From NCBI GenBank assembly GCA_902599995.1, contig CACKHN010000002.1, forward strand, positions 62,001 through 126,000: 64,000 nt of DNA, read 5' to 3'. Made by a program: the position numbers and the translations under genes. Shown here in pieces: positions 1 through 64,000 of this stretch; position 1 is the stretch's first letter; each line of letters begins with the position of its first letter. Under the pieces are notes generated by a model. That model was not told the DNA's origin. It was given only the letters and a program-made list of their open reading frames with translations, and ran no database searches. Source of the stretch: an uncultured Pelagibacteraceae bacterium (lineage in GTDB: Bacteria; Pseudomonadota; Alphaproteobacteria; Pelagibacterales; Pelagibacteraceae).

Positions 1-1716
1 ATTATTCATGTGAAACATCATTTCATCAGGGTCTACCTTGTCTCTTGACATTATTTCAAATAATGTTGATGCCTTAGCCATCACCATTCCTGCATGAATC
101 CCTTTTCCAGCAACATCCGCTATAATAAAATAAACACTATCATTATGAGGGTAAAAACTAAAAAAATCACCTGAAACTTCTCTTGCTGCAATATTAATTC
201 CAGTTACTGGATAATTTTCTAAATTTCTTTTTGGTAAAAAATTTTCCTGAACTTTTACCGCAAGTTTAACTTCATTAGAAATTCTATCTCTCCATTTTTG
301 TTTTTCTGCCTCTGTGTTTTCCAATTTACTCATCAATCTGTTATAATAAAGACCAATGACCCCTCCTGCTGTAAATGGATCTTGAGGACCTCTAACTTTT
401 AAATCTCCAGATTTTGATTGTTTTTCTAAAACCGAAATTAAATCATGTTCTACAGAAGTTGCGTTATGTTCAGCAATATTTAGTCCAAGTTCTTCTTGAA
501 TCGGGCTTACTCTTAATGGATAAAAATAATTTAGTAATTTTAGTAAAATGTAGGATCCAAAGAAAGAAAATATACCAATTGAAACAATTCCAATTAACTG
601 TGCCTTAATTTGCTCAAATCGAGTTAACCCTGTGCCTAAAATATCAAGATCACTTAACAAACCAACTGCTAAGGTACCCCAAACACCTGCTGCAAGATGA
701 ACCGGGACTGCACCAACAACATCATCAATTTCAAATTTATTTAAAACTTCATTAACAAAAATTGCAACGACTGCACCAATGATCCCCACAAAAATGGAAG
801 TGACAGACGTCATAGAATTACAGCCAGCGGTAATTGCTACTAATCCAGCAAGTGGTCCAAGAATAATATAATAAGGATCTGGTTTTTTAAATAAAGCAAA
901 AGATATTCCTAAACCAGTTAACAAACCAAATGCTGCTGCGAGAAAAGTATTGATTAAAATTAAAGGTACTGCCTCGTCCATTGCTCCATTACTTCCACCA
1001 TTAAATCCAAACCATCCAAACCATAAAATTAAAGTTCCTAAAACAGCTAAAGGAAAACTTGATCCGGTAAACTTACCTTTATTAGCTTCTGAATATTTTC
1101 CAATTCTTGGTCCTAAAACTAACACTGCTGATAAAGCAATCCAGCCTCCAACGGAGTGTACAATGGTGCTGCCTGCAAAATCTATAAATCCAATGTCTGT
1201 TAACCAACCTGTTGTCTTTACTTGTCCGGTTATGGCTAACAATTGTCTAGTCGCATCTATATTATTTAAGTAACTTGAAGACCATGCCCAATGGCCTACA
1301 ATTGGATAAATAATTCCAGTCGCAAGAATGGTTATTATTATATATCCGTTAAATTTCATTCTCTCAGCAACTGCACCCGAAACAATAGTTGCTGCTGTTG
1401 CAACAAACATCGCTTGAAAAACGAAATATGTCATATATTCAGCTTGTTCAGTTTTGAAAAAGAATAGGTCTGTGCCAATTATGCCGTTATAACTTTTACC
1501 AAACATTAAGCCAAAACCAAATATCCAGAAAATAACTACAGCTACACCAAAATCGGCAGCATTTTTCAAAGCCACATTAATACTATTTTTATGTCTAGAA
1601 AGTCCAGTTTCCATACACATAAATCCAGCCTGCATAATGAAAACTAGAATCGCACAATCAATAACCCAAAGGGTATCAACAAATGATTTAACTGAGTCCA
1701 AATTTAAACTCTCCAT
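1..1716 (-). CDS. amt: Ammonium transporter (Amt) fused to SpoIIE/RsbU-type PP2C phosphatase domain, 3' end off window
   Basis: The reading frame is open from ATG 1716 to base 1 (572 codons, no stop). Residues 1 to about 400 are a full Amt/MEP/Rh channel: the N-terminus begins MESLNLDSVKSF and carries the GFMCMETGL motif. The two pore histidines are present in SIVHSVGGW (H187) and VPVHLAAG (H340), so the pore should conduct. After the last membrane segment there is a soluble linker of about 80 residues. A helix containing KVQENFLPK (about 488-496) follows, then GDFF (D517) and IADVAGKG (D534), the start of a SpoIIE/PP2C serine phosphatase domain whose remainder lies outside the window. GGAGG sits 3-7 bases before the ATG. 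The channel call is secure; the phosphatase call rests on the first 80-90 residues of that domain. Confidence 0.9.
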   Translation of the reverse strand, partial: MESLNLDSVKSFVDTLWVIDCAILVFIMQAGFMCMETGLSRHKNSINVALKNAADFGVAVVIFWIFGFGLMFGKSYNGIIGTDLFFFKTEQAEYMTYFVFQAMFVATAATIVSGAVAERMKFNGYIIITILATGIIYPIVGHWAWSSSYLNNIDATRQLLAITGQVKTTGWLTDIGFIDFAGSTIVHSVGGWIALSAVLVLGPRIGKYSEANKGKFTGSSFPLAVLGTLILWFGWFGFNGGSNGAMDEAVPLILINTFLAAAFGLLTGLGISFALFKKPDPYYIILGPLAGLVAITAGCNSMTSVTSIFVGIIGAVVAIFVNEVLNKFEIDDVVGAVPVHLAAGVWGTLAVGLLSDLDILGTGLTRFEQIKAQLIGIVSIGIFSFFGSYILLKLLNYFYPLRVSPIQEELGLNIAEHNATSVEHDLISVLEKQSKSGDLKVRGPQDPFTAGGVIGLYYNRLMSKLENTEAEKQKWRDRISNEVKLAVKVQENFLPKRNLENYPVTGINIAAREVSGDFFSFYPHNDSVYFIIADVAGKGIHAGMVMAKASTLFEIMSRDKVDPDEMMFHMNN

Positions 1717-1743
1717 GTTCCTCCTTTAGATTATAACTTAAAG

Positions 1744-1772
1744 TGTATATAACAAATTAGATTAATGTTCAA
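1744..1772 (-). promoter_or_regulatory. Candidate sigma-70 promoter for amt
   Basis: On the minus strand a TTGAAC box (1772-1767) and a TATACA box (1749-1744) are separated by exactly 17 bases. Predicted transcription would start near 1737, giving a leader of about 20 bases that includes the GGAGG ribosome site at 1724-1720. This would let amt be transcribed apart from the rodA operon upstream. It was found by eye in AT-rich DNA, so chance matches are possible. Confidence 0.4.
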
Positions 1773-1791
1773 AGTAGGTTTTATTCAGCTT

Positions 1792-2919
1792 TTATCCAGC
1801 AATTAATTGCCTGTGATTTATTTTGGCACTTAAAACAATTCCAAACCCAATCATTGTAGCTAACAAAGAAGAACCACCATATGACATGATGGGTAAAGGT
1901 GATCCAACGATTGGCAGTAAGCCTAAAACCATTGATAGATTAACTACGATATAAATAAAAATTGAAAAAGCAAAACCGAAACAAAACAATTTAGAAAAAT
2001 TACTTCTCGATATAGCTCCGATATGAATAATTCTTATAATGATTATTGTATATAAAATTAAAAGACCTATAGATCCAATAAAGCCAAATTCTTCTGAAAA
2101 TAATGTAAAAATAAAATCTGTATGCTTTTCTGGTAAAAAATCTAGATAGCTCTGCGTGCCTTTTAAAAATCCTTTACCATTAAATCCACCTGAACCAATT
2201 GCAATTTTAGATTGGATAATTTGATATCCCGCACCTAGAGGATCTCTATCCGGGTCTAAAAAGGTAAGAATTCTTAGTTTTTGATAAGGTTTTAAAAACG
2301 AAATAATAAAAGGTAAGGAAATAATTCCAAATATAAAAGAATAAACAAAATATTTGATTTTAATACCTGCAATCCACAAAATAATTAATCCACTTAGGGC
2401 TATTAATACTGATGTACCAAGATCTGGTTGAGAAATTACTAGAATAACAGGTAACAATATGATTGATAGAACTAAAGTTATACTAGAAAGAGAATTTACA
2501 TTTTCAATTTTTATTCGATGATAATATTTTGCTAACGTTAATATGATAGCTATTTTCATTAATTCTGAAGGTTGTAGAACAAAAAAATATAAATTCATCC
2601 ATCTTTGCGAACCTGAAGCTTTAAGGCCAAAAAAAGAAACCCAAACTAACAAAAGAATAATTAGAAAATAAAAAAGATAAGCAAAAGTATGCCAATGTTT
2701 AATATTAAAAAATGCTATAACCAGCATTAATGGAAATAAAACTATAAGTTTCATGAAATGGTTCTTCGTGTGGAAAAGTATATCTCCACCATCTGTTGAA
2801 TACATCACCATCAAGCTTATAAAAGATAAAAGAATGATGCAGATTAAAAGCACATAATCTATTTCTTTAATTTTTTGAATAATCGAAAGATCTGAATTTA
2901 GTCGTTTATAATAAAACAT
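1792..2919 (-). CDS. rodA: Rod-shape SEDS glycosyltransferase RodA
   Basis: A 375-residue polytopic membrane protein of the SEDS family, which polymerises lipid II glycan strands with PBP2 during lateral wall growth. About ten hydrophobic segments are visible. Family motifs include GSQRWMNL (about 103-110), QPDLGTS (164-170) and LPEKHTDFIF (262-271), where D268 matches the essential SEDS aspartate. The C-terminal GLLPIVGSPLPIMSYGGSS matches RodA/FtsW. It directly follows mrdA with no gap, at the end of an mreBCD-mrdA-rodA operon, which favours RodA over FtsW. Confidence 0.96.
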   Translation of the reverse strand: MFYYKRLNSDLSIIQKIKEIDYVLLICIILLSFISLMVMYSTDGGDILFHTKNHFMKLIVLFPLMLVIAFFNIKHWHTFAYLFYFLIILLLVWVSFFGLKASGSQRWMNLYFFVLQPSELMKIAIILTLAKYYHRIKIENVNSLSSITLVLSIILLPVILVISQPDLGTSVLIALSGLIILWIAGIKIKYFVYSFIFGIISLPFIISFLKPYQKLRILTFLDPDRDPLGAGYQIIQSKIAIGSGGFNGKGFLKGTQSYLDFLPEKHTDFIFTLFSEEFGFIGSIGLLILYTIIIIRIIHIGAISRSNFSKLFCFGFAFSIFIYIVVNLSMVLGLLPIVGSPLPIMSYGGSSLLATMIGFGIVLSAKINHRQLIAG

Positions 2920-4824
2920 TTATATATTTATATCCTCGAAGTTAGATTGTTTTTTTCTTAGTTCGTCTCTATCTATTATAAGCTTGAATAATTCTTTTGC
3001 CATTGGGGCAGCAGTTTTACTACCCGAGCCGCCGTGTTCAACGATTATACTCAAAGCATACCGGGGATTTACATAAGGTCCATAGGCAACGTAAAGTGCG
3101 TGATCTCTATCTTTGTAAGGTATTTGTTCTAATTTAAGATCTAACTCTCTTTCTCTTTTACTAATTCTTTTTACTTGAGAAGTCCCTGTTTTTCCTGCGA
3201 ATTGATATTTAGGGTCATCAATTCTAGATTTATAGGAGGTTCCATATATTTCGTTGGTAGAACTAAAGATCGCCTCTTGAACTGTTTTAATATTTTTTGG
3301 ATCATCAAATAATTTCAAATTAGGAGAGTGTAAAGAATCAACTTTCATTGAATTTTTTGCCTGTTCCAAACTCAATGGCTTATTATTTACAAGAATTCTT
3401 GGTTTTATTTTGTACCCACCATTTGCAATTTGTGCAGTCATTAAACATAACTGTAAAGGAGTAGTTTGGGTGTAACCTTGTCCAATCCCTGTAATCAATG
3501 TTTCACCTAACACCCATCCCCTTCCAAGATTATTTTTTTTCCAGCTAGTATTTGGAAACAGTCCTTGTTTTTCATTATCGAAATATTGTCCTAATACCTT
3601 TTCACCGAGCCCAAATTTTTTGGCAGTAATATTTAATCGATCAACACCTAATAAACGTGCTATCTCATAAAAATAAGTATCACAGGATTGTTTCATTGCA
3701 TTTTTTAAGCTTACAAATCCGTGACCTTTCTCTTTCCAACAATGAAACGTTTGTCCATAAAGTTCTGTTTTACCAGTGCACTTAACCTTAAAATTTGGAT
3801 TTATGATTTTATTTTCCAAAGCTGAAAGAGCCACGATAGGTTTTATTGTTGAGCCAGGTGAATAAAGACCAGAAATAGTTTTGTGGATCAAAGGTTTTAA
3901 TGGGTTATTTCTTATTAATTCCCATTCATCTTGGCTAATTCCAAATAAAAATAAATTAGGATCGTAAGATGGTGAGGAATACATTGCAATTATATCGCCA
4001 GTATAAATATCCATCACACTTATTGATCCAGCTTTATTTAAAAGTAATTTTGCTGAAAGTTTTTGAACTTCAGTATCTAAAGTGAGTCTGATTTTATTAC
4101 CTTGAGATCCTTTTTGATATTCAAGTTGATTGATCCTTTTACCATAAGCATTAACCTCATATCTTTGAATTGCGTTAGTTCCAATTAAATGATTTTCAAA
4201 CTTTTTTTCTAGTCCCAATTTTCCAATTTTCATTCCTGGAACAAATCTTTCTTGTACTGTTTTATTTTCAATAATTTCCTCTTGATTGGGCTGGCTAACA
4301 TAGCCAAGAACATGTGTATAAACATCATTAAATGGATAATTTCTTGAGATTGTCATTACAGGTTTTACACCAACAAGATCGTAGAGATAATTATTGACTT
4401 TCAAAAACTGACTCCAGGTTAAATTTTCAGAGACAATTATACTATCCCAGGGTTTTAATTTATTTTTTAACTCGGTTATTTTTTGAATTTTTTTATCACT
4501 CAAATCTAAAAGTGTTTTAAGTCTTACAAGAAGATAATTAAAGTTTTCAACTTGTTCAGGTATAATATGTAACTGATAAACTTTTAAATTTCCTGCGATT
4601 ATGTTTCCAAAATAATCTACAATGTTTCCTCTGGTAGGGGGTAGTTTCCACTCACGTATTCTATTTTTGTCTGACAGGGTAAGATATTTTTTGTTTTCAT
4701 TAATTTGAAGTGAAAAAAGGCGAGAAACAATTCCAGCTAAAATAACTACCTTAGCCATACCAATAATAAACATTCGTCTATTAAAAACATCTGACTTTCT
4801 GATACCTAAATTTTGTTTAATCAT
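2920..4824 (-). CDS. mrdA: Penicillin-binding protein 2 (peptidoglycan DD-transpeptidase MrdA)
   Basis: 634 residues, the usual length for PBP2, the transpeptidase partner of RodA. One N-terminal membrane anchor (about 18-38) is followed by the pedestal domain (PPTRGNIVD at 62-70) and the transpeptidase domain. The active-site motifs are present: SxxK as STIK (S325-K328), SCD (380-382) and KTG (545-547). The start overlaps the end of mreD by 8 bases, so translation is probably coupled. Confidence 0.96.
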   Translation of the reverse strand: MIKQNLGIRKSDVFNRRMFIIGMAKVVILAGIVSRLFSLQINENKKYLTLSDKNRIREWKLPPTRGNIVDYFGNIIAGNLKVYQLHIIPEQVENFNYLLVRLKTLLDLSDKKIQKITELKNKLKPWDSIIVSENLTWSQFLKVNNYLYDLVGVKPVMTISRNYPFNDVYTHVLGYVSQPNQEEIIENKTVQERFVPGMKIGKLGLEKKFENHLIGTNAIQRYEVNAYGKRINQLEYQKGSQGNKIRLTLDTEVQKLSAKLLLNKAGSISVMDIYTGDIIAMYSSPSYDPNLFLFGISQDEWELIRNNPLKPLIHKTISGLYSPGSTIKPIVALSALENKIINPNFKVKCTGKTELYGQTFHCWKEKGHGFVSLKNAMKQSCDTYFYEIARLLGVDRLNITAKKFGLGEKVLGQYFDNEKQGLFPNTSWKKNNLGRGWVLGETLITGIGQGYTQTTPLQLCLMTAQIANGGYKIKPRILVNNKPLSLEQAKNSMKVDSLHSPNLKLFDDPKNIKTVQEAIFSSTNEIYGTSYKSRIDDPKYQFAGKTGTSQVKRISKRERELDLKLEQIPYKDRDHALYVAYGPYVNPRYALSIIVEHGGSGSKTAAPMAKELFKLIIDRDELRKKQSNFEDINI

Positions 4825-5335
4825 TTTTATATTTTGAAATTTTGGTACTCAAGGAGTTGAAAAATACAAAAAATGCAGGATAAAATAAAAATGTAAATCC
4901 TGTATTAGTTAAATATCTCATATAATTAATGTCCAATAAAAATATTAAATCTAGTATAATTACTTGAACTGAATTGATTAAAATTATTACAAATAAAAAA
5001 GAAAACCAATCTTTTACAAAGTTTGGATTTAAAGTAATATTTCTCATATATGCAGTGACCGAACATAAAAGCAAGTAGCACAAGCTACTAATTCCTAAAG
5101 GAATAGATATTACAACGTCATTAATTATTCCTGCAAAAAAAATTGCCAGGTATCCTAAGCGGTCTGGATTTCTTAAAGTCCAATAAAAAATTAAAATATA
5201 AGCAAAGTTAAAAGAAAAATTTTCAATTTTTAGATAATTAAAATCAAAATCGTTAAGTACTGAAACGAATAAAAATATTAATGGTAAATAAGATATGAAA
5301 ACTTTTTGGAAAGAAACTTTATTTAAAGATGACAT
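4817..5335 (-). CDS. mreD: Rod shape-determining protein MreD
   Basis: 172 residues, almost entirely hydrophobic, with about five membrane segments. Sequence identity in this family is low. The call rests on size, topology, the weakly recognisable segment around NPDRLGYLAIFFAGIINDV, and position between mreC and mrdA. MreD is an inner-membrane component of the elongasome linking MreB and MreC. The ATG overlaps the mreC stop region by one base, and the 3' end overlaps mrdA by 8 bases. Confidence 0.88.
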   Translation of the reverse strand: MSSLNKVSFQKVFISYLPLIFLFVSVLNDFDFNYLKIENFSFNFAYILIFYWTLRNPDRLGYLAIFFAGIINDVVISIPLGISSLCYLLLCSVTAYMRNITLNPNFVKDWFSFLFVIILINSVQVIILDLIFLLDINYMRYLTNTGFTFLFYPAFFVFFNSLSTKISKYKND

Positions 5336-6183
5336 TATTTAACATCTCCAACTTTAAAAGAAACTATTTTTACATAATCCAACTGAGTAAAATCAGAGAA
5401 AAAATTTACTCTATTTTCATTATCTTTAGAAATTTTACCGATTGGTATTCCAGGTTTAAAAATTCCTCCAAGCCCTGAGGTATAAATTATGATGTCTTCA
5501 TTTTTTAGATCATCTTTAATATCATCTTTAGTATGTTCAATTTTTCCAAAACTTTTTCCAGTACCTGAAATAACTGCTTGAATATTCTGCGGTGCTAAAA
5601 CTGATGGTATTTTACTATTTAAATCAGATAACAATAAAGCGCGCGAATTGGTATAATTTACCTCAATTATTTGACCAACAAGATAAACCCCATCTATTAT
5701 ACCCATTCCTGCTTTAACATTATCTTTACTTCCTTTATTCAAAATAATCGATTTTAAAAATGGACTGTCTTTATCAATCAAAACTTTTGCTAAAATTTCC
5801 TTAGAAGATATATTTTCATCAATTAAATTTCTTAATTTTTGATTTTCCAATTGCAAAAAATTATTGGTCAATTTTTTTTGTCTTAGATTCTCTAATTCTA
5901 TTTTTGTATTTTGATACATTTCAAATAATTTTAAATGTTTGCTTAATTGATTATTAAACCTGTAAATTTTTTTTTCAGGGACTGATACTAAATACGATAC
6001 TGAGTAAACAATTTCGTTAATACCTACCCTTAAAATATTGATAGGTTTGAAATTGATATTGCTTAAAATAATTATTATTATCGATAATAGGATTAAACTT
6101 AGTAAAGAAAATTTTTGTTTACCTTTTTTGTTAAGAAAGGCAGATCTAAAGGCAATTACAAAATCGTCTCTGCCTACTGCCAT
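5335..6183 (-). CDS. mreC: Rod shape-determining protein MreC
   Basis: 282 residues with a basic cytoplasmic N-terminus, one membrane segment (about 25-46), a periplasmic coiled coil (about 70-120) and the beta-barrel pair typical of MreC. Recognisable stretches are LAKVLIDKDSPF and ILNKGSKDNVKAGMGIID. MreC is the periplasmic scaffold of the elongasome. It lies 5 bases after mreB and abuts mreD. Confidence 0.94.
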   Translation of the reverse strand: MAVGRDDFVIAFRSAFLNKKGKQKFSLLSLILLSIIIIILSNINFKPINILRVGINEIVYSVSYLVSVPEKKIYRFNNQLSKHLKLFEMYQNTKIELENLRQKKLTNNFLQLENQKLRNLIDENISSKEILAKVLIDKDSPFLKSIILNKGSKDNVKAGMGIIDGVYLVGQIIEVNYTNSRALLLSDLNSKIPSVLAPQNIQAVISGTGKSFGKIEHTKDDIKDDLKNEDIIIYTSGLGGIFKPGIPIGKISKDNENRVNFFSDFTQLDYVKIVSFKVGDVK

Positions 6184-6188
6184 TATTT

Positions 6189-7223
<1,035 letters not shown>

Positions 7224-8795
7224 TTATATACCTCTTACTTTATGACTTTCTTGCTCCATTGGAGCTGTTTTATCACGTTTTATAATCATTTTATTTAATG
7301 AATTAATATATGCATTTGCCGATGCTACTAATGTATCTGTATCAGCAGCCTGCCCAACTGTGGTTTTTCCTTTTTCCTCAATTTTGACACTAACTGTAGC
7401 TTGAGCATCTGTTCCTTCCGTTACAGCGTGCACTTGATACAATTGTAAATTTACTTCATGTGGAAATAGTGTTTTGATACATTTAAAAATCGCATCTACT
7501 GGACCATCTCCAGTTTCTGACGCTTTTTTGATGTCGCCATATACATCCAAAGTCATTTCTGCCCTTTGAGGTTCACCCGTTCCAGCAAAAACTTTTAAAG
7601 ATTTGAGACTAATTGCATTTACTTTGTTATCAATAATCAAACTATCATCTATTAAAGCAATGATATCTTCATCATAAACATGTTTTTTCTTATCCGCTAA
7701 AACTTTAAACTTAGCAAAAGCATTGCTTACAACATCATCCATTAAATCAGGATAGCCTAAACTGTTTAATTTATCTTTAAATGCATGTCTGCCAGAATGT
7801 TTACCCATTACTAATGAGGTTTGTTTAACACCAACACTTTCAGGGGTCATAATTTCGTATGTTTGTCTATTTTTAAGCATTCCATCCTGATGAATACCTG
7901 CCTCATGTGCAAAAGCATTTTTACCAACAATTGCTTTGTTATATTGTACAGGAAATCCCGTTGCATTTGAAACAATTTTAGAAGCTTTACTTAGAAGGGT
8001 TGTGTTAATACCTGTTTCATAAGGCATCAAATCTGGTCTCGTTTTGATTGCCATCACAACCTCTTCAAGTGCAGCATTTCCAGCTCTTTCTCCTAACCCA
8101 TTGATGGTACATTCAATTTGTCTAGCTCCAGCCTGTACGCCAGCTAAAGAGTTTGCAACTGCTAAACCTAAGTCATTATGACAGTGTGTTGATAAAATTG
8201 CTTGATCAATATTTGGAACTTTATTTAATAAAGTTTCAATTATTTTGGTAAACTCAGATGGAATTGTATAACCAACTGTATCAGGAATATTTATTGTTGT
8301 TGCCCCATTTTTAATAGCTAGTTCCACAGTCTTGCACATAAAATCCATATCTGTTCTTGTGCCATCTTCACATGACCATTCGACATCATCAGTAAATTTT
8401 CTTGCATAGGCAACATGCTGTCCAATAGACTCGTACACATCATCTGGAGACATATTTAACTTATGCTTCATATGAAGAGGACTTGTTGAAATAAATGTGT
8501 GAATTCTAAATCTTGGAGCATGTTTTAAAGCTTCATAGGCTCTATCAATATCTTTCTTGGAATGTCTAGATAATCCTGCAGGGATAGATTTTTTTAAAAT
8601 CTTGCTAACTTCAGTTACTGCTTCAAAATCTCCGGGGGATGCAATTGGAAAGCCTGCCTCAATAATATCTATTCCTAATTCATCAAATACTCTTGCAATT
8701 TGGATTTTTTCCTCCAAACTCATAGACGCACCTGGTGATTGCTCACCATCTCGCATGGTAGTATCGAAAATTATAATTCTATCTTTGTTGCTCAT
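7224..8795 (-). CDS. leuA: 2-isopropylmalate synthase LeuA
   Basis: 523 residues, the first committed enzyme of leucine synthesis (acetyl-CoA plus 2-oxoisovalerate). The N-terminal TIM barrel starts FDTTMRDGEQSPGASM (10-25) and has the metal motif STHCHNDLGLA. The C-terminal LeuA regulatory domain (about 390-510) implies leucine feedback control, as known for the family. It lies downstream of ilvI-ilvH-ilvC on the same strand after a 105-base gap, which could hold a promoter, and runs directly into mreB. Confidence 0.97.
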   Translation of the reverse strand: MSNKDRIIIFDTTMRDGEQSPGASMSLEEKIQIARVFDELGIDIIEAGFPIASPGDFEAVTEVSKILKKSIPAGLSRHSKKDIDRAYEALKHAPRFRIHTFISTSPLHMKHKLNMSPDDVYESIGQHVAYARKFTDDVEWSCEDGTRTDMDFMCKTVELAIKNGATTINIPDTVGYTIPSEFTKIIETLLNKVPNIDQAILSTHCHNDLGLAVANSLAGVQAGARQIECTINGLGERAGNAALEEVVMAIKTRPDLMPYETGINTTLLSKASKIVSNATGFPVQYNKAIVGKNAFAHEAGIHQDGMLKNRQTYEIMTPESVGVKQTSLVMGKHSGRHAFKDKLNSLGYPDLMDDVVSNAFAKFKVLADKKKHVYDEDIIALIDDSLIIDNKVNAISLKSLKVFAGTGEPQRAEMTLDVYGDIKKASETGDGPVDAIFKCIKTLFPHEVNLQLYQVHAVTEGTDAQATVSVKIEEKGKTTVGQAADTDTLVASANAYINSLNKMIIKRDKTAPMEQESHKVRGI

Positions 8796-8900
8796 AACTA
8801 AATTTTAGAAAAATTTATATTACAATCTATAGGTGATATTGCAAAATAAATGTTAAATTTATACTATATTTTTAAGTCACTTTTGGGCCTTTATCAAAAT

Positions 8901-9935
<1,035 letters not shown>

Positions 9936-9941
9936 TTATAA

Positions 9942-10490
9942 TTAGTTAAATATTTTGGCGCCTCTTGTCATTGCAACTGCCCCGGTTCTAGAAGCGCTAA
10001 TCAGTCCCCAAGGTTTTAATTTCTTACTTATTTTATCGATTTCTCTTCTAAGTGCTGTTATTTGTATTACTTTAGATTTTTTAGTTTCATCTAAAATAAC
10101 TGGATTAAATTTTTTACAAACATTTAAACACTTTTCCATTTTCTTTTTTTTTCCAACAATTTTAAATAATGCCATTTCTTTAAATATGACATTTTTATCC
10201 TCTCTTTTAAATTCTGCAACTTTGTGAACGGGGACTAATTTAGATAATTGCCGTTTAATTTGATCAATAACTTGAGGTGTTCCTGTTGTAACAATTGTAA
10301 TTCTAGAAATATTTTTAACTGCATCCACTTCTGCAACGGCTAAAGATTCAATATTATATCCTCGACCAGAAAATAGTCCAACTACACGCGCAAGAACACC
10401 TGCTTCATTATCAACCCACACCACAAATATATATGTGTCTGACTTCTCTTTTTTAGTAGGAACACTATAAGCTGATTTTGATTTTGGCAT
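9942..10490 (-). CDS. ilvH: Acetolactate synthase small (regulatory) subunit
   Basis: 182 residues with an N-terminal ACT domain (VDNEAGVLARVVGLFSGRGYNIESLAV, about 27-53, read here in two parts: VDNEAGVLARVVG and RGYNIESLAV) and the C-terminal ALS_ss domain. This subunit activates the catalytic subunit and confers valine sensitivity in the family. It lies 5 bases downstream of the large-subunit gene. An unusual basic N-terminal tail of about 18 residues precedes the ACT domain. Confidence 0.96.
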   Translation of the reverse strand: MPKSKSAYSVPTKKEKSDTYIFVVWVDNEAGVLARVVGLFSGRGYNIESLAVAEVDAVKNISRITIVTTGTPQVIDQIKRQLSKLVPVHKVAEFKREDKNVIFKEMALFKIVGKKKKMEKCLNVCKKFNPVILDETKKSKVIQITALRREIDKISKKLKPWGLISASRTGAVAMTRGAKIFN

Positions 10491-10495
10491 TACTT

Positions 10496-12262
10496 TTATA
10501 CTAAGGCTTTGCCTTTTCCCTTGATTTTATTGTCTTCTTGATCTTTTGGTCCTAATATCATTTGATTATGTGGTTTTCCTGACGGTATCATAGGGAAGCA
10601 ATTTTCATTTGGATCAACGTGGCAATCAAAAATAACTGGGCCATTATAATCAATCATCTCTTGAATTTTTTCATCTAATTCAGATGGGTTTTCAGCTTTA
10701 ATTCCTTTACAACCATAAGCCTCAGCCATTTTTAAAAAATCAGGAAGTGCCTCGGAGTAACTCTCAGAATAGTTCTTTTCATGTAATAACTCTTGCCACT
10801 GTCTTACCATTCCCATGTATTGATTATTCAAAATAAAAATTTTAATCGGCAAGTTGTATTGAACCGCAGTCGACATTTCTTGCATAGTCATTAACACTGA
10901 GGCTTCACCAGCAATATCAATGACCAACTTGTCAGGATGCGCAATTTGTACTCCAACTGCTGCTGGCAAACCATAACCCATTGTACCTAAACCTCCAGAT
11001 GTCATCCATCTGTTGGGTTTGTTAAATTTGTAATGTTGTGCAGCCCACATTTGATGTTGACCCACCTCAGTAGTTACATAAGTATCTTTATCTTTTGTTA
11101 ACTCGTATAATCTTTGAACAGCATGTTGAGGTTTAATACTATCTTTGCTATTAACAAAATTAAGAGAATCTTTACCTCTCCACTTTTGTATTTGTTCCCA
11201 CCACTTAGCAATATTCGATTTGTTGGATTTGCTATGTCCATTTTTTTTCTTCAAAATTGATTTATTTATTTTATTAAGTACTTTTGCAACATCTCCTACG
11301 ATTGCAAGATCAACTTTAATAATTTTATTGATTGATGAAGGATCAATATCAATATGAACTTTTTTTGAATTGGGTGAAAATTCATCTATTTTTCCAGTAA
11401 TACGGTCATCAAATCTTGCTCCAATATTTATTAAAAGATCACAATCATGCATTGCATTGTTTGCTTCATAAGTTCCGTGCATACCTAACATTCCAAGGAA
11501 TTGATTATCATCACCTGGATATGCCCCTAAACCTTGAAGCGTAGAAGTAATTGGAAATCCTGTTATTTCTACAAACTCCCTTAAGCCCTCACTTGCCTTA
11601 GGACCTGAATTAATTACTCCACCTCCACTATAAATAACTGGTTTTTTTGAATTTTTTAATAAATCAATTAATTTATCCATTTGTTTTTGAGAAAATTCAT
11701 TTTTTGATTTCCCATTTAATTTTTTTTCTTTCTGTGGTTTTTTGTATTTTGTTTTTGCAAATTGAATATCTTTTGGAATATCAACTAAAACAGGGCCTGG
11801 TCTTCCTGTGGTTGCAACTTTAAATGCTTCATGCATTATCTCTGACAAATCATTTATGTCTTTTACTAACCAATTATGTTTTGTGCAGGGTCTTGTAATA
11901 CCTGTAGTGTCACATTCTTGAAATGCATCTGTTCCAATTAAATGTGTTGGAACTTGACCTGAAATACAAACTAAAGGAACAGAATCCATGTACGCATCTG
12001 TTAAAGCGGTAACAACATTGGTAGCGCCAGGTCCAGAGGTAACTAAAACAACCCCGGGTTTGCCTGATGATCTCGCATATCCCTCAGCAGCATGACCTGC
12101 GCCTTGTTCGTGTCTAACTAAAATATGCTTAATAGAGGTATGATTTTTAAGTTCATCATAAATTGGCAAAACTGCACCACCAGGATATCCGAAAATATGC
12201 TCTACCTTCTGATCTTCAAGGCATTTAAATACAATTTCTGCTCCTGTATATAATTTTGACAT
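10496..12262 (-). CDS. ilvI: Acetolactate synthase large (catalytic) subunit
   Basis: 588 residues, a ThDP-dependent enzyme condensing two pyruvates, or pyruvate plus 2-oxobutyrate. The N-terminal ThDP domain has [12 protein letters not shown] and the catalytic glutamate in [16 protein letters not shown] central FAD-binding domain follows, and the C-terminal ThDP/magnesium motif runs from AGEASVLM to NNQYMG, with GEA where many enzymes have GDG or GDA. It starts the ilvI-ilvH-ilvC unit, 51 bases after miaA. Confidence 0.97.
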
Positions 12263-12313
12263 TTCGCAATCTAGCTGAAGTTGTGCTAATTGGTCAAGTT
12301 TTGATTGAGATTT

Positions 12314-13222
12314 TTAAATTTTTTTTAAAAAATTATTTAACTCACCTGGTTTCAATTTGAACCAAGAGTTCATATTGCCTCTTGCCCAAGTACTTTGCCT
12401 TTTAGCGTATTGTCTAGTTTTTATTGATATATTTTCAATAATTTCTTCCAATTCCTTTTTATTATTTAAGTATTGTCCAATTTCATTGATGCCGATCGCT
12501 TTGTTAACACTTTTATCTTTTCGCACCTTTAGTTTTAAAAAATTTTTTACTTCTTTAACGGCCCCATTTTCAACCATATCCTTGGATCTAACATATATCC
12601 TCTCAATTAACTCAGTACGAGGAAAATCAATGTAAATTTTAAAAAAATCACTTTGATTAAAATTTGATTTTGTATTTTTATACCATTCATGAATTGATTT
12701 TTGAGTGTATGTTTTTACTTCATAAGCTCTTATCGACCTATGGGTGTCAGTTGGATTAATTTTATTTTTAGAAACTGGATCAATTTTTAATAGTTTTTTA
12801 AAGAACTTATTTTGACCAATCTTTAATTGTTGAGCTCTTATTTGATTTCTTATCTTTATCGGTATATTTGGAATTTTTACTAGTCCATCAGTTAATGCCT
12901 TAAAATATAATCCAGTGCCTCCTACAAGGATTGGTGTTTTTTTTCTTTTTTTTATTTCTTCAATTTTTTTAAATACTAATTTCAACCAATTTCCAGTTGA
13001 AAAATTTTTTCTTGCATCTTGAAAGCCATATAAATGATGTCTTATTTTTAAGTATTTTTTGGGATCTGGTCTTGCAGACAGAATTTTTAATTGCTTGTAA
13101 ACTTGCATGCTGTCAGCATTTACAATTTCTCCATTAATTTTTTTTGCAAGTTTAATAGCAAAACTTGATTTTCCAGAAGCAGTTGGTCCTGAAATTAATA
13201 TAATCTTGGATTTAAAATCCAT
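12314..13222 (-). CDS. miaA: tRNA dimethylallyltransferase MiaA
   Basis: 302 residues. It prenylates A37 of tRNAs reading UNN codons using dimethylallyl diphosphate. The P-loop GPTASGKSSFA (about 12-22), the substrate motif NADSMQVYK, the GGTGLYFKAL segment and the late RQYAKRQSTWARG motif are all present. It starts 2 bases after the degP stop codon, which suggests co-transcription with the envelope-quality-control genes upstream. Confidence 0.97.
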   Translation of the reverse strand: MDFKSKIILISGPTASGKSSFAIKLAKKINGEIVNADSMQVYKQLKILSARPDPKKYLKIRHHLYGFQDARKNFSTGNWLKLVFKKIEEIKKRKKTPILVGGTGLYFKALTDGLVKIPNIPIKIRNQIRAQQLKIGQNKFFKKLLKIDPVSKNKINPTDTHRSIRAYEVKTYTQKSIHEWYKNTKSNFNQSDFFKIYIDFPRTELIERIYVRSKDMVENGAVKEVKNFLKLKVRKDKSVNKAIGINEIGQYLNNKKELEEIIENISIKTRQYAKRQSTWARGNMNSWFKLKPGELNNFLKKI

Positions 13223-13224
13223 GA

Positions 13225-14634
13225 TTAGTCTAACTTAATTCCAATATATCTTCTCTGATTTTGATTATTATAAATTGCAAGCAATATTGTTTTTTGATTT
13301 GAATTTAAAACTTGCTTCGTAATCTTTTTTAAATCATCAATAGTTTTAATTCTTTCTTTTTGAGCCTCAACAATAATACTATTCACCTGAACTGAACCAG
13401 CTAAGGGACTATTATTTTGAATTCCAGTGATGACAAGCCCAGTGGTTTGATTAGGTAATTTACGATTTTTGATGTCTTCTTTATTTAAAGTTCTAACAGT
13501 TATTTTTAAATCCTCAATCTGATCTATTCTATCTTTTGGTTTTTGTTTCTCGCTTACTTTAAAGTCTTCTGATGTCTCAAGTCTTCCTAAAAGAACATTT
13601 TTAATGATTTCTTTTTTATTTCTCCAAATTTTGACTTCTACTTTTTTACCAACTTGTGTTCTGGCAACAATTGCTGGCAATTCTTTCATTTGATTAATTC
13701 TTTGACCATTAAATTCTAAAATAATATCCCCAGCTTTAATACCTGCTTTTTCTGATGGGCTATTTTCTGCAACACTTGCAACAAGAGCACCTCTTGGTTT
13801 ATCTAATTTTTCAACTTCTGCAATTTCCTTAGTTACATCTTGTATTCTTACTCCAAGCCATCCTCTTTTTGTTTCTCCAAATTCAATTAATTGATCAATT
13901 ACAATTTGAGCACTGTTTGATGGAATTGAAAATCCAATACCAATTGAACCATTTCGACCTAAAATGGCAGTATTAATCCCGATCACATTTCCCTCCATAT
14001 CAAATAAAGGGCCACCAGAATTTCCAGAATTAATTGAGGCATCTGTTTGAATAAAATCTTCATACCTAGACAATCCTATTGATCTGTTTCTTGCTGAGAT
14101 TATCCCTGCTGTAACGGTTCCTCCTAAACCAAATGGATTTCCAATAGCAATTACCCAATCACCTATTCTAGCTTTATCAGAGTCACCAAAAGCGACCGGT
14201 ATAAACTTTTCATTAGTTTCTAATTGCAAAACAGCTATATCCATTAATGGATCTGCTCCTAAAACTTTTGCCTTAAACTCTTGATCGCCATTTACTCTAA
14301 CGATTATGTCGTCTGCGTCTTTAATTACGTGATTGTTAGTTATAACAACTCCTTTTTCATCAATTATAAACCCTGAACCCAATGCGGATGATTGTCTTTC
14401 TTGAGGGTCGCCAAACTCTTTAAACATATCTCCAAACGGTGATCCTGGAGGAAATTGAAATGGAAGTGGATTAGACTTAGTAACAACTGTTGTTGAAGTC
14501 GAAATATTTACAACAGATGGCATTAATTTTTCAGCAAGATCAGCAAACGACTCTGGAACGGGCTTGGAATAAGATTGAGTTAGGGGACTCCATGATAACA
14601 TTATAGCTATAAAGATTATTTTGAATTTTTTCAT
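13225..14634 (-). CDS. Periplasmic serine protease DegP/DegQ (Do) family
   Basis: 469 residues. A signal peptide (about 1-23) precedes a trypsin-like domain with catalytic H102 (TNNHVI), D132 (LMDIAVLQ) and S206 (NSGNSGGPL). Two PDZ domains follow (about 255-345 and 380-469). DegP-type proteases degrade or refold damaged periplasmic proteins. The gene sits downstream of hflK-hflC-DUF2065, so the cluster handles membrane and periplasmic protein quality. DegP, DegQ and MucD cannot be told apart from this sequence alone. Confidence 0.95.
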   Translation of the reverse strand: MKKFKIIFIAIMLSWSPLTQSYSKPVPESFADLAEKLMPSVVNISTSTTVVTKSNPLPFQFPPGSPFGDMFKEFGDPQERQSSALGSGFIIDEKGVVITNNHVIKDADDIIVRVNGDQEFKAKVLGADPLMDIAVLQLETNEKFIPVAFGDSDKARIGDWVIAIGNPFGLGGTVTAGIISARNRSIGLSRYEDFIQTDASINSGNSGGPLFDMEGNVIGINTAILGRNGSIGIGFSIPSNSAQIVIDQLIEFGETKRGWLGVRIQDVTKEIAEVEKLDKPRGALVASVAENSPSEKAGIKAGDIILEFNGQRINQMKELPAIVARTQVGKKVEVKIWRNKKEIIKNVLLGRLETSEDFKVSEKQKPKDRIDQIEDLKITVRTLNKEDIKNRKLPNQTTGLVITGIQNNSPLAGSVQVNSIIVEAQKERIKTIDDLKKITKQVLNSNQKTILLAIYNNQNQRRYIGIKLD

Positions 14635-14635
14635 T

Positions 14636-14821
14636 TTAACTTTTTATATAATAAATAATTATAAATCCGATAATTGCAAAGATAAGACCTCCTGATCTCA
14701 ACTGACTATCTTTTACAAGTTCTAATTTTTTTAACATATTTTTCATTTTTGATGGAAATATGGCATACAAAATTCCTTCAATGAATAAGAATAAACCAAA
14801 AGCTATGACTAGCTCATTCAT
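14636..14821 (-). CDS. Small DUF2065 (YjeT-like) membrane protein
   Basis: 61 residues with two hydrophobic helices (about 3-20 and 43-59) joined by a short loop with basic residues. The pattern IAFGLFLFIEGILYAIFP and the C-terminal GLIFAIIGFIIIYYI match the DUF2065/YjeT family, which sits next to hflC in many proteobacteria. Its function is not known. It is 7 bases after hflC and 1 base before degP, so it belongs to the hflKC operon. Confidence 0.88.
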   Translation of the reverse strand: MNELVIAFGLFLFIEGILYAIFPSKMKNMLKKLELVKDSQLRSGGLIFAIIGFIIIYYIKS

Positions 14822-14828
14822 TTAAAGA

Positions 14829-15701
14829 TTATTGTTGAATTTCAGGTTTTATATTTCCGAAAAATTTGAAGAATTCACTATCAGGAGATAAAATCAGAGA
14901 AGTTTCTCCTCCAATTAGCGCTTTTTCATAAGCCTGCATTGCTCTATAAAATGCAAAAAATTCTGGATCTTGACCGAAGGCATCAGCAAAGATTTTGTTT
15001 CTCAAACCATCACCTTCTCCTTTCATAATCTCCGATTGCTTTTGTGATTCTGCTAAAATAACCGTAACTTCTTTATCTGCAGTTGAAGTAATAGTAACTG
15101 CCATCTCTGCGCCTTTTGCTCTGAATTCTTTTGCTTCTCTTTCCCGCTCTGTCTGCATTCTTCGATAAATTGCATCACTGTTAGCCTGTGGAAGGTCAGC
15201 TCTTTTAATTCTTACATCAACAATGGTTATTCCAAAATTTTGTGCTTCATTGTTTACACCTTCTTTTATTAATGCCATTTGTTTTGATCTATCTTGAGAA
15301 AGTAAAGTTTGTAATTCTTCCTGACCTAAAACATTTCTTATTCTTGAATTAATAATTGTAGACAATCTTGATCTTGCAACCCTTTCATCTCCAACGGAAA
15401 TATAAAATTTTAATGGATCAACAATCTTAAATCTGGCAAATGCATCAACAATTAAACGTTTTTGATCAGATGCAATTACTTCTTCTGGTGGTGTATCAAG
15501 ATTTAATATTCTTTTATCAAGGTAGACTACGTTTTGAATAAATGGAATTTTGAAATTTAATCCAGGTGTGGTTATTATTCTTTTTGGATCTCCAAATTGA
15601 AGAATGATTGCCTGATTAACTTCTTTAACAATAATTACTGATAAAAAAGCTAAAACACCTAATGCAATAATTAACCCACCTAAAATTTTTCCAGCTTTCA
15701 T
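14829..15701 (-). CDS. hflC: FtsH modulator HflC (SPFH/band 7)
   Basis: 290 residues. An N-terminal membrane anchor (about 5-25) precedes the SPFH/band-7 domain, with FGDPKRIITTPGLNFKIPF and DKRILNLDTPPEEV. An alpha-helical stretch rich in ERE and KEFRAKGAE follows. HflC assembles with HflK into a periplasm-facing cage around FtsH and modulates its proteolysis. The ATG abuts the hflK stop codon. FtsH itself is encoded about 27 kb away in this window. Confidence 0.96.
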   Translation of the reverse strand: MKAGKILGGLIIALGVLAFLSVIIVKEVNQAIILQFGDPKRIITTPGLNFKIPFIQNVVYLDKRILNLDTPPEEVIASDQKRLIVDAFARFKIVDPLKFYISVGDERVARSRLSTIINSRIRNVLGQEELQTLLSQDRSKQMALIKEGVNNEAQNFGITIVDVRIKRADLPQANSDAIYRRMQTEREREAKEFRAKGAEMAVTITSTADKEVTVILAESQKQSEIMKGEGDGLRNKIFADAFGQDPEFFAFYRAMQAYEKALIGGETSLILSPDSEFFKFFGNIKPEIQQ

Positions 15702-16805
15702 TTAATTAGTCGCTTTCTTTTTTAATTCGGGTAGTGGTAAGTAAGGAACTACACCTGAACCTGCATTTTTTTCTATAATCACTTTATCAATATCTGCTAA
15801 TACTTTTTCCATTGTCTCTAGGTACATTCTCTCCTGAGTTACTACTTTTGCATTTTTATATTCATTGTATATAGATACAAATCTACTCGCTTCACCCTCT
15901 GCTTTTGCTACCACCTCTTTTTTATATGCTTCAGCAGCTTGCAAGATTTTTTGACCTTCCCCTCTAGCTCTTGGGATCACATCATTAGCATAAGCCTCAG
16001 CTTCATTTTTAGATCTTTCCATATCTGCTCTTGCAGCTTGTACATCTCTGAATGCATCTATAACTTGATCTGGTGGATCTGCTTTTTGGGTTTGCACTTG
16101 TGTAATTTGAATTCCACTTTCATAATCATCCAAAATATTTTGAATAATTTCTTGTGTTTCAACCTCAATTTTAGATCTACCTTCAGTTAAAATCGGTTGA
16201 ATATTACTTTTGGCAATAACTTCTCTCATAGCTGTTTCTGCAGCTGCTTTAACTGTTCCTTCAGGGTCTTGAATTTTGAATAAAAAGTTTCCTGCATCTT
16301 TAATTACCCAAAATACAGAAAAATCTATATTCACAATATTTTCATCCCCAGTTAACATTAAACTTTCTTGAGGAACATCAGCAACTCCTCCACCTGTTGA
16401 AAAACCGCTGTCTCTTTCAGATCTAAAACCAATGTCTATTCTATTAACTTTGGTAACCTTAGGCGTAAGCACATTTTCTACTGGGAAAGGTATGTGATAA
16501 TTCAATCCTGGTTGAGTGGTTTTAACAAACTTACCAAATCTTAATACAACACCTTGTTCATCAGGTAGAACTCTATAAAGTCCACTTGCTAACCAAACAA
16601 AAGCTAACACTAGTATTATTAATCCAACAGACTTCCCACCTGATGATTTGCCACCAGGTAAAAATTTTTTAATTTTATCTTGAATTTCTTTTAAGATCTC
16701 ATCAATGTTCGGAGGTTTGGGACCTCTTCCTGAACCATTATTATTTCCACCTCCTGGAGGTGACCCCCAAGGACTTCCACCTCTGCCTCTGAAATCATCT
16801 GACAT
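15702..16805 (-). CDS. hflK: FtsH modulator HflK (SPFH/band 7)
   Basis: 367 residues. The N-terminus is a glycine/proline-rich cytoplasmic tail (GGSPWGSPPGGGNNNGSG) typical of HflK. A membrane segment (about 60-80) and an SPFH domain with RFGKFVKTTQPGLNYHIPFP follow, then a helical C-terminal region (QAARADMERSKNEAEAYAND). It is the first gene of the long minus-strand block ending at rodA and is divergent from mrp across 51 bases, where both promoters should lie. Confidence 0.96.
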   Translation of the reverse strand: MSDDFRGRGGSPWGSPPGGGNNNGSGRGPKPPNIDEILKEIQDKIKKFLPGGKSSGGKSVGLIILVLAFVWLASGLYRVLPDEQGVVLRFGKFVKTTQPGLNYHIPFPVENVLTPKVTKVNRIDIGFRSERDSGFSTGGGVADVPQESLMLTGDENIVNIDFSVFWVIKDAGNFLFKIQDPEGTVKAAAETAMREVIAKSNIQPILTEGRSKIEVETQEIIQNILDDYESGIQITQVQTQKADPPDQVIDAFRDVQAARADMERSKNEAEAYANDVIPRARGEGQKILQAAEAYKKEVVAKAEGEASRFVSIYNEYKNAKVVTQERMYLETMEKVLADIDKVIIEKNAGSGVVPYLPLPELKKKATN

Positions 16806-16856
16806 ATGCCAAAGTATATAGTGTCTTTATTATAAAAAACAAGTAATGATAGTCCT

Positions 16857-17681
16857 ATGTCAGATAAAAAGCCTGAACTTAGTGCCGCAATGAAGCAAAA
16901 GCTTGAACCTAAGAAATTCACAAAAAATCCTATATTAGGAACTAAGTTTACAATAGCTATTTCGAGTGCAAAAGGTGGTGTTGGCAAATCTACTTTCGCT
17001 ACAAATCTAGCTTTGGCCTTAAAACAAGTTGGTTGCAAAGTTGGATTATTGGATGCAGACATTTATGGTCCCTCAATTCCAAAAATGTTCAACATTAATG
17101 AAAAACCTAAAAGTGATGGCCAAAAATTGGAACCTATTTTAAAATACGATATTCAATGTATGTCGATTGGCTTCTTAGCTGACCAACAGACCCCTATGAT
17201 TTGGCGTGGCCCAATGGTTACAAGCGCAATTAAAACTTTTACTCAAAAAGTTAATTGGAAAGATTTAGATTTTATTATTGTTGATATGCCCCCCGGCACA
17301 GGAGACACGCAATTAACTTTTTCACAAGAAATAAAAATGGATGGTGCAATAATAGTTTCCACCCCACAAGAAGTTGCTCTTTTGGACGTTAAAAGAGGTA
17401 TTAAAATGTTTGATAAGCTTGGAGTAAAAATTCTCGGATTAGTTGATAATATGAGTTTTTTTACCGGAGATGATGGTAAAAAATATAAAATATTTGGCGA
17501 AGGTGGTGTTAAAAAAACTGCAGACGACTTTGAAAAAGAATTTTTAGGTGAAATACCAATTAATCCAGAAATAGGGAAAACCTCAGATGAAGGAAAACCG
17601 ATAGTAGAAGCAAATCCAGATCACGAAATTTCAAAATTATATTTAGATTTTGCAAAAAAAATTAAATCAACTTATCTTTAA
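16857..17681 (+). CDS. mrp: Mrp/ApbC-family iron-sulfur cluster carrier ATPase
   Basis: 274 residues. The deviant Walker A motif [15 protein letters not shown] lies at about 38-52, with [10 protein letters not shown] and the switch [14 protein letters not shown]. These define the Mrp/NBP35 subgroup of P-loop ATPases that carry Fe-S clusters. The N-terminal DUF59 domain found in longer Mrp proteins is missing, and the CxxC cluster-binding pair is not obvious in the short C-terminal region. The 3' end overlaps thyX, which converges, by 20 bases. Confidence 0.94.
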
Positions 17682-18609
17682 GATCAAAGGCAATCATTAG
17701 CTCATTCCACTCTCTTTTTGATAGACCTGAGCTATCTAAATCAACATTTTCACCTTTAATAAGTTTTTGAATAATTAATTTTCCTTTAGCTGAAACTTCC
17801 GTACCTCCAACTCTATAATCCATAAATGCATCGTAAGTTATTGGAACCCATTTTTTAACAGTATTTAACATTATATCTGCATAAACCCGTATTTCATATT
17901 GTGCATGACTATCAGCCCTCAATCTTAAAAAATTCATTAAGTTTAAAAGGTCGGTTTTCCAGTACCATTGAGTATAAGTATTTAAAGTCAAATTCATTCT
18001 GGCAAGTTCTCTTGCTAGGCCTTTTTTATTTTCATCTATTGTGGAGCCATCGAATCTTTCATTGAGCATTTTTTCATAATTGTTATAGGTTCTCTCAGCA
18101 TCTCTTTTTAAAAGTTCTAAAACTTCCTCTGCTTGTTTGCCTTCTAATATATCTCCTCTACCTTGTCGATTACTCTTTGACTGAGCAGCTAAATTTTCTT
18201 GTGTAGGTAAATAAAATTCTTTATCCAGAATAGAATATCTTGCAGAGTACTCATTAACATTAGCAGTTCGATGTCTAATCCATTGTCGCGCAATAAATAT
18301 TGGTAACTTGATATGGTATTTTATTTCACACATTTCAAACGGAGTACTGTGCCAATGCCTCATTAAATATTTGATTAATCCTTTATCAGTTGAAACTTGC
18401 TTAGTTCCTTTTCCATATGAGACCCTAGCAGATTGGACAATTGAAGTATCATCCCCCATATAATCAACTACTCGAACAAAACCATGGTCTAAAGCAGGAA
18501 TTGCCTCGTATAGTATATTTTCAAGTTCTGATACTGTGACTCTTTTAGTTTGATTGCTTTGAGATTGTTGATTTTTTATTTCTTCAGCTTGTTCTTTGGT
18601 AAGTTTCAT
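17662..18609 (-). CDS. thyX: FAD-dependent thymidylate synthase ThyX
   Basis: 315 residues from ATG 18609. ThyX makes dTMP from dUMP using flavin and methylenetetrahydrofolate. The signature RHR-x7-S is present as [11 protein letters not shown] (R112 to S122). The C-terminal part contains [18 protein letters not shown] and [14 protein letters not shown]. The frame stays open upstream to 18732, but that extension covers the tmRNA acceptor piece, so the internal ATG is taken as the start. Confidence 0.96.
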
Positions 18610-18617
18610 GAATGTTA

Positions 18618-18645
18618 TTGAATCTATTGTATTTCCTTTTATATT
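18618..18645 (+). promoter_or_regulatory. Candidate promoter of the tmRNA gene
   Basis: TTGAAT (18618-18623) and TATATT (18640-18645) are 16 bases apart. The predicted start near 18652 coincides with the first base of a perfect GTTGG/CCAAC hairpin that begins the acceptor piece. The promoter lies between tmRNA and the divergently read thyX. Evidence is pattern and position only. Confidence 0.45.
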
Positions 18646-18649
18646 AATA

Positions 18650-18914
18650 ATGTTGGTTTTCCAACTACGACGATAAACGAATTTCGTAATAACCATTGCG
18701 GACGTGGGGGCAGTACCCACCACCTCCACCATTACAACTTATGGGGGTGAACTAGATTCGACGAATGACTAAAAGTTATTCTTTCGTTCGGGATTGTTCC
18801 ACCGTGACGGGCTAATTTATAATTGCTAACGAAAGTTACGCACTTGCTGCCTAATTAACTTAGTTAATTAAGCAAACGGGGTTCGGGGCACCTGGCAACA
18901 GAACGCCCCCTAAT
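18650..18914 (+). ncRNA. ssrA: Permuted two-piece tmRNA (ssrA), tag ANESYALAA
   Basis: The gene is circularly permuted, as in other alphaproteobacteria. The acceptor piece comes first and ends CACCTCC-ACCA (18721-18731) with CCA encoded. After an 11-base spacer (18732-18742) the coding piece starts GGGGGTG (18743-18749), which pairs with CACCTCC as a 7-bp acceptor stem with one G-U pair. GATTCGACGA follows, the conserved D-loop-like element. The tag frame reads GCT AAC GAA AGT TAC GCA CTT GCT GCC TAA (ANESYALAA). GTTATT in the coding piece can pair with AATAAC in the acceptor piece (helix P2). The 3' end has a GGGG/CCCC hairpin followed by T-rich DNA, probably the terminator. End coordinates are approximate. 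Confidence 0.93.
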
Positions 18915-18921
18915 TAAAATA

Positions 18922-21579
18922 TTATTTTTTTAACTCTGCTTGTGCTGCAGCTAGTCTAGCGACTGGAACTCTATATGGGGAACAGGATACATAATTAAGT
19001 CCTGCTTTCGCACAAAAAGAAATACTTTTGGGATCACCTCCGTGCTCACCACATATCCCTAGTTTTATCTTTTTATTTTGGCTCTTTCCTTTTGCAACAG
19101 CAATCTCAACTAAATCCGAAACCCCTTCATCAATTGATATAAAAGGATCAATAGAAAATATTTTGTTCTCTAAGTAGTCGTTTAAAAATTTTCCACTATC
19201 ATCTCTACTTATTCCAAAAGTAGTTTGTGTTAAATCATTTGTACCAAAACTAAAAAATTCTGCATGTTTTGCTAATTCTTTTGCCTTAATAGCTGCTCTT
19301 GGAAGCTCAATCATTGTCCCAACCATAAAGTCTATTTTTAATTTATTTTCCTTTTGAACTATGCTTGCTATTCTTTTAACTAAATCTTTCATAATTTTAA
19401 TTTCAGCCTCAGTAGAAACCAGTGGTATCATTATTTCAGGAAATGCTGACTTAATTTTATTTTTTTTAAGTTCACATAATGCTTCAAAAATTGCTCTGCA
19501 TTGCATCTCATATATTTCAGGAAATGATATGGCTAATCTACAACCTCTGTGGCCTAGCATTGGGTTTTGTTCATGTAGTTCCTGTATCCTTGTTTCAACC
19601 TCTTTTACCGAAAGATTAACAATTTCTGCTAATTCGCTAATTTCTTTATTTGTACTTGGTAAAAATTCATGTAAAGGAGGATCTAACAATCTTACTGTAA
19701 CTGGTAAGCCGTTCATAATTTTAAAAATTTCAGTAAAGTCTTTTTTTTGATGTGGTAAGAGTTTATCTAAAGCTTTAGCTCTGTCTTCTTTAGTTTTGGA
19801 AAGAATCATTTCCCTAACAGATAAAATTCTCTCTTCATCAAAAAACATGTGTTCAGTTCTACAAAGTCCAATTCCTTCAGCACCAAAATCTTTTGCAGTT
19901 TTAGTATCTTTTGGAGTTTCTGAATTTGTTCTTATATTTAATTTTCTATAACTATCAGCCCACAACATTAATTTTGAAAAATCACCAGATATTTCTGGCT
20001 TTACAGTAGCAACACTTCCTTCGATTATTCTTCCTGTTGAGCCGTCTATTGTTATTATATCTCCTTCTTTAATTTCAATCGATGATGTTTTAAATGATTT
20101 ATTTTCATAATTGATATCAATTTCACTCGACCCAGAAACACAAGGCCTTCCCATTCCTCTTGCTACAACTGCTGCATGGCTTGTCATCCCACCTCTTGCT
20201 GTTAATATTCCTTTGGCTGCATGCATTCCTTGTATATCTTCTGGAGAGGTTTCTACCCTAACTAATATTGTGTCCTGCAACATGGATGTTAGCCTTTCTG
20301 CTTCTTCAGATGTAAATACAACTTTTCCACTCGCAGCGCCTGGTGACGCAGGCAGGCCATTTGCAATTACATTTATTGAGCTTTTTTCATTTAGAGTTGG
20401 ATGTAGAAGTGTATCAAGTGAGTTTGGATCAATTCTTAAAATAGCCTCTTTTTTTGAGATTAACTTTTCTTTAACCATATCGACTGCAATTTTAACTGCA
20501 GATTTTGCAGTTCTTTTTCCAGAACGTGTTTGAAGCATCCACAGCTTTTTATTTTCAACTGTAAACTCTACATCCTGCATATCTTTGTAATGCTTTTCTA
20601 ATTTTTTAAGGATTTTATAAAGTTCTTTATAAACTTTTGGCATAGACTCTTCCATTGATGAAGCTTTAACTTTAGCATTTTGTCTAGCTTTTTTAGTTAT
20701 GTATTGTGGAGTTCTTGTTCCAGCCACAACATCCTCTCCTTGTGCATTGATTAAATATTCACCATAAATTTCATTTTCACCATCTGATGGATTTCTTGTA
20801 AAAACAACACCAGTTGCACAATCGTCTCCCATGTTTCCAAAAACCATTGATTGAACATTGACCGCTGTACCCCACTCTGCAGGTATGTGATTTAATTTTC
20901 TATAGATTTTTGCTCTCTTACTGTCCCAAGACAAAAATACTGCACTGATTGCTCCCAACAACTGTTCGTTAACATCTTGTGGAAAATCTTTATCTGCTTT
21001 TTCCTTAACTGTTCTTTTAAAATCCTCAATTAATCCATCCCAGTCATTTTCATCTAAATCAGTATCCAACAAAACACCCTTTGTGAGTTTATAATTCTCG
21101 ATTAATTCCTCAAAATGATACCCTTCAACACCCATTACTACATTACCGTACATTTGAATAAATCTTCTGTAGCTATCTTTGGCAAATCGACCATTAGAAG
21201 TTTTTGATGCTAGCGCTTTAACAGTTTTATCGTTTAGTCCTAAATTCAAAATTGTATCCATCATACCAGGCATAGAAACTCTTGCTCCAGATCTAACTGA
21301 AAGTAATAATGGATTTTTTAAATCACCAAATTTTTTTGAAACTTCTTTTTCAACAGACTTTAATTCTTTTTTAATTGATGTGATTATATTTTTATTAAGT
21401 TTTTTTTTATCTTTATAAAATAATTCACATACTTTTGTAGAAATAGTAAATCCAGGTGGAACCGGTAATCCCATTCGACCCATTTCTGAAAGATTAGCAC
21501 CTTTTCCACCTAAAAAATTTCTGGGGATTTTAATTTTTTTACTCTCTTTTGATTTAAAATTTAAAATTAGTTTTTTCAT
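18922..21579 (-). CDS. ppdK: Pyruvate, phosphate dikinase
   Basis: 885 residues. It interconverts pyruvate and phosphoenolpyruvate with ATP, phosphate and a phosphohistidine. In order: the ATP-grasp nucleotide domain (GGKGANLSEMGRMGLPVPPGF near the N-terminus, read as GGKGANLSEM and LPVPPGF), the swivelling phosphohistidine domain with GGMTSHAAVVARGMG, and the PEP-binding barrel with AEGIGLCRTEHMFF and ICGEHGGDP. It is the distal gene of the S49-glyQ-glyS-ppdK unit and overlaps glyS by 4 bases (ATGA). Confidence 0.97.
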   Translation of the reverse strand: MKKLILNFKSKESKKIKIPRNFLGGKGANLSEMGRMGLPVPPGFTISTKVCELFYKDKKKLNKNIITSIKKELKSVEKEVSKKFGDLKNPLLLSVRSGARVSMPGMMDTILNLGLNDKTVKALASKTSNGRFAKDSYRRFIQMYGNVVMGVEGYHFEELIENYKLTKGVLLDTDLDENDWDGLIEDFKRTVKEKADKDFPQDVNEQLLGAISAVFLSWDSKRAKIYRKLNHIPAEWGTAVNVQSMVFGNMGDDCATGVVFTRNPSDGENEIYGEYLINAQGEDVVAGTRTPQYITKKARQNAKVKASSMEESMPKVYKELYKILKKLEKHYKDMQDVEFTVENKKLWMLQTRSGKRTAKSAVKIAVDMVKEKLISKKEAILRIDPNSLDTLLHPTLNEKSSINVIANGLPASPGAASGKVVFTSEEAERLTSMLQDTILVRVETSPEDIQGMHAAKGILTARGGMTSHAAVVARGMGRPCVSGSSEIDINYENKSFKTSSIEIKEGDIITIDGSTGRIIEGSVATVKPEISGDFSKLMLWADSYRKLNIRTNSETPKDTKTAKDFGAEGIGLCRTEHMFFDEERILSVREMILSKTKEDRAKALDKLLPHQKKDFTEIFKIMNGLPVTVRLLDPPLHEFLPSTNKEISELAEIVNLSVKEVETRIQELHEQNPMLGHRGCRLAISFPEIYEMQCRAIFEALCELKKNKIKSAFPEIMIPLVSTEAEIKIMKDLVKRIASIVQKENKLKIDFMVGTMIELPRAAIKAKELAKHAEFFSFGTNDLTQTTFGISRDDSGKFLNDYLENKIFSIDPFISIDEGVSDLVEIAVAKGKSQNKKIKLGICGEHGGDPKSISFCAKAGLNYVSCSPYRVPVARLAAAQAELKK

Positions 21580-23645
21580 TTTTGGGAGTTTAATAAAGAA
21601 AAATTAACATAGTTATTGAAGGTTTTACATAAGATTTGGATAAGTTCTAGTCTATTTTTTCGAATACCTGGGTCAACGTCATTGACTATAACATTGTCAA
21701 AAAAATCGTTAATTACTTTTTTGGCATCTAATAAATTATCTAGAGTTTCAGAATAAACTTCATCTTTATTAACTGAAGAAAAATATTTCTTTAAATCATT
21801 CATTTTTTTAAACAAATTTTTTTCAAAATCTGTCTTGAAAACACCAGGGTCAGTTGTATTTGAAAGATCAAAATTCTTTCCTTTCAACTCTCTTTCTAAG
21901 ATGTTTGAAGCTCTTTTGTAAATTGATATTATTTCGTTTCCATTTGACTTAGAAATTATTTTGTCTAAATACTTTGCCTTTTCAAAAATTACTACAAGCT
22001 GATCTATGTTATGTGAATTGATAGATGCTTGAATAATATCATTACGAATATTTTCCTCCTTCATATAAAATTTAAGTCGGTCCATTAGAAATTCAGAAAG
22101 TTCTTTTTGAAGTAGTTTATTTTCAAATTTGAAGCCTTGATCTATGTAAAGTGAAGCTGAATAGTTAATCAAATCTCTTATTTTAATATGTTTTTTATTT
22201 TCGACAATTATTCTAATTACTCCTAAAGTTAATCTTCTAATAGCAAATGGGTCTTTAGAACTTGTTGGCTTTTGGTTAATTCCAAAAAACCCTACAAGGG
22301 TATCTATTTTATCTGACAGAGCTAGTGCTATACTAAAAGGTTTTTTGGGTACCTTAGACCTAGACCCTGAAGGTAAATATTGTTCACTTATTGATAGTGC
22401 TACATCCTTATCAAAACCTTGTGCCTCAGAAAAATAACCACCCATTATCCCTTGAAGCTCAGGAAACTCACCAACTAATTCAGATAATAAATCGACTTTA
22501 GAGATTGATGCTGATAATTCTGTTTTCTCTTTGCTTATTAATAGTTCATCTGAAAGCATTCCTGCTAGCTTTCTCATTCTTTGAACTTTATCAAAATAAC
22601 TTCCCAAACCTTGAAAATAATTCATAGATTTTAAATTTGAGACTTGTTTTACTAAATTTTGAGATTTATCTTTTTGCCAAAAGAATTTAGCGTCGGTGAG
22701 TCTTGCTTCTACTACCCTCTCGTTACCTAACTTTATTAACCCTTTTAGATCTTTTTTGTTTGAAACAACTAAAAATTCGTTCGTAATAACACCCTTATTA
22801 TCAAAAGTAGGGAAATATTTTTGATGGTATTGCATTGTGATTATTAAAATCTCTTTTGGTATTTTTAAAAACTCTTTATTAAACTGACAAACAAGTACAT
22901 TGGGTTGATCTATTAAATCAACAACTTCTTCCAACAGCTCTGGATTTTGATGTATAGTAATATTTTTCTTTTTTAAAAGTAATTGAAATTTTTTTTCGAT
23001 AATTTTTTTTCTTTCAACATGGTCGATTATTATTTGTTTCTTTTTAAGGAAATTTTTATATTTTTTGAAATCAGAAAATTTTATTTTCTTTTCTTCAAAA
23101 TCTTTATCTACAAAAGTTAAATTAGATGACTGAATATGATGAAATTTAAATATTAGTGTTTTTTTGTTAAAGATTGCCAAAATAGACTTGAGCGGTCTAC
23201 CCCAATTTAAGCTAAAAGTCCCCCAGCGCATTGATTTTTTCCATTGAATTTTATCTAATATTTTTGGAACAAACTCTTCTAATAACTCATGGGTATAAAG
23301 TTTTTTTGATTTTGTTTTAAAGAAGAAAAAGTTACCTTTTTCTGTTTCTTTTTCATAAATATTTTGTTTTAGAGTTTGATTTGATCGTATAAAGCCCTCT
23401 ATAGCTATATCTGGGGCTTTTGAACTTGGACCTTTTATTTCCTCAGACTTCAGAATTATTTGTTTTTGAAGTCCTTCAAATAATATTATCAATCTATTCG
23501 GGGTTGAATAGGAAGAGCTTCTTTTAAATGGAATAGATTTCTCTTCAAAGAAATCATTAAAAGATTTCAGTAAGTTTTCTCTTAAATTTTTTTGAAGACC
23601 TGCGGGTATTTCCTCGCTAAATAGTTCTAAAAAAAACTCAGACAT
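21576..23645 (-). CDS. glyS: Glycyl-tRNA synthetase beta subunit
   Basis: 689 residues, the normal length for the beta chain of the bacterial alpha2-beta2 enzyme. The N-terminus has the typical FFLELFSEEIPAGLQK, and the middle has MRWGTFSLNWGRPLKSILA. Further segments are LTDAKFFWQKDK and DPFAIRRLTLGVIRI. The C-terminal region should bind the tRNA anticodon, as in the family. It starts 2 bases after glyQ. Confidence 0.97.
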   Translation of the reverse strand: MSEFFLELFSEEIPAGLQKNLRENLLKSFNDFFEEKSIPFKRSSSYSTPNRLIILFEGLQKQIILKSEEIKGPSSKAPDIAIEGFIRSNQTLKQNIYEKETEKGNFFFFKTKSKKLYTHELLEEFVPKILDKIQWKKSMRWGTFSLNWGRPLKSILAIFNKKTLIFKFHHIQSSNLTFVDKDFEEKKIKFSDFKKYKNFLKKKQIIIDHVERKKIIEKKFQLLLKKKNITIHQNPELLEEVVDLIDQPNVLVCQFNKEFLKIPKEILIITMQYHQKYFPTFDNKGVITNEFLVVSNKKDLKGLIKLGNERVVEARLTDAKFFWQKDKSQNLVKQVSNLKSMNYFQGLGSYFDKVQRMRKLAGMLSDELLISKEKTELSASISKVDLLSELVGEFPELQGIMGGYFSEAQGFDKDVALSISEQYLPSGSRSKVPKKPFSIALALSDKIDTLVGFFGINQKPTSSKDPFAIRRLTLGVIRIIVENKKHIKIRDLINYSASLYIDQGFKFENKLLQKELSEFLMDRLKFYMKEENIRNDIIQASINSHNIDQLVVIFEKAKYLDKIISKSNGNEIISIYKRASNILERELKGKNFDLSNTTDPGVFKTDFEKNLFKKMNDLKKYFSSVNKDEVYSETLDNLLDAKKVINDFFDNVIVNDVDPGIRKNRLELIQILCKTFNNYVNFSLLNSQK

Positions 23646-23647
23646 TT

Positions 23648-24544
23648 TTAATTTTGACTATCTATCCAAATTTTAGCAGCAGACTTAGTGATATCGCGAA
23701 TTCTTCCAATATAACCTGCTCTTTGTGCAACACTTATTGCTCCCCTCGCATCTAAAACGTTAAATACGTGGCTTGCTTTTAAACATTGATCATATGCGGG
23801 TAGTGAAACTTTTTTTTCAACTAATGATTTTGCCTCTGATTCATGCATATCAAACATTTTGAATAATTGTTCAACATTAGCATACTCGAAATTATAAGCA
23901 GAAAACTCTTTTTCAGCCTGATGAAAAACTTCTCTGTATTTTATATCCTCATCGTTCCATAACAAATCGTAGACATTTTTTTGTTGTTGAGTAAACATAC
24001 AGATCCTTTCCAAACCATAGGTAATTTCCACTGAAACTGGTTTACATTCATAACCAGCCATCTGTTGAAAATAAGTAAATTGAGTGATCTCCATTCCATC
24101 ACACCAAACTTCCCAACCTAAACCAGCTGCACCTAATGTAGGACTTTCCCAGTCATCTTCAACGAATCTGATATCATGATCATTGTGATGAATTCCAATC
24201 GTAATAAGACTATTTAGATATAGCCTTTTTATATTTTCAGGAGAAGGTTTAATCAAAACTTGAAATTGGTAATAATGTTGAAGTCTATTAGGATTTTCAC
24301 CATACCTACCATCGGTTGGTCTTCTTGATGGCTGAACATAAGCAGTTTTCCATGGTTGAGTTCCCAAAGATCTAAGAGTTGTAGCAGGATGAAACGTACC
24401 AGCTCCAACTTCCATATCGTATGGCTGAAGAATAATACATCCTTGTTTGCTCCAAAATTTTTGAAGATTTAAAATAGTGTCTTGAAAAGTTTGGAATTTT
24501 GGTTTTTGTTTTTTTTTATTATTATTTTTATTTTTAGAAACCAT
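23648..24544 (-). CDS. glyQ: Glycyl-tRNA synthetase alpha subunit
   Basis: 298 residues from ATG 24544; an in-frame ATG at 24568 lies further inside the upstream gene. The class II catalytic core shows [33 protein letters not shown] and [17 protein letters not shown]. The N-terminal 16 residues are an unusual Lys/Asn-rich tail ([15 protein letters not shown]). It overlaps the S49 peptidase gene by 11 bases and pairs with glyS, 2 bases downstream. Confidence 0.96.
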
Positions 24545-25337
24545 ATCTTTGCCAGATTGACCTCTCATCTAAAATGTTTGCAAATTGATCTACTTGATTA
24601 GAGGAAGACAGCTTTTGACTTAGCCATCCTTTAGTCTTTTCAAATTTTTTAATTATTACATCTTCTCCATATTTTTCTCTCAAAATTTCATGAGCATTTC
24701 CTATTCCGTCTATCAAACCTAACGTTTTTGATTTACTTCCTGACCAAAATTCGCCAGAAAAAAGTTCGATATCAGATTTATTTAATTTAGTGCCTCTACT
24801 TTTTTCAACAACATCAATAAAATCTTTATGTAAATCTAATTGAATATTTTTAAGTCTCTCTATATCTTCATTCTTTTCTTCAAGAAAAGGATCGAGGGTA
24901 CTTTTATTTTTACCAGCAGTATGAACTCTTCTCTCAACACCAATTTTTTTGATTAATTCTGTAAAACCAAATGATGAATAAATAACTCCAATGGATCCGA
25001 TAATAGAACTTGAATTTGCATAAATTTCATCTCCAGCACATGCTATAAGATAGCCTCCAGATGCTGCAACATCCTCTGCAAATACTATTACGTGCTTATT
25101 ATTTTTTTTAGCTTGCCGTCTAATAAAACTATAAATTAGGTGAGATTGAACAGGTGATCCACCTGGTGAATTTATGGTAATTGCAACACATTTGGCTTTT
25201 TTCAATGAAAAAGCTTTTTTAATTAACTCCTCCTGGCCAGCAAAGTCTATCCCCTGTTTAAATTTTCCTGCATTTCCAATCACACCACTCAGCTTCAGAT
25301 GAGCTACTATTTTTTTCTTTTTAAAAAGAGAGAACAT
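24534..25337 (-). CDS. S49-family peptidase (SppA/SohB-like), short form
   Basis: 267 residues of the ClpP-fold S49 family, which degrades signal peptides and membrane fragments. Family motifs include INSPGGSP, the catalytic serine region [19 protein letters not shown], and the [10 protein letters not shown] segment. There is no clear N-terminal membrane helix: residues 1-12 are [13 protein letters not shown] cytoplasmic or peripheral location is therefore possible. It is the first gene of the unit containing glyQ-glyS-ppdK and divergent from ispB. Confidence 0.9.
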
Positions 25338-25451
25338 AAATATTTATTATAGAATTATTATTTGAATATAAAGACTACTTATAATTGAAGAATAAGGTGC
25401 GTCAATTGATAAGTAATAAATAAAAGTTAATTATACTAGTTTAAATTTATT

Positions 25452-26465
25452 ATGGGATCAGTTGTTCAGCTCAGAAATCAGATAAATAATTCTTATTTTC
25501 ACTTAAAAGATTCTGTTGAAGATAAGCTTATTTTAACTGAGGAAAAAATTAAAATTAAATTAATTAGCGATGTAGAGCTAGTTCAAAAAATGACTGACTA
25601 TCATATAAAAACTGGTGGTAAAAGGTTGAGAGCTCTACTAACTTTAGGAACTGCAAAATTATGTGGCTATGAAAAAGGTTCAAGAGATGTGAATCTTGCT
25701 GCATGTGTCGAATTAATTCATAGCGCAACTTTAATGCATGATGATGTTATAGACGAGGGTGTGGTTAGGAGAGGAAAAGAAACCTTAAATAAAGTTTGGA
25801 GTAATCATTCATCAGTTTTAGTTGGTGACTATTTGCTAAGCAGATGTTTTGAATTGATGGTTGAAGATGGAAATATAGAAGTTCTTAAATTATTATCATC
25901 TACCTCATCAAAAATAGCTCAAGGAGAAATTTTACAGCTTCAGCATAAAGGTGAAGTTGATATGTTAGAAGAGACTTATCTAAAAATTATTTCTGCAAAA
26001 ACTGCTGAGTTGTTTGCAGCGTCTACAAAGGTTGGTGCAATTTTATCTGATAGTAATAAAAAAGAAAAAGACGCACTTGAATTTTATGGTAGGAATCTTG
26101 GACTTACTTTTCAAATTGCTGATGACACCCTTGATTATAACGCTGAACTTAAGTTATTTGGAAAGAAAATAGGACAAGATTTCTTTGAGGGAAAAATTAC
26201 ACTTCCAATAATTTTACTCTATCAAAAGCTGGATACAAATGAAAAAAATAATTTAATTAAAATATTTAGTAAAGATACTAGAGATAAAAATGATTTAGAT
26301 AAAACAATTGATTTAATTAATAAGCACAAAATTATAAATGAGTGTTACCAAAAAGCTCAACATTATATTAATCTTGCTTCAAATTCATTGAGTGTTTTCA
26401 AAGATACTAAAGAAAAAGAAATTTTAGAAAATCTCACAACATTTAGCATATCTAGAAATTTTTAA
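25452..26465 (+). CDS. ispB: Long-chain polyprenyl diphosphate synthase (octaprenyl type)
   Basis: 337 residues of the trans-prenyltransferase family. The first aspartate-rich motif is DDVIDEG (in LMHDDVIDEGVVRRGKET) and the second is DDTLDY. Length and lack of bulky residues just before the first motif favour a long-chain synthase, for the ubiquinone side chain, over the short-chain enzyme encoded at 30.1 kb. The chain length itself is inference. The 114-base gap to the divergent S49 gene should hold its promoter. It overlaps convergent pdxH by 4 bases. Confidence 0.9.
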   Translation: MGSVVQLRNQINNSYFHLKDSVEDKLILTEEKIKIKLISDVELVQKMTDYHIKTGGKRLRALLTLGTAKLCGYEKGSRDVNLAACVELIHSATLMHDDVIDEGVVRRGKETLNKVWSNHSSVLVGDYLLSRCFELMVEDGNIEVLKLLSSTSSKIAQGEILQLQHKGEVDMLEETYLKIISAKTAELFAASTKVGAILSDSNKKEKDALEFYGRNLGLTFQIADDTLDYNAELKLFGKKIGQDFFEGKITLPIILLYQKLDTNEKNNLIKIFSKDTRDKNDLDKTIDLINKHKIINECYQKAQHYINLASNSLSVFKDTKEKEILENLTTFSISRNF

Positions 26466-27088
26466 GGACTCAAAAGACATTTGATCCATTCTCCTCTAGA
26501 ATTTTTCGTATATTTTAATCTTTCGTGTATTCTATTGTCTCCATCAAGCCAAAATTCAATACTTGAGGGAGATAAATTCCAACCCGACCAATAATTTGGT
26601 CGTGGAACCTTATTCTTGTCTGTATATTTTCTTTTATATACTTTTATAGAATTATCTAGCTGATCTCTATTTTTAATTTCTTTGCTCTGTTTGGATGCCC
26701 ATGCTCCTATTCTGCTTTCATAACTTCTTGAATTATAATACTCATCTGCAACTTCATTAGGCACCAATGAAACGATCCCACTAACTCTAATTTGTCTTAA
26801 CAAACTTTTCCAATGAAAGCACATTGCTACATTTGGATTTTCTTTGAGTTCATGTCCTTTTTGACTGTCCAAATTTGTATAGAATACAAATCCATTTTGA
26901 TTAAAGTCTTTTAACAAGACCATCCTAACAGATGGGATGTTATTATTGCTAGATGTTGCTAGCGCTACTGCGTTGGGGTCGTTTGGCTCAGTTTTTTTTG
27001 CTTCCTGCATCCAAGTATCAAATAAATCAATTGGATCATCTAAATCCAGAAAACAGCTATTAAGCCCAAGTGAGTTTTTTTGATTCAT
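26462..27088 (-). CDS. pdxH: Pyridoxamine/pyridoxine 5'-phosphate oxidase
   Basis: 208 residues, an FMN flavoprotein making pyridoxal 5'-phosphate. Visible family motifs are DPNAVALATS, PSVRMVLLKDFNQNGFVFYTN, NPNVAMCFHWKSLLRQIRVSG, SYESRIGAWASKQS and the C-terminal FWLDGDNRIHERL. The C-terminal signature ends a few residues before the stop, as usual. It is divergent from aroC (33 bases) and convergent with ispB. Confidence 0.96.
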   Translation of the reverse strand: MNQKNSLGLNSCFLDLDDPIDLFDTWMQEAKKTEPNDPNAVALATSSNNNIPSVRMVLLKDFNQNGFVFYTNLDSQKGHELKENPNVAMCFHWKSLLRQIRVSGIVSLVPNEVADEYYNSRSYESRIGAWASKQSKEIKNRDQLDNSIKVYKRKYTDKNKVPRPNYWSGWNLSPSSIEFWLDGDNRIHERLKYTKNSRGEWIKCLLSP

Positions 27089-27121
27089 AATTTAAACAAA
27101 ATAATCTATACAATATAAATA

Positions 27122-28204
27122 ATGTCATTTAATACATTTGGAAAGCTATTTCGTTTCTCTACTTGGGGTGAATCTCATGGTCCTGCAATTGGTTGTATCG
27201 TTGATGGGTGTCCCCCAAATATTAATTTGAGTGAAAAAGATATACAAAAAGAACTTGATAAAAGAAAACCAGGTCAATCAAAATTTACAACTCAAAGAAA
27301 AGAAGACGATAAAGTTCAAATATTATCTGGAGTTTTTGATGGAAGAACCACCGGTACACCAATATCTTTAATTATTTATAATAAAGATATGAGATCAAAG
27401 GATTATGGAAATATTAAGGATAAATTTAGACCTGGGCACGCTGACTTTACCTATTTCAAAAAATATGGAATTAGAGACTATAGAGGTGGTGGAAGATCTT
27501 CAGCAAGAGAAACTGCATCAAGAGTTGCAGCTGGTGCAATAGCAAAGTTGGTCTTACAAAAAAAATTAGGTAAAAAATTTAAAGTTATTGGTGCTGTTAC
27601 TCAATTAGGTATATTAGGATGTGATACTGACAAATGGAATGACAGAATAATTACAAAAAATCCTTTTTTTTGTCCTGATAAAACAATGATAAAACTTTGG
27701 GAAAAATATTTATTAGGGGTAAGAAAATCTGGATCTTCATGCGGTGCAGTGATTGAAATAAGAGCGAGAGGAATTCCAGTAGGATTGGGCGCACCTATTT
27801 ACTCAAAACTAGACTCTGATATTGCATCTAGTTTTATGAGTATTAATGCTGTTAAGGGAGTGAATATTGGGGCAGGGATGAACTCTGCACAACTAAGTGG
27901 TGAGCAAAACTCAGATGAAATTTCACAAAAAGGTAAAAAACTTAAGTTTAATTCAAATAATGCTGGTGGAATTTTGGGTGGTATTTCAACTGGACAAGAA
28001 ATTATTGCTTCATTTGCCGTAAAACCAACATCTTCAATCTTAACAACGAGAAAAACAATTGATAAATTTGGAAAAAATACAACGATATCTGTAACAGGAA
28101 GACACGATCCATGTGTTGGCATAAGAGCTGTACCTGTTGGTGAGGCAATGATGAATTGTGTTTTATTGGATCACTATCTGATGAACAAAGCACAATGTCA
28201 TTAA
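27122..28204 (+). CDS. aroC: Chorismate synthase AroC
   Basis: 360 residues. It converts EPSP to chorismate, the last common step of aromatic amino acid synthesis, using reduced FMN. Signatures present are [47 protein letters not shown] (read as [14 protein letters not shown] and [13 protein letters not shown]), and the C-terminal [18 protein letters not shown]. The gene is monocistronic in appearance and converges with dxs (6-base gap). Confidence 0.98.
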
Positions 28205-28210
28205 AACAAT

Positions 28211-30127
28211 TTAATTTTTTACGACTTTTATTGAATTTTTGTTAAATAAAATATCTAAAATTTTCTCTGAAATTTGAGAAGCATTTAACCCAGCAATTTC
28301 ATACATTTTTTCAGGGGTATTTTGTTCAATAAATTTGTCTGGTAGATTCATTGATCTAAATTTTAGACCTTTGTCAAATATCCCTTTCTCTGCAAGTAAG
28401 TTTTTAACATGTGAACCAAAACCGCCAATTGACCCTTCTTCAACAGAGACTAAAATTTCATGCTCTCTAGCGCATTTTATAATTAACTCTTCGTCTAAGG
28501 GTTTTGCAAACCTTGCATCAACAATAGTAGTTGAAACTCCTTTTTGTTTTAAATGTTCTGCCGCTAATTTACACTCTTCTAACCTTGTACCCAAGTTTAA
28601 CAGACATACTTGACTACCTTTTTGAATTATTCTTCCTTTTCCAATTTCAACTTTTTCCTCTATTGAGGGAAGTTCAACTCCAACACCTACTCCTCTTGGA
28701 TATCTAATTGCACTTGGTCTGTCATTAATATCTACTGAGGTATTTATCATTTTAACCAATTCAGCTTCGTCACTTGCAGCCATTACAATAAAATTCGGTA
28801 AAGTTGATAAATAAGTAATATCAAATGAACCAGCGTGTGTGGATCCATCAGCTCCAACTAATCCAGCTCTGTCAATTGCAAATCTCACAGGTAAGCACTG
28901 TATAGCAACATCATGAACAACTTGATCGTATGCTCTTTGTAAAAAAGTTGAGTATATTGCAGCATAAGGCTTGTATCCTTCAGTGGTCATCCCGGCAGCA
29001 AATGTGACTGCATGTTGCTCAGCTATACCAACATCAAACATTCTTTTTGGAAACTCTTTACCAAAAATATCCATTCCTGTTCCACCAGGCATGGCAGCTG
29101 TTATTCCAACAATTTTACTATCTTTTTTGGCATGTTTGACAAGTGTATTTGCAAATACTTTTGTATATGAAGGTAAATTAGATCCACTTTTATTCTGTTC
29201 ACCAGTGTCTACATTAAATTTTGAAACACCATGATAATGATCTTTAGCTTCCTCAGCGAAACTATATCCTTTGCCTTTTTGTGTTTTAATATGAATCATA
29301 ATTGGACCTTCATGATTTGAATCCCTTGCATTTTTTAAGATTGGAATGAGAGTTGATAAATCATGTCCGTCAATTGGTCCCACATAATAAAAACCTAATG
29401 AATTAAACATAGTGCCACCAGTGAATGCAGATCTTAAAAAATCTTCTGCTTTTCCTGCTTTTGCACTAAACCTTTTTGAAAATGCTGAGGTAATTAATTT
29501 TATAGTTTCTCTAAGACTAAAATATATTTTTCCAGTCAATAACTTTGCAAGATATGTCCTCATCGCTCCAACAGGTTTTGCAATTGACATATCGTTGTCG
29601 TTTAAAATAACAATCATTTTGGTTTTAGAGGCACCTGCATTATTCATTGCTTCATAAGCCATACCAGCACTTATTGCACCATCTCCTATTACCGCTATAA
29701 CGTTTGAAGATTTATTTTCCAATTTATTTGCCACAGCAATTCCTAGCGCAGAAGAAATTGATGTTGAACTATGAGCGGCACCGAAAGGATCGTATTCACT
29801 TTCAGTTCTTTTTGTAAAACCTGATAATCCATTCCCCTGTCGCAATGTTCTTATTTTATCCTTTCTTCCTGTTAAAATTTTATGTGGATAGGATTGATGT
29901 CCTACATCCCAAATTAATTTATCATTTGGAGTGTCAAATACATAGTGAAGGGCCACAGTCAGTTCTACAACACCTAAACCTGCACCTAGATGGCCACCTG
30001 TTTGGGATACAGCATCTATCATTTCACTTCTAACTTCATTTGCAACTTTTGGTAAATCCTTTTCAGCAATTTTTTTTAAATCTGAGGGGAAATTTATATC
30101 TTTTAAAAATGTGCTTTTGTATGTCAT
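28211..30127 (-). CDS. dxs: 1-deoxy-D-xylulose-5-phosphate synthase
   Basis: 638 residues. A ThDP enzyme condensing pyruvate and glyceraldehyde 3-phosphate, the entry to the non-mevalonate isoprenoid pathway. Motifs are [35 protein letters not shown], the ThDP motif [18 protein letters not shown], and [16 protein letters not shown]. It overlaps ispA by 4 bases in the classic xseB-ispA-dxs order. Confidence 0.98.
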
Positions 30128-30996
30128 CTATCTCTATTTAAAATATATTCTAAAGTCTGTTTTATTTTTTTTGAATTAGAACCATATTTTTGCAATTTTT
30201 TATTAATATTTATAATTAAATTTTCAGAATATTTAACTGCATTATTATAACCAAGTAAACTGATAAGTGTTGCTTTACCTTTTTTTTGATCTTTTCCTGT
30301 TTTTTTACCCACAATTTTCGAATTTCCTTTGTGGTCAATTAGGTCATCAGAAATTTGAAATAGTAAGCCTATATCTGATCCAATATTTTCAAAAAACCTG
30401 AGCTCTAAATTTTTTTTATTTTTTATTATTGCTGGTGCCACACAACAAAAACTAAATAACATCCCTGTTTTTTTTATTTCCATTTCAATAACCTTATTTT
30501 TTGAAACTTTTTTTTTTTCATAATACAAATCTAAGTATTGTCCGCCAGCTATACCAAGATGACCTGAACATTCAGACAATTTTTTTATTAAAGAAACTTT
30601 TGTTTTTTCAGATAATTCTAAATTTTGGTTTGATAAAATTTCAAATGCCATCGTCAACAATGAATTCGCAGCTAGCACAGCTGTAGACTCGCCGTATTTT
30701 ATGTGTGTAGACGCTTTTCCTCGTCTAATTTTATCATTATCCATACAAGGTAAATCGTCATGAATAAGAGAGTAAGCGTGTATGCATTCTACTGCTGCAC
30801 CAATCTGTACTAAAGTTTTGTAACTAATTGAAAATAAATAACCAAAATCTACTAGTAATTTTGATCTAATTTTCTTTCCTCCAGGAAATAAACCATATTT
30901 CATCGCGTTGATAAGATGAGAACTATTTTGATTATTAATAAATTTTTTTAGAAAATAATTTGTGTCCTTTGCAATTTTATGAATTTCATTTTTCAT
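30124..30996 (-). CDS. ispA: Short-chain polyprenyl (farnesyl/geranylgeranyl) diphosphate synthase
   Basis: 290 residues. The first aspartate-rich motif is DDLPCMDND with two residues inserted (DDxxxxD), as in bacterial type FPP/GGPP synthases. The second is [20 protein letters not shown] near the N-terminus binds diphosphate. The product supplies polyprenyl precursors to IspB and undecaprenyl synthesis. It overlaps xseB by 4 bases upstream and dxs by 4 bases downstream. Confidence 0.94.
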
Positions 30997-31226
30997 TTTT
31001 TTACAATTTCCTTAATTTTATTATTTGTTTTTTCACTTATAAATTTAAGGTTTTTTTGAAATTTTTTTTCGATAAGATTATTTAACTTTAATAACTCTTG
31101 ATAACTATCAACTGAATTACTTAAATTATTTTCATTCTCCAATGACTCAATTATTCTATTTGCTTTTTCAGTAAGATCCTCCAAGGAGTTGTGCTGATAA
31201 TCAAGTGGTAAATTTTTTTCTTTCAT
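30993..31226 (-). CDS. xseB: Exodeoxyribonuclease VII small subunit
   Basis: 77 residues, fully helical, with the family pattern LEDLTEKANRIIESLENENN and SVDSYQELLKLNNLIEKKFQK. XseB binds XseA to form an exonuclease for single-stranded DNA. It stands before ispA-dxs, the usual proteobacterial order, and is divergent from the Sua5 gene with only 17 bases between starts, so the two promoters must overlap the coding starts. Confidence 0.9.
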   Translation of the reverse strand: MKEKNLPLDYQHNSLEDLTEKANRIIESLENENNLSNSVDSYQELLKLNNLIEKKFQKNLKFISEKTNNKIKEIVKK

Positions 31227-31243
31227 ATATTAATAATTATTAC

Positions 31244-32176
31244 ATGAAATCTAATCAATCAAATATCAAAAAAGCAAAAAAGTATTTAGACAGTAACGAA
31301 TGTATAGCAGTACCAACAGAAACGGTTTATGGATTAGCTGGGAATGCTTATTCTGACTCCACAGTAAAAAAAATATTTAAATTAAAGAAAAGACCTTCAA
31401 ACAACCCTCTAATTGTTCACTACTATAATCTTAAGGGTCTCAAAGAAGATTGTATAATTAATGAAGATTTTAAAAAACTGTATAATAAATTTTCACCTGG
31501 TCCAATTACATATGTTCTAAAATTAAAGAAAAATTCAAAAATATCAAAATTTGTGACTAATAATAAAAACACCGTTGCAATTAGATTTCCAAAACATCCT
31601 CTACTGCGAAGATTACTTAAAATTTTAAATTATCCCTTAGCTGCACCAAGTGCGAATATTTCCTCAAAACTGAGCTCTGTCCAGCCCTCGGATGTTAAAG
31701 AAGAATTTGGAAAAAAATTAAAATATATACTCAGAGGAGGGAGGTGTTCAATTGGAGTAGAGTCTACAATTATAAATCTTGCAAATAATTTATCAATATT
31801 AAGACTTGGAGGTTTAAATGTCTCAAAAATTAGAAAAATAATAAAGAAACAAATATTAATTAAGAATAAGTCTAAAAACAAAATTTCTCCAGGATTGTTT
31901 TCTCTTCATTATTCTCCTGGCATACCGTTAAGGATGAATGTAAAAAAACCAAATAAAGAAGAAGCGTTTGTATTAATAAAAAAAAGAAAAATAAATTCTA
32001 AAAATTATTTTTTTCTCAGTAAAAATAATAATCTAATCAAAGCTGCAAGAAATTTATATCCACTCATAAGGAAAATTAAAAATAAAGGATACAAAAAAAT
32101 TGCTGTTGAAAAAATTCCTAATATTGGGATAGGACAAACAATAAATGATCGATTAGAAAGGGCGTCAAAATATTAA
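31244..32176 (+). CDS. Sua5/YrdC-family L-threonylcarbamoyladenylate synthase
   Basis: 310 residues from ATG 31244; an upstream in-frame start at 31205 would overlap xseB and adds non-conserved residues. The YrdC domain (about 8-190) contains AVPTETVYGLAGNA, KKRPSNNPLIVHY, PLAAPSANISSK and GVESTIIN. A C-terminal Sua5 domain begins after SPGLFSLHYSPG. The enzyme makes threonylcarbamoyl-AMP for the t6A37 modification of ANN-decoding tRNAs. It abuts the ABC transporter genes downstream. Confidence 0.94.
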   Translation: MKSNQSNIKKAKKYLDSNECIAVPTETVYGLAGNAYSDSTVKKIFKLKKRPSNNPLIVHYYNLKGLKEDCIINEDFKKLYNKFSPGPITYVLKLKKNSKISKFVTNNKNTVAIRFPKHPLLRRLLKILNYPLAAPSANISSKLSSVQPSDVKEEFGKKLKYILRGGRCSIGVESTIINLANNLSILRLGGLNVSKIRKIIKKQILIKNKSKNKISPGLFSLHYSPGIPLRMNVKKPNKEEAFVLIKKRKINSKNYFFLSKNNNLIKAARNLYPLIRKIKNKGYKKIAVEKIPNIGIGQTINDRLERASKY

Positions 32177-32905
32177 ATGACAAACTCGATCGAGGTAATA
32201 AACCTCTCTAAAAAATATAAGTCAAAATATGCTGTTAGTAATATAAATTTTAAAATTGGTGAAAATGAAATTGTCGGCTTATTAGGTCCTAATGGATGTG
32301 GAAAGACAACCACCATTGGAATGCTATTAGGATTATTAAAACCATCTAACGGTGAGGTTTTAATTAATGGAGAAAATATAGAGTCAAACAAGATATCATT
32401 ATTACATAAAATGAATTTTATATCTCCTTATATTGAGCTTCCTAAAAAATTAAAAGTTAGACAAAATTTAATTGTTTATGGAAAATTATATAACGTTGAT
32501 GATTTAGAAAATCGAATTGATTATCTTTCAGATAAACTTAGGCTTTCTGAACTTTTAGATAAAATAACGGGTGAACTTTCTTCAGGACAAAAAAATAGGG
32601 TCAGTTTGGCAAAAGCTTTGATAAATGATCCTACAGTACTTTTACTTGATGAACCAACAGCTTCATTAGACCCTGAAACAGGAGATTTTGTAAGATCATT
32701 TTTAGAAAATTATAAAAAAGAAAAAAAAATATCAGTTTTACTTGCTTCGCACAATATGGATGAAGTTAAAAGATTATGTAGCTCTGTTTTAATGATGAAA
32801 GAAGGAATTATTGTAGATAGTGGAACACCTAATGATTTAATATTGAAACATGGAAGAAAAAATTTAGAAGAGGTTTTTTTGGAAATAGCGAGAAATAAAA
32901 GATGA
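32177..32905 (+). CDS. ABC transporter ATP-binding protein (ABC-2 exporter type)
   Basis: 242 residues. Walker A GPNGCGKTTT (about 36-45), signature LSSGQKNRVSLAKAL, Walker B VLLLDEPTASLDP and the switch histidine in LASHNMDEV are all intact. The sequence resembles the CcmA/NodI/DrrA group that drives ABC-2 permeases. It starts directly after the Sua5 stop codon and overlaps its permease gene by 4 bases. The substrate cannot be read from the sequence. Confidence 0.93.
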   Translation: MTNSIEVINLSKKYKSKYAVSNINFKIGENEIVGLLGPNGCGKTTTIGMLLGLLKPSNGEVLINGENIESNKISLLHKMNFISPYIELPKKLKVRQNLIVYGKLYNVDDLENRIDYLSDKLRLSELLDKITGELSSGQKNRVSLAKALINDPTVLLLDEPTASLDPETGDFVRSFLENYKKEKKISVLLASHNMDEVKRLCSSVLMMKEGIIVDSGTPNDLILKHGRKNLEEVFLEIARNKR

Positions 32906-33693
32906 ATTTTACAAGAATTTATGGTCTTTTTTTAAGACATTTTTACTTAATCACAAGATCATTTCCAAGAATACTTGACTTAATATATTGGCCCTCAATT
33001 CAAATAACTTTATGGGGATTTATTTCTAATTTTTTTGCAGAGTACAGTACTTACTATAATGGCGCTGTGGGTGTAATTCTATCTTGTGCAATTCTTTATG
33101 ATTTTTTATTCAGAACAAGTATTGGATTCAATATGTTATTTTTAGAGGAGATATGGAGCAGAAATTTTACTAACCTTTTCATTGCTCCCATGAAAATTAG
33201 TGAAATTATTATTTCTTTAATCTTTACTGCCTTAATAAGAGCCTTAATTGGGCTAGTTCCAGCAATATTACTCACCTCTCCACTATTTGGTATATCTTTG
33301 TTTGAACTAGGCTTACCTTTAGCATTTCTTTTTCTCAGTCTGTATATTTTTGGAATCACTTTAGGTTTATTAGTTTCAGCAGGACTGTTGAGATTTGGAC
33401 CCTCATTTGAAAATATTGCATGGTCTACAATGTTTTTATTGGCTCCATTTGGGTGTATTTATTACCCAATAGAAATATTACCTGAAATCTTCCAATCATT
33501 CGCATATGCACTACCATTAGTATACATTTTTGAAGAAACAAGAAACATAATGGTAAATCAAATTGTAAATTATGAAAATATTATTGATGCTTTATATTTA
33601 AATTTGACATATTTAATTTTAGCAATTTTAATATTTTATTACTCTTTTGAAAAAGCTCGTGAAAAAGGAACTTTAATTAATATTGGTGAGTAA
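32902..33693 (+). CDS. ABC-2 type transporter permease
   Basis: 263 residues with about six hydrophobic segments and the ABC-2 membrane pattern: RIYGLFLRHFYLITRSFPRI, DLIYWPSIQITLWGF, and a C-terminal loop APFGCIYYPIEILPEIFQSF. It forms an exporter with the preceding ATPase. Next to it lie glycosyltransferase genes, so export of a glycolipid or polysaccharide precursor is possible, but that is inference from neighbours only. Confidence 0.9.
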   Translation: MNFTRIYGLFLRHFYLITRSFPRILDLIYWPSIQITLWGFISNFFAEYSTYYNGAVGVILSCAILYDFLFRTSIGFNMLFLEEIWSRNFTNLFIAPMKISEIIISLIFTALIRALIGLVPAILLTSPLFGISLFELGLPLAFLFLSLYIFGITLGLLVSAGLLRFGPSFENIAWSTMFLLAPFGCIYYPIEILPEIFQSFAYALPLVYIFEETRNIMVNQIVNYENIIDALYLNLTYLILAILIFYYSFEKAREKGTLINIGE

Positions 33694-33706
33694 AAAATTA
33701 CATTTT

Positions 33707-34396
33707 CTATTTAAAGAGATTATAATAAATAACACACCTTATAGCACTGAAACCATCTTTCCAAGTAATCTTCTTTCCATCTTTGTATTTCCGGCCATAA
33801 TATTTCACACCAACCTCATAAATTCTAAGGTTTTTTTTTGCTATTTTGGCTGTAATTTCTGGTTCGAAACCAAATCTATTTTCATTTAATCTTATATTTT
33901 TAACAATATTAGATCGAAAAACTTTAAAACAATTTTCCATATCAGTAAGGTTGAGATTAGTAAAAATATTAGATAGTAAAGTTAAAAATTTATTTCCTAT
34001 TGTGTGCCAAAAAAAAAGTACTCTTTTTTCATCTGACCCTATAAATCTTGATCCATAAACAACATCAGCATCATTGTTTAGTATTGGATTTATTAATTTG
34101 TCATAATCGGAGGGGCTATATTCTAAATCTGCGTCTTGAATTAAAATTATATCTCCTTCAGCTGAATTAATACCTTGTCTTACTGAGTAACCTTTTCCAA
34201 AATTTTTTTCGTTTAATAAAATCTTATCAACTTGAAATTTAAGTTTGTTTTCAATTAATTCTCGACTTCCATCCGTTGAATAATCATCAATTAAAATTAT
34301 TTCTTTATCTATATGAGTCTGATTTTTAACTCTATTTAAGATTTCCTCTAAAGTTTTAACTTCATTAAAAACAGGTATTATTATGCTTAATTTCAT
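33707..34396 (-). CDS. Family 2 glycosyltransferase, DPM1-like
   Basis: 229 residues of the GT-A fold: IIPVFNEVKTLEEIL at the N-terminus, IDDYSTDGS with the nucleotide-sugar aspartates, and DADLEYSP as the DxD-like metal site. YGSRF, and a region ending with ITAKIAKKNLRIYEVGV, match polyprenyl-phosphate mannosyl/glucosyl transferases without the C-terminal membrane helices. The likely product is a lipid-linked sugar. It is divergent from the large membrane protein at 34529 and converges with the ABC permease (13-base gap). Confidence 0.9.
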   Translation of the reverse strand: MKLSIIIPVFNEVKTLEEILNRVKNQTHIDKEIILIDDYSTDGSRELIENKLKFQVDKILLNEKNFGKGYSVRQGINSAEGDIILIQDADLEYSPSDYDKLINPILNNDADVVYGSRFIGSDEKRVLFFWHTIGNKFLTLLSNIFTNLNLTDMENCFKVFRSNIVKNIRLNENRFGFEPEITAKIAKKNLRIYEVGVKYYGRKYKDGKKITWKDGFSAIRCVIYYNLFK

Positions 34397-34528
34397 GGGT
34401 ATTTATTAATTTTTAATATCTTATTATATTTACTATGATCAATAAAATATAGAGTTATTACATATAAATAAGTATTATTTGATTTACTTTTGATAATATT
34501 CTTTACTAAAAAATATTAATTTCAAAAT

Positions 34529-36193
34529 ATGCAAATAATTTTTTCTATCTTTACTTTTTTCATAGTATTCACTACTCTTTACTCTTACGGATCAGTTTTA
34601 TCTCAAAAAATTTTTAATAATTCAAATATAGATATTTTTTTTAAAATTCTTACAGGTTATGTTTTTATTGGATTTATCACTATAATTTCTCATTTTTTTT
34701 TTGAAATAAATAATATTTTTTCAATAGTGGTTATAATCATTGGCTTAATAATTTTTATTTTCAAACGTCTGTTTATCTCACAAAAAAAATATTTTTTACC
34801 TCTTATAGTTATTATTTTCTTGTGTTTTTTTTTATTTGCCTATTCAGATCACCCAATAGATACAAATATGTATCATCACCCGTATGTTTCATATTTAAAA
34901 TCAGAAAAAATAATTTTTGGTATTGCTAATATTCAATTTAGATTTGGACATATTTCTTTTTTACAATATGTCCAAGCAGCGTTTACTAGTGATTATCTTC
35001 ACAATATCTCTCTAGCAACTATAAATATAATATTCTATCTCTCATTTTTAATATTTGTTTCGATCAAAATATTTGAGGCAAAAACAATCAATTTCAATTT
35101 ATTGATTACTATTTTGTTTTCTTGTTTTTTGTTAATTAAATTTGCAAGATATAGAGAATACGGTAATGACTTAATACCACTATTAGTTTCAATATATTTT
35201 TTAATAAATATTATTAATTTTCAAAGTAAATTTTCATTATCACAAGATAATCTGATTAACTTATTTTTACCTTTTGTTGCATTCATGTTTATGCATAAAC
35301 TTTCATATATATTTGCTTTTTTAATTTTTTTACCTCTTTTTATGAATCTTAAAAAAAGAAGAGTTGATAAAAAAAACATATATTCATCGTTTATTTTTAT
35401 ATTTTTAATCATTCCTTGGCTAATAAAAAATTATATTACTACCAGTTGCCTGGCATATCCTATAGTATCTAGTTGTTTTTATAACTCATTATTTCAATTA
35501 AATGGATTAGCAGCTGCTGAAAGTGCCTCTTGGTTAACTGAAATATGGGCTAAAGGATTTATGGCCCATCCTGACTGGCAAAATATAAATCTGAAAAATT
35601 ATGCAAGTGGTTTCAATTGGGTGCCAACATGGATTGACAGTCATTTTTTAAAAATTTTAGAAATAATAGCACCTCTTTTACTAATTATTTTTATTTTTTC
35701 TATATATATATTTTTGAATAAGGGTAAATGTATAAAAAAAAAAATATTTCATTTTAATAAGACATATATTTATCTTTGGATTTCAATTTTTGTAGGGTTG
35801 ATAATATGGTTTTATAAAGCTCCAGTTTTTAGATTTGGAAGCTTTTATATTATATCTATAGTTATTCTTTCATACATTATATTATTAAATTTTTTTTTTG
35901 ATTTAAAAAAATCATTAAAAATCAGATTTTTTAAAATAATTTTTAGTATATGTCTTATATTTTTTTTATCAAAAAATATTTTACGAATGTATGATTCGAA
36001 TAATTCTTTATTTCCAAAAACATCCTTTTATGAAAATCTTGAACAATTTAAAATATCAAGTAATTATGAAATTTTATTTTTAAAACCAAAACAAAGTGGT
36101 TTATGTTATTATACAAACTTGATTTGCTCTCATGAAATTCCAAAAAGTATCAATATAAAGAAATTTAAAAATTATTATATATTTACAAATTAA
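34529..36193 (+). CDS. Large polytopic membrane protein, possible GT-C-type glycosyltransferase
   Basis: 554 residues with about 11-13 hydrophobic segments, very AT-rich even for this genome. After the third or fourth helix comes SDHPIDTNMYHHPYVSYLKS, then KIIFGIANIQFRFGHIS. An acidic motif in the first large outer loop followed by membrane helices is the layout of GT-C enzymes that use polyprenyl-phosphate sugars. No close family was recognised with certainty. The divergent neighbour is a DPM1-like transferase that could make such a donor. Function is therefore a hypothesis. Confidence 0.6.
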   Translation: MQIIFSIFTFFIVFTTLYSYGSVLSQKIFNNSNIDIFFKILTGYVFIGFITIISHFFFEINNIFSIVVIIIGLIIFIFKRLFISQKKYFLPLIVIIFLCFFLFAYSDHPIDTNMYHHPYVSYLKSEKIIFGIANIQFRFGHISFLQYVQAAFTSDYLHNISLATINIIFYLSFLIFVSIKIFEAKTINFNLLITILFSCFLLIKFARYREYGNDLIPLLVSIYFLINIINFQSKFSLSQDNLINLFLPFVAFMFMHKLSYIFAFLIFLPLFMNLKKRRVDKKNIYSSFIFIFLIIPWLIKNYITTSCLAYPIVSSCFYNSLFQLNGLAAAESASWLTEIWAKGFMAHPDWQNINLKNYASGFNWVPTWIDSHFLKILEIIAPLLLIIFIFSIYIFLNKGKCIKKKIFHFNKTYIYLWISIFVGLIIWFYKAPVFRFGSFYIISIVILSYIILLNFFFDLKKSLKIRFFKIIFSICLIFFLSKNILRMYDSNNSLFPKTSFYENLEQFKISSNYEILFLKPKQSGLCYYTNLICSHEIPKSINIKKFKNYYIFTN

Positions 36194-36227
36194 TTTTGTA
36201 ATTTAATAGATAAATTTCAGCTAATTT

Positions 36228-36304
36228 TGGCGCGCCTGCTAGGAGTCGAACCCAGAACCTCCTGATCCGAAGTCAGGCGCTCTATCCAGTTGAGCTACAA
36301 GCGC
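36228..36304 (-). tRNA. tRNA-Arg(TCG)
   Basis: Read on the minus strand: acceptor stem GCGCTTG/CAGGCGC (one G-U pair), D arm AGCTCAACTGGATAGAGC, anticodon arm CCTGA-CTTCGGA-TCAGG with anticodon TCG, and T arm with the TTCGACT loop. The discriminator is G and CCA is encoded (36228-36230). It reads CGA and CGG codons. Confidence 0.96.
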
Positions 36305-36327
36305 ATATAGTATTAATATTATATTTT

Positions 36328-37308
36328 ATGAAAAAAAACATTAATTTTATAGTTGATAAGAATGAAGATAATTTAAGAGTTGATATTTTAATATGCCAAA
36401 GAAATAAGTTAATTAGCAGAACTAGAATCAAAAATTTAATATTAAAAGACAAACTCAAATTGAATAATATAATTATAAATAATCCTTCTAAAAAGGTTAA
36501 TGCCGGCGATCAGATTGTTCTAAAAATACCAAAACCAAAAGTAGCATCATTAAAACCGTATAATTATGATTTAGAAATTATACATGAAGATAAAGACTTA
36601 ATGGTTATAAACAAGCCAGCTGGTATAATTATGCACCCTGGTGCAGGTAACTATGATCAAACAATTGTTAATGCCTTAATGCATTATGATAAAAATTCCT
36701 TGTCTAATATCGGTGACGAATTAAGACCAGGAATTGTTCATCGAATTGACAAAAATACCTCAGGATTAGTAGTAGTTGCAAAAAATAATCATACCCATGA
36801 AAATTTATCAAAACAATTTAGCGAACATACTATTTTAAGAGAATACCAGCTATTAATATGGGGGAAATTAAGACCATCAAAAGGACAAATAGTTACTTTC
36901 CTAACACGTAGTTCAAGAAATAGGCAATTAATGGAGGCTAGTCGCTCCAAGGGAAAGAAAGCAATTACCAATTATAAAACTCTTGAAATTTTTGAAAATA
37001 AAAAGATACCCACATTAAGTTTAGTAGAGTGCAAACTAGAGACAGGTCGTACCCATCAAATTAGGGTACATATGAATTATATGGGAAATAGTATAGTTGG
37101 TGATGATAAATATAAAAAAAAATATAAAAGACATAAAGATATAGATTTAAAAATTCAAAATTCTATATCTGATTTAACAAGACAATTTTTACATGCTAAA
37201 ACTCTTGGTTTTATACATCCAAAAAATAATAAAAAAATGTATTTTTCCTCAAAATTGCCACATGAGTTAAATATTATTTTAGAAATGCTTAGAAACACTA
37301 ATAAATAA
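36328..37308 (+). CDS. rluD: RluD-family large-subunit rRNA pseudouridine synthase
   Basis: 326 residues. An N-terminal S4-like RNA-binding domain (about 10-70) is followed by the RluA-family catalytic domain. The catalytic aspartate lies in HRIDKNTSGLVVVAK, with KPAGIIMHPGAGN before it and LETGRTHQIRVHM after it. The domain order fits RluD (pseudouridines of 23S helix 69), although RluC cannot be excluded without a tree. It is 23 bases after the divergent tRNA-Arg and precedes rpoH. Confidence 0.9.
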   Translation: MKKNINFIVDKNEDNLRVDILICQRNKLISRTRIKNLILKDKLKLNNIIINNPSKKVNAGDQIVLKIPKPKVASLKPYNYDLEIIHEDKDLMVINKPAGIIMHPGAGNYDQTIVNALMHYDKNSLSNIGDELRPGIVHRIDKNTSGLVVVAKNNHTHENLSKQFSEHTILREYQLLIWGKLRPSKGQIVTFLTRSSRNRQLMEASRSKGKKAITNYKTLEIFENKKIPTLSLVECKLETGRTHQIRVHMNYMGNSIVGDDKYKKKYKRHKDIDLKIQNSISDLTRQFLHAKTLGFIHPKNNKKMYFSSKLPHELNIILEMLRNTNK

Positions 37309-37349
37309 ATTGTTGAAAATTATTCTAAATTAACTAAATAAATCCTTCT

Positions 37350-38243
37350 ATGAATACAACTGTCAGCAATAATTTACCCTCTCTATCTAACGAAGGAGGT
37401 TTATCTGCATACTTGGATCAAATTAAAAAATTTCCAATGCTTGCTGCTGAGGAAGAATATATGCTAGCAAAGAATTGGAAATCTACAGGAAATATCAAGT
37501 CTGCTGAAAAATTAGTTACAAGTCATCTTAGATTGGTTGCTAAAATTGCAATGGGATATAAAGGATATGGTTTACCAGTTAATGAAATGATTTCTGAAGG
37601 CAATGTGGGATTAATGCAAGCTGTAAAGAAATTTGAACCTGAAAAAGGTTTTAGGTTAGCAACATATGCTATGTGGTGGATTAAAGCTTCAATTCAAGAG
37701 TATATATTAAGATCTTGGAGCCTAGTAAAAATTGGAACCACAACAGCTCAAAAGAAATTGTTCTTTAATCTGAAAAAAATCAAAAATCAAATTGCGCCTC
37801 AACAAGAAGGAGATTTGAGAGATGAACATGTTGATCATATTGCTAACAAGCTTGATGTAAGTAAAGAAGAAGTTGTTTCAATGAATAGAAGGTTGTCTGG
37901 CAAAGAGTTTTCTCTAAATGCTCAAGTTGGTGAAGATGGTGATGAGTGGCAAGATTGGTTAGTTGACAAAGAATTAGACCATGATCTGAAGTTTGCTCAC
38001 CGTGAGGAAATGGAGCAAAGAAAAGATTTATTAAAAGATTCTATTAAAGTTTTGAACGATAGAGAAAGAGAAATTTTACACTCAAGAAGACTGAATGATA
38101 ATCCAACAACATTAGAAGATTTAAGTCAGAAATATAAAATTAGCCGAGAAAGAGTAAGACAAATTGAAAATAAAGCTTTCGAAAAACTTCAAAAACATAT
38201 GCTTCTTTTAGCAAAATCTAAAAATTTATTGCCAGCTAATTAA
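37350..38243 (+). CDS. rpoH: RNA polymerase sigma-32 factor RpoH
   Basis: 297 residues. Region 2 shows [20 protein letters not shown] and the -10 recognition helix in [30 protein letters not shown] is the RpoH box specific to heat-shock sigma factors. Region 4 contains [14 protein letters not shown] and [18 protein letters not shown]. It directs transcription of chaperones and proteases. It is 41 bases after rluD and overlaps convergent purA by 4 bases. Confidence 0.96.
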
Positions 38244-39532
38244 ATTTCAAAAGGATTTTCAACTAATATTGTATCTTCTCTTTCAGGACTAGTAGATATA
38301 CTTGAAATCTTTGCACCTATAAAATCCTCAATTGCAAAAATATATTTCTTTGCATTTTCTGGTAAAGCATCCATGTTTTTTATTCCACTTGTTGAAGATT
38401 TCCATCCTGGGAAAGTTTTGAAAATCGGTTTTATTTTTAATTGATCCTCAACGGCTGCTGGTAAATATTCAATTTTTTTTCCATTTAATTCATAATATAT
38501 ACACATTTTAATTTCATCCAATTCGTCTAATACATCTAGTTTAGTAAGTGCAATTCCATCGATCCCAGAAATTTTAATAGTTTGTCTTACCAGAACACCA
38601 TCAAACCAACCACATCTTCTTTTTCTGCTAGTAACAGTTCCAAATTCTTTTCCCCTTATACCTAGTAATTCTCCAATATCGTCTTTCAACTCAGTTGGAA
38701 AAGGTCCTTCTCCCACTCGAGTAGTGTAAGCCTTGGTTATTCCTAGTACATAATTTATTGAATTTGCTCCACAACCAGTTCCTGTTGCAGCGCTTGAGGC
38801 TACAGTATTAGATGAGGTGACATAGGGATAGGTTCCATGATCTACATCTAATAAAATTCCTTGAGCCCCTTCAAATAATATTTTCTTTTTTTGTTTTTTA
38901 AATTCATCAATTTTAAGCCATACAGGTTGAGAAAATTGTAGTATTTTTGGAGCAATTTTCAGTAACTTTTCTTTTAATTGTTCTTTTTCAAAAATTTTTT
39001 TTCCTAAACCTTTTCTAATGGCATTGTGATGTATCAAAACTGACTCTAACCTATGATCTAAATTTTGTTCAGATCTTAAATCCATTACTCTTATAGATCT
39101 CCTACCAACTTTATCTTCATAAGCTGGTCCAATTCCTCGTCTTGTAGTCCCAATTTTTCCTTTTCCAGCTGCATCTTCTCTTATTTCATCCATTTCTCTA
39201 TGAAATGGTAAAATTAAATTTGCTGTCTCTGAAATAATAAAATTATCAATATTAACCTCTACTCCTTTTAATTTTATTTCTTCTACTTCGTCTAATAGTG
39301 CCCAGGGATCAACAACTACTCCATTGCCAATAATTGAAATCTTATTTTTTCTTACTATTCCTGACGGTAGTAATCTTAATTTATAAGTTACACCGTCAAT
39401 AACAAGTGTATGTCCGGCATTGTGTCCTCCTTGGAATCTTATCACAACGTCAGCCTGTTCAGATAGCCAATCAACTATCTTACCCTTTCCTTCATCACCC
39501 CATTGCGATCCAACAACTACTACATTTTTCAT
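38240..39532 (-). CDS. purA: Adenylosuccinate synthetase PurA
   Basis: 430 residues, the standard length. It joins IMP and aspartate with GTP in AMP synthesis. Signature regions are [17 protein letters not shown] at the N-terminus, [24 protein letters not shown] and [22 protein letters not shown]. The start shares one base with the thiD stop codon (TAATG), so it is in the same unit as folP-glmM-thiD. Confidence 0.98.
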
Positions 39533-40344
39533 TATTTAAATATTTTATTTATGCTCATAGAGTTAAGATGATTTATAGGACCATGACCCTTGCCATAATT
39601 AGGATTAGATTTAATGGCTAAATTTACATATTTAATTCCAAGCTCACAAGATTTCTTTACTGGTTTTCCACATGATAAAAATGTTGCTATAGCACTGGAT
39701 AAAGTACAACCAGTTCCATGGGTATTTTTTGTTTTAACTCTTTTACTATTAAAAATTTTGATATCTTTATTGTTTACATAAACATCATGAACAAATTCTC
39801 CTTTTAAATGACCACCTTTAATAAGAACATTTTTTGCGCCCATTTCAATTAACTTTTTTGCAACAACAATCATGTCCTGTTTTGTTTTTATTTTGGTATA
39901 AGTTAAAATTTCTGCCTCAGGAATATTTGGAGTTATCATCAAAACTTTCTTTATCAAGATAGATTTAATTAAATTTATCGCCTTATTATCAATTAAATTT
40001 GCTCCACCCTTTGCAACCATCACTGGATCTAAAACAATATTTCTAACTTTAATTTGATCTAATGACTTAATTACTGATTTGATTACCTTTACTGAATGCA
40101 ACATTCCAATCTTTACAGCATCTGGCCTAATATCATTTGAGGAAAATATAACTTGGTTATAAATTTCCTTCGGATTAATTGGAACAATTGATTTGATACC
40201 AGTAGTATTTTGAACTGTTACAGCTGTAATAGCGGTCATCGCATATGAACCTAATGCAGTAACAGTTTTTATATCTGCCTGTATGCCTGCACCACCAGAA
40301 GAATCAGATCCAGCTATTATTAGTACTTTTGATTTTGTCTTCAA
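39532..40344 (-). CDS. thiD: Hydroxymethylpyrimidine/phosphomethylpyrimidine kinase ThiD
   Basis: 270 residues of the ribokinase fold, phosphorylating HMP and HMP-P for thiamine synthesis. [20 protein letters not shown] is at the N-terminus, [13 protein letters not shown] is in the middle, and the catalytic loop [13 protein letters not shown] is near the C-terminus. The start codon is TTG at 40344, one base after the glmM stop; no ATG fits the conserved N-terminus. With thiE at 59.3 kb it fits scavenging of pyrimidine precursor. Confidence 0.95.
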
Positions 40345-40345
40345 T

Positions 40346-41677
40346 TTATTTAATTTTTTCTGTAATTATGTTTATACACTTTGCTAAAAGATCTATATTT
40401 TCACTCTCACCCATAACTCTTATCTTAGACTCTGTTCCTGATTTTCTAACTAAAATTCTCCCTTGTCCTTTGATTAATTTTTCTGCAATTTTAATAGAAT
40501 TTTTAATATCTGATTTATTAATTATATTTTTATCTTTTACATCTAAATTTTTTAAAATTTGTGGAATTTTTTTAAATTTCGAAAAAAATACACTGGCTTT
40601 TTTTCCTTTTCTCAGTGCAAATAGAGCCTCTAAGGCAACTAACAAACCGTCTCCAGTGGTTGCAAATTTTCCAAGAATAATATGGCCTGATTGCTCACCG
40701 CCTAAATTAAATTTATGTTTTTGCATTTTTTCTTTGACGTACCTGTCACCAACATTTGCTCTAATAAAATTAATATTAAGAGTTCGAAAGTATTGCTCTA
40801 AACCATAGTTAGACATTAAGGTGCCAACGACACCCCCTTTTAACATTTTTTTATTTTTCCATCTTGAAGCCAAAGCAGCGATAATTTGATCGCCATCAAT
40901 TATATTACTTTTCTCATCACACATTATAATTCGATCAGCGTCACCATCTAATGAAATACCAATATGAGCTTTATATTTTTTTACTGCTCTTTGAATATTC
41001 TGTGGATAGACTGATCCACAATTTTTGTTAATATTTGTGCCATTAGGCTTCACTCCAATAGCAATAACTTTCGCTCCTAATGATTTTAATAATTCAGGGC
41101 CAGCTTTGTAACCTGCTCCATTTGCACAGTCTATAACAATCCTGAGTCCTCTTAAATTAAATTCATCAGAAAAGTTTTTTTTTAAAATTTTAATATAATC
41201 TCTAGTTCCTGTTTCTAATCTTTTTACCCTTCCTAATTTTTCAGGCTTAGATAAATTTTTTTCAATATTTTGATCTATTAAATATTCAATTTGCTTTTCA
41301 ATTTTGTCAGATAATTTCATTCCATCTGGGCCAAATAATTTTAATCCATTATCATAATGTGGATTGTGTGATGCAGTTATCATAATCCCCATATTAGCTT
41401 TCATGTTTTTAGTAAGCATTGCTAAACCATTTGTTGGTAGAGGTCCCAAAGTGTATACGTGCATACCAGCTGATGTTAATCCTGATACCAACGCTGGTTC
41501 GAGCATATATCCTGATAGTCTTGTATCTTTGGCAATTACAGCAACTTGTTTATTTTTTTTTTGTGATTTAAAAAAGGTTCCTGATGCTAGACCAAACTTA
41601 AAAAACATATCCCCATTTATATTTTTGCTATTTATGGCACCCCTAATTCCATCAGTTCCAAAGTATTTTTTTGGCAT
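40346..41677 (-). CDS. glmM: Phosphoglucosamine mutase GlmM
   Basis: 443 residues from ATG 41677. It converts glucosamine 6-phosphate to the 1-phosphate for UDP-GlcNAc. KYFGTDGIRGAIN is at the N-terminus, the phosphoserine loop is in MITASHNPHYDNG, the metal motif is DGDADRI and the sugar loop GGEQSGHI. The C-terminal phosphate loop RKSGTESKIRVM is present. The start codon overlaps the folP stop as TGATG. The folP-glmM order after ftsH is widely conserved. Confidence 0.97.
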   Translation of the reverse strand: MPKKYFGTDGIRGAINSKNINGDMFFKFGLASGTFFKSQKKNKQVAVIAKDTRLSGYMLEPALVSGLTSAGMHVYTLGPLPTNGLAMLTKNMKANMGIMITASHNPHYDNGLKLFGPDGMKLSDKIEKQIEYLIDQNIEKNLSKPEKLGRVKRLETGTRDYIKILKKNFSDEFNLRGLRIVIDCANGAGYKAGPELLKSLGAKVIAIGVKPNGTNINKNCGSVYPQNIQRAVKKYKAHIGISLDGDADRIIMCDEKSNIIDGDQIIAALASRWKNKKMLKGGVVGTLMSNYGLEQYFRTLNINFIRANVGDRYVKEKMQKHKFNLGGEQSGHIILGKFATTGDGLLVALEALFALRKGKKASVFFSKFKKIPQILKNLDVKDKNIINKSDIKNSIKIAEKLIKGQGRILVRKSGTESKIRVMGESENIDLLAKCINIITEKIK

Positions 41678-42729
41678 CAATTATTAATTATTTTTCTATA
41701 AACTTTTATACCCTGCATAATTTCATTAACATCATGGACTCTTAAAATTTGAACACCCTGGGTCATCATATAAATTGAGGAAGCTACTGTACCTCCAATC
41801 CTTAATTTACTATCATTATTTTTAGATATATCTTTAATGAACCTTTTTCTTGAGTTTCCTACAAGTATAGGAAAACCAAGTGAATGAAAAATAGAAATAT
41901 TCTTTATTAAATTCATATTATGTTTCAAATTTTTTCCAAAACCTATTCCTGGATCAATGATTATCTTATTATGAGTTATTCCAATTGATCTTAAAAATTT
42001 TAATTTTTTCTCAAAAAAATCATAAATATCCAACAATTCATTTTTGTAAGAGGGGTTATTTTGCATATCCTCGGGACGACCTTGAGAATGCTGCAGCACA
42101 AATGGAATATTATTAAGCTTTAATACATTTGTAGTTCCTGGGTCATATTCCAAACCAGACACATCGTTGATTAACTTTACTCCAAGTTGAATTCCTTTTT
42201 TCATTATGAATGATTTTCTTGTATCTAGGGATATTGGTATTTTTTTGCTCAATAGTTTTAATATTTTACTTATTCTGCTCCATTCTAAATTTTCATTTAT
42301 AGGTTTAGATCCTGGTCTAGTAGACTCTCCTCCAATATCAACTAAGTTTGCACCTGAGTTAAATAAATTTGTAGCATGTTGTATAGCTTTTTCCTCTTTA
42401 TTAAATTTTCCTCCATCCGAAAAACTATCAGGTGTCAAATTTAAAACTCCTAGTAAGTTTGGAATTGAGTTAAATTTTAAATTACAAAAACTTTTTTTTT
42501 TTGAAACAATTTTCTTTAAATCAGAATTTATTTTTTTTTTTAGTGAATGTGATAATTTATTAATTTGGTTGATAAATACTGTTTTTTTTGATCTTCTTGT
42601 AATTATTTCAATTTTATCAAAAGATATTTCTTTAAGACCATGAAGTGGTAGTGTTTTATTCTTCTCTAAATAAATTTTAGACTTAGACCCATAATAGAAA
42701 TTACACACTCTTGTGTAATATCTTGTCAT
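41677..42729 (-). CDS. folP: Dihydropteroate synthase FolP with N-terminal extension
   Basis: 350 residues. The DHPS barrel begins at about residue 90 with LLGVLNLTPDSFSDGG, followed by ATNLFNSGANLVDIGGESTRPGS, SLDTRKS, and C-terminal LVGNSRKRFI. It condenses p-aminobenzoate with the pterin diphosphate in folate synthesis. The first 85 or so residues are not part of the barrel and hold a basic, partly helical stretch (SLKKKINSDLKKIVSKKK). The gene is 8 bases after ftsH. Confidence 0.95.
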   Translation of the reverse strand: MTRYYTRVCNFYYGSKSKIYLEKNKTLPLHGLKEISFDKIEIITRRSKKTVFINQINKLSHSLKKKINSDLKKIVSKKKSFCNLKFNSIPNLLGVLNLTPDSFSDGGKFNKEEKAIQHATNLFNSGANLVDIGGESTRPGSKPINENLEWSRISKILKLLSKKIPISLDTRKSFIMKKGIQLGVKLINDVSGLEYDPGTTNVLKLNNIPFVLQHSQGRPEDMQNNPSYKNELLDIYDFFEKKLKFLRSIGITHNKIIIDPGIGFGKNLKHNMNLIKNISIFHSLGFPILVGNSRKRFIKDISKNNDSKLRIGGTVASSIYMMTQGVQILRVHDVNEIMQGIKVYRKIINN

Positions 42730-42737
42730 CTATAATT

Positions 42738-44630
42738 TTAGTGAACTATCTTTGGTTTAAGTCCTAATGAACTTAGTGCAGAACCTTTGTCATTATCATC
42801 GACCTTAATATCCTCTTTATCTTTTGGATAAACATTTTTATTTATCAAATTTTCTATTTCCTCACCTGAAAGAGTTTCATATGTTAGAAGTGCTTTGGCT
42901 AGCTTATGCAAATCGTCAATTTTTTCAGTGAGTACTTTTCTTGCTCTTTCATAACCTTTATCAACTATTTTTCTTATCTCAGAGTCAACTTTTTGTGCCG
43001 TTTCCTCTGACATATTTTGTTGTCTTGCAACTGATCTACCCAAGAAAACTTCTTCCTCGTTTTCTCCATATGCGACTGGTCCAAGTTCCTTGCTTAATCC
43101 TGCTCTCATGACCATTGCTCTAGCTCTTTTAGTTGCTTGTTCGATATCACTCGATGCTCCAGTAGTAACTTTATCTTCACCAAATATTATTTCCTCTGCA
43201 ACCCTTCCACCCATAGCAATAGCAAGTTGGGCGTGTAGCTGCTCACGCGTTTGTGATAATTCATCTCTTTCAGGTAATTGCATAACCATACCTAGAGCTC
43301 TTCCTCTAGGTATTATAGTAGCTTTATGAATTGGATATGCTGCACTTTCGTTAATAGTTACAATTGCATGTCCAGCTTCGTGATAAGCTGTTAAAGTTTT
43401 CTCTTCCTCAGTCATTACCATTGATCTTCTTTCAGACCCCATCATTACTTTATCTTTCGCGTCTTCAAATTCTGCTAAAGTAACAATTCTTTTATTTTTT
43501 CTAGCTGCTAATAACGCTGCCTCATTAACAAGATTTGCTAGATCCGCACCTGAAAATCCTGGAGTACCTCTTGCAACTGTTCTCAAGTTAACATCCGGTG
43601 CCATTTTAATTTTCTTAACATGAACTTTTAGAATTTTCTCTCTCCCTATTATATCTGGATTAGAGACAACTACTTGTCTATCAAATCGACCAGGTCTTAA
43701 TAATGCTGGATCAAGAACATCAGGTCTGTTTGTTGCAGCAATTATAATTACTCCTTCATTAGTGTCGAAACCATCCATTTCAACCAACAATTGGTTTAAT
43801 GTTTGTTCTCTCTCGTCATTGCCTCCTCCTAGACCTGCTCCACGACTTCTTCCAACAGCATCAATCTCGTCAATAAAAATTATACATGGTGAATTTTTTT
43901 TTCCCTGTTCAAACATATCTCTTACTCTTGATGCACCAACACCAACAAACATCTCAACAAAATCCGAACCTGAAATAGTAAAAAAAGGAACACCTGCTTC
44001 ACCAGCAATGGCTCTAGCCAAAAGAGTTTTTCCTGTACCAGGAGGTCCAACTAATAATGCACCTCTTGGTATTTTGCCTCCAAGTCTACTGAATTTTTTT
44101 GGATCCTTCAAAAATTCAACTATCTCCTCAACTTCTTCTTTAGCTTCTTCTACCCCAGCAACATCGTTGAATGTAACTTTTCCCTTGAGTTCATTCATCA
44201 TTTTTGCTTTTGATTTTCCAAATCCCATTGCTCCACCTCTTCCACCTTGCATCTGTCTCATGAAGAAAATCCAAACAGCAATTAATAACAGCATAGGAAA
44301 CCATGATAGTAATACACCAAATAGAGATGGCATTTTTTCTTCTAAAGGAGCAGCTGAAATACTCACTCCTTTTTCTGATAACTTTTCTATTAAATTTGGG
44401 TCGTTGGGAGAGTACGTAGAGAATGAATTACCATTAGAGTAAACTCCCTTGATGTTGTTTCCTTGTATCTCAACCTTTAAAACTTCTCCATTGTCAACTG
44501 ATGTTAAAAAATCAGAAAAAATTATTTGGTTACCTCCTCTAGGACTTGATTGAGGGCTTTTGAACATGTTGTAAAGACCTATAGTCAAGAAGACTATTAT
44601 TCCCCACATTGCGAGATTTTTTAAATTCAT
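42738..44630 (-). CDS. ftsH: Membrane-bound ATP-dependent zinc metalloprotease FtsH
   Basis: 630 residues. Two membrane helices (about 6-22 and 103-123) flank a small periplasmic domain. The AAA domain has Walker A GPPGTGKT (195-202), Walker B FIDEID (252-257) and the second region of homology from [20 protein letters not shown] (298-317). The protease domain has HEAGH (417-421). FtsH degrades unassembled membrane proteins and, in other bacteria, RpoH. HflK and HflC, encoded elsewhere here, are its known regulators. Confidence 0.98.
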
Positions 44631-44694
44631 TATCCTAAAATAAGAATTATTATTTATTAAACAAGTGACAAAATATCAATGAAAAATATTATAT

Positions 44695-45729
44695 TTAGTG
44701 CTCTTTTAGGACTATGATTGAATGGTGCACTTTATGAATAATGCAATTTCCAAGCGTAAATTTAAGAGAAATACTTGTATCGCCTTTTAATTTATCAATA
44801 ATCGTATTAACTTTTTTCCCTCTAACAAAGTAATATTTGTTTCCAACAAATTTAATTATTTCTGTTAAAGATCTAAAAGTTACTTCATGAGGTTGGTTAA
44901 AAAATTCTTCATTTAAGATAATTTTACTTTTATCTTTATAAATATATGAATTATCATTTAAATTTTTTGCAACATAAAATTTTATAGTTTTATTAGAGTC
45001 TTTTAAATTTTTAATTGTTAATAAAAATTTATTCTTATCCAATCCATCTTTCTGAAGATGTTTTATTAATTTTCTTATCTTTACTCTTTTAAATTTATTA
45101 TTCTCATTAGAGGGATCCTCAATATAAGTTTTAAAAACATTTTTGGTAACATAATTTAAATGTTTTTTTTCAAAATTGATCAATGGTCTAACTATATTTA
45201 CTTGATCTCTAAAAGTTTTTCCACTAAAAGAAACCAAACCTTTAAGTCCACTTCCTCTTGTAATTCTTATAAAAAAATTTTCATACAAGTCGTCTAAGTG
45301 ATGACCTGTTAAAATAGTTTGTATATCCAATTTTTTAGCTTGACTAATCAAAAGACTATATCTTTTATCTCTAGCTAAAGACTGGATATTACTTACAGGT
45401 TTTTTTCCATACCACTTTAAAATATTTGACTTTATATTATATTTTTTTAACAACTTTTTTACCGACTGTGCTTCAGAGGATGAATTTTTTCTTAGTCTAT
45501 GATCAACTATGTAATAATATACATTACATGATTTTTTAATTGAATAAATTTTGGTTAAAAAACATAAAGCCAAGCTATCTGGGCCGCCAGAAACCCCAAC
45601 AATAAAATCCTGTTTCAATTTAAGAGTATCCTCAAATTTTCTATAAATTTGAAATATTCTTTTATCTCTTAATTTGTTTAGTAAATTTTTATGAGTCTTG
45701 TTTGATGCATTCAAATTTTTTTGACTCAT
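44695..45729 (-). CDS. tilS: tRNA(Ile)-lysidine synthase TilS
   Basis: 344 residues. The PP-loop SGGPDS (47-52) lies in VGVSGGPDSLALCFL. Further TilS landmarks are VDHRLRKNSSSEAQ and TGHHLDDLYENFFIRITRGSGL. The enzyme makes lysidine at C34 of tRNA-Ile(CAU). The C-terminal domain is short. It overlaps cpoB by 41 bases and precedes ftsH by 64 bases, the usual order. Confidence 0.95.
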   Translation of the reverse strand: MSQKNLNASNKTHKNLLNKLRDKRIFQIYRKFEDTLKLKQDFIVGVSGGPDSLALCFLTKIYSIKKSCNVYYYIVDHRLRKNSSSEAQSVKKLLKKYNIKSNILKWYGKKPVSNIQSLARDKRYSLLISQAKKLDIQTILTGHHLDDLYENFFIRITRGSGLKGLVSFSGKTFRDQVNIVRPLINFEKKHLNYVTKNVFKTYIEDPSNENNKFKRVKIRKLIKHLQKDGLDKNKFLLTIKNLKDSNKTIKFYVAKNLNDNSYIYKDKSKIILNEEFFNQPHEVTFRSLTEIIKFVGNKYYFVRGKKVNTIIDKLKGDTSISLKFTLGNCIIHKVHHSIIVLKEH

Positions 45730-46696
45730 ATTTTGCTTTTTGTATTACTGATTGATTTGCTTTTGGATATTGAAGAGCTACACCATTAATCATTTTACAT
45801 CCTTGATCTTTTTCTCCAATTTGTACCATTGATACACCTAGTTTTAATAAGTTTATTGGCGCCTTCTTTCCTTTTGGATATTTTTGATATCCCTCTAAAT
45901 AAGCAGTTGCGGCATCAGTATACAATTGTCTTATCCTAAATGTTTCTGCATACCAATACTGAGCACTTCCAGCTAATTCGTGATCTGTATTTGAAAGAAC
46001 AAATTCTCTAAAAGCTCTCTCTGCTGTACTATAGTCTCCCACTTTTAAAAAACTAGTTGCAAATTCATACTGTTTTTCTGGTGAAACATCTTGGGGTAAT
46101 AGTTTATCCTCTGATTGAAAACTTTCCGTTACAATTGTGGCAGTAGTTTCAATTGATTGAATTCGCTGAGATGTATCTGAAGTTTCTGAATCTTTATATG
46201 ATATTGAACCAAGATCTTGGGGCTGTGAACTTCCTGGAAGATTTTTATTCTCATTTATTTTAGGTTTTAAGGTTAATTTAGATGAACCTTTATTTAAAGT
46301 TTCTGAGTTAAGTGATAACTCAATGTCTTGAAATCTTACTTGATTATCGGCTTGAATTTTTGACAGTCTATTAGAAAGTTTATCTAATTTAAAATTTATC
46401 TCTTCAAATTTATTTGTTAATTCTCTAAACTGTCCTTCAATTTCAGATAATTTAAGTAAATGTCTTGTTAGAACATCTTCTGAATTTGGATCAATTTTTA
46501 GCTCTGAGCTACTTACAGATGAATTTTCTACCTCTATTGATCCAGAGTAGACTGCTCTCTCAAGAGTTTTAAGGTCATTCTTAATAATCTCTAAAGTTTC
46601 ATAGATATTGTGATTATCTGCAAAGGAATTACTGATTATAGCAAAATTAAAAACAAAAATAATTTTTAATCCAATTAATTTAAAAACTAATGCCAT
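45689..46696 (-). CDS. cpoB: Periplasmic Tol-associated coiled-coil/TPR protein CpoB (YbgF)
   Basis: 335 residues. A signal peptide (about 1-26, ending SFA) precedes a coiled coil (LSEIEGQFRELTNKFEEINF and following, about 78-125) and a disordered stretch. A TPR region starts with SPEKQYEFATSFLKVGDYST and continues with GSAQYWYAETFRIRQLYTDA. CpoB links Tol-Pal with septal wall synthesis in E. coli. It is separated from pal by a terminator, and its ATG lies just upstream of that hairpin's downstream arm. Confidence 0.92.
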   Translation of the reverse strand: MALVFKLIGLKIIFVFNFAIISNSFADNHNIYETLEIIKNDLKTLERAVYSGSIEVENSSVSSSELKIDPNSEDVLTRHLLKLSEIEGQFRELTNKFEEINFKLDKLSNRLSKIQADNQVRFQDIELSLNSETLNKGSSKLTLKPKINENKNLPGSSQPQDLGSISYKDSETSDTSQRIQSIETTATIVTESFQSEDKLLPQDVSPEKQYEFATSFLKVGDYSTAERAFREFVLSNTDHELAGSAQYWYAETFRIRQLYTDAATAYLEGYQKYPKGKKAPINLLKLGVSMVQIGEKDQGCKMINGVALQYPKANQSVIQKAKYESKKFECIKQDS

Positions 46697-46726
46697 ATGT
46701 ATATTCCTTTATGAGTATAAAAATGG

Positions 46727-46773
46727 CAAAAAAAAGACCCCAATGCTACTGACATAGCCGGGGTCTTTCTTCT
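46727..46773 (-). terminator. Rho-independent terminator after pal
   Basis: On the minus strand AAAGACCCC pairs with GGGGTCTTT. An inner GCTA/TAGC pairing extends the stem, and the hairpin is followed by a run of T. It lies 8 bases after the pal stop codon and would end the tol-pal transcript before cpoB. It is the clearest intrinsic terminator of a protein operon in the window. Confidence 0.88.
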
Positions 46774-46780
46774 TAAATTT

Positions 46781-47272
46781 TTAATTTGCTTTAACAGTAA
46801 CTGATCTTCTGTTTTTTGACCAAGACAATGGATTTGAACCAGAGTCAACTGGTCTTTCTTTTCCATAACTTAACACTGTTATTCTGTCAGAAGATATACC
46901 ATAAGTCATTAAATAATCTTTAGCTGCATTAGCTCTTCTCTCTCCAAGTGCTAAGTTGTATTCTCTAGTTCCTCTTTCATCTGCATGACCTTCAAGCACT
47001 ACATTAATACCTGAATTTTTTCTTAACCATGCTGCTTGTGCTCTTAAAGTTTCTCTAGAAGCTGTAGTTAATATTGACTCATTTGTCGCAAAGAAAACTC
47101 TGTCTGGAACACCTTCAGCTAAATATTCAACTGTGTCTGTACCAGTATAAACATCACCTTGCATTGAACCTTTAATATCTGATGCTATTTCTTTTTTGGT
47201 CGCACACGCGGATAAGACCAGGCATGCTGTTAATACTAAAAGCGAGTTTTTAAAAATTTTGCTTAATGTCAT
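46781..47272 (-). CDS. pal: Peptidoglycan-associated lipoprotein Pal
   Basis: 163 residues from ATG 47272, which has AAGGAG 7 bases upstream; an in-frame TTG at 47299 is a less likely start. The lipobox LSAC gives a lipidated C23. The C-terminal OmpA-like domain has VVLEGHADERGTREYNLALG and RANAAKDYL, which bind peptidoglycan. Pal anchors the outer membrane to the wall and works with TolB. It is the last gene of tolQRAB-pal. Confidence 0.97.
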   Translation of the reverse strand: MTLSKIFKNSLLVLTACLVLSACATKKEIASDIKGSMQGDVYTGTDTVEYLAEGVPDRVFFATNESILTTASRETLRAQAAWLRKNSGINVVLEGHADERGTREYNLALGERRANAAKDYLMTYGISSDRITVLSYGKERPVDSGSNPLSWSKNRRSVTVKAN

Positions 47273-47379
47273 TAAATTGCTCCTTGCTGCTAATTTCAAA
47301 GTAATACTTTTTCACAACTAATTAGAGGTTTCAAGTGTAAAAATCAAGAAATTTCAATAATTCTAAGGTTAAATTTATA

Positions 47380-48720
47380 TTAATTACTTAATAAAGATGA
47401 CCATGATGGGTCAGATGCATCCGTTGGTGTCTTTATTTGACGCTCATTGTAACCCGTCAAATCAATAGACCACAACTTTGCAGTAAACCCTTCTCCTTTG
47501 TCGTTAGTCTTTGTTTCTCTGTAAAAAATTAACACTCTGCCATTTGGTGACCATGAAGGAGCTTCTTGATAGTAATTTTCAGTTAACAACCTTTCACCTT
47601 TTCCATCTGTTCTCATAACACCGATATAAAACTTACCTTTGTGTAACTTGGTAAAGGCAATTAAATCCCCCCTAGGTGACCAAACTGGAGTTCCATACAG
47701 TCCATTTCCAAATGAAATTCTTTTTACGTCGCTACCATCACTTTTCATAATATAAATTTGCTGATAACCACTTCTATCAGAGTTGAATGTTACATATTTT
47801 CCATCAGGTGAGTAAGAGGGTGAGGTATCGATAGATGGATGATTTGTAATTTTTTCAACAATTCTATTTTCAAGGTCCATAGTATAAATATCTGATTTTC
47901 CATCTTTTGCTAGACTCATAATAATTTTTTTTCCATCCGGAGAAAATCTTGGTGCAAATGTCATACCAGGAAAATCTCCTACAACTTCCTGAGTCCCTGT
48001 CTCTATATCTAACAGGTAAACTCTTGGAAGATTTTTAAAGTAAGACAAATAAGTAACCATTTGACTTGTAGGATTAAATCTAGGAGTGAGTACCAATTCA
48101 TTACCTAGTGTTAAAAATTTGTTATTGAAACCATCTTGATCCATGATTGCTAATTTTTTTATTCTTTGTGTTTTGGGACCTTCTTCAGCAACATAAATAA
48201 TTCTAGTATCAAAATATCCTTTTTCTCCAGTCAGCCTTTCATAAATTTTATCAGAAATTATGTGGCCTACTCTTCGCCAATTATTTGGAACTGTTGTAAA
48301 TGCTAATGCCATCATTTCTTTAGCAGCTAGCACATCCCACAATCTAAACTCAACTCTTAATTTTTTATCTACATGACTTACTTTACCTGTAATAAGTGCT
48401 TGTGCTTTAATTAAATTCCAATCCTCAAATCTTGGTTTTAGATTAGCAATATCTGGGGCTTGTAAGAAAGCTTCTTTATTTAGAGGATTAAACAATCCTG
48501 ATGTTCTTAAATTATTTTCAACAATATTTGAAATCTCTTCTCCAATGTTATCTTTATTTAACATCTTATTAAAACTTTTTCGAGATTTTTCATCGATAGA
48601 CAAAGGTGAAACTGCTACGGGAAGAGGATCCAAATTACCTCGGGTAATATCAACCTCAATTAAAGCAAAGGAATTTATCGGAATTAAAATTAAAAATAGT
48701 GTGATAATTTTTTTTATCAT
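47380..48720 (-). CDS. tolB: Tol-Pal system periplasmic protein TolB
   Basis: 446 residues with a signal peptide (about 1-18), an N-terminal TolB domain ([17 protein letters not shown] at the mature start) and a six-bladed beta-propeller. The propeller repeats are seen as [39 protein letters not shown] and [15 protein letters not shown]. TolB connects Pal with the inner-membrane TolQRA motor. It starts 12 bases after tolA; an 80-base gap to pal lacks an obvious terminator. Confidence 0.97.
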
Positions 48721-48732
48721 ATATAATTTATA

Positions 48733-49593
48733 TTATCCTTCCAACATCTCTCTTGCATCAAAATTTAATTGTAATTCCTTCCATCTTTCGTAACCAGTTG
48801 TAGGAACTCGTAATGGCTGACATAACTTTACAGCTCTTAAGGCGCTTTCAGCTAATACTTTGTAAAAACCTTGACCTGGTTTATTCATTCTTGCGTGATC
48901 CAGAATTTCAGTTTTTGTGACCGATCCATCAGGTTTTAATTTTAATTTAATTCTGACTAAGAGATTTTCATTATAAGGTAACCCCAAAGGAATACTCCAG
49001 CATCCAAAAATCTGAGCTTTAAGAGCATCTTCTTCACTTAATGTAAGACCTGTGTTATCAATATTTCTTTCTTGATCTTGAGTAATATTGTTATTTTTTT
49101 TTACTACCTTGGCACTTTCCTCTTTAGATTTGTCAATTAACGCCGCAATATTATTAGGATCAAATAAATCTTTTTTTTCAAACTCTGAAACTTGCTTTAC
49201 TTCCTTATCAACTTTTTCTGGATTTTGTTTATTTTCCTCTTTTGTTAGAACTTTTTTAACTGTTTTATCTGGGAGCGGAATTGCCTCTGGAGTTTGACTT
49301 TCAATTTTATTATTTTTTTGATCAGGAGAAACTACAGTTTTGGTTTTGGTTTTTTTAACTTTTTTTGGTGGAGCTTGCTCAGAAACTAACTTTTCTTTTT
49401 CTTTAACTTTCTCAATTATTTTTTTTGCTTTTGGAGCAAAAGGAATATTTGTTTTTTCAGCGATCTGGATTAATTCGACAGATACTATAGGTGGAATATT
49501 TAAAGGTTTTTTTGATAAAAAGGGTAGGCTTAATGCAGTGACAATTATCAATACAGCATGAAAAACAAAAGAGATAAATATACTACTATTCAC
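48733..49593 (-). CDS. tolA: TolA envelope-spanning protein
   Basis: 286 residues starting at GTG 49593, 5 bases after tolR. One N-terminal membrane helix (about 4-24) with the SxxxH pattern SFVFH is followed by a long Lys/Glu/Pro-rich helical arm (about 50-190). A TonB-like C-terminal domain contains LKLKPDGSVTKTEILDHA. TolA transmits proton-motive energy from TolQR to Pal/TolB. No ATG near the conserved N-terminus fits, which supports the GTG. Confidence 0.93.
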   Translation of the reverse strand: MNSSIFISFVFHAVLIIVTALSLPFLSKKPLNIPPIVSVELIQIAEKTNIPFAPKAKKIIEKVKEKEKLVSEQAPPKKVKKTKTKTVVSPDQKNNKIESQTPEAIPLPDKTVKKVLTKEENKQNPEKVDKEVKQVSEFEKKDLFDPNNIAALIDKSKEESAKVVKKNNNITQDQERNIDNTGLTLSEEDALKAQIFGCWSIPLGLPYNENLLVRIKLKLKPDGSVTKTEILDHARMNKPGQGFYKVLAESALRAVKLCQPLRVPTTGYERWKELQLNFDAREMLEG

Positions 49594-49598
49594 TTTAG

Positions 49599-50015
49599 CT
49601 ATCTCTGTTTGTAAGGTTCCGAAATTAATGCTACCTTTGTAAAACCTGATCCTGAAAGAAGTCCCATTATTTCAAGAACTCGTCCATAATTTATAGTTTT
49701 GTCACCTCTAACATAAATTCTTGTATCCGTTCTATTTTTTGAAACTGCCAAGACTTTTGCTATAATGTTTTTATATTCTACTTTAGACTCTTGTATAAAA
49801 ATTTCACCTTTTGCATTTATGGATAATGTTAACGGTTCTGTTTCTTCAGGAAGAGAGTCTGCTGAACTCTCTGGTAAATCTACTTGAACACCGACAGTTA
49901 ATAAAGGCGCTGTTACCATAAAAATAATTAATAATACCAACATTACATCAACAAATGGGGTAACATTAATTTCACTCATAGGTTCCTTTGAGGAGCGATT
50001 TAATTTAAATGCCAT
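49599..50015 (-). CDS. tolR: TolR inner-membrane motor protein (ExbD/TolR)
   Basis: 138 residues. SEINVTPFVDVMLVLLIIFM is the TolR/ExbD signature with the essential membrane aspartate (VDVMLVLL). A periplasmic domain follows. It abuts tolQ exactly and forms the proton channel with it. Confidence 0.96.
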   Translation of the reverse strand: MAFKLNRSSKEPMSEINVTPFVDVMLVLLIIFMVTAPLLTVGVQVDLPESSADSLPEETEPLTLSINAKGEIFIQESKVEYKNIIAKVLAVSKNRTDTRIYVRGDKTINYGRVLEIMGLLSGSGFTKVALISEPYKQR

Positions 50016-50690
50016 TTAAATTATAGTTAAAAACCTTTTTGAAAAATTTTCTAATTTTTCAAAATATTTCTTAGAATCATTATTAAATTTATTGTAAGCA
50101 ACAACTGCAGGTATTGCTGCTAATAAACCTAATGCAGTTGCAAATAATGCTTCGGCAATCCCTGGTGCTACTATTGCAAGACTAGTGTTTCTTGAAATTG
50201 CAATTGATTGAAAAGAATTCATGATGCCCCAAACAGTTCCGAATAAACCTATAAATGGGGCCGTAGAACCAACGGTTGCTAAAAAAGTAAAGCCTTTATC
50301 AATTTTTGACATTTGTTTTTCGATTCCACTTTCTAAAAGAGCGCTAGTTCTTTCACTTAAATTATGTCTTGTTTTTTTTTTTAAGAGACCTTCCATTGCA
50401 TTTTGAAAAACTAATGCCATTGGATCCTCAAGTTTCGATGGTAAACTATTATATAAATTTTCAGCAGACTTAGAATTCCAAAATTTTTCCTCAAATTCCT
50501 CGGAAGATTTATTTATTTTTTTAAACAATCTAAATTTATCTATTATCACCGCCCAAGAGTATACCGAGCAAAGAATTAAAATAATCATCACTGATTTCAC
50601 GACTATATCTGCTCTTAAAAATAAACTAAATAAAGAAAAATCTGTATTAGTCGCTAATTCGACAGCTTTAGCTGCAATATCTGCTTCCAT
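50016..50690 (-). CDS. tolQ: TolQ inner-membrane motor protein (MotA/TolQ/ExbB)
   Basis: 224 residues with three membrane segments (about 30-50, 130-155 and 165-195). The conserved block is LATVGSTAPFIGLFGTVWGI followed by AIVAPGIAEALFATALGLLAAIPAVVAYN. It starts the tolQRAB-pal unit. The 53-base gap upstream to the RuvC-like gene is short; ybgC, which precedes tolQ in many proteobacteria, is not here. Confidence 0.97.
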   Translation of the reverse strand: MEADIAAKAVELATNTDFSLFSLFLRADIVVKSVMIILILCSVYSWAVIIDKFRLFKKINKSSEEFEEKFWNSKSAENLYNSLPSKLEDPMALVFQNAMEGLLKKKTRHNLSERTSALLESGIEKQMSKIDKGFTFLATVGSTAPFIGLFGTVWGIMNSFQSIAISRNTSLAIVAPGIAEALFATALGLLAAIPAVVAYNKFNNDSKKYFEKLENFSKRFLTII

Positions 50691-50743
50691 AATTATCTTT
50701 CACACTTAAATGTGTCATGAATTTGACTTAAATTATGCTGTTG

Positions 50744-51235
50744 TTACTCTTCTTTAAATGTTTCAAAGAAAAAACTAGCAATTAGAATAGCATCTGCCTT
50801 GTTAGAGTCCTTTTTTTTTGAGAGATGCGATGAATAATATGGAAAAATTTCAATTGCCCGTGTTCTACTTGCATCTTTTTCAGAATTAATTAAGTTAAAA
50901 TATTTTTTCCACTTTGCAGGTCGAACAAAATAGACTGAAAGCTGCATTGCACTACAAATTCCTTTAAGTATTCCAAAAGATTGACCAAAATTAAACATAC
51001 TAGTAACTCCTTGGCCTGGCATCGCCGTAACATGCTCTATAACTACTTTTATATTTTTTTTGTCAATTTTTTTTATTTTCTCTGATATTTCATTGAATAT
51101 CTGAGATCCATTTACTTGCTTCTTATTCTTTTTACCTTCAGTCATAGTGGGCATTTCAACCACATCTTTTATAACTCCGTCTTGAAAGAAACAAATTGAA
51201 CCTGAAACTCCTGGATCAATTCCTATTATAAGCAT
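50744..51235 (-). CDS. RuvC-like Holliday-junction resolvase (phage/plastid-type)
   Basis: 163 residues from ATG 51235, whose A is shared with the yebC stop (TGATG). The RNase H-like fold of RuvC is indicated by GIDPGVSGS with D7, VVIEHV with E67, and a final DSNKADAILIA with D143/D148. The core motif MPGQGVTSMFNFGQSFGI and RPAKWKKYF resemble resolvases of phages and plastids (MOC1-like) rather than the standard RuvC. It occupies the usual place of ruvC between yebC and the tol genes, but ruvA and ruvB are not there. Confidence 0.82.
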   Translation of the reverse strand: MLIIGIDPGVSGSICFFQDGVIKDVVEMPTMTEGKKNKKQVNGSQIFNEISEKIKKIDKKNIKVVIEHVTAMPGQGVTSMFNFGQSFGILKGICSAMQLSVYFVRPAKWKKYFNLINSEKDASRTRAIEIFPYYSSHLSKKKDSNKADAILIASFFFETFKEE

Positions 51236-51960
51236 CAATTATCCTCTAAATTTAAATTAGAAAAAACATTTTGTACATCGTCATCATCTTCTAAGCTATC
51301 CAGAAATCCTATAACTTCATCTTTTTTTTCACCAGTAATTTCTACGCTATTTAGAGGTATCCATTCTATTTCAGTTGAAATAAAATTAGCTATCGTTTTT
51401 TCCAAATTTTTTTTAACATTATAAATCTCGCTAACTGGACAATGAATTTCATGAAAATCGTTGTGAGATAGACACTCATCTGCGCCAGCTTCAATTGCTA
51501 ATTCCAAAATATTTTCTTCAGAAATTTCTTTTTGATCAATCTTAATAATCCCCGATTGTTTAAAATTATGTGATGCAGATCCTTGCGTTCCTAAACTTCC
51601 TCCATTTTTTTGAAAAATTGTTCTAATATTTGAGGCTGTTCTATTTTTATTGTCTGTTAGTGTTTCAACAATAACAGCAATTTTATCAGGTCCAAATCCC
51701 TCATACCTTAAATTCTCGAAATTTGAACCAGATACTGCAGAAGATTTATCAATTGCTCTCTCAATATTATCTTTAGGCATATTAGCAAATCTTGCAGCTT
51801 GTATAGCCGATCTTAACCGAGGGTTCATCGCAGGATCTTTGTCGCCAAGTTTTGCAGCAACTGTAATTTCTTTTGATAATTTTGAAAAAATTTTAGAACG
51901 CTGTTTGTCTACTTTTCCTTTTTTATGCTTGATTCCAGCCCAGTGAGAATGTCCTGCCAT
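51235..51960 (-). CDS. yebC: YebC/PmpR-family protein (translation or transcription factor)
   Basis: 241 residues, standard length. The N-terminal MAGHSHWAGIKHKKGKVDKQ motif (Trp instead of the common Lys/Ala variants) and NPRLRSAIQAARFANMPKDN define the family. Members bind nucleic acid; recent work on relatives supports roles at proline-rich ribosome stalls, earlier work as regulators. It begins 10 bases after the phosphodiesterase gene. Confidence 0.95.
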   Translation of the reverse strand: MAGHSHWAGIKHKKGKVDKQRSKIFSKLSKEITVAAKLGDKDPAMNPRLRSAIQAARFANMPKDNIERAIDKSSAVSGSNFENLRYEGFGPDKIAVIVETLTDNKNRTASNIRTIFQKNGGSLGTQGSASHNFKQSGIIKIDQKEISEENILELAIEAGADECLSHNDFHEIHCPVSEIYNVKKNLEKTIANFISTEIEWIPLNSVEITGEKKDEVIGFLDSLEDDDDVQNVFSNLNLEDN

Positions 51961-51970
51961 AGGTTTTTAC

Positions 51971-52771
51971 TCAATTTTTAATAAGATTTCCATATATATA
52001 GCTCTGAATGTTATTTGCTAAGCCAGTTTCTATATTACATTCAACTATAACACCACTTAAAGTAGCTTCCCCAACAGCTGGAAAATGTTTTGTGGAGTTT
52101 TTTTTTAAAAATCTATTTAATGAATTTTCTTTGTTCATGCCAATAACTGAGTCATAGTCACCGCACATACCAGCATCAGTTTGGTATCCTGTGCCACTCT
52201 TCAAAATTCTTGCATCATTGGTTGGAATATGGGTATGAGTTCCAACCACGAGAGTAGCTTGGCCATCAAAAAAATGACCAATAGCATTTTTTTCACTTGT
52301 GATTTCACCATGAAAATCAACAACAAGAATATCATAATCTTGTTTTAATTTGTTTTCACTCAAAAATTCCTTTGAAGTTTGAAAAACATCTTCACACTTT
52401 TTCATAAAGACGTTTCCCATCAAATTTAAAACACCAATTTTTATATTTTTATTTGTTTTGTAAATATTAAATCCTCTTCCTGGCGCAGGTTCAAAAAGAT
52501 TTTTAGGGCGTAATAATCTCTGTTCTTTATCAATATACTCCATAATTTCTTTTTTATCCCAAACATGATTTCCTGTTGTGATGACATTTACTCCACAATT
52601 AAAAAAATCTTTACATATTTCTTTTGTAAGTCCTACCCCTTGAGAAGAGGCATTTTCACCATTTACAATCACAAAATCAATATTTTTTAATTTAATTTCA
52701 TTTAAGAGACTGTTAGTCAGTTTTGAACAACCTGCAACACCTACAACATCGCCTAAAAACAATATTTTCAT
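51971..52771 (-). CDS. YmdB-type metallophosphoesterase (TIGR00282 family)
   Basis: 266 residues. The calcineurin-like metal motifs are FLGDVVGVAG (start), VNGENASSQGVG, TGNHVWDKKE, VDFHGE and VGTHTHIPTND. Homologous YmdB of Bacillus hydrolyses cyclic nucleotides, but the substrate in alphaproteobacteria is not established. It shares one base with ygfA and precedes yebC, an order seen in many alphaproteobacteria. Confidence 0.92.
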   Translation of the reverse strand: MKILFLGDVVGVAGCSKLTNSLLNEIKLKNIDFVIVNGENASSQGVGLTKEICKDFFNCGVNVITTGNHVWDKKEIMEYIDKEQRLLRPKNLFEPAPGRGFNIYKTNKNIKIGVLNLMGNVFMKKCEDVFQTSKEFLSENKLKQDYDILVVDFHGEITSEKNAIGHFFDGQATLVVGTHTHIPTNDARILKSGTGYQTDAGMCGDYDSVIGMNKENSLNRFLKKNSTKHFPAVGEATLSGVIVECNIETGLANNIQSYIYGNLIKN

Positions 52772-53313
52772 TAAGTAATATCTTTCTCAGTTATAATTAT
52801 ATCTAGTTTCTTATCATGTTTGTTAATTGGTATTGTTTTTAATTTTTGAAAAGAAAAAGCAAGACCAACTTTTACTATTTTTTTAATCTTTGATATTTTT
52901 TGAATATAACGATCATAGAAACCGCCTCCATAACCTAATCTATTTAATTTTTTATCAAATGCTACCAAAGGAACAAATATAAGATCAGGATAAACTCTGT
53001 AATTACCCCCTGGTTCTGGGATACCATATTTATTTATAAACAGGGGTTCATTTTTGTGCCATTTATAAAATTCCATTTGATTTTTTTTTTTAATTTTTGG
53101 AAGTGAAATCGTTGAACCTTTTTTAAAAAAAAAATTTAAAATTTTTAAATCCTCAATCTCATAATTTGTTGGATAATATCCACCTATAATGTTTAAATTA
53201 TATTTTTTTTTATAAAGATACGAATAAATTCGACTTGGATTTAGATTAATTTTTTTTTTTGAGTTATTTTTTCTTAATTTTACTAATGTATCTCTCAACT
53301 TTGCTTTAATCAC
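52771..53313 (-). CDS. 5-formyltetrahydrofolate cyclo-ligase
   Basis: 180 residues starting at GTG 53313, 4 bases after zapA. The family motif at the C-terminal half, PLVAFDKKLNRLGYGGGFYDR, includes the GxGxGxYDR-type nucleotide site. The enzyme returns 5-formyl-THF to the folate pool using ATP. The zapA-ygfA order is conserved in proteobacteria, but the 6S RNA gene often found between the two does not fit into the 4-base gap. Confidence 0.92.
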   Translation of the reverse strand: MIKAKLRDTLVKLRKNNSKKKINLNPSRIYSYLYKKKYNLNIIGGYYPTNYEIEDLKILNFFFKKGSTISLPKIKKKNQMEFYKWHKNEPLFINKYGIPEPGGNYRVYPDLIFVPLVAFDKKLNRLGYGGGFYDRYIQKISKIKKIVKVGLAFSFQKLKTIPINKHDKKLDIIITEKDIT

Positions 53314-53317
53314 GGAT

Positions 53318-53764
53318 TTATTTGGATAAGTTGTCTATTTTTGCTCTTTTAACAAAATTTGATATTTGATCAGCCGCTTCATCAATTAACTGCTCATATT
53401 TTTTTTGATTATTCTCAATCTCAACTTTAAAATCTTCATGATTCAAATTGAGTCTTTTTATCTCATCCTCTTTCTTATCTCGATACTCATATATTAATGA
53501 TTTAAGTTGTTTAAATTTATTTGACAAATCTTTAAATTCATTTTTTCTTTGCTCAACCTTCTTTTTAGTTTCATAATATTCATCCATTATTTTCACCGCT
53601 GTAATTAACAGAAGCTTGTTCTCTCCTAAATTGCCTAGATCATTTTTTAAATTGTTAAACTTTTTGCTGATTTGAATCAGTAATTCTTCTAGATGTTCCT
53701 CTTGCCCATCATCACAGGACAATATGAATTCTTTGTTGTTAAATTTAATACTTACATTTGCCAT
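53318..53764 (-). CDS. zapA: Cell division protein ZapA, long form
   Basis: 148 residues. The N-terminal ZapA head (about 1-60) shows VSIKFNNKEFILSCDDGQEE and LGENKLLLITAVKIMDEYYE. The C-terminal part is a coiled coil extended to about residue 140, some 40 residues longer than typical ZapA. ZapA crosslinks FtsZ filaments at the division ring. It overlaps the small coiled-coil gene upstream by 13 bases and is the neighbour of ygfA. Confidence 0.85.
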   Translation of the reverse strand: MANVSIKFNNKEFILSCDDGQEEHLEELLIQISKKFNNLKNDLGNLGENKLLLITAVKIMDEYYETKKKVEQRKNEFKDLSNKFKQLKSLIYEYRDKKEDEIKRLNLNHEDFKVEIENNQKKYEQLIDEAADQISNFVKRAKIDNLSK

Positions 53765-54075
53765 TTATCTATTTCTTCTAATAAAGTATCTGTTTCTTGA
53801 CTCAATTCATCAATTTTTTCAGAAAACTCCATTTGCTTTCTTTCCTCGTATTTTTCTTTATTTTTAATTTCATCTATTTTTTTTGATAAAATTTCATGCT
53901 CCTCTAGTAATACTTTGTATTTATTCTCCAATTCATTTTTTTCAATTTCTAATTGATTTTTTTGTTTACTTAACTTTTCAACATTACTTTGCAATTCTGG
54001 ATTAGTAAGTTTTAAATTTTTTAATTCATCTAAAACTGAAATTAATTTTTTTTCTTTTTCGTTCATAGAATTCAT
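53752..54075 (-). CDS. Small coiled-coil protein upstream of zapA (DUF4164-like)
   Basis: 107 residues, nearly all one heptad-patterned helix rich in Glu, Lys and Leu (SKQKNQLEIEKNELENKYKV), ending DKWQM. No signal or membrane segment. Alphaproteobacteria often encode a short coiled-coil protein (DUF4164) just before zapA, and this one overlaps zapA by 13 bases. ZapB-like partnership is possible but unproven. A second ATG at 54066 could be the start. Confidence 0.7.
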   Translation of the reverse strand: MNSMNEKEKKLISVLDELKNLKLTNPELQSNVEKLSKQKNQLEIEKNELENKYKVLLEEHEILSKKIDEIKNKEKYEERKQMEFSEKIDELSQETDTLLEEIDKWQM

Positions 54076-54126
54076 ATATATAGATATAATATTAAATAGA
54101 TTCTTCTTAGTCTAGTCAGGATAATT

Positions 54127-56085
54127 TTGAATAAACTACATAATGATTTAGCAAATTGTATCAGATTTTTATCAATTGATGCAGTTCAAAACGCCAATTC
54201 TGGTCACCCAGGCATGCCAATGGGTATGGCTGATGTTGCAACTGTGCTTTTTAAGAATTTTTTAAAATTTAATCCTAAAAATCCAAATTGGATGAATAGA
54301 GATAGATTCGTTTTATCTGCAGGTCACGGATCAATGCTGTTGTACTCTTTACTGTTTTTAACTGGATATAAAAGTATTTCATTGAATAGTATAAAAAATT
54401 TTAGACAGCTAAACTCTATTTGTGCTGGTCACCCTGAATACCATCCAAATTCTGGTATAGAAACAACAACAGGACCTCTTGGTCAAGGAATAGCCAACGC
54501 AGTAGGATTTGCAATCGCAGAAGAAATTTTAAAAAAAAAATTAGGAAATGACATAATTAATCACAAAACTTATGTTTTAGCTGGAGATGGTTGTTTAATG
54601 GAAGGTATAAGTCATGAAGCAATGAGCTTAGCGGGTCACTTGAAACTCAAAAATATAGTAGTGCTTTTTGATAACAATTCAATTTCAATTGATGGGCCTA
54701 CTGATCTTGCAGTTTCAGATAATTTTAAACAAAGATTTAAGAGTTATGGTTGGGATTATGTTTTAATAAATGGACATGATGAAAAGGAAATATTTAAAGC
54801 ATTAAAAAATGTGCAAAATGCAAAAAAACCTACAGTTATTTCATGTAAAACAAAAATTGGATATGGCTCACCAAATAAATCAGGTAAAGCATCTTCTCAT
54901 GGAAGCCCTTTAGGTTTAGAGGAAATTAAACTTGTTAGAAAAAATCTTAATTGGAACAATAAGCCTTTTTATATTCCTAAAAAACTTTTAAAAGAGTGGA
55001 GAAAAATTGGTCAAAAGGGTAAAATTATAGAAAAAAAATGGATTAAAATATTCAATAAAAATAAAATAAAATTTAAAGAAATAAAAAAAAATAATTTTTC
55101 AAGTATATTAAAACAACAAAAAAGAGCTGCAATAAAAGAACCTAAGAATTTAGCTACAAGAAAATGTTCTGAAATTACTTTGACGGCATTAACAAGCCAA
55201 AAACATAACTTAGTTGGTGGTTCTGCTGATTTGGCAGGATCAAATAATACAAAAACAAAACATCAAAAAATAGTTAAACCGGGAGATTTTAATGGAGATT
55301 ATATTCACTACGGAGTAAGAGAACATGCAATGAGTGGTGTTATGAATGGTATTGCACTTTATGGAAACTTAATTCCTTACGGTGGTACTTTTTTAATATT
55401 TTCTGATTATTGTAAACCTTCTATTAGATTATCTGCGTTGATGCAAACAAGGGTAATTTATGTAATGACTCATGACTCAGTAGGGCTTGGAGAGGACGGA
55501 CCAACCCATCAGCCAATTGAACAACTCTCAGGATTACGATCAATTCCAAATTTAAATGTTTTTAGACCAGCAGATAGAGTTGAAACAATTGAATGTTGGG
55601 AACATGCACTAAAAAGTTCAAAAACACCAAGTATTTTGTCATTAACAAGACAAGGTCTAAATCCGATAAGAAAATCTTATACAAATTTAAATAAATGTTC
55701 TTCAGGGGCTTATGAAGTTTTGAGGACTAACAATAAAATTATTTTAACAATATTTGCAAGTGGTTCAGAGGTTAGTTTGGCTATTGAAACCAGTCATAAA
55801 TTAGCCAAAGATAAAATATATTCCAAAGTTATATCTATGCCATCTATGGAGCTTTTCGATCAACAATCAAAATTATATAAAAATAAAATTTTAAACGAAA
55901 CTAAATTTAAAATTTCAATTGAAGCCGGATCGAGTGATTATTGGAAAAAATATGTAGGAAGCTTAGGTTTAACATTTGGAATTAACGAATTTGGTAAGAG
56001 TGCACCCTACAAAGATATTTTTGAACATTTTGGATTAACAGTTTCAAATATTGTCAGTAAAACTAAGAAAATGCTAAAAAATTAA
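54127..56085 (+). CDS. tkt: Transketolase
   Basis: 652 residues starting at TTG 54127 with AGGA 8-11 bases upstream; no ATG precedes the conserved IRFLSIDAVQNANSGHPGMP. ThDP motifs are GDGCLMEGISHEAMSLAGH and the long GDG-to-NN segment. The pyrimidine-binding and C-terminal domains contain THDSVGLGEDGPTHQPIEQL. It transfers two-carbon units between pentose and triose phosphates. It leads the tkt-gap-pgk-fba operon. Confidence 0.97.
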   Translation: MNKLHNDLANCIRFLSIDAVQNANSGHPGMPMGMADVATVLFKNFLKFNPKNPNWMNRDRFVLSAGHGSMLLYSLLFLTGYKSISLNSIKNFRQLNSICAGHPEYHPNSGIETTTGPLGQGIANAVGFAIAEEILKKKLGNDIINHKTYVLAGDGCLMEGISHEAMSLAGHLKLKNIVVLFDNNSISIDGPTDLAVSDNFKQRFKSYGWDYVLINGHDEKEIFKALKNVQNAKKPTVISCKTKIGYGSPNKSGKASSHGSPLGLEEIKLVRKNLNWNNKPFYIPKKLLKEWRKIGQKGKIIEKKWIKIFNKNKIKFKEIKKNNFSSILKQQKRAAIKEPKNLATRKCSEITLTALTSQKHNLVGGSADLAGSNNTKTKHQKIVKPGDFNGDYIHYGVREHAMSGVMNGIALYGNLIPYGGTFLIFSDYCKPSIRLSALMQTRVIYVMTHDSVGLGEDGPTHQPIEQLSGLRSIPNLNVFRPADRVETIECWEHALKSSKTPSILSLTRQGLNPIRKSYTNLNKCSSGAYEVLRTNNKIILTIFASGSEVSLAIETSHKLAKDKIYSKVISMPSMELFDQQSKLYKNKILNETKFKISIEAGSSDYWKKYVGSLGLTFGINEFGKSAPYKDIFEHFGLTVSNIVSKTKKMLKN

Positions 56086-56087
56086 TT

Positions 56088-57095
56088 ATGGTAATGAAAA
56101 TTGGAATTAATGGAATGGGTAGAATTGGTCGAATGATTGTTAGATCAATTTTTGAAAGAAAGAACAAAAGTTTGAAAATTCAACACATTAATAATAGATC
56201 AAATTCAGAGAGTACAAGTAAATTAATTAAATATGACTCTATCCATGGAAAATTTAATGGTGATGTTAATTTTGATAAAAATCACTTAATAATAAATGAT
56301 CAAAAAATTTCATTTTCTCAAGAGCCTAAGATCGAAAAAATTAATTGGAAAAAATATGATGTTGACTATGTTTTAGAATGTACTGGTAAATTTAACTCAA
56401 GAGAAAAACTTAAGGCCCATGTAAGAAATGGTGCGAAAAAAGTAATTGTTTCCGCTCCTTGCAAAAACGCGGACAAAACAATCGTTTTTGGTGTTAATCA
56501 AAATACTTTATCTAAAAAAGATAGAATAATCTCAGCTGCCTCATGTACTACGAATTGTTTGGCACCAGTTGTAAATGTTATCCACAAAAAATTTGAAATT
56601 GAAAAAGGTTTTATGACAACAATTCATTCATTTACAAGTGACCAAAGAATTTTAGATAATTCTCATAAAGATCCAAGGAGAGCACGATCTGCAAGCCAAT
56701 CGATTGTACCCACATCCACAGGAGCATCAAAATCGATAGGTGAAATAATTCCAAGTCTGAAAGGAAAGTTAGAAGGTGTGGCGATGCGAGTGCCAACACC
56801 AAATGTTTCACTTTTAGAATTGGTTTTTTGTACCAAAAAAAAAATTAATATTAAAAGTATTAATAATGTATTTGAAATAGCTTCAAAAAAAGAATTAAAA
56901 GAAATTTTAGTTGTCAATCAGGAAAGATTAGTTTCAGTTGATTTCAATCATAATTCAGCCTCTGCAATTATTGATGCGTCTTTAACAAGTGTGGTCGGAG
57001 CCAATATGGGTAAAATTTCAGCTTGGTATGATAACGAATGGGGTTTTTCTAATAGAATGTGTGATATTGCAGAAAATTTGCATAAAATCTCTTAA
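56088..57095 (+). CDS. gap: Glyceraldehyde-3-phosphate dehydrogenase, predicted NADP-type
   Basis: 335 residues. The Rossmann motif INGMGRIGRMIVRS and catalytic C153 in AASCTTNCLAP are intact, and the catalytic histidine lies in TTIHSFTSDQ. At the end of the second strand the usual NDL is NNRS (N36, R37, S38), so the aspartate that contacts the NAD ribose is missing. This points to NADP(H) use. A second ATG at 56094 could be the start. It is 2 bases after tkt and shares one base with pgk. Confidence 0.95.
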   Translation: MVMKIGINGMGRIGRMIVRSIFERKNKSLKIQHINNRSNSESTSKLIKYDSIHGKFNGDVNFDKNHLIINDQKISFSQEPKIEKINWKKYDVDYVLECTGKFNSREKLKAHVRNGAKKVIVSAPCKNADKTIVFGVNQNTLSKKDRIISAASCTTNCLAPVVNVIHKKFEIEKGFMTTIHSFTSDQRILDNSHKDPRRARSASQSIVPTSTGASKSIGEIIPSLKGKLEGVAMRVPTPNVSLLELVFCTKKKINIKSINNVFEIASKKELKEILVVNQERLVSVDFNHNSASAIIDASLTSVVGANMGKISAWYDNEWGFSNRMCDIAENLHKIS

Positions 57096-58276
57096 TGAAA
57101 AGTATCAGTAACGAAACAAATCTGCGTGATAAAAAAATACTATTAAGATTGGATTTAAATGTTCCTTTAATTAAAGGAAAAATAAGTGACACAACTAGAA
57201 TTGATAAAATTCTACCTACTTTAAAATTTCTAAATAAGCAAAAAACTAAAATTATTATTTTATCTCATGTAGGAAGGCCAAAAGGTAAAATTTCAAGAGA
57301 GCTTTCATTAAAGCCAATTTGTGAAAATTTACAGGATCAATTAGGTTTAAATGTCAGATTAATCACACAAAATATCAATGAAATTGAAAAAAAGGATTTC
57401 TTCGATAAATTTGAAGAAGAAATTTTAATGCTAGAAAATATAAGGTTTTATCCAGAAGAGGAAAAAAATGATAAAAATTTTGCAAAACACCTAGCAAATC
57501 TTGGCGATCTTTATGTTAATGATGCCTTCTCTTGCTCTCATCGGTTACATACGTCAATTGTTGAAATTTCAAGATTCCTGCCTTCGTTTTCTGGGTTACA
57601 ACTAGATTTAGAAGTTGATGCTCTTACTAAAATTACATCTCAAATCACAAAACCAATATCCTGTATAATTGGTGGGTCGAAAATTTCTACCAAAATTGAA
57701 GTTATTAAAAATCTAATACCTAAATTTGATAATATTATTATTGTTGGCGGTATGGCTAATAATTTTATTGAATACTTCGGTCACAATATTGGAAAATCTA
57801 TTAAAGAAAAAAATTGTAAAAAGATAATTGAAGAAATTATTTCATTTTCGAAAAAAGAAAATTGTGAAATAATTTATCCAGAAGATGTGTTAGTATCTAA
57901 AGATCTAGATGGATCAAGTGAAAAAAAAAAATTAAATGAAATTTTTAACGATGAAATGATTTTAGACATTGGCCCAAAAACCATAAATAAAATAGCTAGT
58001 ATTATTAATTCAAGTAAGACCATATTGTGGAATGGCCCTGCTGGATATTTTGAAAACCCTAACTTTGCAAACGGCAGCATTGAAATAGCAAAAACAATAA
58101 TTAAAAATAATAAATTAAACAGAATTTTTTCAGTTGCTGGTGGAGGAGATACGGTCTCATTATTAAACAACATCAAGGCTATAGAAAGTTTTAACTTTGT
58201 TTCAACTGCAGGTGGAGCGTTTATAGAATATCTTGAAGGTAAAAAGCTTCCTGGTATAACCGCTTTAAATAGATAA
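57095..58276 (+). CDS. pgk: Phosphoglycerate kinase
   Basis: 393 residues. LRLDLNVPLIKGKISDTTRI at the N-terminus, ILSHVGRPKG, LENIRFYPEEEKND, VNDAFSCSHRLHTS and the C-terminal nucleotide motif VAGGGDTVSLLNN are family signatures. One irregularity is WNGPAGYFE, where most enzymes have WNGPMGVFE. It starts at the last base of the gap stop codon and abuts fba. Confidence 0.97.
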   Translation: MKSISNETNLRDKKILLRLDLNVPLIKGKISDTTRIDKILPTLKFLNKQKTKIIILSHVGRPKGKISRELSLKPICENLQDQLGLNVRLITQNINEIEKKDFFDKFEEEILMLENIRFYPEEEKNDKNFAKHLANLGDLYVNDAFSCSHRLHTSIVEISRFLPSFSGLQLDLEVDALTKITSQITKPISCIIGGSKISTKIEVIKNLIPKFDNIIIVGGMANNFIEYFGHNIGKSIKEKNCKKIIEEIISFSKKENCEIIYPEDVLVSKDLDGSSEKKKLNEIFNDEMILDIGPKTINKIASIINSSKTILWNGPAGYFENPNFANGSIEIAKTIIKNNKLNRIFSVAGGGDTVSLLNNIKAIESFNFVSTAGGAFIEYLEGKKLPGITALNR

Positions 58277-59287
58277 ATGTCTGAACTAAATAAAATTGCA
58301 CTAAAAATAATTTCTAATGGTAAAGGTATACTTGCTGCAGATGAGAGCACTGGCACCATGACCAGGAGACTTAAAGTGGTTAACATAAATTCAACTCCTG
58401 AAAATAGACTATTGTTTAGGGAAATTCTTTTCTCATCTGAATGCATGAAAGATTGTATTGGAGGGGTCATTCTCTACGATGAAACAATAAATCAAACTAC
58501 AAGTTCTGGAAAATCCATCCCTGATCTAATTTCGGACACAGGCGCTGTACCTGGAATAAAAGTTGATTCGGGTGCTGTAGAATTAGCAAACTCTCCTGAA
58601 GAAAAAATTACTGAAGGTTTAGATGGCCTCAGAAATAGATTGAAAAAATATTATGAACTCGGAGCAAGATTTACAAAATGGAGAGGGGTTTATTCTATCA
58701 GTAATAAATATCCAACTAAGCTAGCAATAAATAGTAATGCTCATGCACTTGCGAGATATTCAGCACTGGCTCAAGAAAGTGGCATGGTCCCAATAGTGGA
58801 GCCTGAGGTATTAATGGATGGAGAACATTCTGCAGATATTTGTTTAAGTAAAACATCAGAGGTTATAAAAAAATGCTTTGAAGAATTAATATTACATAAA
58901 GTTGATCTTTCAGGAATTATTTTAAAACCAAATATGATAGTATCTGGTAATCTATCTAAAGAAAAAATATCCAGTGAAGAGATTTCAAATAAAACACTTG
59001 AGTGTCTCAAAAATTCAGTTCCTAGTGATGTGCCTGGGATTGCTTTTTTATCGGGGGGTCAATCAGAGTTAGAGGCCACAGAAAATTTAAATTTGATAAA
59101 TAAAAATAATAATACTAATTTTATTATGACATACTCATATGGAAGAGCTCTTCAGCAAAGTGCTCTTAAGGTCTGGTCTAAAAATATAAAAGACAAAGAA
59201 GGAACTCAAAAAACTTTTAATCACAGAGCTAAAATGTGTACATTGGCTGCTCAGGGCAAATGGGCGAGTGAACTTGAGATTAAATAA
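58277..59287 (+). CDS. Fructose-bisphosphate aldolase, class I
   Basis: 336 residues. It is a class I (Schiff-base) aldolase, not the class II zinc enzyme of most bacteria. The motifs are GKGILAADESTGTM, VPIVEPEVLMDGEH and the lysine of LSGIILKPNMI (K217). The C-terminal AAQGKWASELEI resembles the eukaryotic-type family. It joins or splits FBP with DHAP and GAP. It directly follows pgk with no gap. Confidence 0.96.
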   Translation: MSELNKIALKIISNGKGILAADESTGTMTRRLKVVNINSTPENRLLFREILFSSECMKDCIGGVILYDETINQTTSSGKSIPDLISDTGAVPGIKVDSGAVELANSPEEKITEGLDGLRNRLKKYYELGARFTKWRGVYSISNKYPTKLAINSNAHALARYSALAQESGMVPIVEPEVLMDGEHSADICLSKTSEVIKKCFEELILHKVDLSGIILKPNMIVSGNLSKEKISSEEISNKTLECLKNSVPSDVPGIAFLSGGQSELEATENLNLINKNNNTNFIMTYSYGRALQQSALKVWSKNIKDKEGTQKTFNHRAKMCTLAAQGKWASELEIK

Positions 59288-59888
59288 AAAGAAATTTATT
59301 TATCTTATTTCTCCTAACAAAATATATAAAAATTTTTTTAAAGATCTTCAAAAAGTACTAGAAACTGGAAAAATCAGTTTTTTTCAATTGAGACTTAAAA
59401 AATATTCCTTCAAACATAAAATTTTGATTGGACAAAAAATAAAAAAAGTCTGTAAAAAAAATAAAGTAAAATTTTTAATCAATGACGACCCAATACTTGC
59501 AAAAAAATTAGGTGCTGATGGTTGTCATTTAGGTCAAAAAGATATGAATATAAAAGAAGCTAGGAAGATAATTGGCAAAAAAATTATAGGTATTACCTGC
59601 CATAATTCTATAACTTTAGCAAAGATAGCTATAAAGGCTAAAGCAAGCTATTTAGCGTTTGGAGCTTTTTACTCTTCTAAAACTAAAAAAACCAAACATA
59701 CAGCAAATATCAAAATTTTAAATAAGATTAAAAAAATTACTAAAACTCCTATTGTAGCTATTGGAGGGATTAATTCCAAAAATTATAAAAAACTGTTATT
59801 GAACAATGCAAATTTTTTAGCTATCTCAGGCTACGTTTGGAGTAATAAAAAATTTAAACCCTTAGAAGCAATAGAAAGAGTAGAATGA
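59268..59888 (+). CDS. thiE: Thiamine-phosphate synthase-like protein
   Basis: 206 residues from GTG 59268, overlapping fba by 20 bases; a TTG at 59274 could also start it. The TPS barrel is seen in FFQLRLKKYS, KFLINDDPILAKKLGADG, CHLGQKDMNIKEAR and TPIVAIGGINSKN. ThiE joins HMP diphosphate to thiazole phosphate. The protein is more basic than usual and its ends are divergent, so a TenI-like or altered role is not excluded. It overlaps efp by 4 bases. Confidence 0.83.
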   Translation: MNLRLNKKKFIYLISPNKIYKNFFKDLQKVLETGKISFFQLRLKKYSFKHKILIGQKIKKVCKKNKVKFLINDDPILAKKLGADGCHLGQKDMNIKEARKIIGKKIIGITCHNSITLAKIAIKAKASYLAFGAFYSSKTKKTKHTANIKILNKIKKITKTPIVAIGGINSKNYKKLLLNNANFLAISGYVWSNKKFKPLEAIERVE

Positions 59889-60445
59889 AAATTAATGCTG
59901 GTGAGATAAGAGTTGGAATGCTTTTAGAATATAAGAATGATCTATGGCAAGTTTTAAAAACTCAGCATGTTAAACCTGGTAAAGGTGGTGCCTTTGCACA
60001 AGTTGAAATGAAAAGTGTAGGAAAAAATACTAAGTTAAATGAAAGATTTAGATCAAGTGAAACTGTTGAAAAGGCTTCTTTAGAGGAAACAAAATTTAAT
60101 TATCTTTATGAGGATGAAAATTATTATTTTTTTATGGATCCAAAAAGCTTTGAACAAATACAAATTAAAAAAGATATGGTTGGAGAAAAGGGAAAACTTT
60201 TGACAGAAAATCTTGAGGTTTCTATAAATTTTTATAATGAAAATCCAATTTCAATTGAACTGCCTAATCAAATAAAGTGTAAAATAGGTACAACTGATGC
60301 AGCTTTAAAAGGACAAACAGTTTCGTCATCATATAAACCTGCAATTCTTGATAATGGATTAAATATTCAAGTACCTCCATTCATCGAGTCAGGAGATGAG
60401 GTAATAATTGATACAAGAAATTTAGAATACGTAAAAAAAATTTAA
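59885..60445 (+). CDS. efp: Translation elongation factor P
   Basis: 186 residues, standard length. Three beta-barrel domains are present: KOW-like (INAGEIRVGMLLEYKNDLWQ to KPGKGGAFAQVEMK), OB and C-terminal (ATTDAAL-like GTTDAALKGQTVSSSYKPA and the end FIESGDEVIIDTR). The modifiable lysine is in KPGKGGAF. EF-P relieves stalling at proline runs. It shares ATGA with thiE and is 3 bases before suhB. Confidence 0.97.
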   Translation: MKINAGEIRVGMLLEYKNDLWQVLKTQHVKPGKGGAFAQVEMKSVGKNTKLNERFRSSETVEKASLEETKFNYLYEDENYYFFMDPKSFEQIQIKKDMVGEKGKLLTENLEVSINFYNENPISIELPNQIKCKIGTTDAALKGQTVSSSYKPAILDNGLNIQVPPFIESGDEVIIDTRNLEYVKKI

Positions 60446-60448
60446 AAT

Positions 60449-61189
60449 ATGATTTCAATATCCTCAAATCTGAATATTATGATAAAGGCTGTGGAGAAAG
60501 CATCTAAATTAGTAATAAGAGATTTTGGAGAAGTTGAAAAATTACAAATTTCTAAAAAGGGTCCTAGAGATTTTGTAACTAAAACAGATAAACGTGTTGA
60601 AAATATTATAATTGATGAACTTAGTAAGACAAAAAAAAATTACTCTTTCCTTTCAGAGGAGATTGGAAAAATTAAAAATAAGGATGAGGAAAATATTTGG
60701 ATTATAGACCCGATTGATGGAACAACAAATTTCCTCCATGGCATTCCACATTTTGCAATTTGTATTGCTTTACAGTCAAATGAAGAAATAATAAGTGGTT
60801 TAATTTTTGATCCTATCAAAGACGAAATGTTTTTTGCTGAAAAAAATAAAGGTTCTTATCTCAATAACCAAAGATTAAGAGTATCAAAAAAAAATGTTAT
60901 AGGTGATTGTTTGTTTTCGAGTAATCATGATGGAGTAAAATTTAGTAATTTTAATATGCGCTACACTGGTTGTTCAGCTCTAGACCTAGCTTATGTGGCC
61001 GCTGGTAGATTTGATGGTTTTTTTCACAATAATATTAACCTTTGGGATGTAGCAGCTGGATCACTGATGGTACGGGAAGCTGGTGGAGTCGTAAATGATC
61101 TAAATAAATTTAGCAGTAATGGAATTAATATTAGAGCCTCAAGTGACGGAATTAACAATAAAATGCTTAAAGAATTAGAGAACTTTTAA
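60449..61189 (+). CDS. suhB: Inositol monophosphatase family protein SuhB
   Basis: 246 residues. Metal sites are in LSEEIG (first Glu) and WIIDPIDGTTNFLHGIPHF, with the third in NLWDVAAGSLMVREAGG. In E. coli SuhB also acts in rRNA antitermination; which role applies here is unknown. The start could be 60449 or the ATG at 60479 (MIKAVEKASK), the latter nearer the family's typical start. It ends the tkt operon run. Confidence 0.93.
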   Translation: MISISSNLNIMIKAVEKASKLVIRDFGEVEKLQISKKGPRDFVTKTDKRVENIIIDELSKTKKNYSFLSEEIGKIKNKDEENIWIIDPIDGTTNFLHGIPHFAICIALQSNEEIISGLIFDPIKDEMFFAEKNKGSYLNNQRLRVSKKNVIGDCLFSSNHDGVKFSNFNMRYTGCSALDLAYVAAGRFDGFFHNNINLWDVAAGSLMVREAGGVVNDLNKFSSNGINIRASSDGINNKMLKELENF

Positions 61190-61224
61190 TTGTGTTATAA
61201 ATTTCCTTTGCTATAAATCTCGTT

Positions 61225-61455
61225 ATGAAAAAAAATATTCACCCTAATTACCACTTAATTAAAGTAGAAATGACAGATGGTAGTCAATTTGAAACTAAGT
61301 CCACATGGGGCGCTGAAGGAGACTTACTGAAGTTAGAAATTGATCCTAAATCCCATTCTGCATGGACAGGAGGAAAACAAAAATTAATGGATAAAGGTAG
61401 AATAAGTAAATTTAATAAAAAATTTCAAAATTTTAAATCAGAAAAAAAAAATTAA
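61225..61455 (+). CDS. rpmE: 50S ribosomal protein L31
   Basis: 76 residues. [19 protein letters not shown] and the [20 protein letters not shown] segment identify L31. It is the cysteine-free form that does not bind zinc. A TATAAA box at 61212-61217 stands just before the ATG with a TTGTGT box 16 bases further up. If this is the promoter, the mRNA would be nearly leaderless, and no Shine-Dalgarno site is seen. Confidence 0.95.
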
Positions 61456-62031
61456 ATGTCAAATGCACCCCTAATGCCAATGGCTACTGCCGTTTGGCTA
61501 GTTGAAAACACAACATTAACATTCAAGCAAATTGCAGATTTTTGCCAATTACACGAAGTGGAGATTCAAGGTATTGCAGATGGTGAGGTAGCTAAAGGTA
61601 TTAAAGCTTACAATCCTATAATATCAGGTCAGTTATCAAGAGAGGAAATTGAATTATCTTCAAAAGATGAAAACAGACCATTACAAATTAAAAGTAGAGA
61701 TATTGAAATTTCAAATTCAGAAAAAAAAATAAAAAAATATGTACCACTTTCAAAAAGACAAGATAAACCAGACTCCGCATTATGGCTTATCAGGCAGCAT
61801 AATTTACTTAAGGACTCTCAAATTGCAAGGCTTGTTGGAATAACAAAAAATTCAGTCACTTCAATCAGAAACAAAAGCTATTGGAATTATAATAATCTAA
61901 ATCCAAAAGATCCTGTTGCATTAAACTTATTTACTCAAAAAGATTTATTAGGTGCTATAGAGAAAGCTGAGAGAAGAATAAAAAGAGAGAGGAAACAGAA
62001 CGTAAAAAAAGAAAGTAATCTTACATCTTGA
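61456..62031 (+). CDS. trcR: DUF1013 cell-cycle regulator TrcR
   Basis: 191 residues. The N-terminal PMATAVWLVENTTLTFKQIA and the second helix-turn-helix-like WLIRQHNLLKDSQIARLVG define DUF1013, a family confined to alphaproteobacteria. The Caulobacter member was described as a cell-cycle transcriptional regulator. It abuts rpmE with no gap and has no visible ribosome site, so its translation may be coupled to rpmE. Confidence 0.92.
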   Translation: MSNAPLMPMATAVWLVENTTLTFKQIADFCQLHEVEIQGIADGEVAKGIKAYNPIISGQLSREEIELSSKDENRPLQIKSRDIEISNSEKKIKKYVPLSKRQDKPDSALWLIRQHNLLKDSQIARLVGITKNSVTSIRNKSYWNYNNLNPKDPVALNLFTQKDLLGAIEKAERRIKRERKQNVKKESNLTS

Positions 62032-62088
62032 TAACAAATAAAATTTATAGACATAAAATTATAATAGTGATAGTTAATAATTTTTTTT

Positions 62089-62093
62089 GGAGG
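62089..62093 (+). promoter_or_regulatory. Ribosome binding site of rpsU, points to an ATT start
   Basis: GGAGG at 62089-62093 is a full Shine-Dalgarno core. It lies downstream of the only conventional in-frame start upstream (TTG 62087-62089), so cannot serve it. It is 5 bases before the ATT codon at 62099. Confidence 0.75.
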
Positions 62094-62098
62094 TAGTT

Positions 62099-62293
62099 AT
62101 TAAAATAGAAGTTAAAGATAACAATATTGAGCAAGCCCTAAGAGTTTTAAAAAGAAAACTTCAAAGGGATGGTTTTTTTAAAGTAATAAAATTAAAAAAT
62201 ACTTATGAAAAGCCTTCAGAAAAGAAAAAAAGAATTCTTCAAGAGAATATTAAAAGGGTTAAAAAATTAAATAAACTTAAAAATAGAATATAA
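62099..62293 (+). CDS. rpsU: 30S ribosomal protein S21, probable ATT start
   Basis: 64 residues if initiated at ATT 62099 (68 from TTG 62087). From ATT the protein reads MKIEVKDNNIEQALRVLKRK, which aligns residue for residue with alphaproteobacterial S21 starting M-x-V-x-V-R-DNN-VDQAL. NTYEKPSEKKKR and the basic helical tail follow. S21 sits near the anti-Shine-Dalgarno region of 16S rRNA and helps initiation. It is 56 bases downstream of trcR. Confidence 0.9.
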   Translation: MKIEVKDNNIEQALRVLKRKLQRDGFFKVIKLKNTYEKPSEKKKRILQENIKRVKKLNKLKNRI

Positions 62294-62299
62294 GTATAC

Positions 62300-62376
<77 letters not shown>

Positions 62377-62384
62377 ATCCAAAA

Positions 62385-63083
62385 CTAAATTTTAAAATTA
62401 GATTTTTTACTATCAATTAAAAAAGCTTTGACAGTTTCTTTTGTAAGCTGATCAAACGATTTACCAAAGTTTTCTATTTTTTCAATAATCGCTGGTGGCA
62501 CAGTAATGATATGGCACCCTAACTGTTTTGCCTGCAAATAATTATAAGGTTCTCTAACACTTGCCCATAAAATCTCAACATTTTTAAAGGTTTTTGCTAA
62601 TTTGATACTTTTTATGAACTCTGGCACAGGATCTTTTCCTACATCCCCCGCTCTTCCAGCAAAAATAGAAATAATTACTTTAGTCTTTTTATTAATTAAC
62701 TTCAAAATCTTTTCTGCCTGTTTAGCGTTATAGACAGCTGTTATATTAAGTTTAATATTTTCATCATTTAATTCTTTAATGATTCGACCCATAAATTTAC
62801 CTTTAGAATTTGAAATTGGAACTTTTATATAAACATTTTTTCCCCAAGTATTTATCTTCATTGCTTGAATTTTCATCTCATAATATTCGTCAGCAAATAC
62901 TTCGAGAGATACTGGTTTATTGTTACAAATCTTTAAGATTTTTTTTGAATATGCTTTGTAATCTTTTGCTCCTGCTTTTCTCATTAAACTTGGATTAGTT
63001 GTAAATCCTTTAACAATTTTTTTTTTGTTAAATTTTTTAATTTGATTTAATTCCGCAATGTCACAAAATATTTTAGTATTCAA
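62385..63083 (-). CDS. Short transaldolase / fructose-6-phosphate aldolase-like protein
   Basis: 232 residues from TTG 63083 (no ATG fits). The short transaldolase group has IFCDIAELNQIKKF at the start, GFTTNPSLMRKAGA, the Schiff-base lysine in VYIKVPIS, LNITAVYNAKQAEKI, and ISIFAGRAGDVGKDP. It could act as transaldolase in the pentose pathway with Tkt, or as an F6P aldolase; sequence alone does not decide. It lies 8 bases after pntB and converges with tRNA-fMet. Confidence 0.88.
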   Translation of the reverse strand: MNTKIFCDIAELNQIKKFNKKKIVKGFTTNPSLMRKAGAKDYKAYSKKILKICNNKPVSLEVFADEYYEMKIQAMKINTWGKNVYIKVPISNSKGKFMGRIIKELNDENIKLNITAVYNAKQAEKILKLINKKTKVIISIFAGRAGDVGKDPVPEFIKSIKLAKTFKNVEILWASVREPYNYLQAKQLGCHIITVPPAIIEKIENFGKSFDQLTKETVKAFLIDSKKSNFKI

Positions 63084-63091
63084 ATTTATAC

Positions 63092-64000
63092 CTATAGATT
63101 TTTAGTAATGTCTTCTGTCATTTTTTTTGCGTCTGAAAACAACATCAAAGTATTTTCTTTATAAAATAGATCATTATCAATTCCAGCATAACCAGGGGAC
63201 AGGCTTCTTTTTACAAATAATACCGATTTACATTTTTCAACATCTAGAACTGGCATTCCATAAATTGGACTTTGCGGATCTGTTTTTGCAACTGGGTTTG
63301 TTACATCATTAGCGCCTATAACAAATGCTACATCTGCATTTGCAAAATCGTTATTAATTTCCTCTAATTCAAATACCTCATCATATGGAACATTTGCCTC
63401 AGCTAATAATACATTCATATGACCTGGCATTCGTCCAGCTACAGGGTGAATTGCATAAGAAACTTTTATTTCATTTTTTTTTAAAGTATCAACCATTTCT
63501 CTTAAAGCGTGTTGTGCTTGTGCGACAGCCATACCATAACCTGGAACAATTATTACTGATGAAGCATTTTTCATTAAAAAAGCAGCATCATCTGCATTTC
63601 CACTTTTAACTGGTCTTTGCTCTCTATTTTGTGATGAAGCTGACTGCTCAGTTGCTCCAAACCCTCCTAAGATTACATTAAAGAATGACCTATTCATTCC
63701 TTTACACATTATATAAGATAAAATTGCTCCAGAGGATCCTACTAATGCACCAGTAATTATTAATGCCGTATTTTCTAAAGTAAATCCAATTCCAGCTGCA
63801 GCCCAACCTGAGTATGAATTTAACATTGAGATCACCACTGGCATATCTGCTCCACCAATTGGAATTATTAATAAAAAACCAATTAAGAATGATATAACAA
63901 GTAATATCCAAAATAAATTCGAGGACTGAGTTGAGCAAAGTAAATAGGTTATAACAATTATTGAAATTAAAATTAAAGCATTTAATGGATGCTGACCTTT
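63092..64000 (-). CDS. pntB: NAD(P) transhydrogenase beta subunit PntB, 5' end off window
   Basis: The frame is open from the stop at 63092 to the right edge (302 residues), so only the C-terminal two thirds is here. Membrane helices appear in the first 100 residues, including [20 protein letters not shown]. The NADP(H)-binding domain III follows, with [21 protein letters not shown] and [20 protein letters not shown]. The C-terminus reads [20 protein letters not shown]. PntAB uses the proton gradient to make NADPH. Confidence 0.96.

Follow-up and report, generated by a model that had tools for sequence, protein, structure and literature searches.

The window analysed here (64,000 nucleotides, C2:62001-126000, where C2 is a contig of G000, the window's genome) opens inside a gene read on the reverse strand. 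Its positions 1-1716 (-) hold an open frame of 572 amino acids without a stop, corresponding to the first 572 of the 716 codons of an Amt-SpoIIE fusion gene. When the contig is read beyond the window, the gene is found to occupy C2:61566-63716, its last 144 codons and its stop codon lying outside the window at C2:61566-62000. In window coordinates, the features at this locus are:

1-1716 (-): codons 1-572 (of 716) of the Amt-SpoIIE fusion gene; frame read in the sequence
457-1668 (-): Amt (ammonium transporter) domain spanning residues 17-420 and including the pore histidines H187 and H340; PF00909, 372 bits, pore checked against Ks-Amt5
202-456 (-): linker, residues 421-505; from alignment, with a helix at 469-493 predicted by AlphaFold2 at low confidence
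1-201 (-): first part of the SpoIIE/PPM phosphatase (residues 506-572), including D517 and D534; PF07228, alignment and fold match
1720-1725 (-): probable ribosome binding site (AGGAGG) lying 3 bases ahead of the ATG start codon; read from the sequence

Elsewhere in the window, a tmRNA gene (18614-18914, +) matches both the alpha-tmRNA and the permuted tmRNA families.

In the windowed 572 residues, Pfam recognises Ammonium_transp at 17-420 (E = 1.9e-111) and the beginning of SpoIIE at 526-571 (30.7 bits, for a cut-off of 25). The full protein consists of the Amt domain (17-420), the linker and a complete SpoIIE/PPM phosphatase domain (526-714; PF07228, 119.5 bits over profile positions 3-189 of 192) with four catalytic aspartates. 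The earlier note on this DNA had placed the pore histidines H187 and H340 and the phosphatase residues D517 and D534 correctly, and had made the remaining metal aspartates a test of its reading: they are present past the window, D655 in an FTDG motif and D708 in SDDLT, and all four are invariant across 13 aligned fusions. Among the 109 fusion ORFs from the best 80 of 475 loci described below, 107 carry all four aspartate motif patterns and all carry both pore histidine patterns.

A whole-protein AlphaFold2 model was built from 13 sequences, and only the phosphatase half was used because the Amt half is of low confidence (mean pLDDT 66.7). In the model of linker and phosphatase, the start of the linker stays below 50, the predicted helix preceding the phosphatase (residues 469-493, or 75-99 of the model) reaches about 60 (about 47-60 across both models), and blocks of 70-96 are seen from residue 101 on. 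The phosphatase model has fold matches to SiaA-PP2C at Z 25.1, Rv1364c (RsbU domain) at 24.3, a phosphatase of Sphaerobacter at 22.6, RssB at 22.0 and SpoIIE at 21.9, where Z values within 1 of each other are tied and a common fold shows no function. Model and fold matching together point to a PPM fold for this part of the protein. PPM phosphatases of this kind act as dimers, and Amt proteins are trimers (PMC5764959, PMC12143880, PMC7647112). For RsbU, dimerisation and activation of the phosphatase are reported to come from an ordered helical linker, and it has been proposed that sensors are exchangeable among PPM, histidine kinase and GGDEF outputs via helical linkers (PMC12143880).

Distribution and relatives of the fusion

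A scan of named genomes yielded 475 relatives, of which the best 80 all belong to Pelagibacteraceae or Pelagibacterales, i.e. SAR11; this uniform make-up does not show absence elsewhere, because only the best 80 were kept. Most of these 80 loci bear AG- or AH- isolate names, which we take to be those of single-cell genomes, even if many of the titles read MAG. Some of them are the same records as loci of our genome sample. A fusion ORF in a single frame (stop to stop, 668-762 aa) is present in 78 of the best 80 loci, for a total of 109 ORFs, with two fusions in each of 31 loci; the two loci without such an ORF are short contigs (L111, 7.3 kb; L131, 3.2 kb). Single-frame fusions also occur in three one-contig genomes (G026, G035, and G043). 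The window's genome is incomplete (79%), which might favour an artefact of assembly or gene calling, or a decaying gene. The recurrence of the intact fusion in 78 of the best 80 SAR11 loci and in the three one-contig genomes nevertheless makes such an explanation negligible, and rules out the frameshift or assembly error between the Amt and phosphatase parts that the earlier note had named as its refutation.

The family sample comprises 197 genomes, 51 of which belong to the same genus as the window's genome. The fusion described here (type A) is carried by 20 of these 51 genomes (19 full-length, one cut by a contig end), and a paralogous fusion (type B, 53-55% identical) by seven; 21 genomes carry either type. 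In other genera of the family sample, a single genome, G004, was found with a fusion of its own.

Type B proteins are 743-745 aa long, 52-54% identical in the alignment of fusions, and have an additional N-terminal stretch (L040:12323-14560, L041:12027-14258, L048:4474-6711, and L051:9212-11449). A secreted-looking C..C protein of 109-118 aa adjoins type B in two loci (L040 and L041) and is also found beside the fusion of G004 (L042); its copy in L041 is without Pfam match. We also observed that one Amt loop is longer by about 14 residues, ahead of a GWL motif (window 1210-1275, residues about 148-169), in six of seven aligned type A fusions; neither the remaining type A fusion (G043) nor type B nor the G004 protein has this insertion.

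Outside SAR11, we surveyed samples of 385 and 398 genomes within the phylum for matches at E <= 1e-75, the class sampled being presumably Alphaproteobacteria, from the place of SAR11. Three of the 32 class rows were left out of the output classification. The window's own protein aside, no SpoIIE fusion was found in the other 29 class rows or in the 23 phylum rows (51 distinct rows, one being in both). Output types were assigned by motif patterns, with a Pfam check of nine proteins that included two SAR11 fusions. Among the Amt homologues sharing this linker, the output is a histidine kinase in 25 of the 29 class rows, GGDEF(-EAL) in 15 of the 23 phylum rows and one class row, and MCP signalling domains in two rows. 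Seven of the 51 homologues stand alone, and one (L090) has PAS domains only, with no output recognised. Both Amt-MCP proteins (L081:676-3015 (-) and L103:604-2910 (-); Amt, sensor linker and an MCP domain, PF00015, at 111.5 and 71.7 bits) are apparent ammonium chemoreceptors in genomes of SAR11's class.

By alignment, from which HK_L072 and GG_L083 were left out, the linker of the fusion is of the kind common to Amt-HK, Amt-GGDEF and Amt-MCP sensors. The pattern of these sensors is GLN..E.H...GD...P..PFT..G.I...YN, and its GLN..E.H start lies in the fusion at residues 411-417, just ahead of the linker. In a tree of 51 Amt proteins (midpoint-rooted for drawing only), the 13 SAR11 fusions form one clade (100/100), which groups with GGDEF sensors with modest support (88/76). 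The nine stand-alone Amts of the SAR11 family form a separate clade (100/99), within a group of ten (100/100). Judging from sequence comparison, the simplest account of the origin of the fusions would be one change of output domain in the ancestor of two SAR11 genera, followed by duplication.

Receptor or channel

The closest solved protein to the fusion by sequence is Sd-Amt1 of Shewanella denitrificans (PDB 8qj3, 8qj4, and 8qpf; 406 bits over residues 10-466, i.e. Amt and linker), whose PDB entries bear the title 'Receptor Sd-Amt1' in OFF and ON states. The alignment, in which both proteins show the same ammonium-site letters, reaches no further than residue 449 of Sd-Amt1 (644-661 aa), for which the output is presumably a diguanylate cyclase. 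The second-closest solved structure to the Amt part is Ks-Amt5 (287 bits), in which a high-affinity ammonium site is formed by Q24, E31, N47, D50, T51, T109 and T112 (PMC5764959). Five of these seven residues are identical in the fusion (Q29, E36, N52, D55, and T110), while T112 is replaced by S113 and T51 by F56, the T51 position being F in most aligned sensors. None of the nine examined stand-alone Amts of the SAR11 family has the site D, and the eight that can be read at the Gln position all have Ala there. However, the site Q, D and T also occur in six of seven stand-alone Amts from other families, so these residues were rejected as a sensor-only mark and are no proof of a sensor. In one GGDEF fusion (L094), N and A replace the site D and T.

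The fusion protein (P0001) retains its selectivity filter, Phe gate and His pair (W145, S242, F104, F238, H187, and H340), the filter serine being Ala in type B fusions and Thr in the G004 fusion. Y30 and F34, which block the pore of Ks-Amt5, are M35 and L39 in the fusion, so that the channel may still conduct; pore blocking by this pair is a feature of Ks-Amt5 and is not known to define the receptor group. The genome also encodes a separate Amt of assimilatory type (marine_trans_1, above cut-off), from which the Amt part of the fusion lies apart. On these sequence grounds a receptor is likelier than a channel for the Amt part, but not proven. The earlier note had suggested that ammonium flux is coupled to a partner switch: a switch pair does exist in the genome (see below), whereas the flux part of the proposal goes beyond what the sequence can tell, and the Amt part is nearest to ammonium receptors.

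Partner-switch genes, sigma factors and PII

The STAS and RsbW-like genes that had been suggested as possible neighbours are both found on the same contig, 28 kb from the fusion. The STAS gene (C2:33338-33637) is the one PF01740 match in the window's genome, and the RsbW-like kinase gene (C2:33637-34071) is its one HATPase_c_2 match above cut-off; the two overlap by one base (C2:33338-34071). In NCBIfam, the kinase is most like RsbW/SpoIIAB, below equivalog cut-offs, and the STAS protein scores above the anti-sigma-antagonist superfamily cut-off. The pair is embedded in a cluster of type IV pilus/type II secretion genes, among them T2SSE, T2SSF, secretin, PilM/PilN and N-methyl pilins. In a motif set of which at least six loci are repeats of the same record, the phospho-serine motif DSSG is present in 83 of 83 STAS ORFs and the N-box pattern in 76 of 77 RsbW ORFs, with STAS directly ahead of RsbW in all 77 loci having both. 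A STAS protein with a phosphorylatable serine next to a HATPase_c_2 kinase is the make-up of a partner switch, and the pair is a candidate for one.

Of the best 80 of 475 loci, 64 have the pair close to the fusion, at a median gap of 1367 bp (range 1180-4172). Among the other 16, four (L164, L167, L171, and L183) extend for 8.8 kb or more in both directions from the fusion, and in the remaining 12 the fusion is cut or one or both flanks are short. In the 20 type A genomes, the distance from fusion to switch is within about 7 kb in 14 cases and 22-29 kb in four; in one genome the fusion is on another contig, and in G035 it is 1 Mb away, with a type B fusion 4 kb from the switch.

Across the 51 genomes of the genus, 21 have both fusion and RsbW, none has the fusion only, 10 have RsbW only and 20 have neither. 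For SpoIIE and RsbW the respective numbers are 31 with both, two with SpoIIE only, none with RsbW only and 18 with neither, and for secretin and RsbW they are 30, three with secretin only, one with RsbW only and 17. These counts are an association and not independent trials, because the genomes share ancestry, and p-values computed from them overstate their independence. Where a single contig carries both RsbW and secretin (29 genomes), 3.4-7.3 kb separate them, and even strongly divergent versions (G017, G063, and G078; RsbW 33-44% identical) stay within this distance. No STAS gene was recognised beside the divergent RsbW of G078.

Two further SpoIIE phosphatases are encoded in the window's genome, a GAF-SpoIIE (C2:58957-60246) and a CHASE2-SpoIIE (C2:55606-57618). 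With three SpoIIE phosphatases within about 8 kb, this genome is less poor in signalling proteins than the earlier note had expected, and more of them may be missing from it because it is 79% complete. G026 carries a fourth, soluble SpoIIE of 288 aa between pilin-like genes (L196:4826-5692 (+)), with a globin-like ORF (by eye) alongside.

Several other genes of these regions deserve mention. In L015, a GspE/PilB-like ATPase (7691-9439 (-)) has an MshEN domain (45.8 bits), which we take to be a c-di-GMP binding domain, and an 87-aa protein without Pfam match (3982-4245 (-)) adjoins pilin genes and has matches in 67 of the best 80 of 475 loci. An adhesin gene is reported for coastal SAR11, in every case next to genes of type IV pili or of type II secretion (PMC12636525). 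A 682-aa ORF and a 1386-aa VWA ORF of the island studied here, PilY1-like by eye, were not equated with this adhesin because their Pfam matches are absent or sub-threshold.

In a search of Sigma70_r2 to E 0.001, with sigma-54 outside its scope, all of 12 genomes (eight with the kinase, G003 without it, and G005, G009 and G040 outside the kinase search) gave exactly two proteins, a larger one of about 610-630 aa and a smaller one of 300-314 aa. From their sizes, we take the two to be RpoD and RpoH. A dedicated sigma factor as target, as in the sigma-B system, is thus unsupported and unlikely. PII (GlnB/GlnK) was not found in any of 10 genomes of the genus, including the window's genome, nine of the 10 being at least 99% complete; the same search was positive in all three genomes of other genera in the family and in 13 of 14 control genomes. 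Fusion-free genomes make up half of these 10 (G003, G017, G063, G074, and G078), so the missing PII is not a trait of fusion carriers alone.

Proposed function and related systems

We consider, with moderate confidence, that the fusion is an ammonium-receptor phosphatase of the Sd-Amt1/Ks-Amt5 type that feeds a partner switch, which is probably tied to pili. Ammonium bound in the Amt trimer would cause a change in the conserved linker and thereby act on the phosphatase. The latter, of SpoIIE/RsbU type (PPM), would strip the phosphate from the DSSG serine of the STAS protein, and the RsbW-like kinase would oppose it by phosphorylating this serine. The phosphorylation state would set the binding partner of STAS or of the kinase, and the free or phosphorylated partner may then act on the pilus machinery or on another target. 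With no spare sigma factor found, a dedicated one is improbable as this partner, which is most likely a type IV pilus/type II secretion component, the switch lying in that cluster. The GAF-SpoIIE and CHASE2-SpoIIE proteins encoded within 8 kb would bring other signals into the same switch. Among the points that sit uneasily with this reading, the fusion is 28 kb from the switch in the window's genome, and its coupling is hard to picture because Amt is trimeric and PPM phosphatases are dimeric.

Other readings have been considered. The fusion could be a transceptor, a working ammonium channel whose phosphatase follows flux or a signal inside the cell, and not ammonium at a receptor site. The complete filter, Phe gate and His pair of P0001 would fit this, as would M35/L39 in place of the blocking residues of Ks-Amt5, but we regard it as unlikely, given that the protein is nearest to proteins deposited as receptors, that its Amt part groups with sensor fusions in the tree, that the filter serine is changed in type B and G004, and that the genome has its separate assimilatory-type Amt. 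Less probable again is a classic anti-sigma system, in which one of the two sigma factors already present (e.g. the RpoH-sized one) would be under the control of the switch: the same two sigma factors occur in the kinase-less G003 and in the three genomes outside the kinase search, and the switch is physically linked to pilus genes, even if the NCBIfam results for both kinase and STAS protein lean towards such a system.

The phosphatase might also act on some other phosphoprotein, the nearness of STAS/RsbW merely reflecting a common island of surface-related genes. Several additional genes are present in the same island, and the fusion is more than 7 kb from the pair, or elsewhere, in six of the 20 type A genomes. 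Nevertheless, all 31 kinase-bearing genomes of the genus have SpoIIE, 18 of the 20 kinase-less ones are without it, and the best fold matches include partner-switch phosphatases, which makes another substrate quite improbable in our view.

The preferred reading, a receptor phosphatase feeding a partner switch, can be compared with several known systems. Histidine kinase, GGDEF(-EAL) and MCP fusions of other Proteobacteria have a homologous Amt and the same linker with another output. SiaA of Pseudomonas aeruginosa, whose PPM domain matches our model over residues 78-322, belongs to a system that includes SiaD, a diguanylate cyclase. SiaABC is a signal-fed phosphatase/kinase switch tied to biofilm, the target SiaC modulating SiaD, and SiaA has a different sensor (PMC7647112). 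Ks-Amt5 of Kuenenia stuttgartiensis (PDB 6eu6) resembles the fusion in Amt fold, filter, His pair and five of seven site residues, but its output is a histidine kinase, and its Y30/F34 and ligand T51 are not kept in the fusion (PMC5764959). The RsbU/RsbV/RsbW switch of Bacillus subtilis comprises the same three enzyme types and ends in sigma-B (PMC12143880), whereas no extra sigma factor was found in the 12 SAR11 genomes. In the HmpUVW partner switch of Nostoc punctiforme, here likened by description, STAS is proposed as the output; the available text mentions no Amt sensor, and this organism has several sigma factors (PMC6495340). An rsbUVW cluster has been described in flavobacteria, not in SAR11 (PMC2668756).

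The available text of PMC12918730 treats Ks-Amt5 without the words 'SpoIIE' or 'phosphatase'. No fusion of an Amt receptor to a PPM phosphatase was found in the openly searchable literature, and subscription papers or domain-architecture databases may list such an architecture. The parts are of known kinds, and what appears new, within the literature and rows covered, is the joining of an Amt receptor to a PPM phosphatase. If our reading is true, this would be, to our knowledge, the first transporter-derived trimeric receptor steering a dimer-activated PPM phosphatase.

Among the heterotrophs of the surface ocean, SAR11 is described as the most abundant group (PMC12636525). With PII not found in 10 genomes of the genus, how these cells perceive nitrogen is a question on which the fusion bears, and it provides a concrete receptor, a candidate substrate and a candidate output. 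It also bears on the proposal of exchangeable sensors (PMC12143880), a single membrane sensor family being found with kinase, GGDEF and phosphatase outputs, and its trimeric sensor poses the question of how a dimer-activated phosphatase gets switched. We tentatively propose, as a possibility and at lower confidence than the receptor phosphatase itself, that this PII-less SAR11 genus reads external ammonium via the receptor phosphatase, and that a sigma-independent switch leads to pili being made or used. If true, ammonium would directly set the making or use of pili in one of the ocean's most abundant cells.
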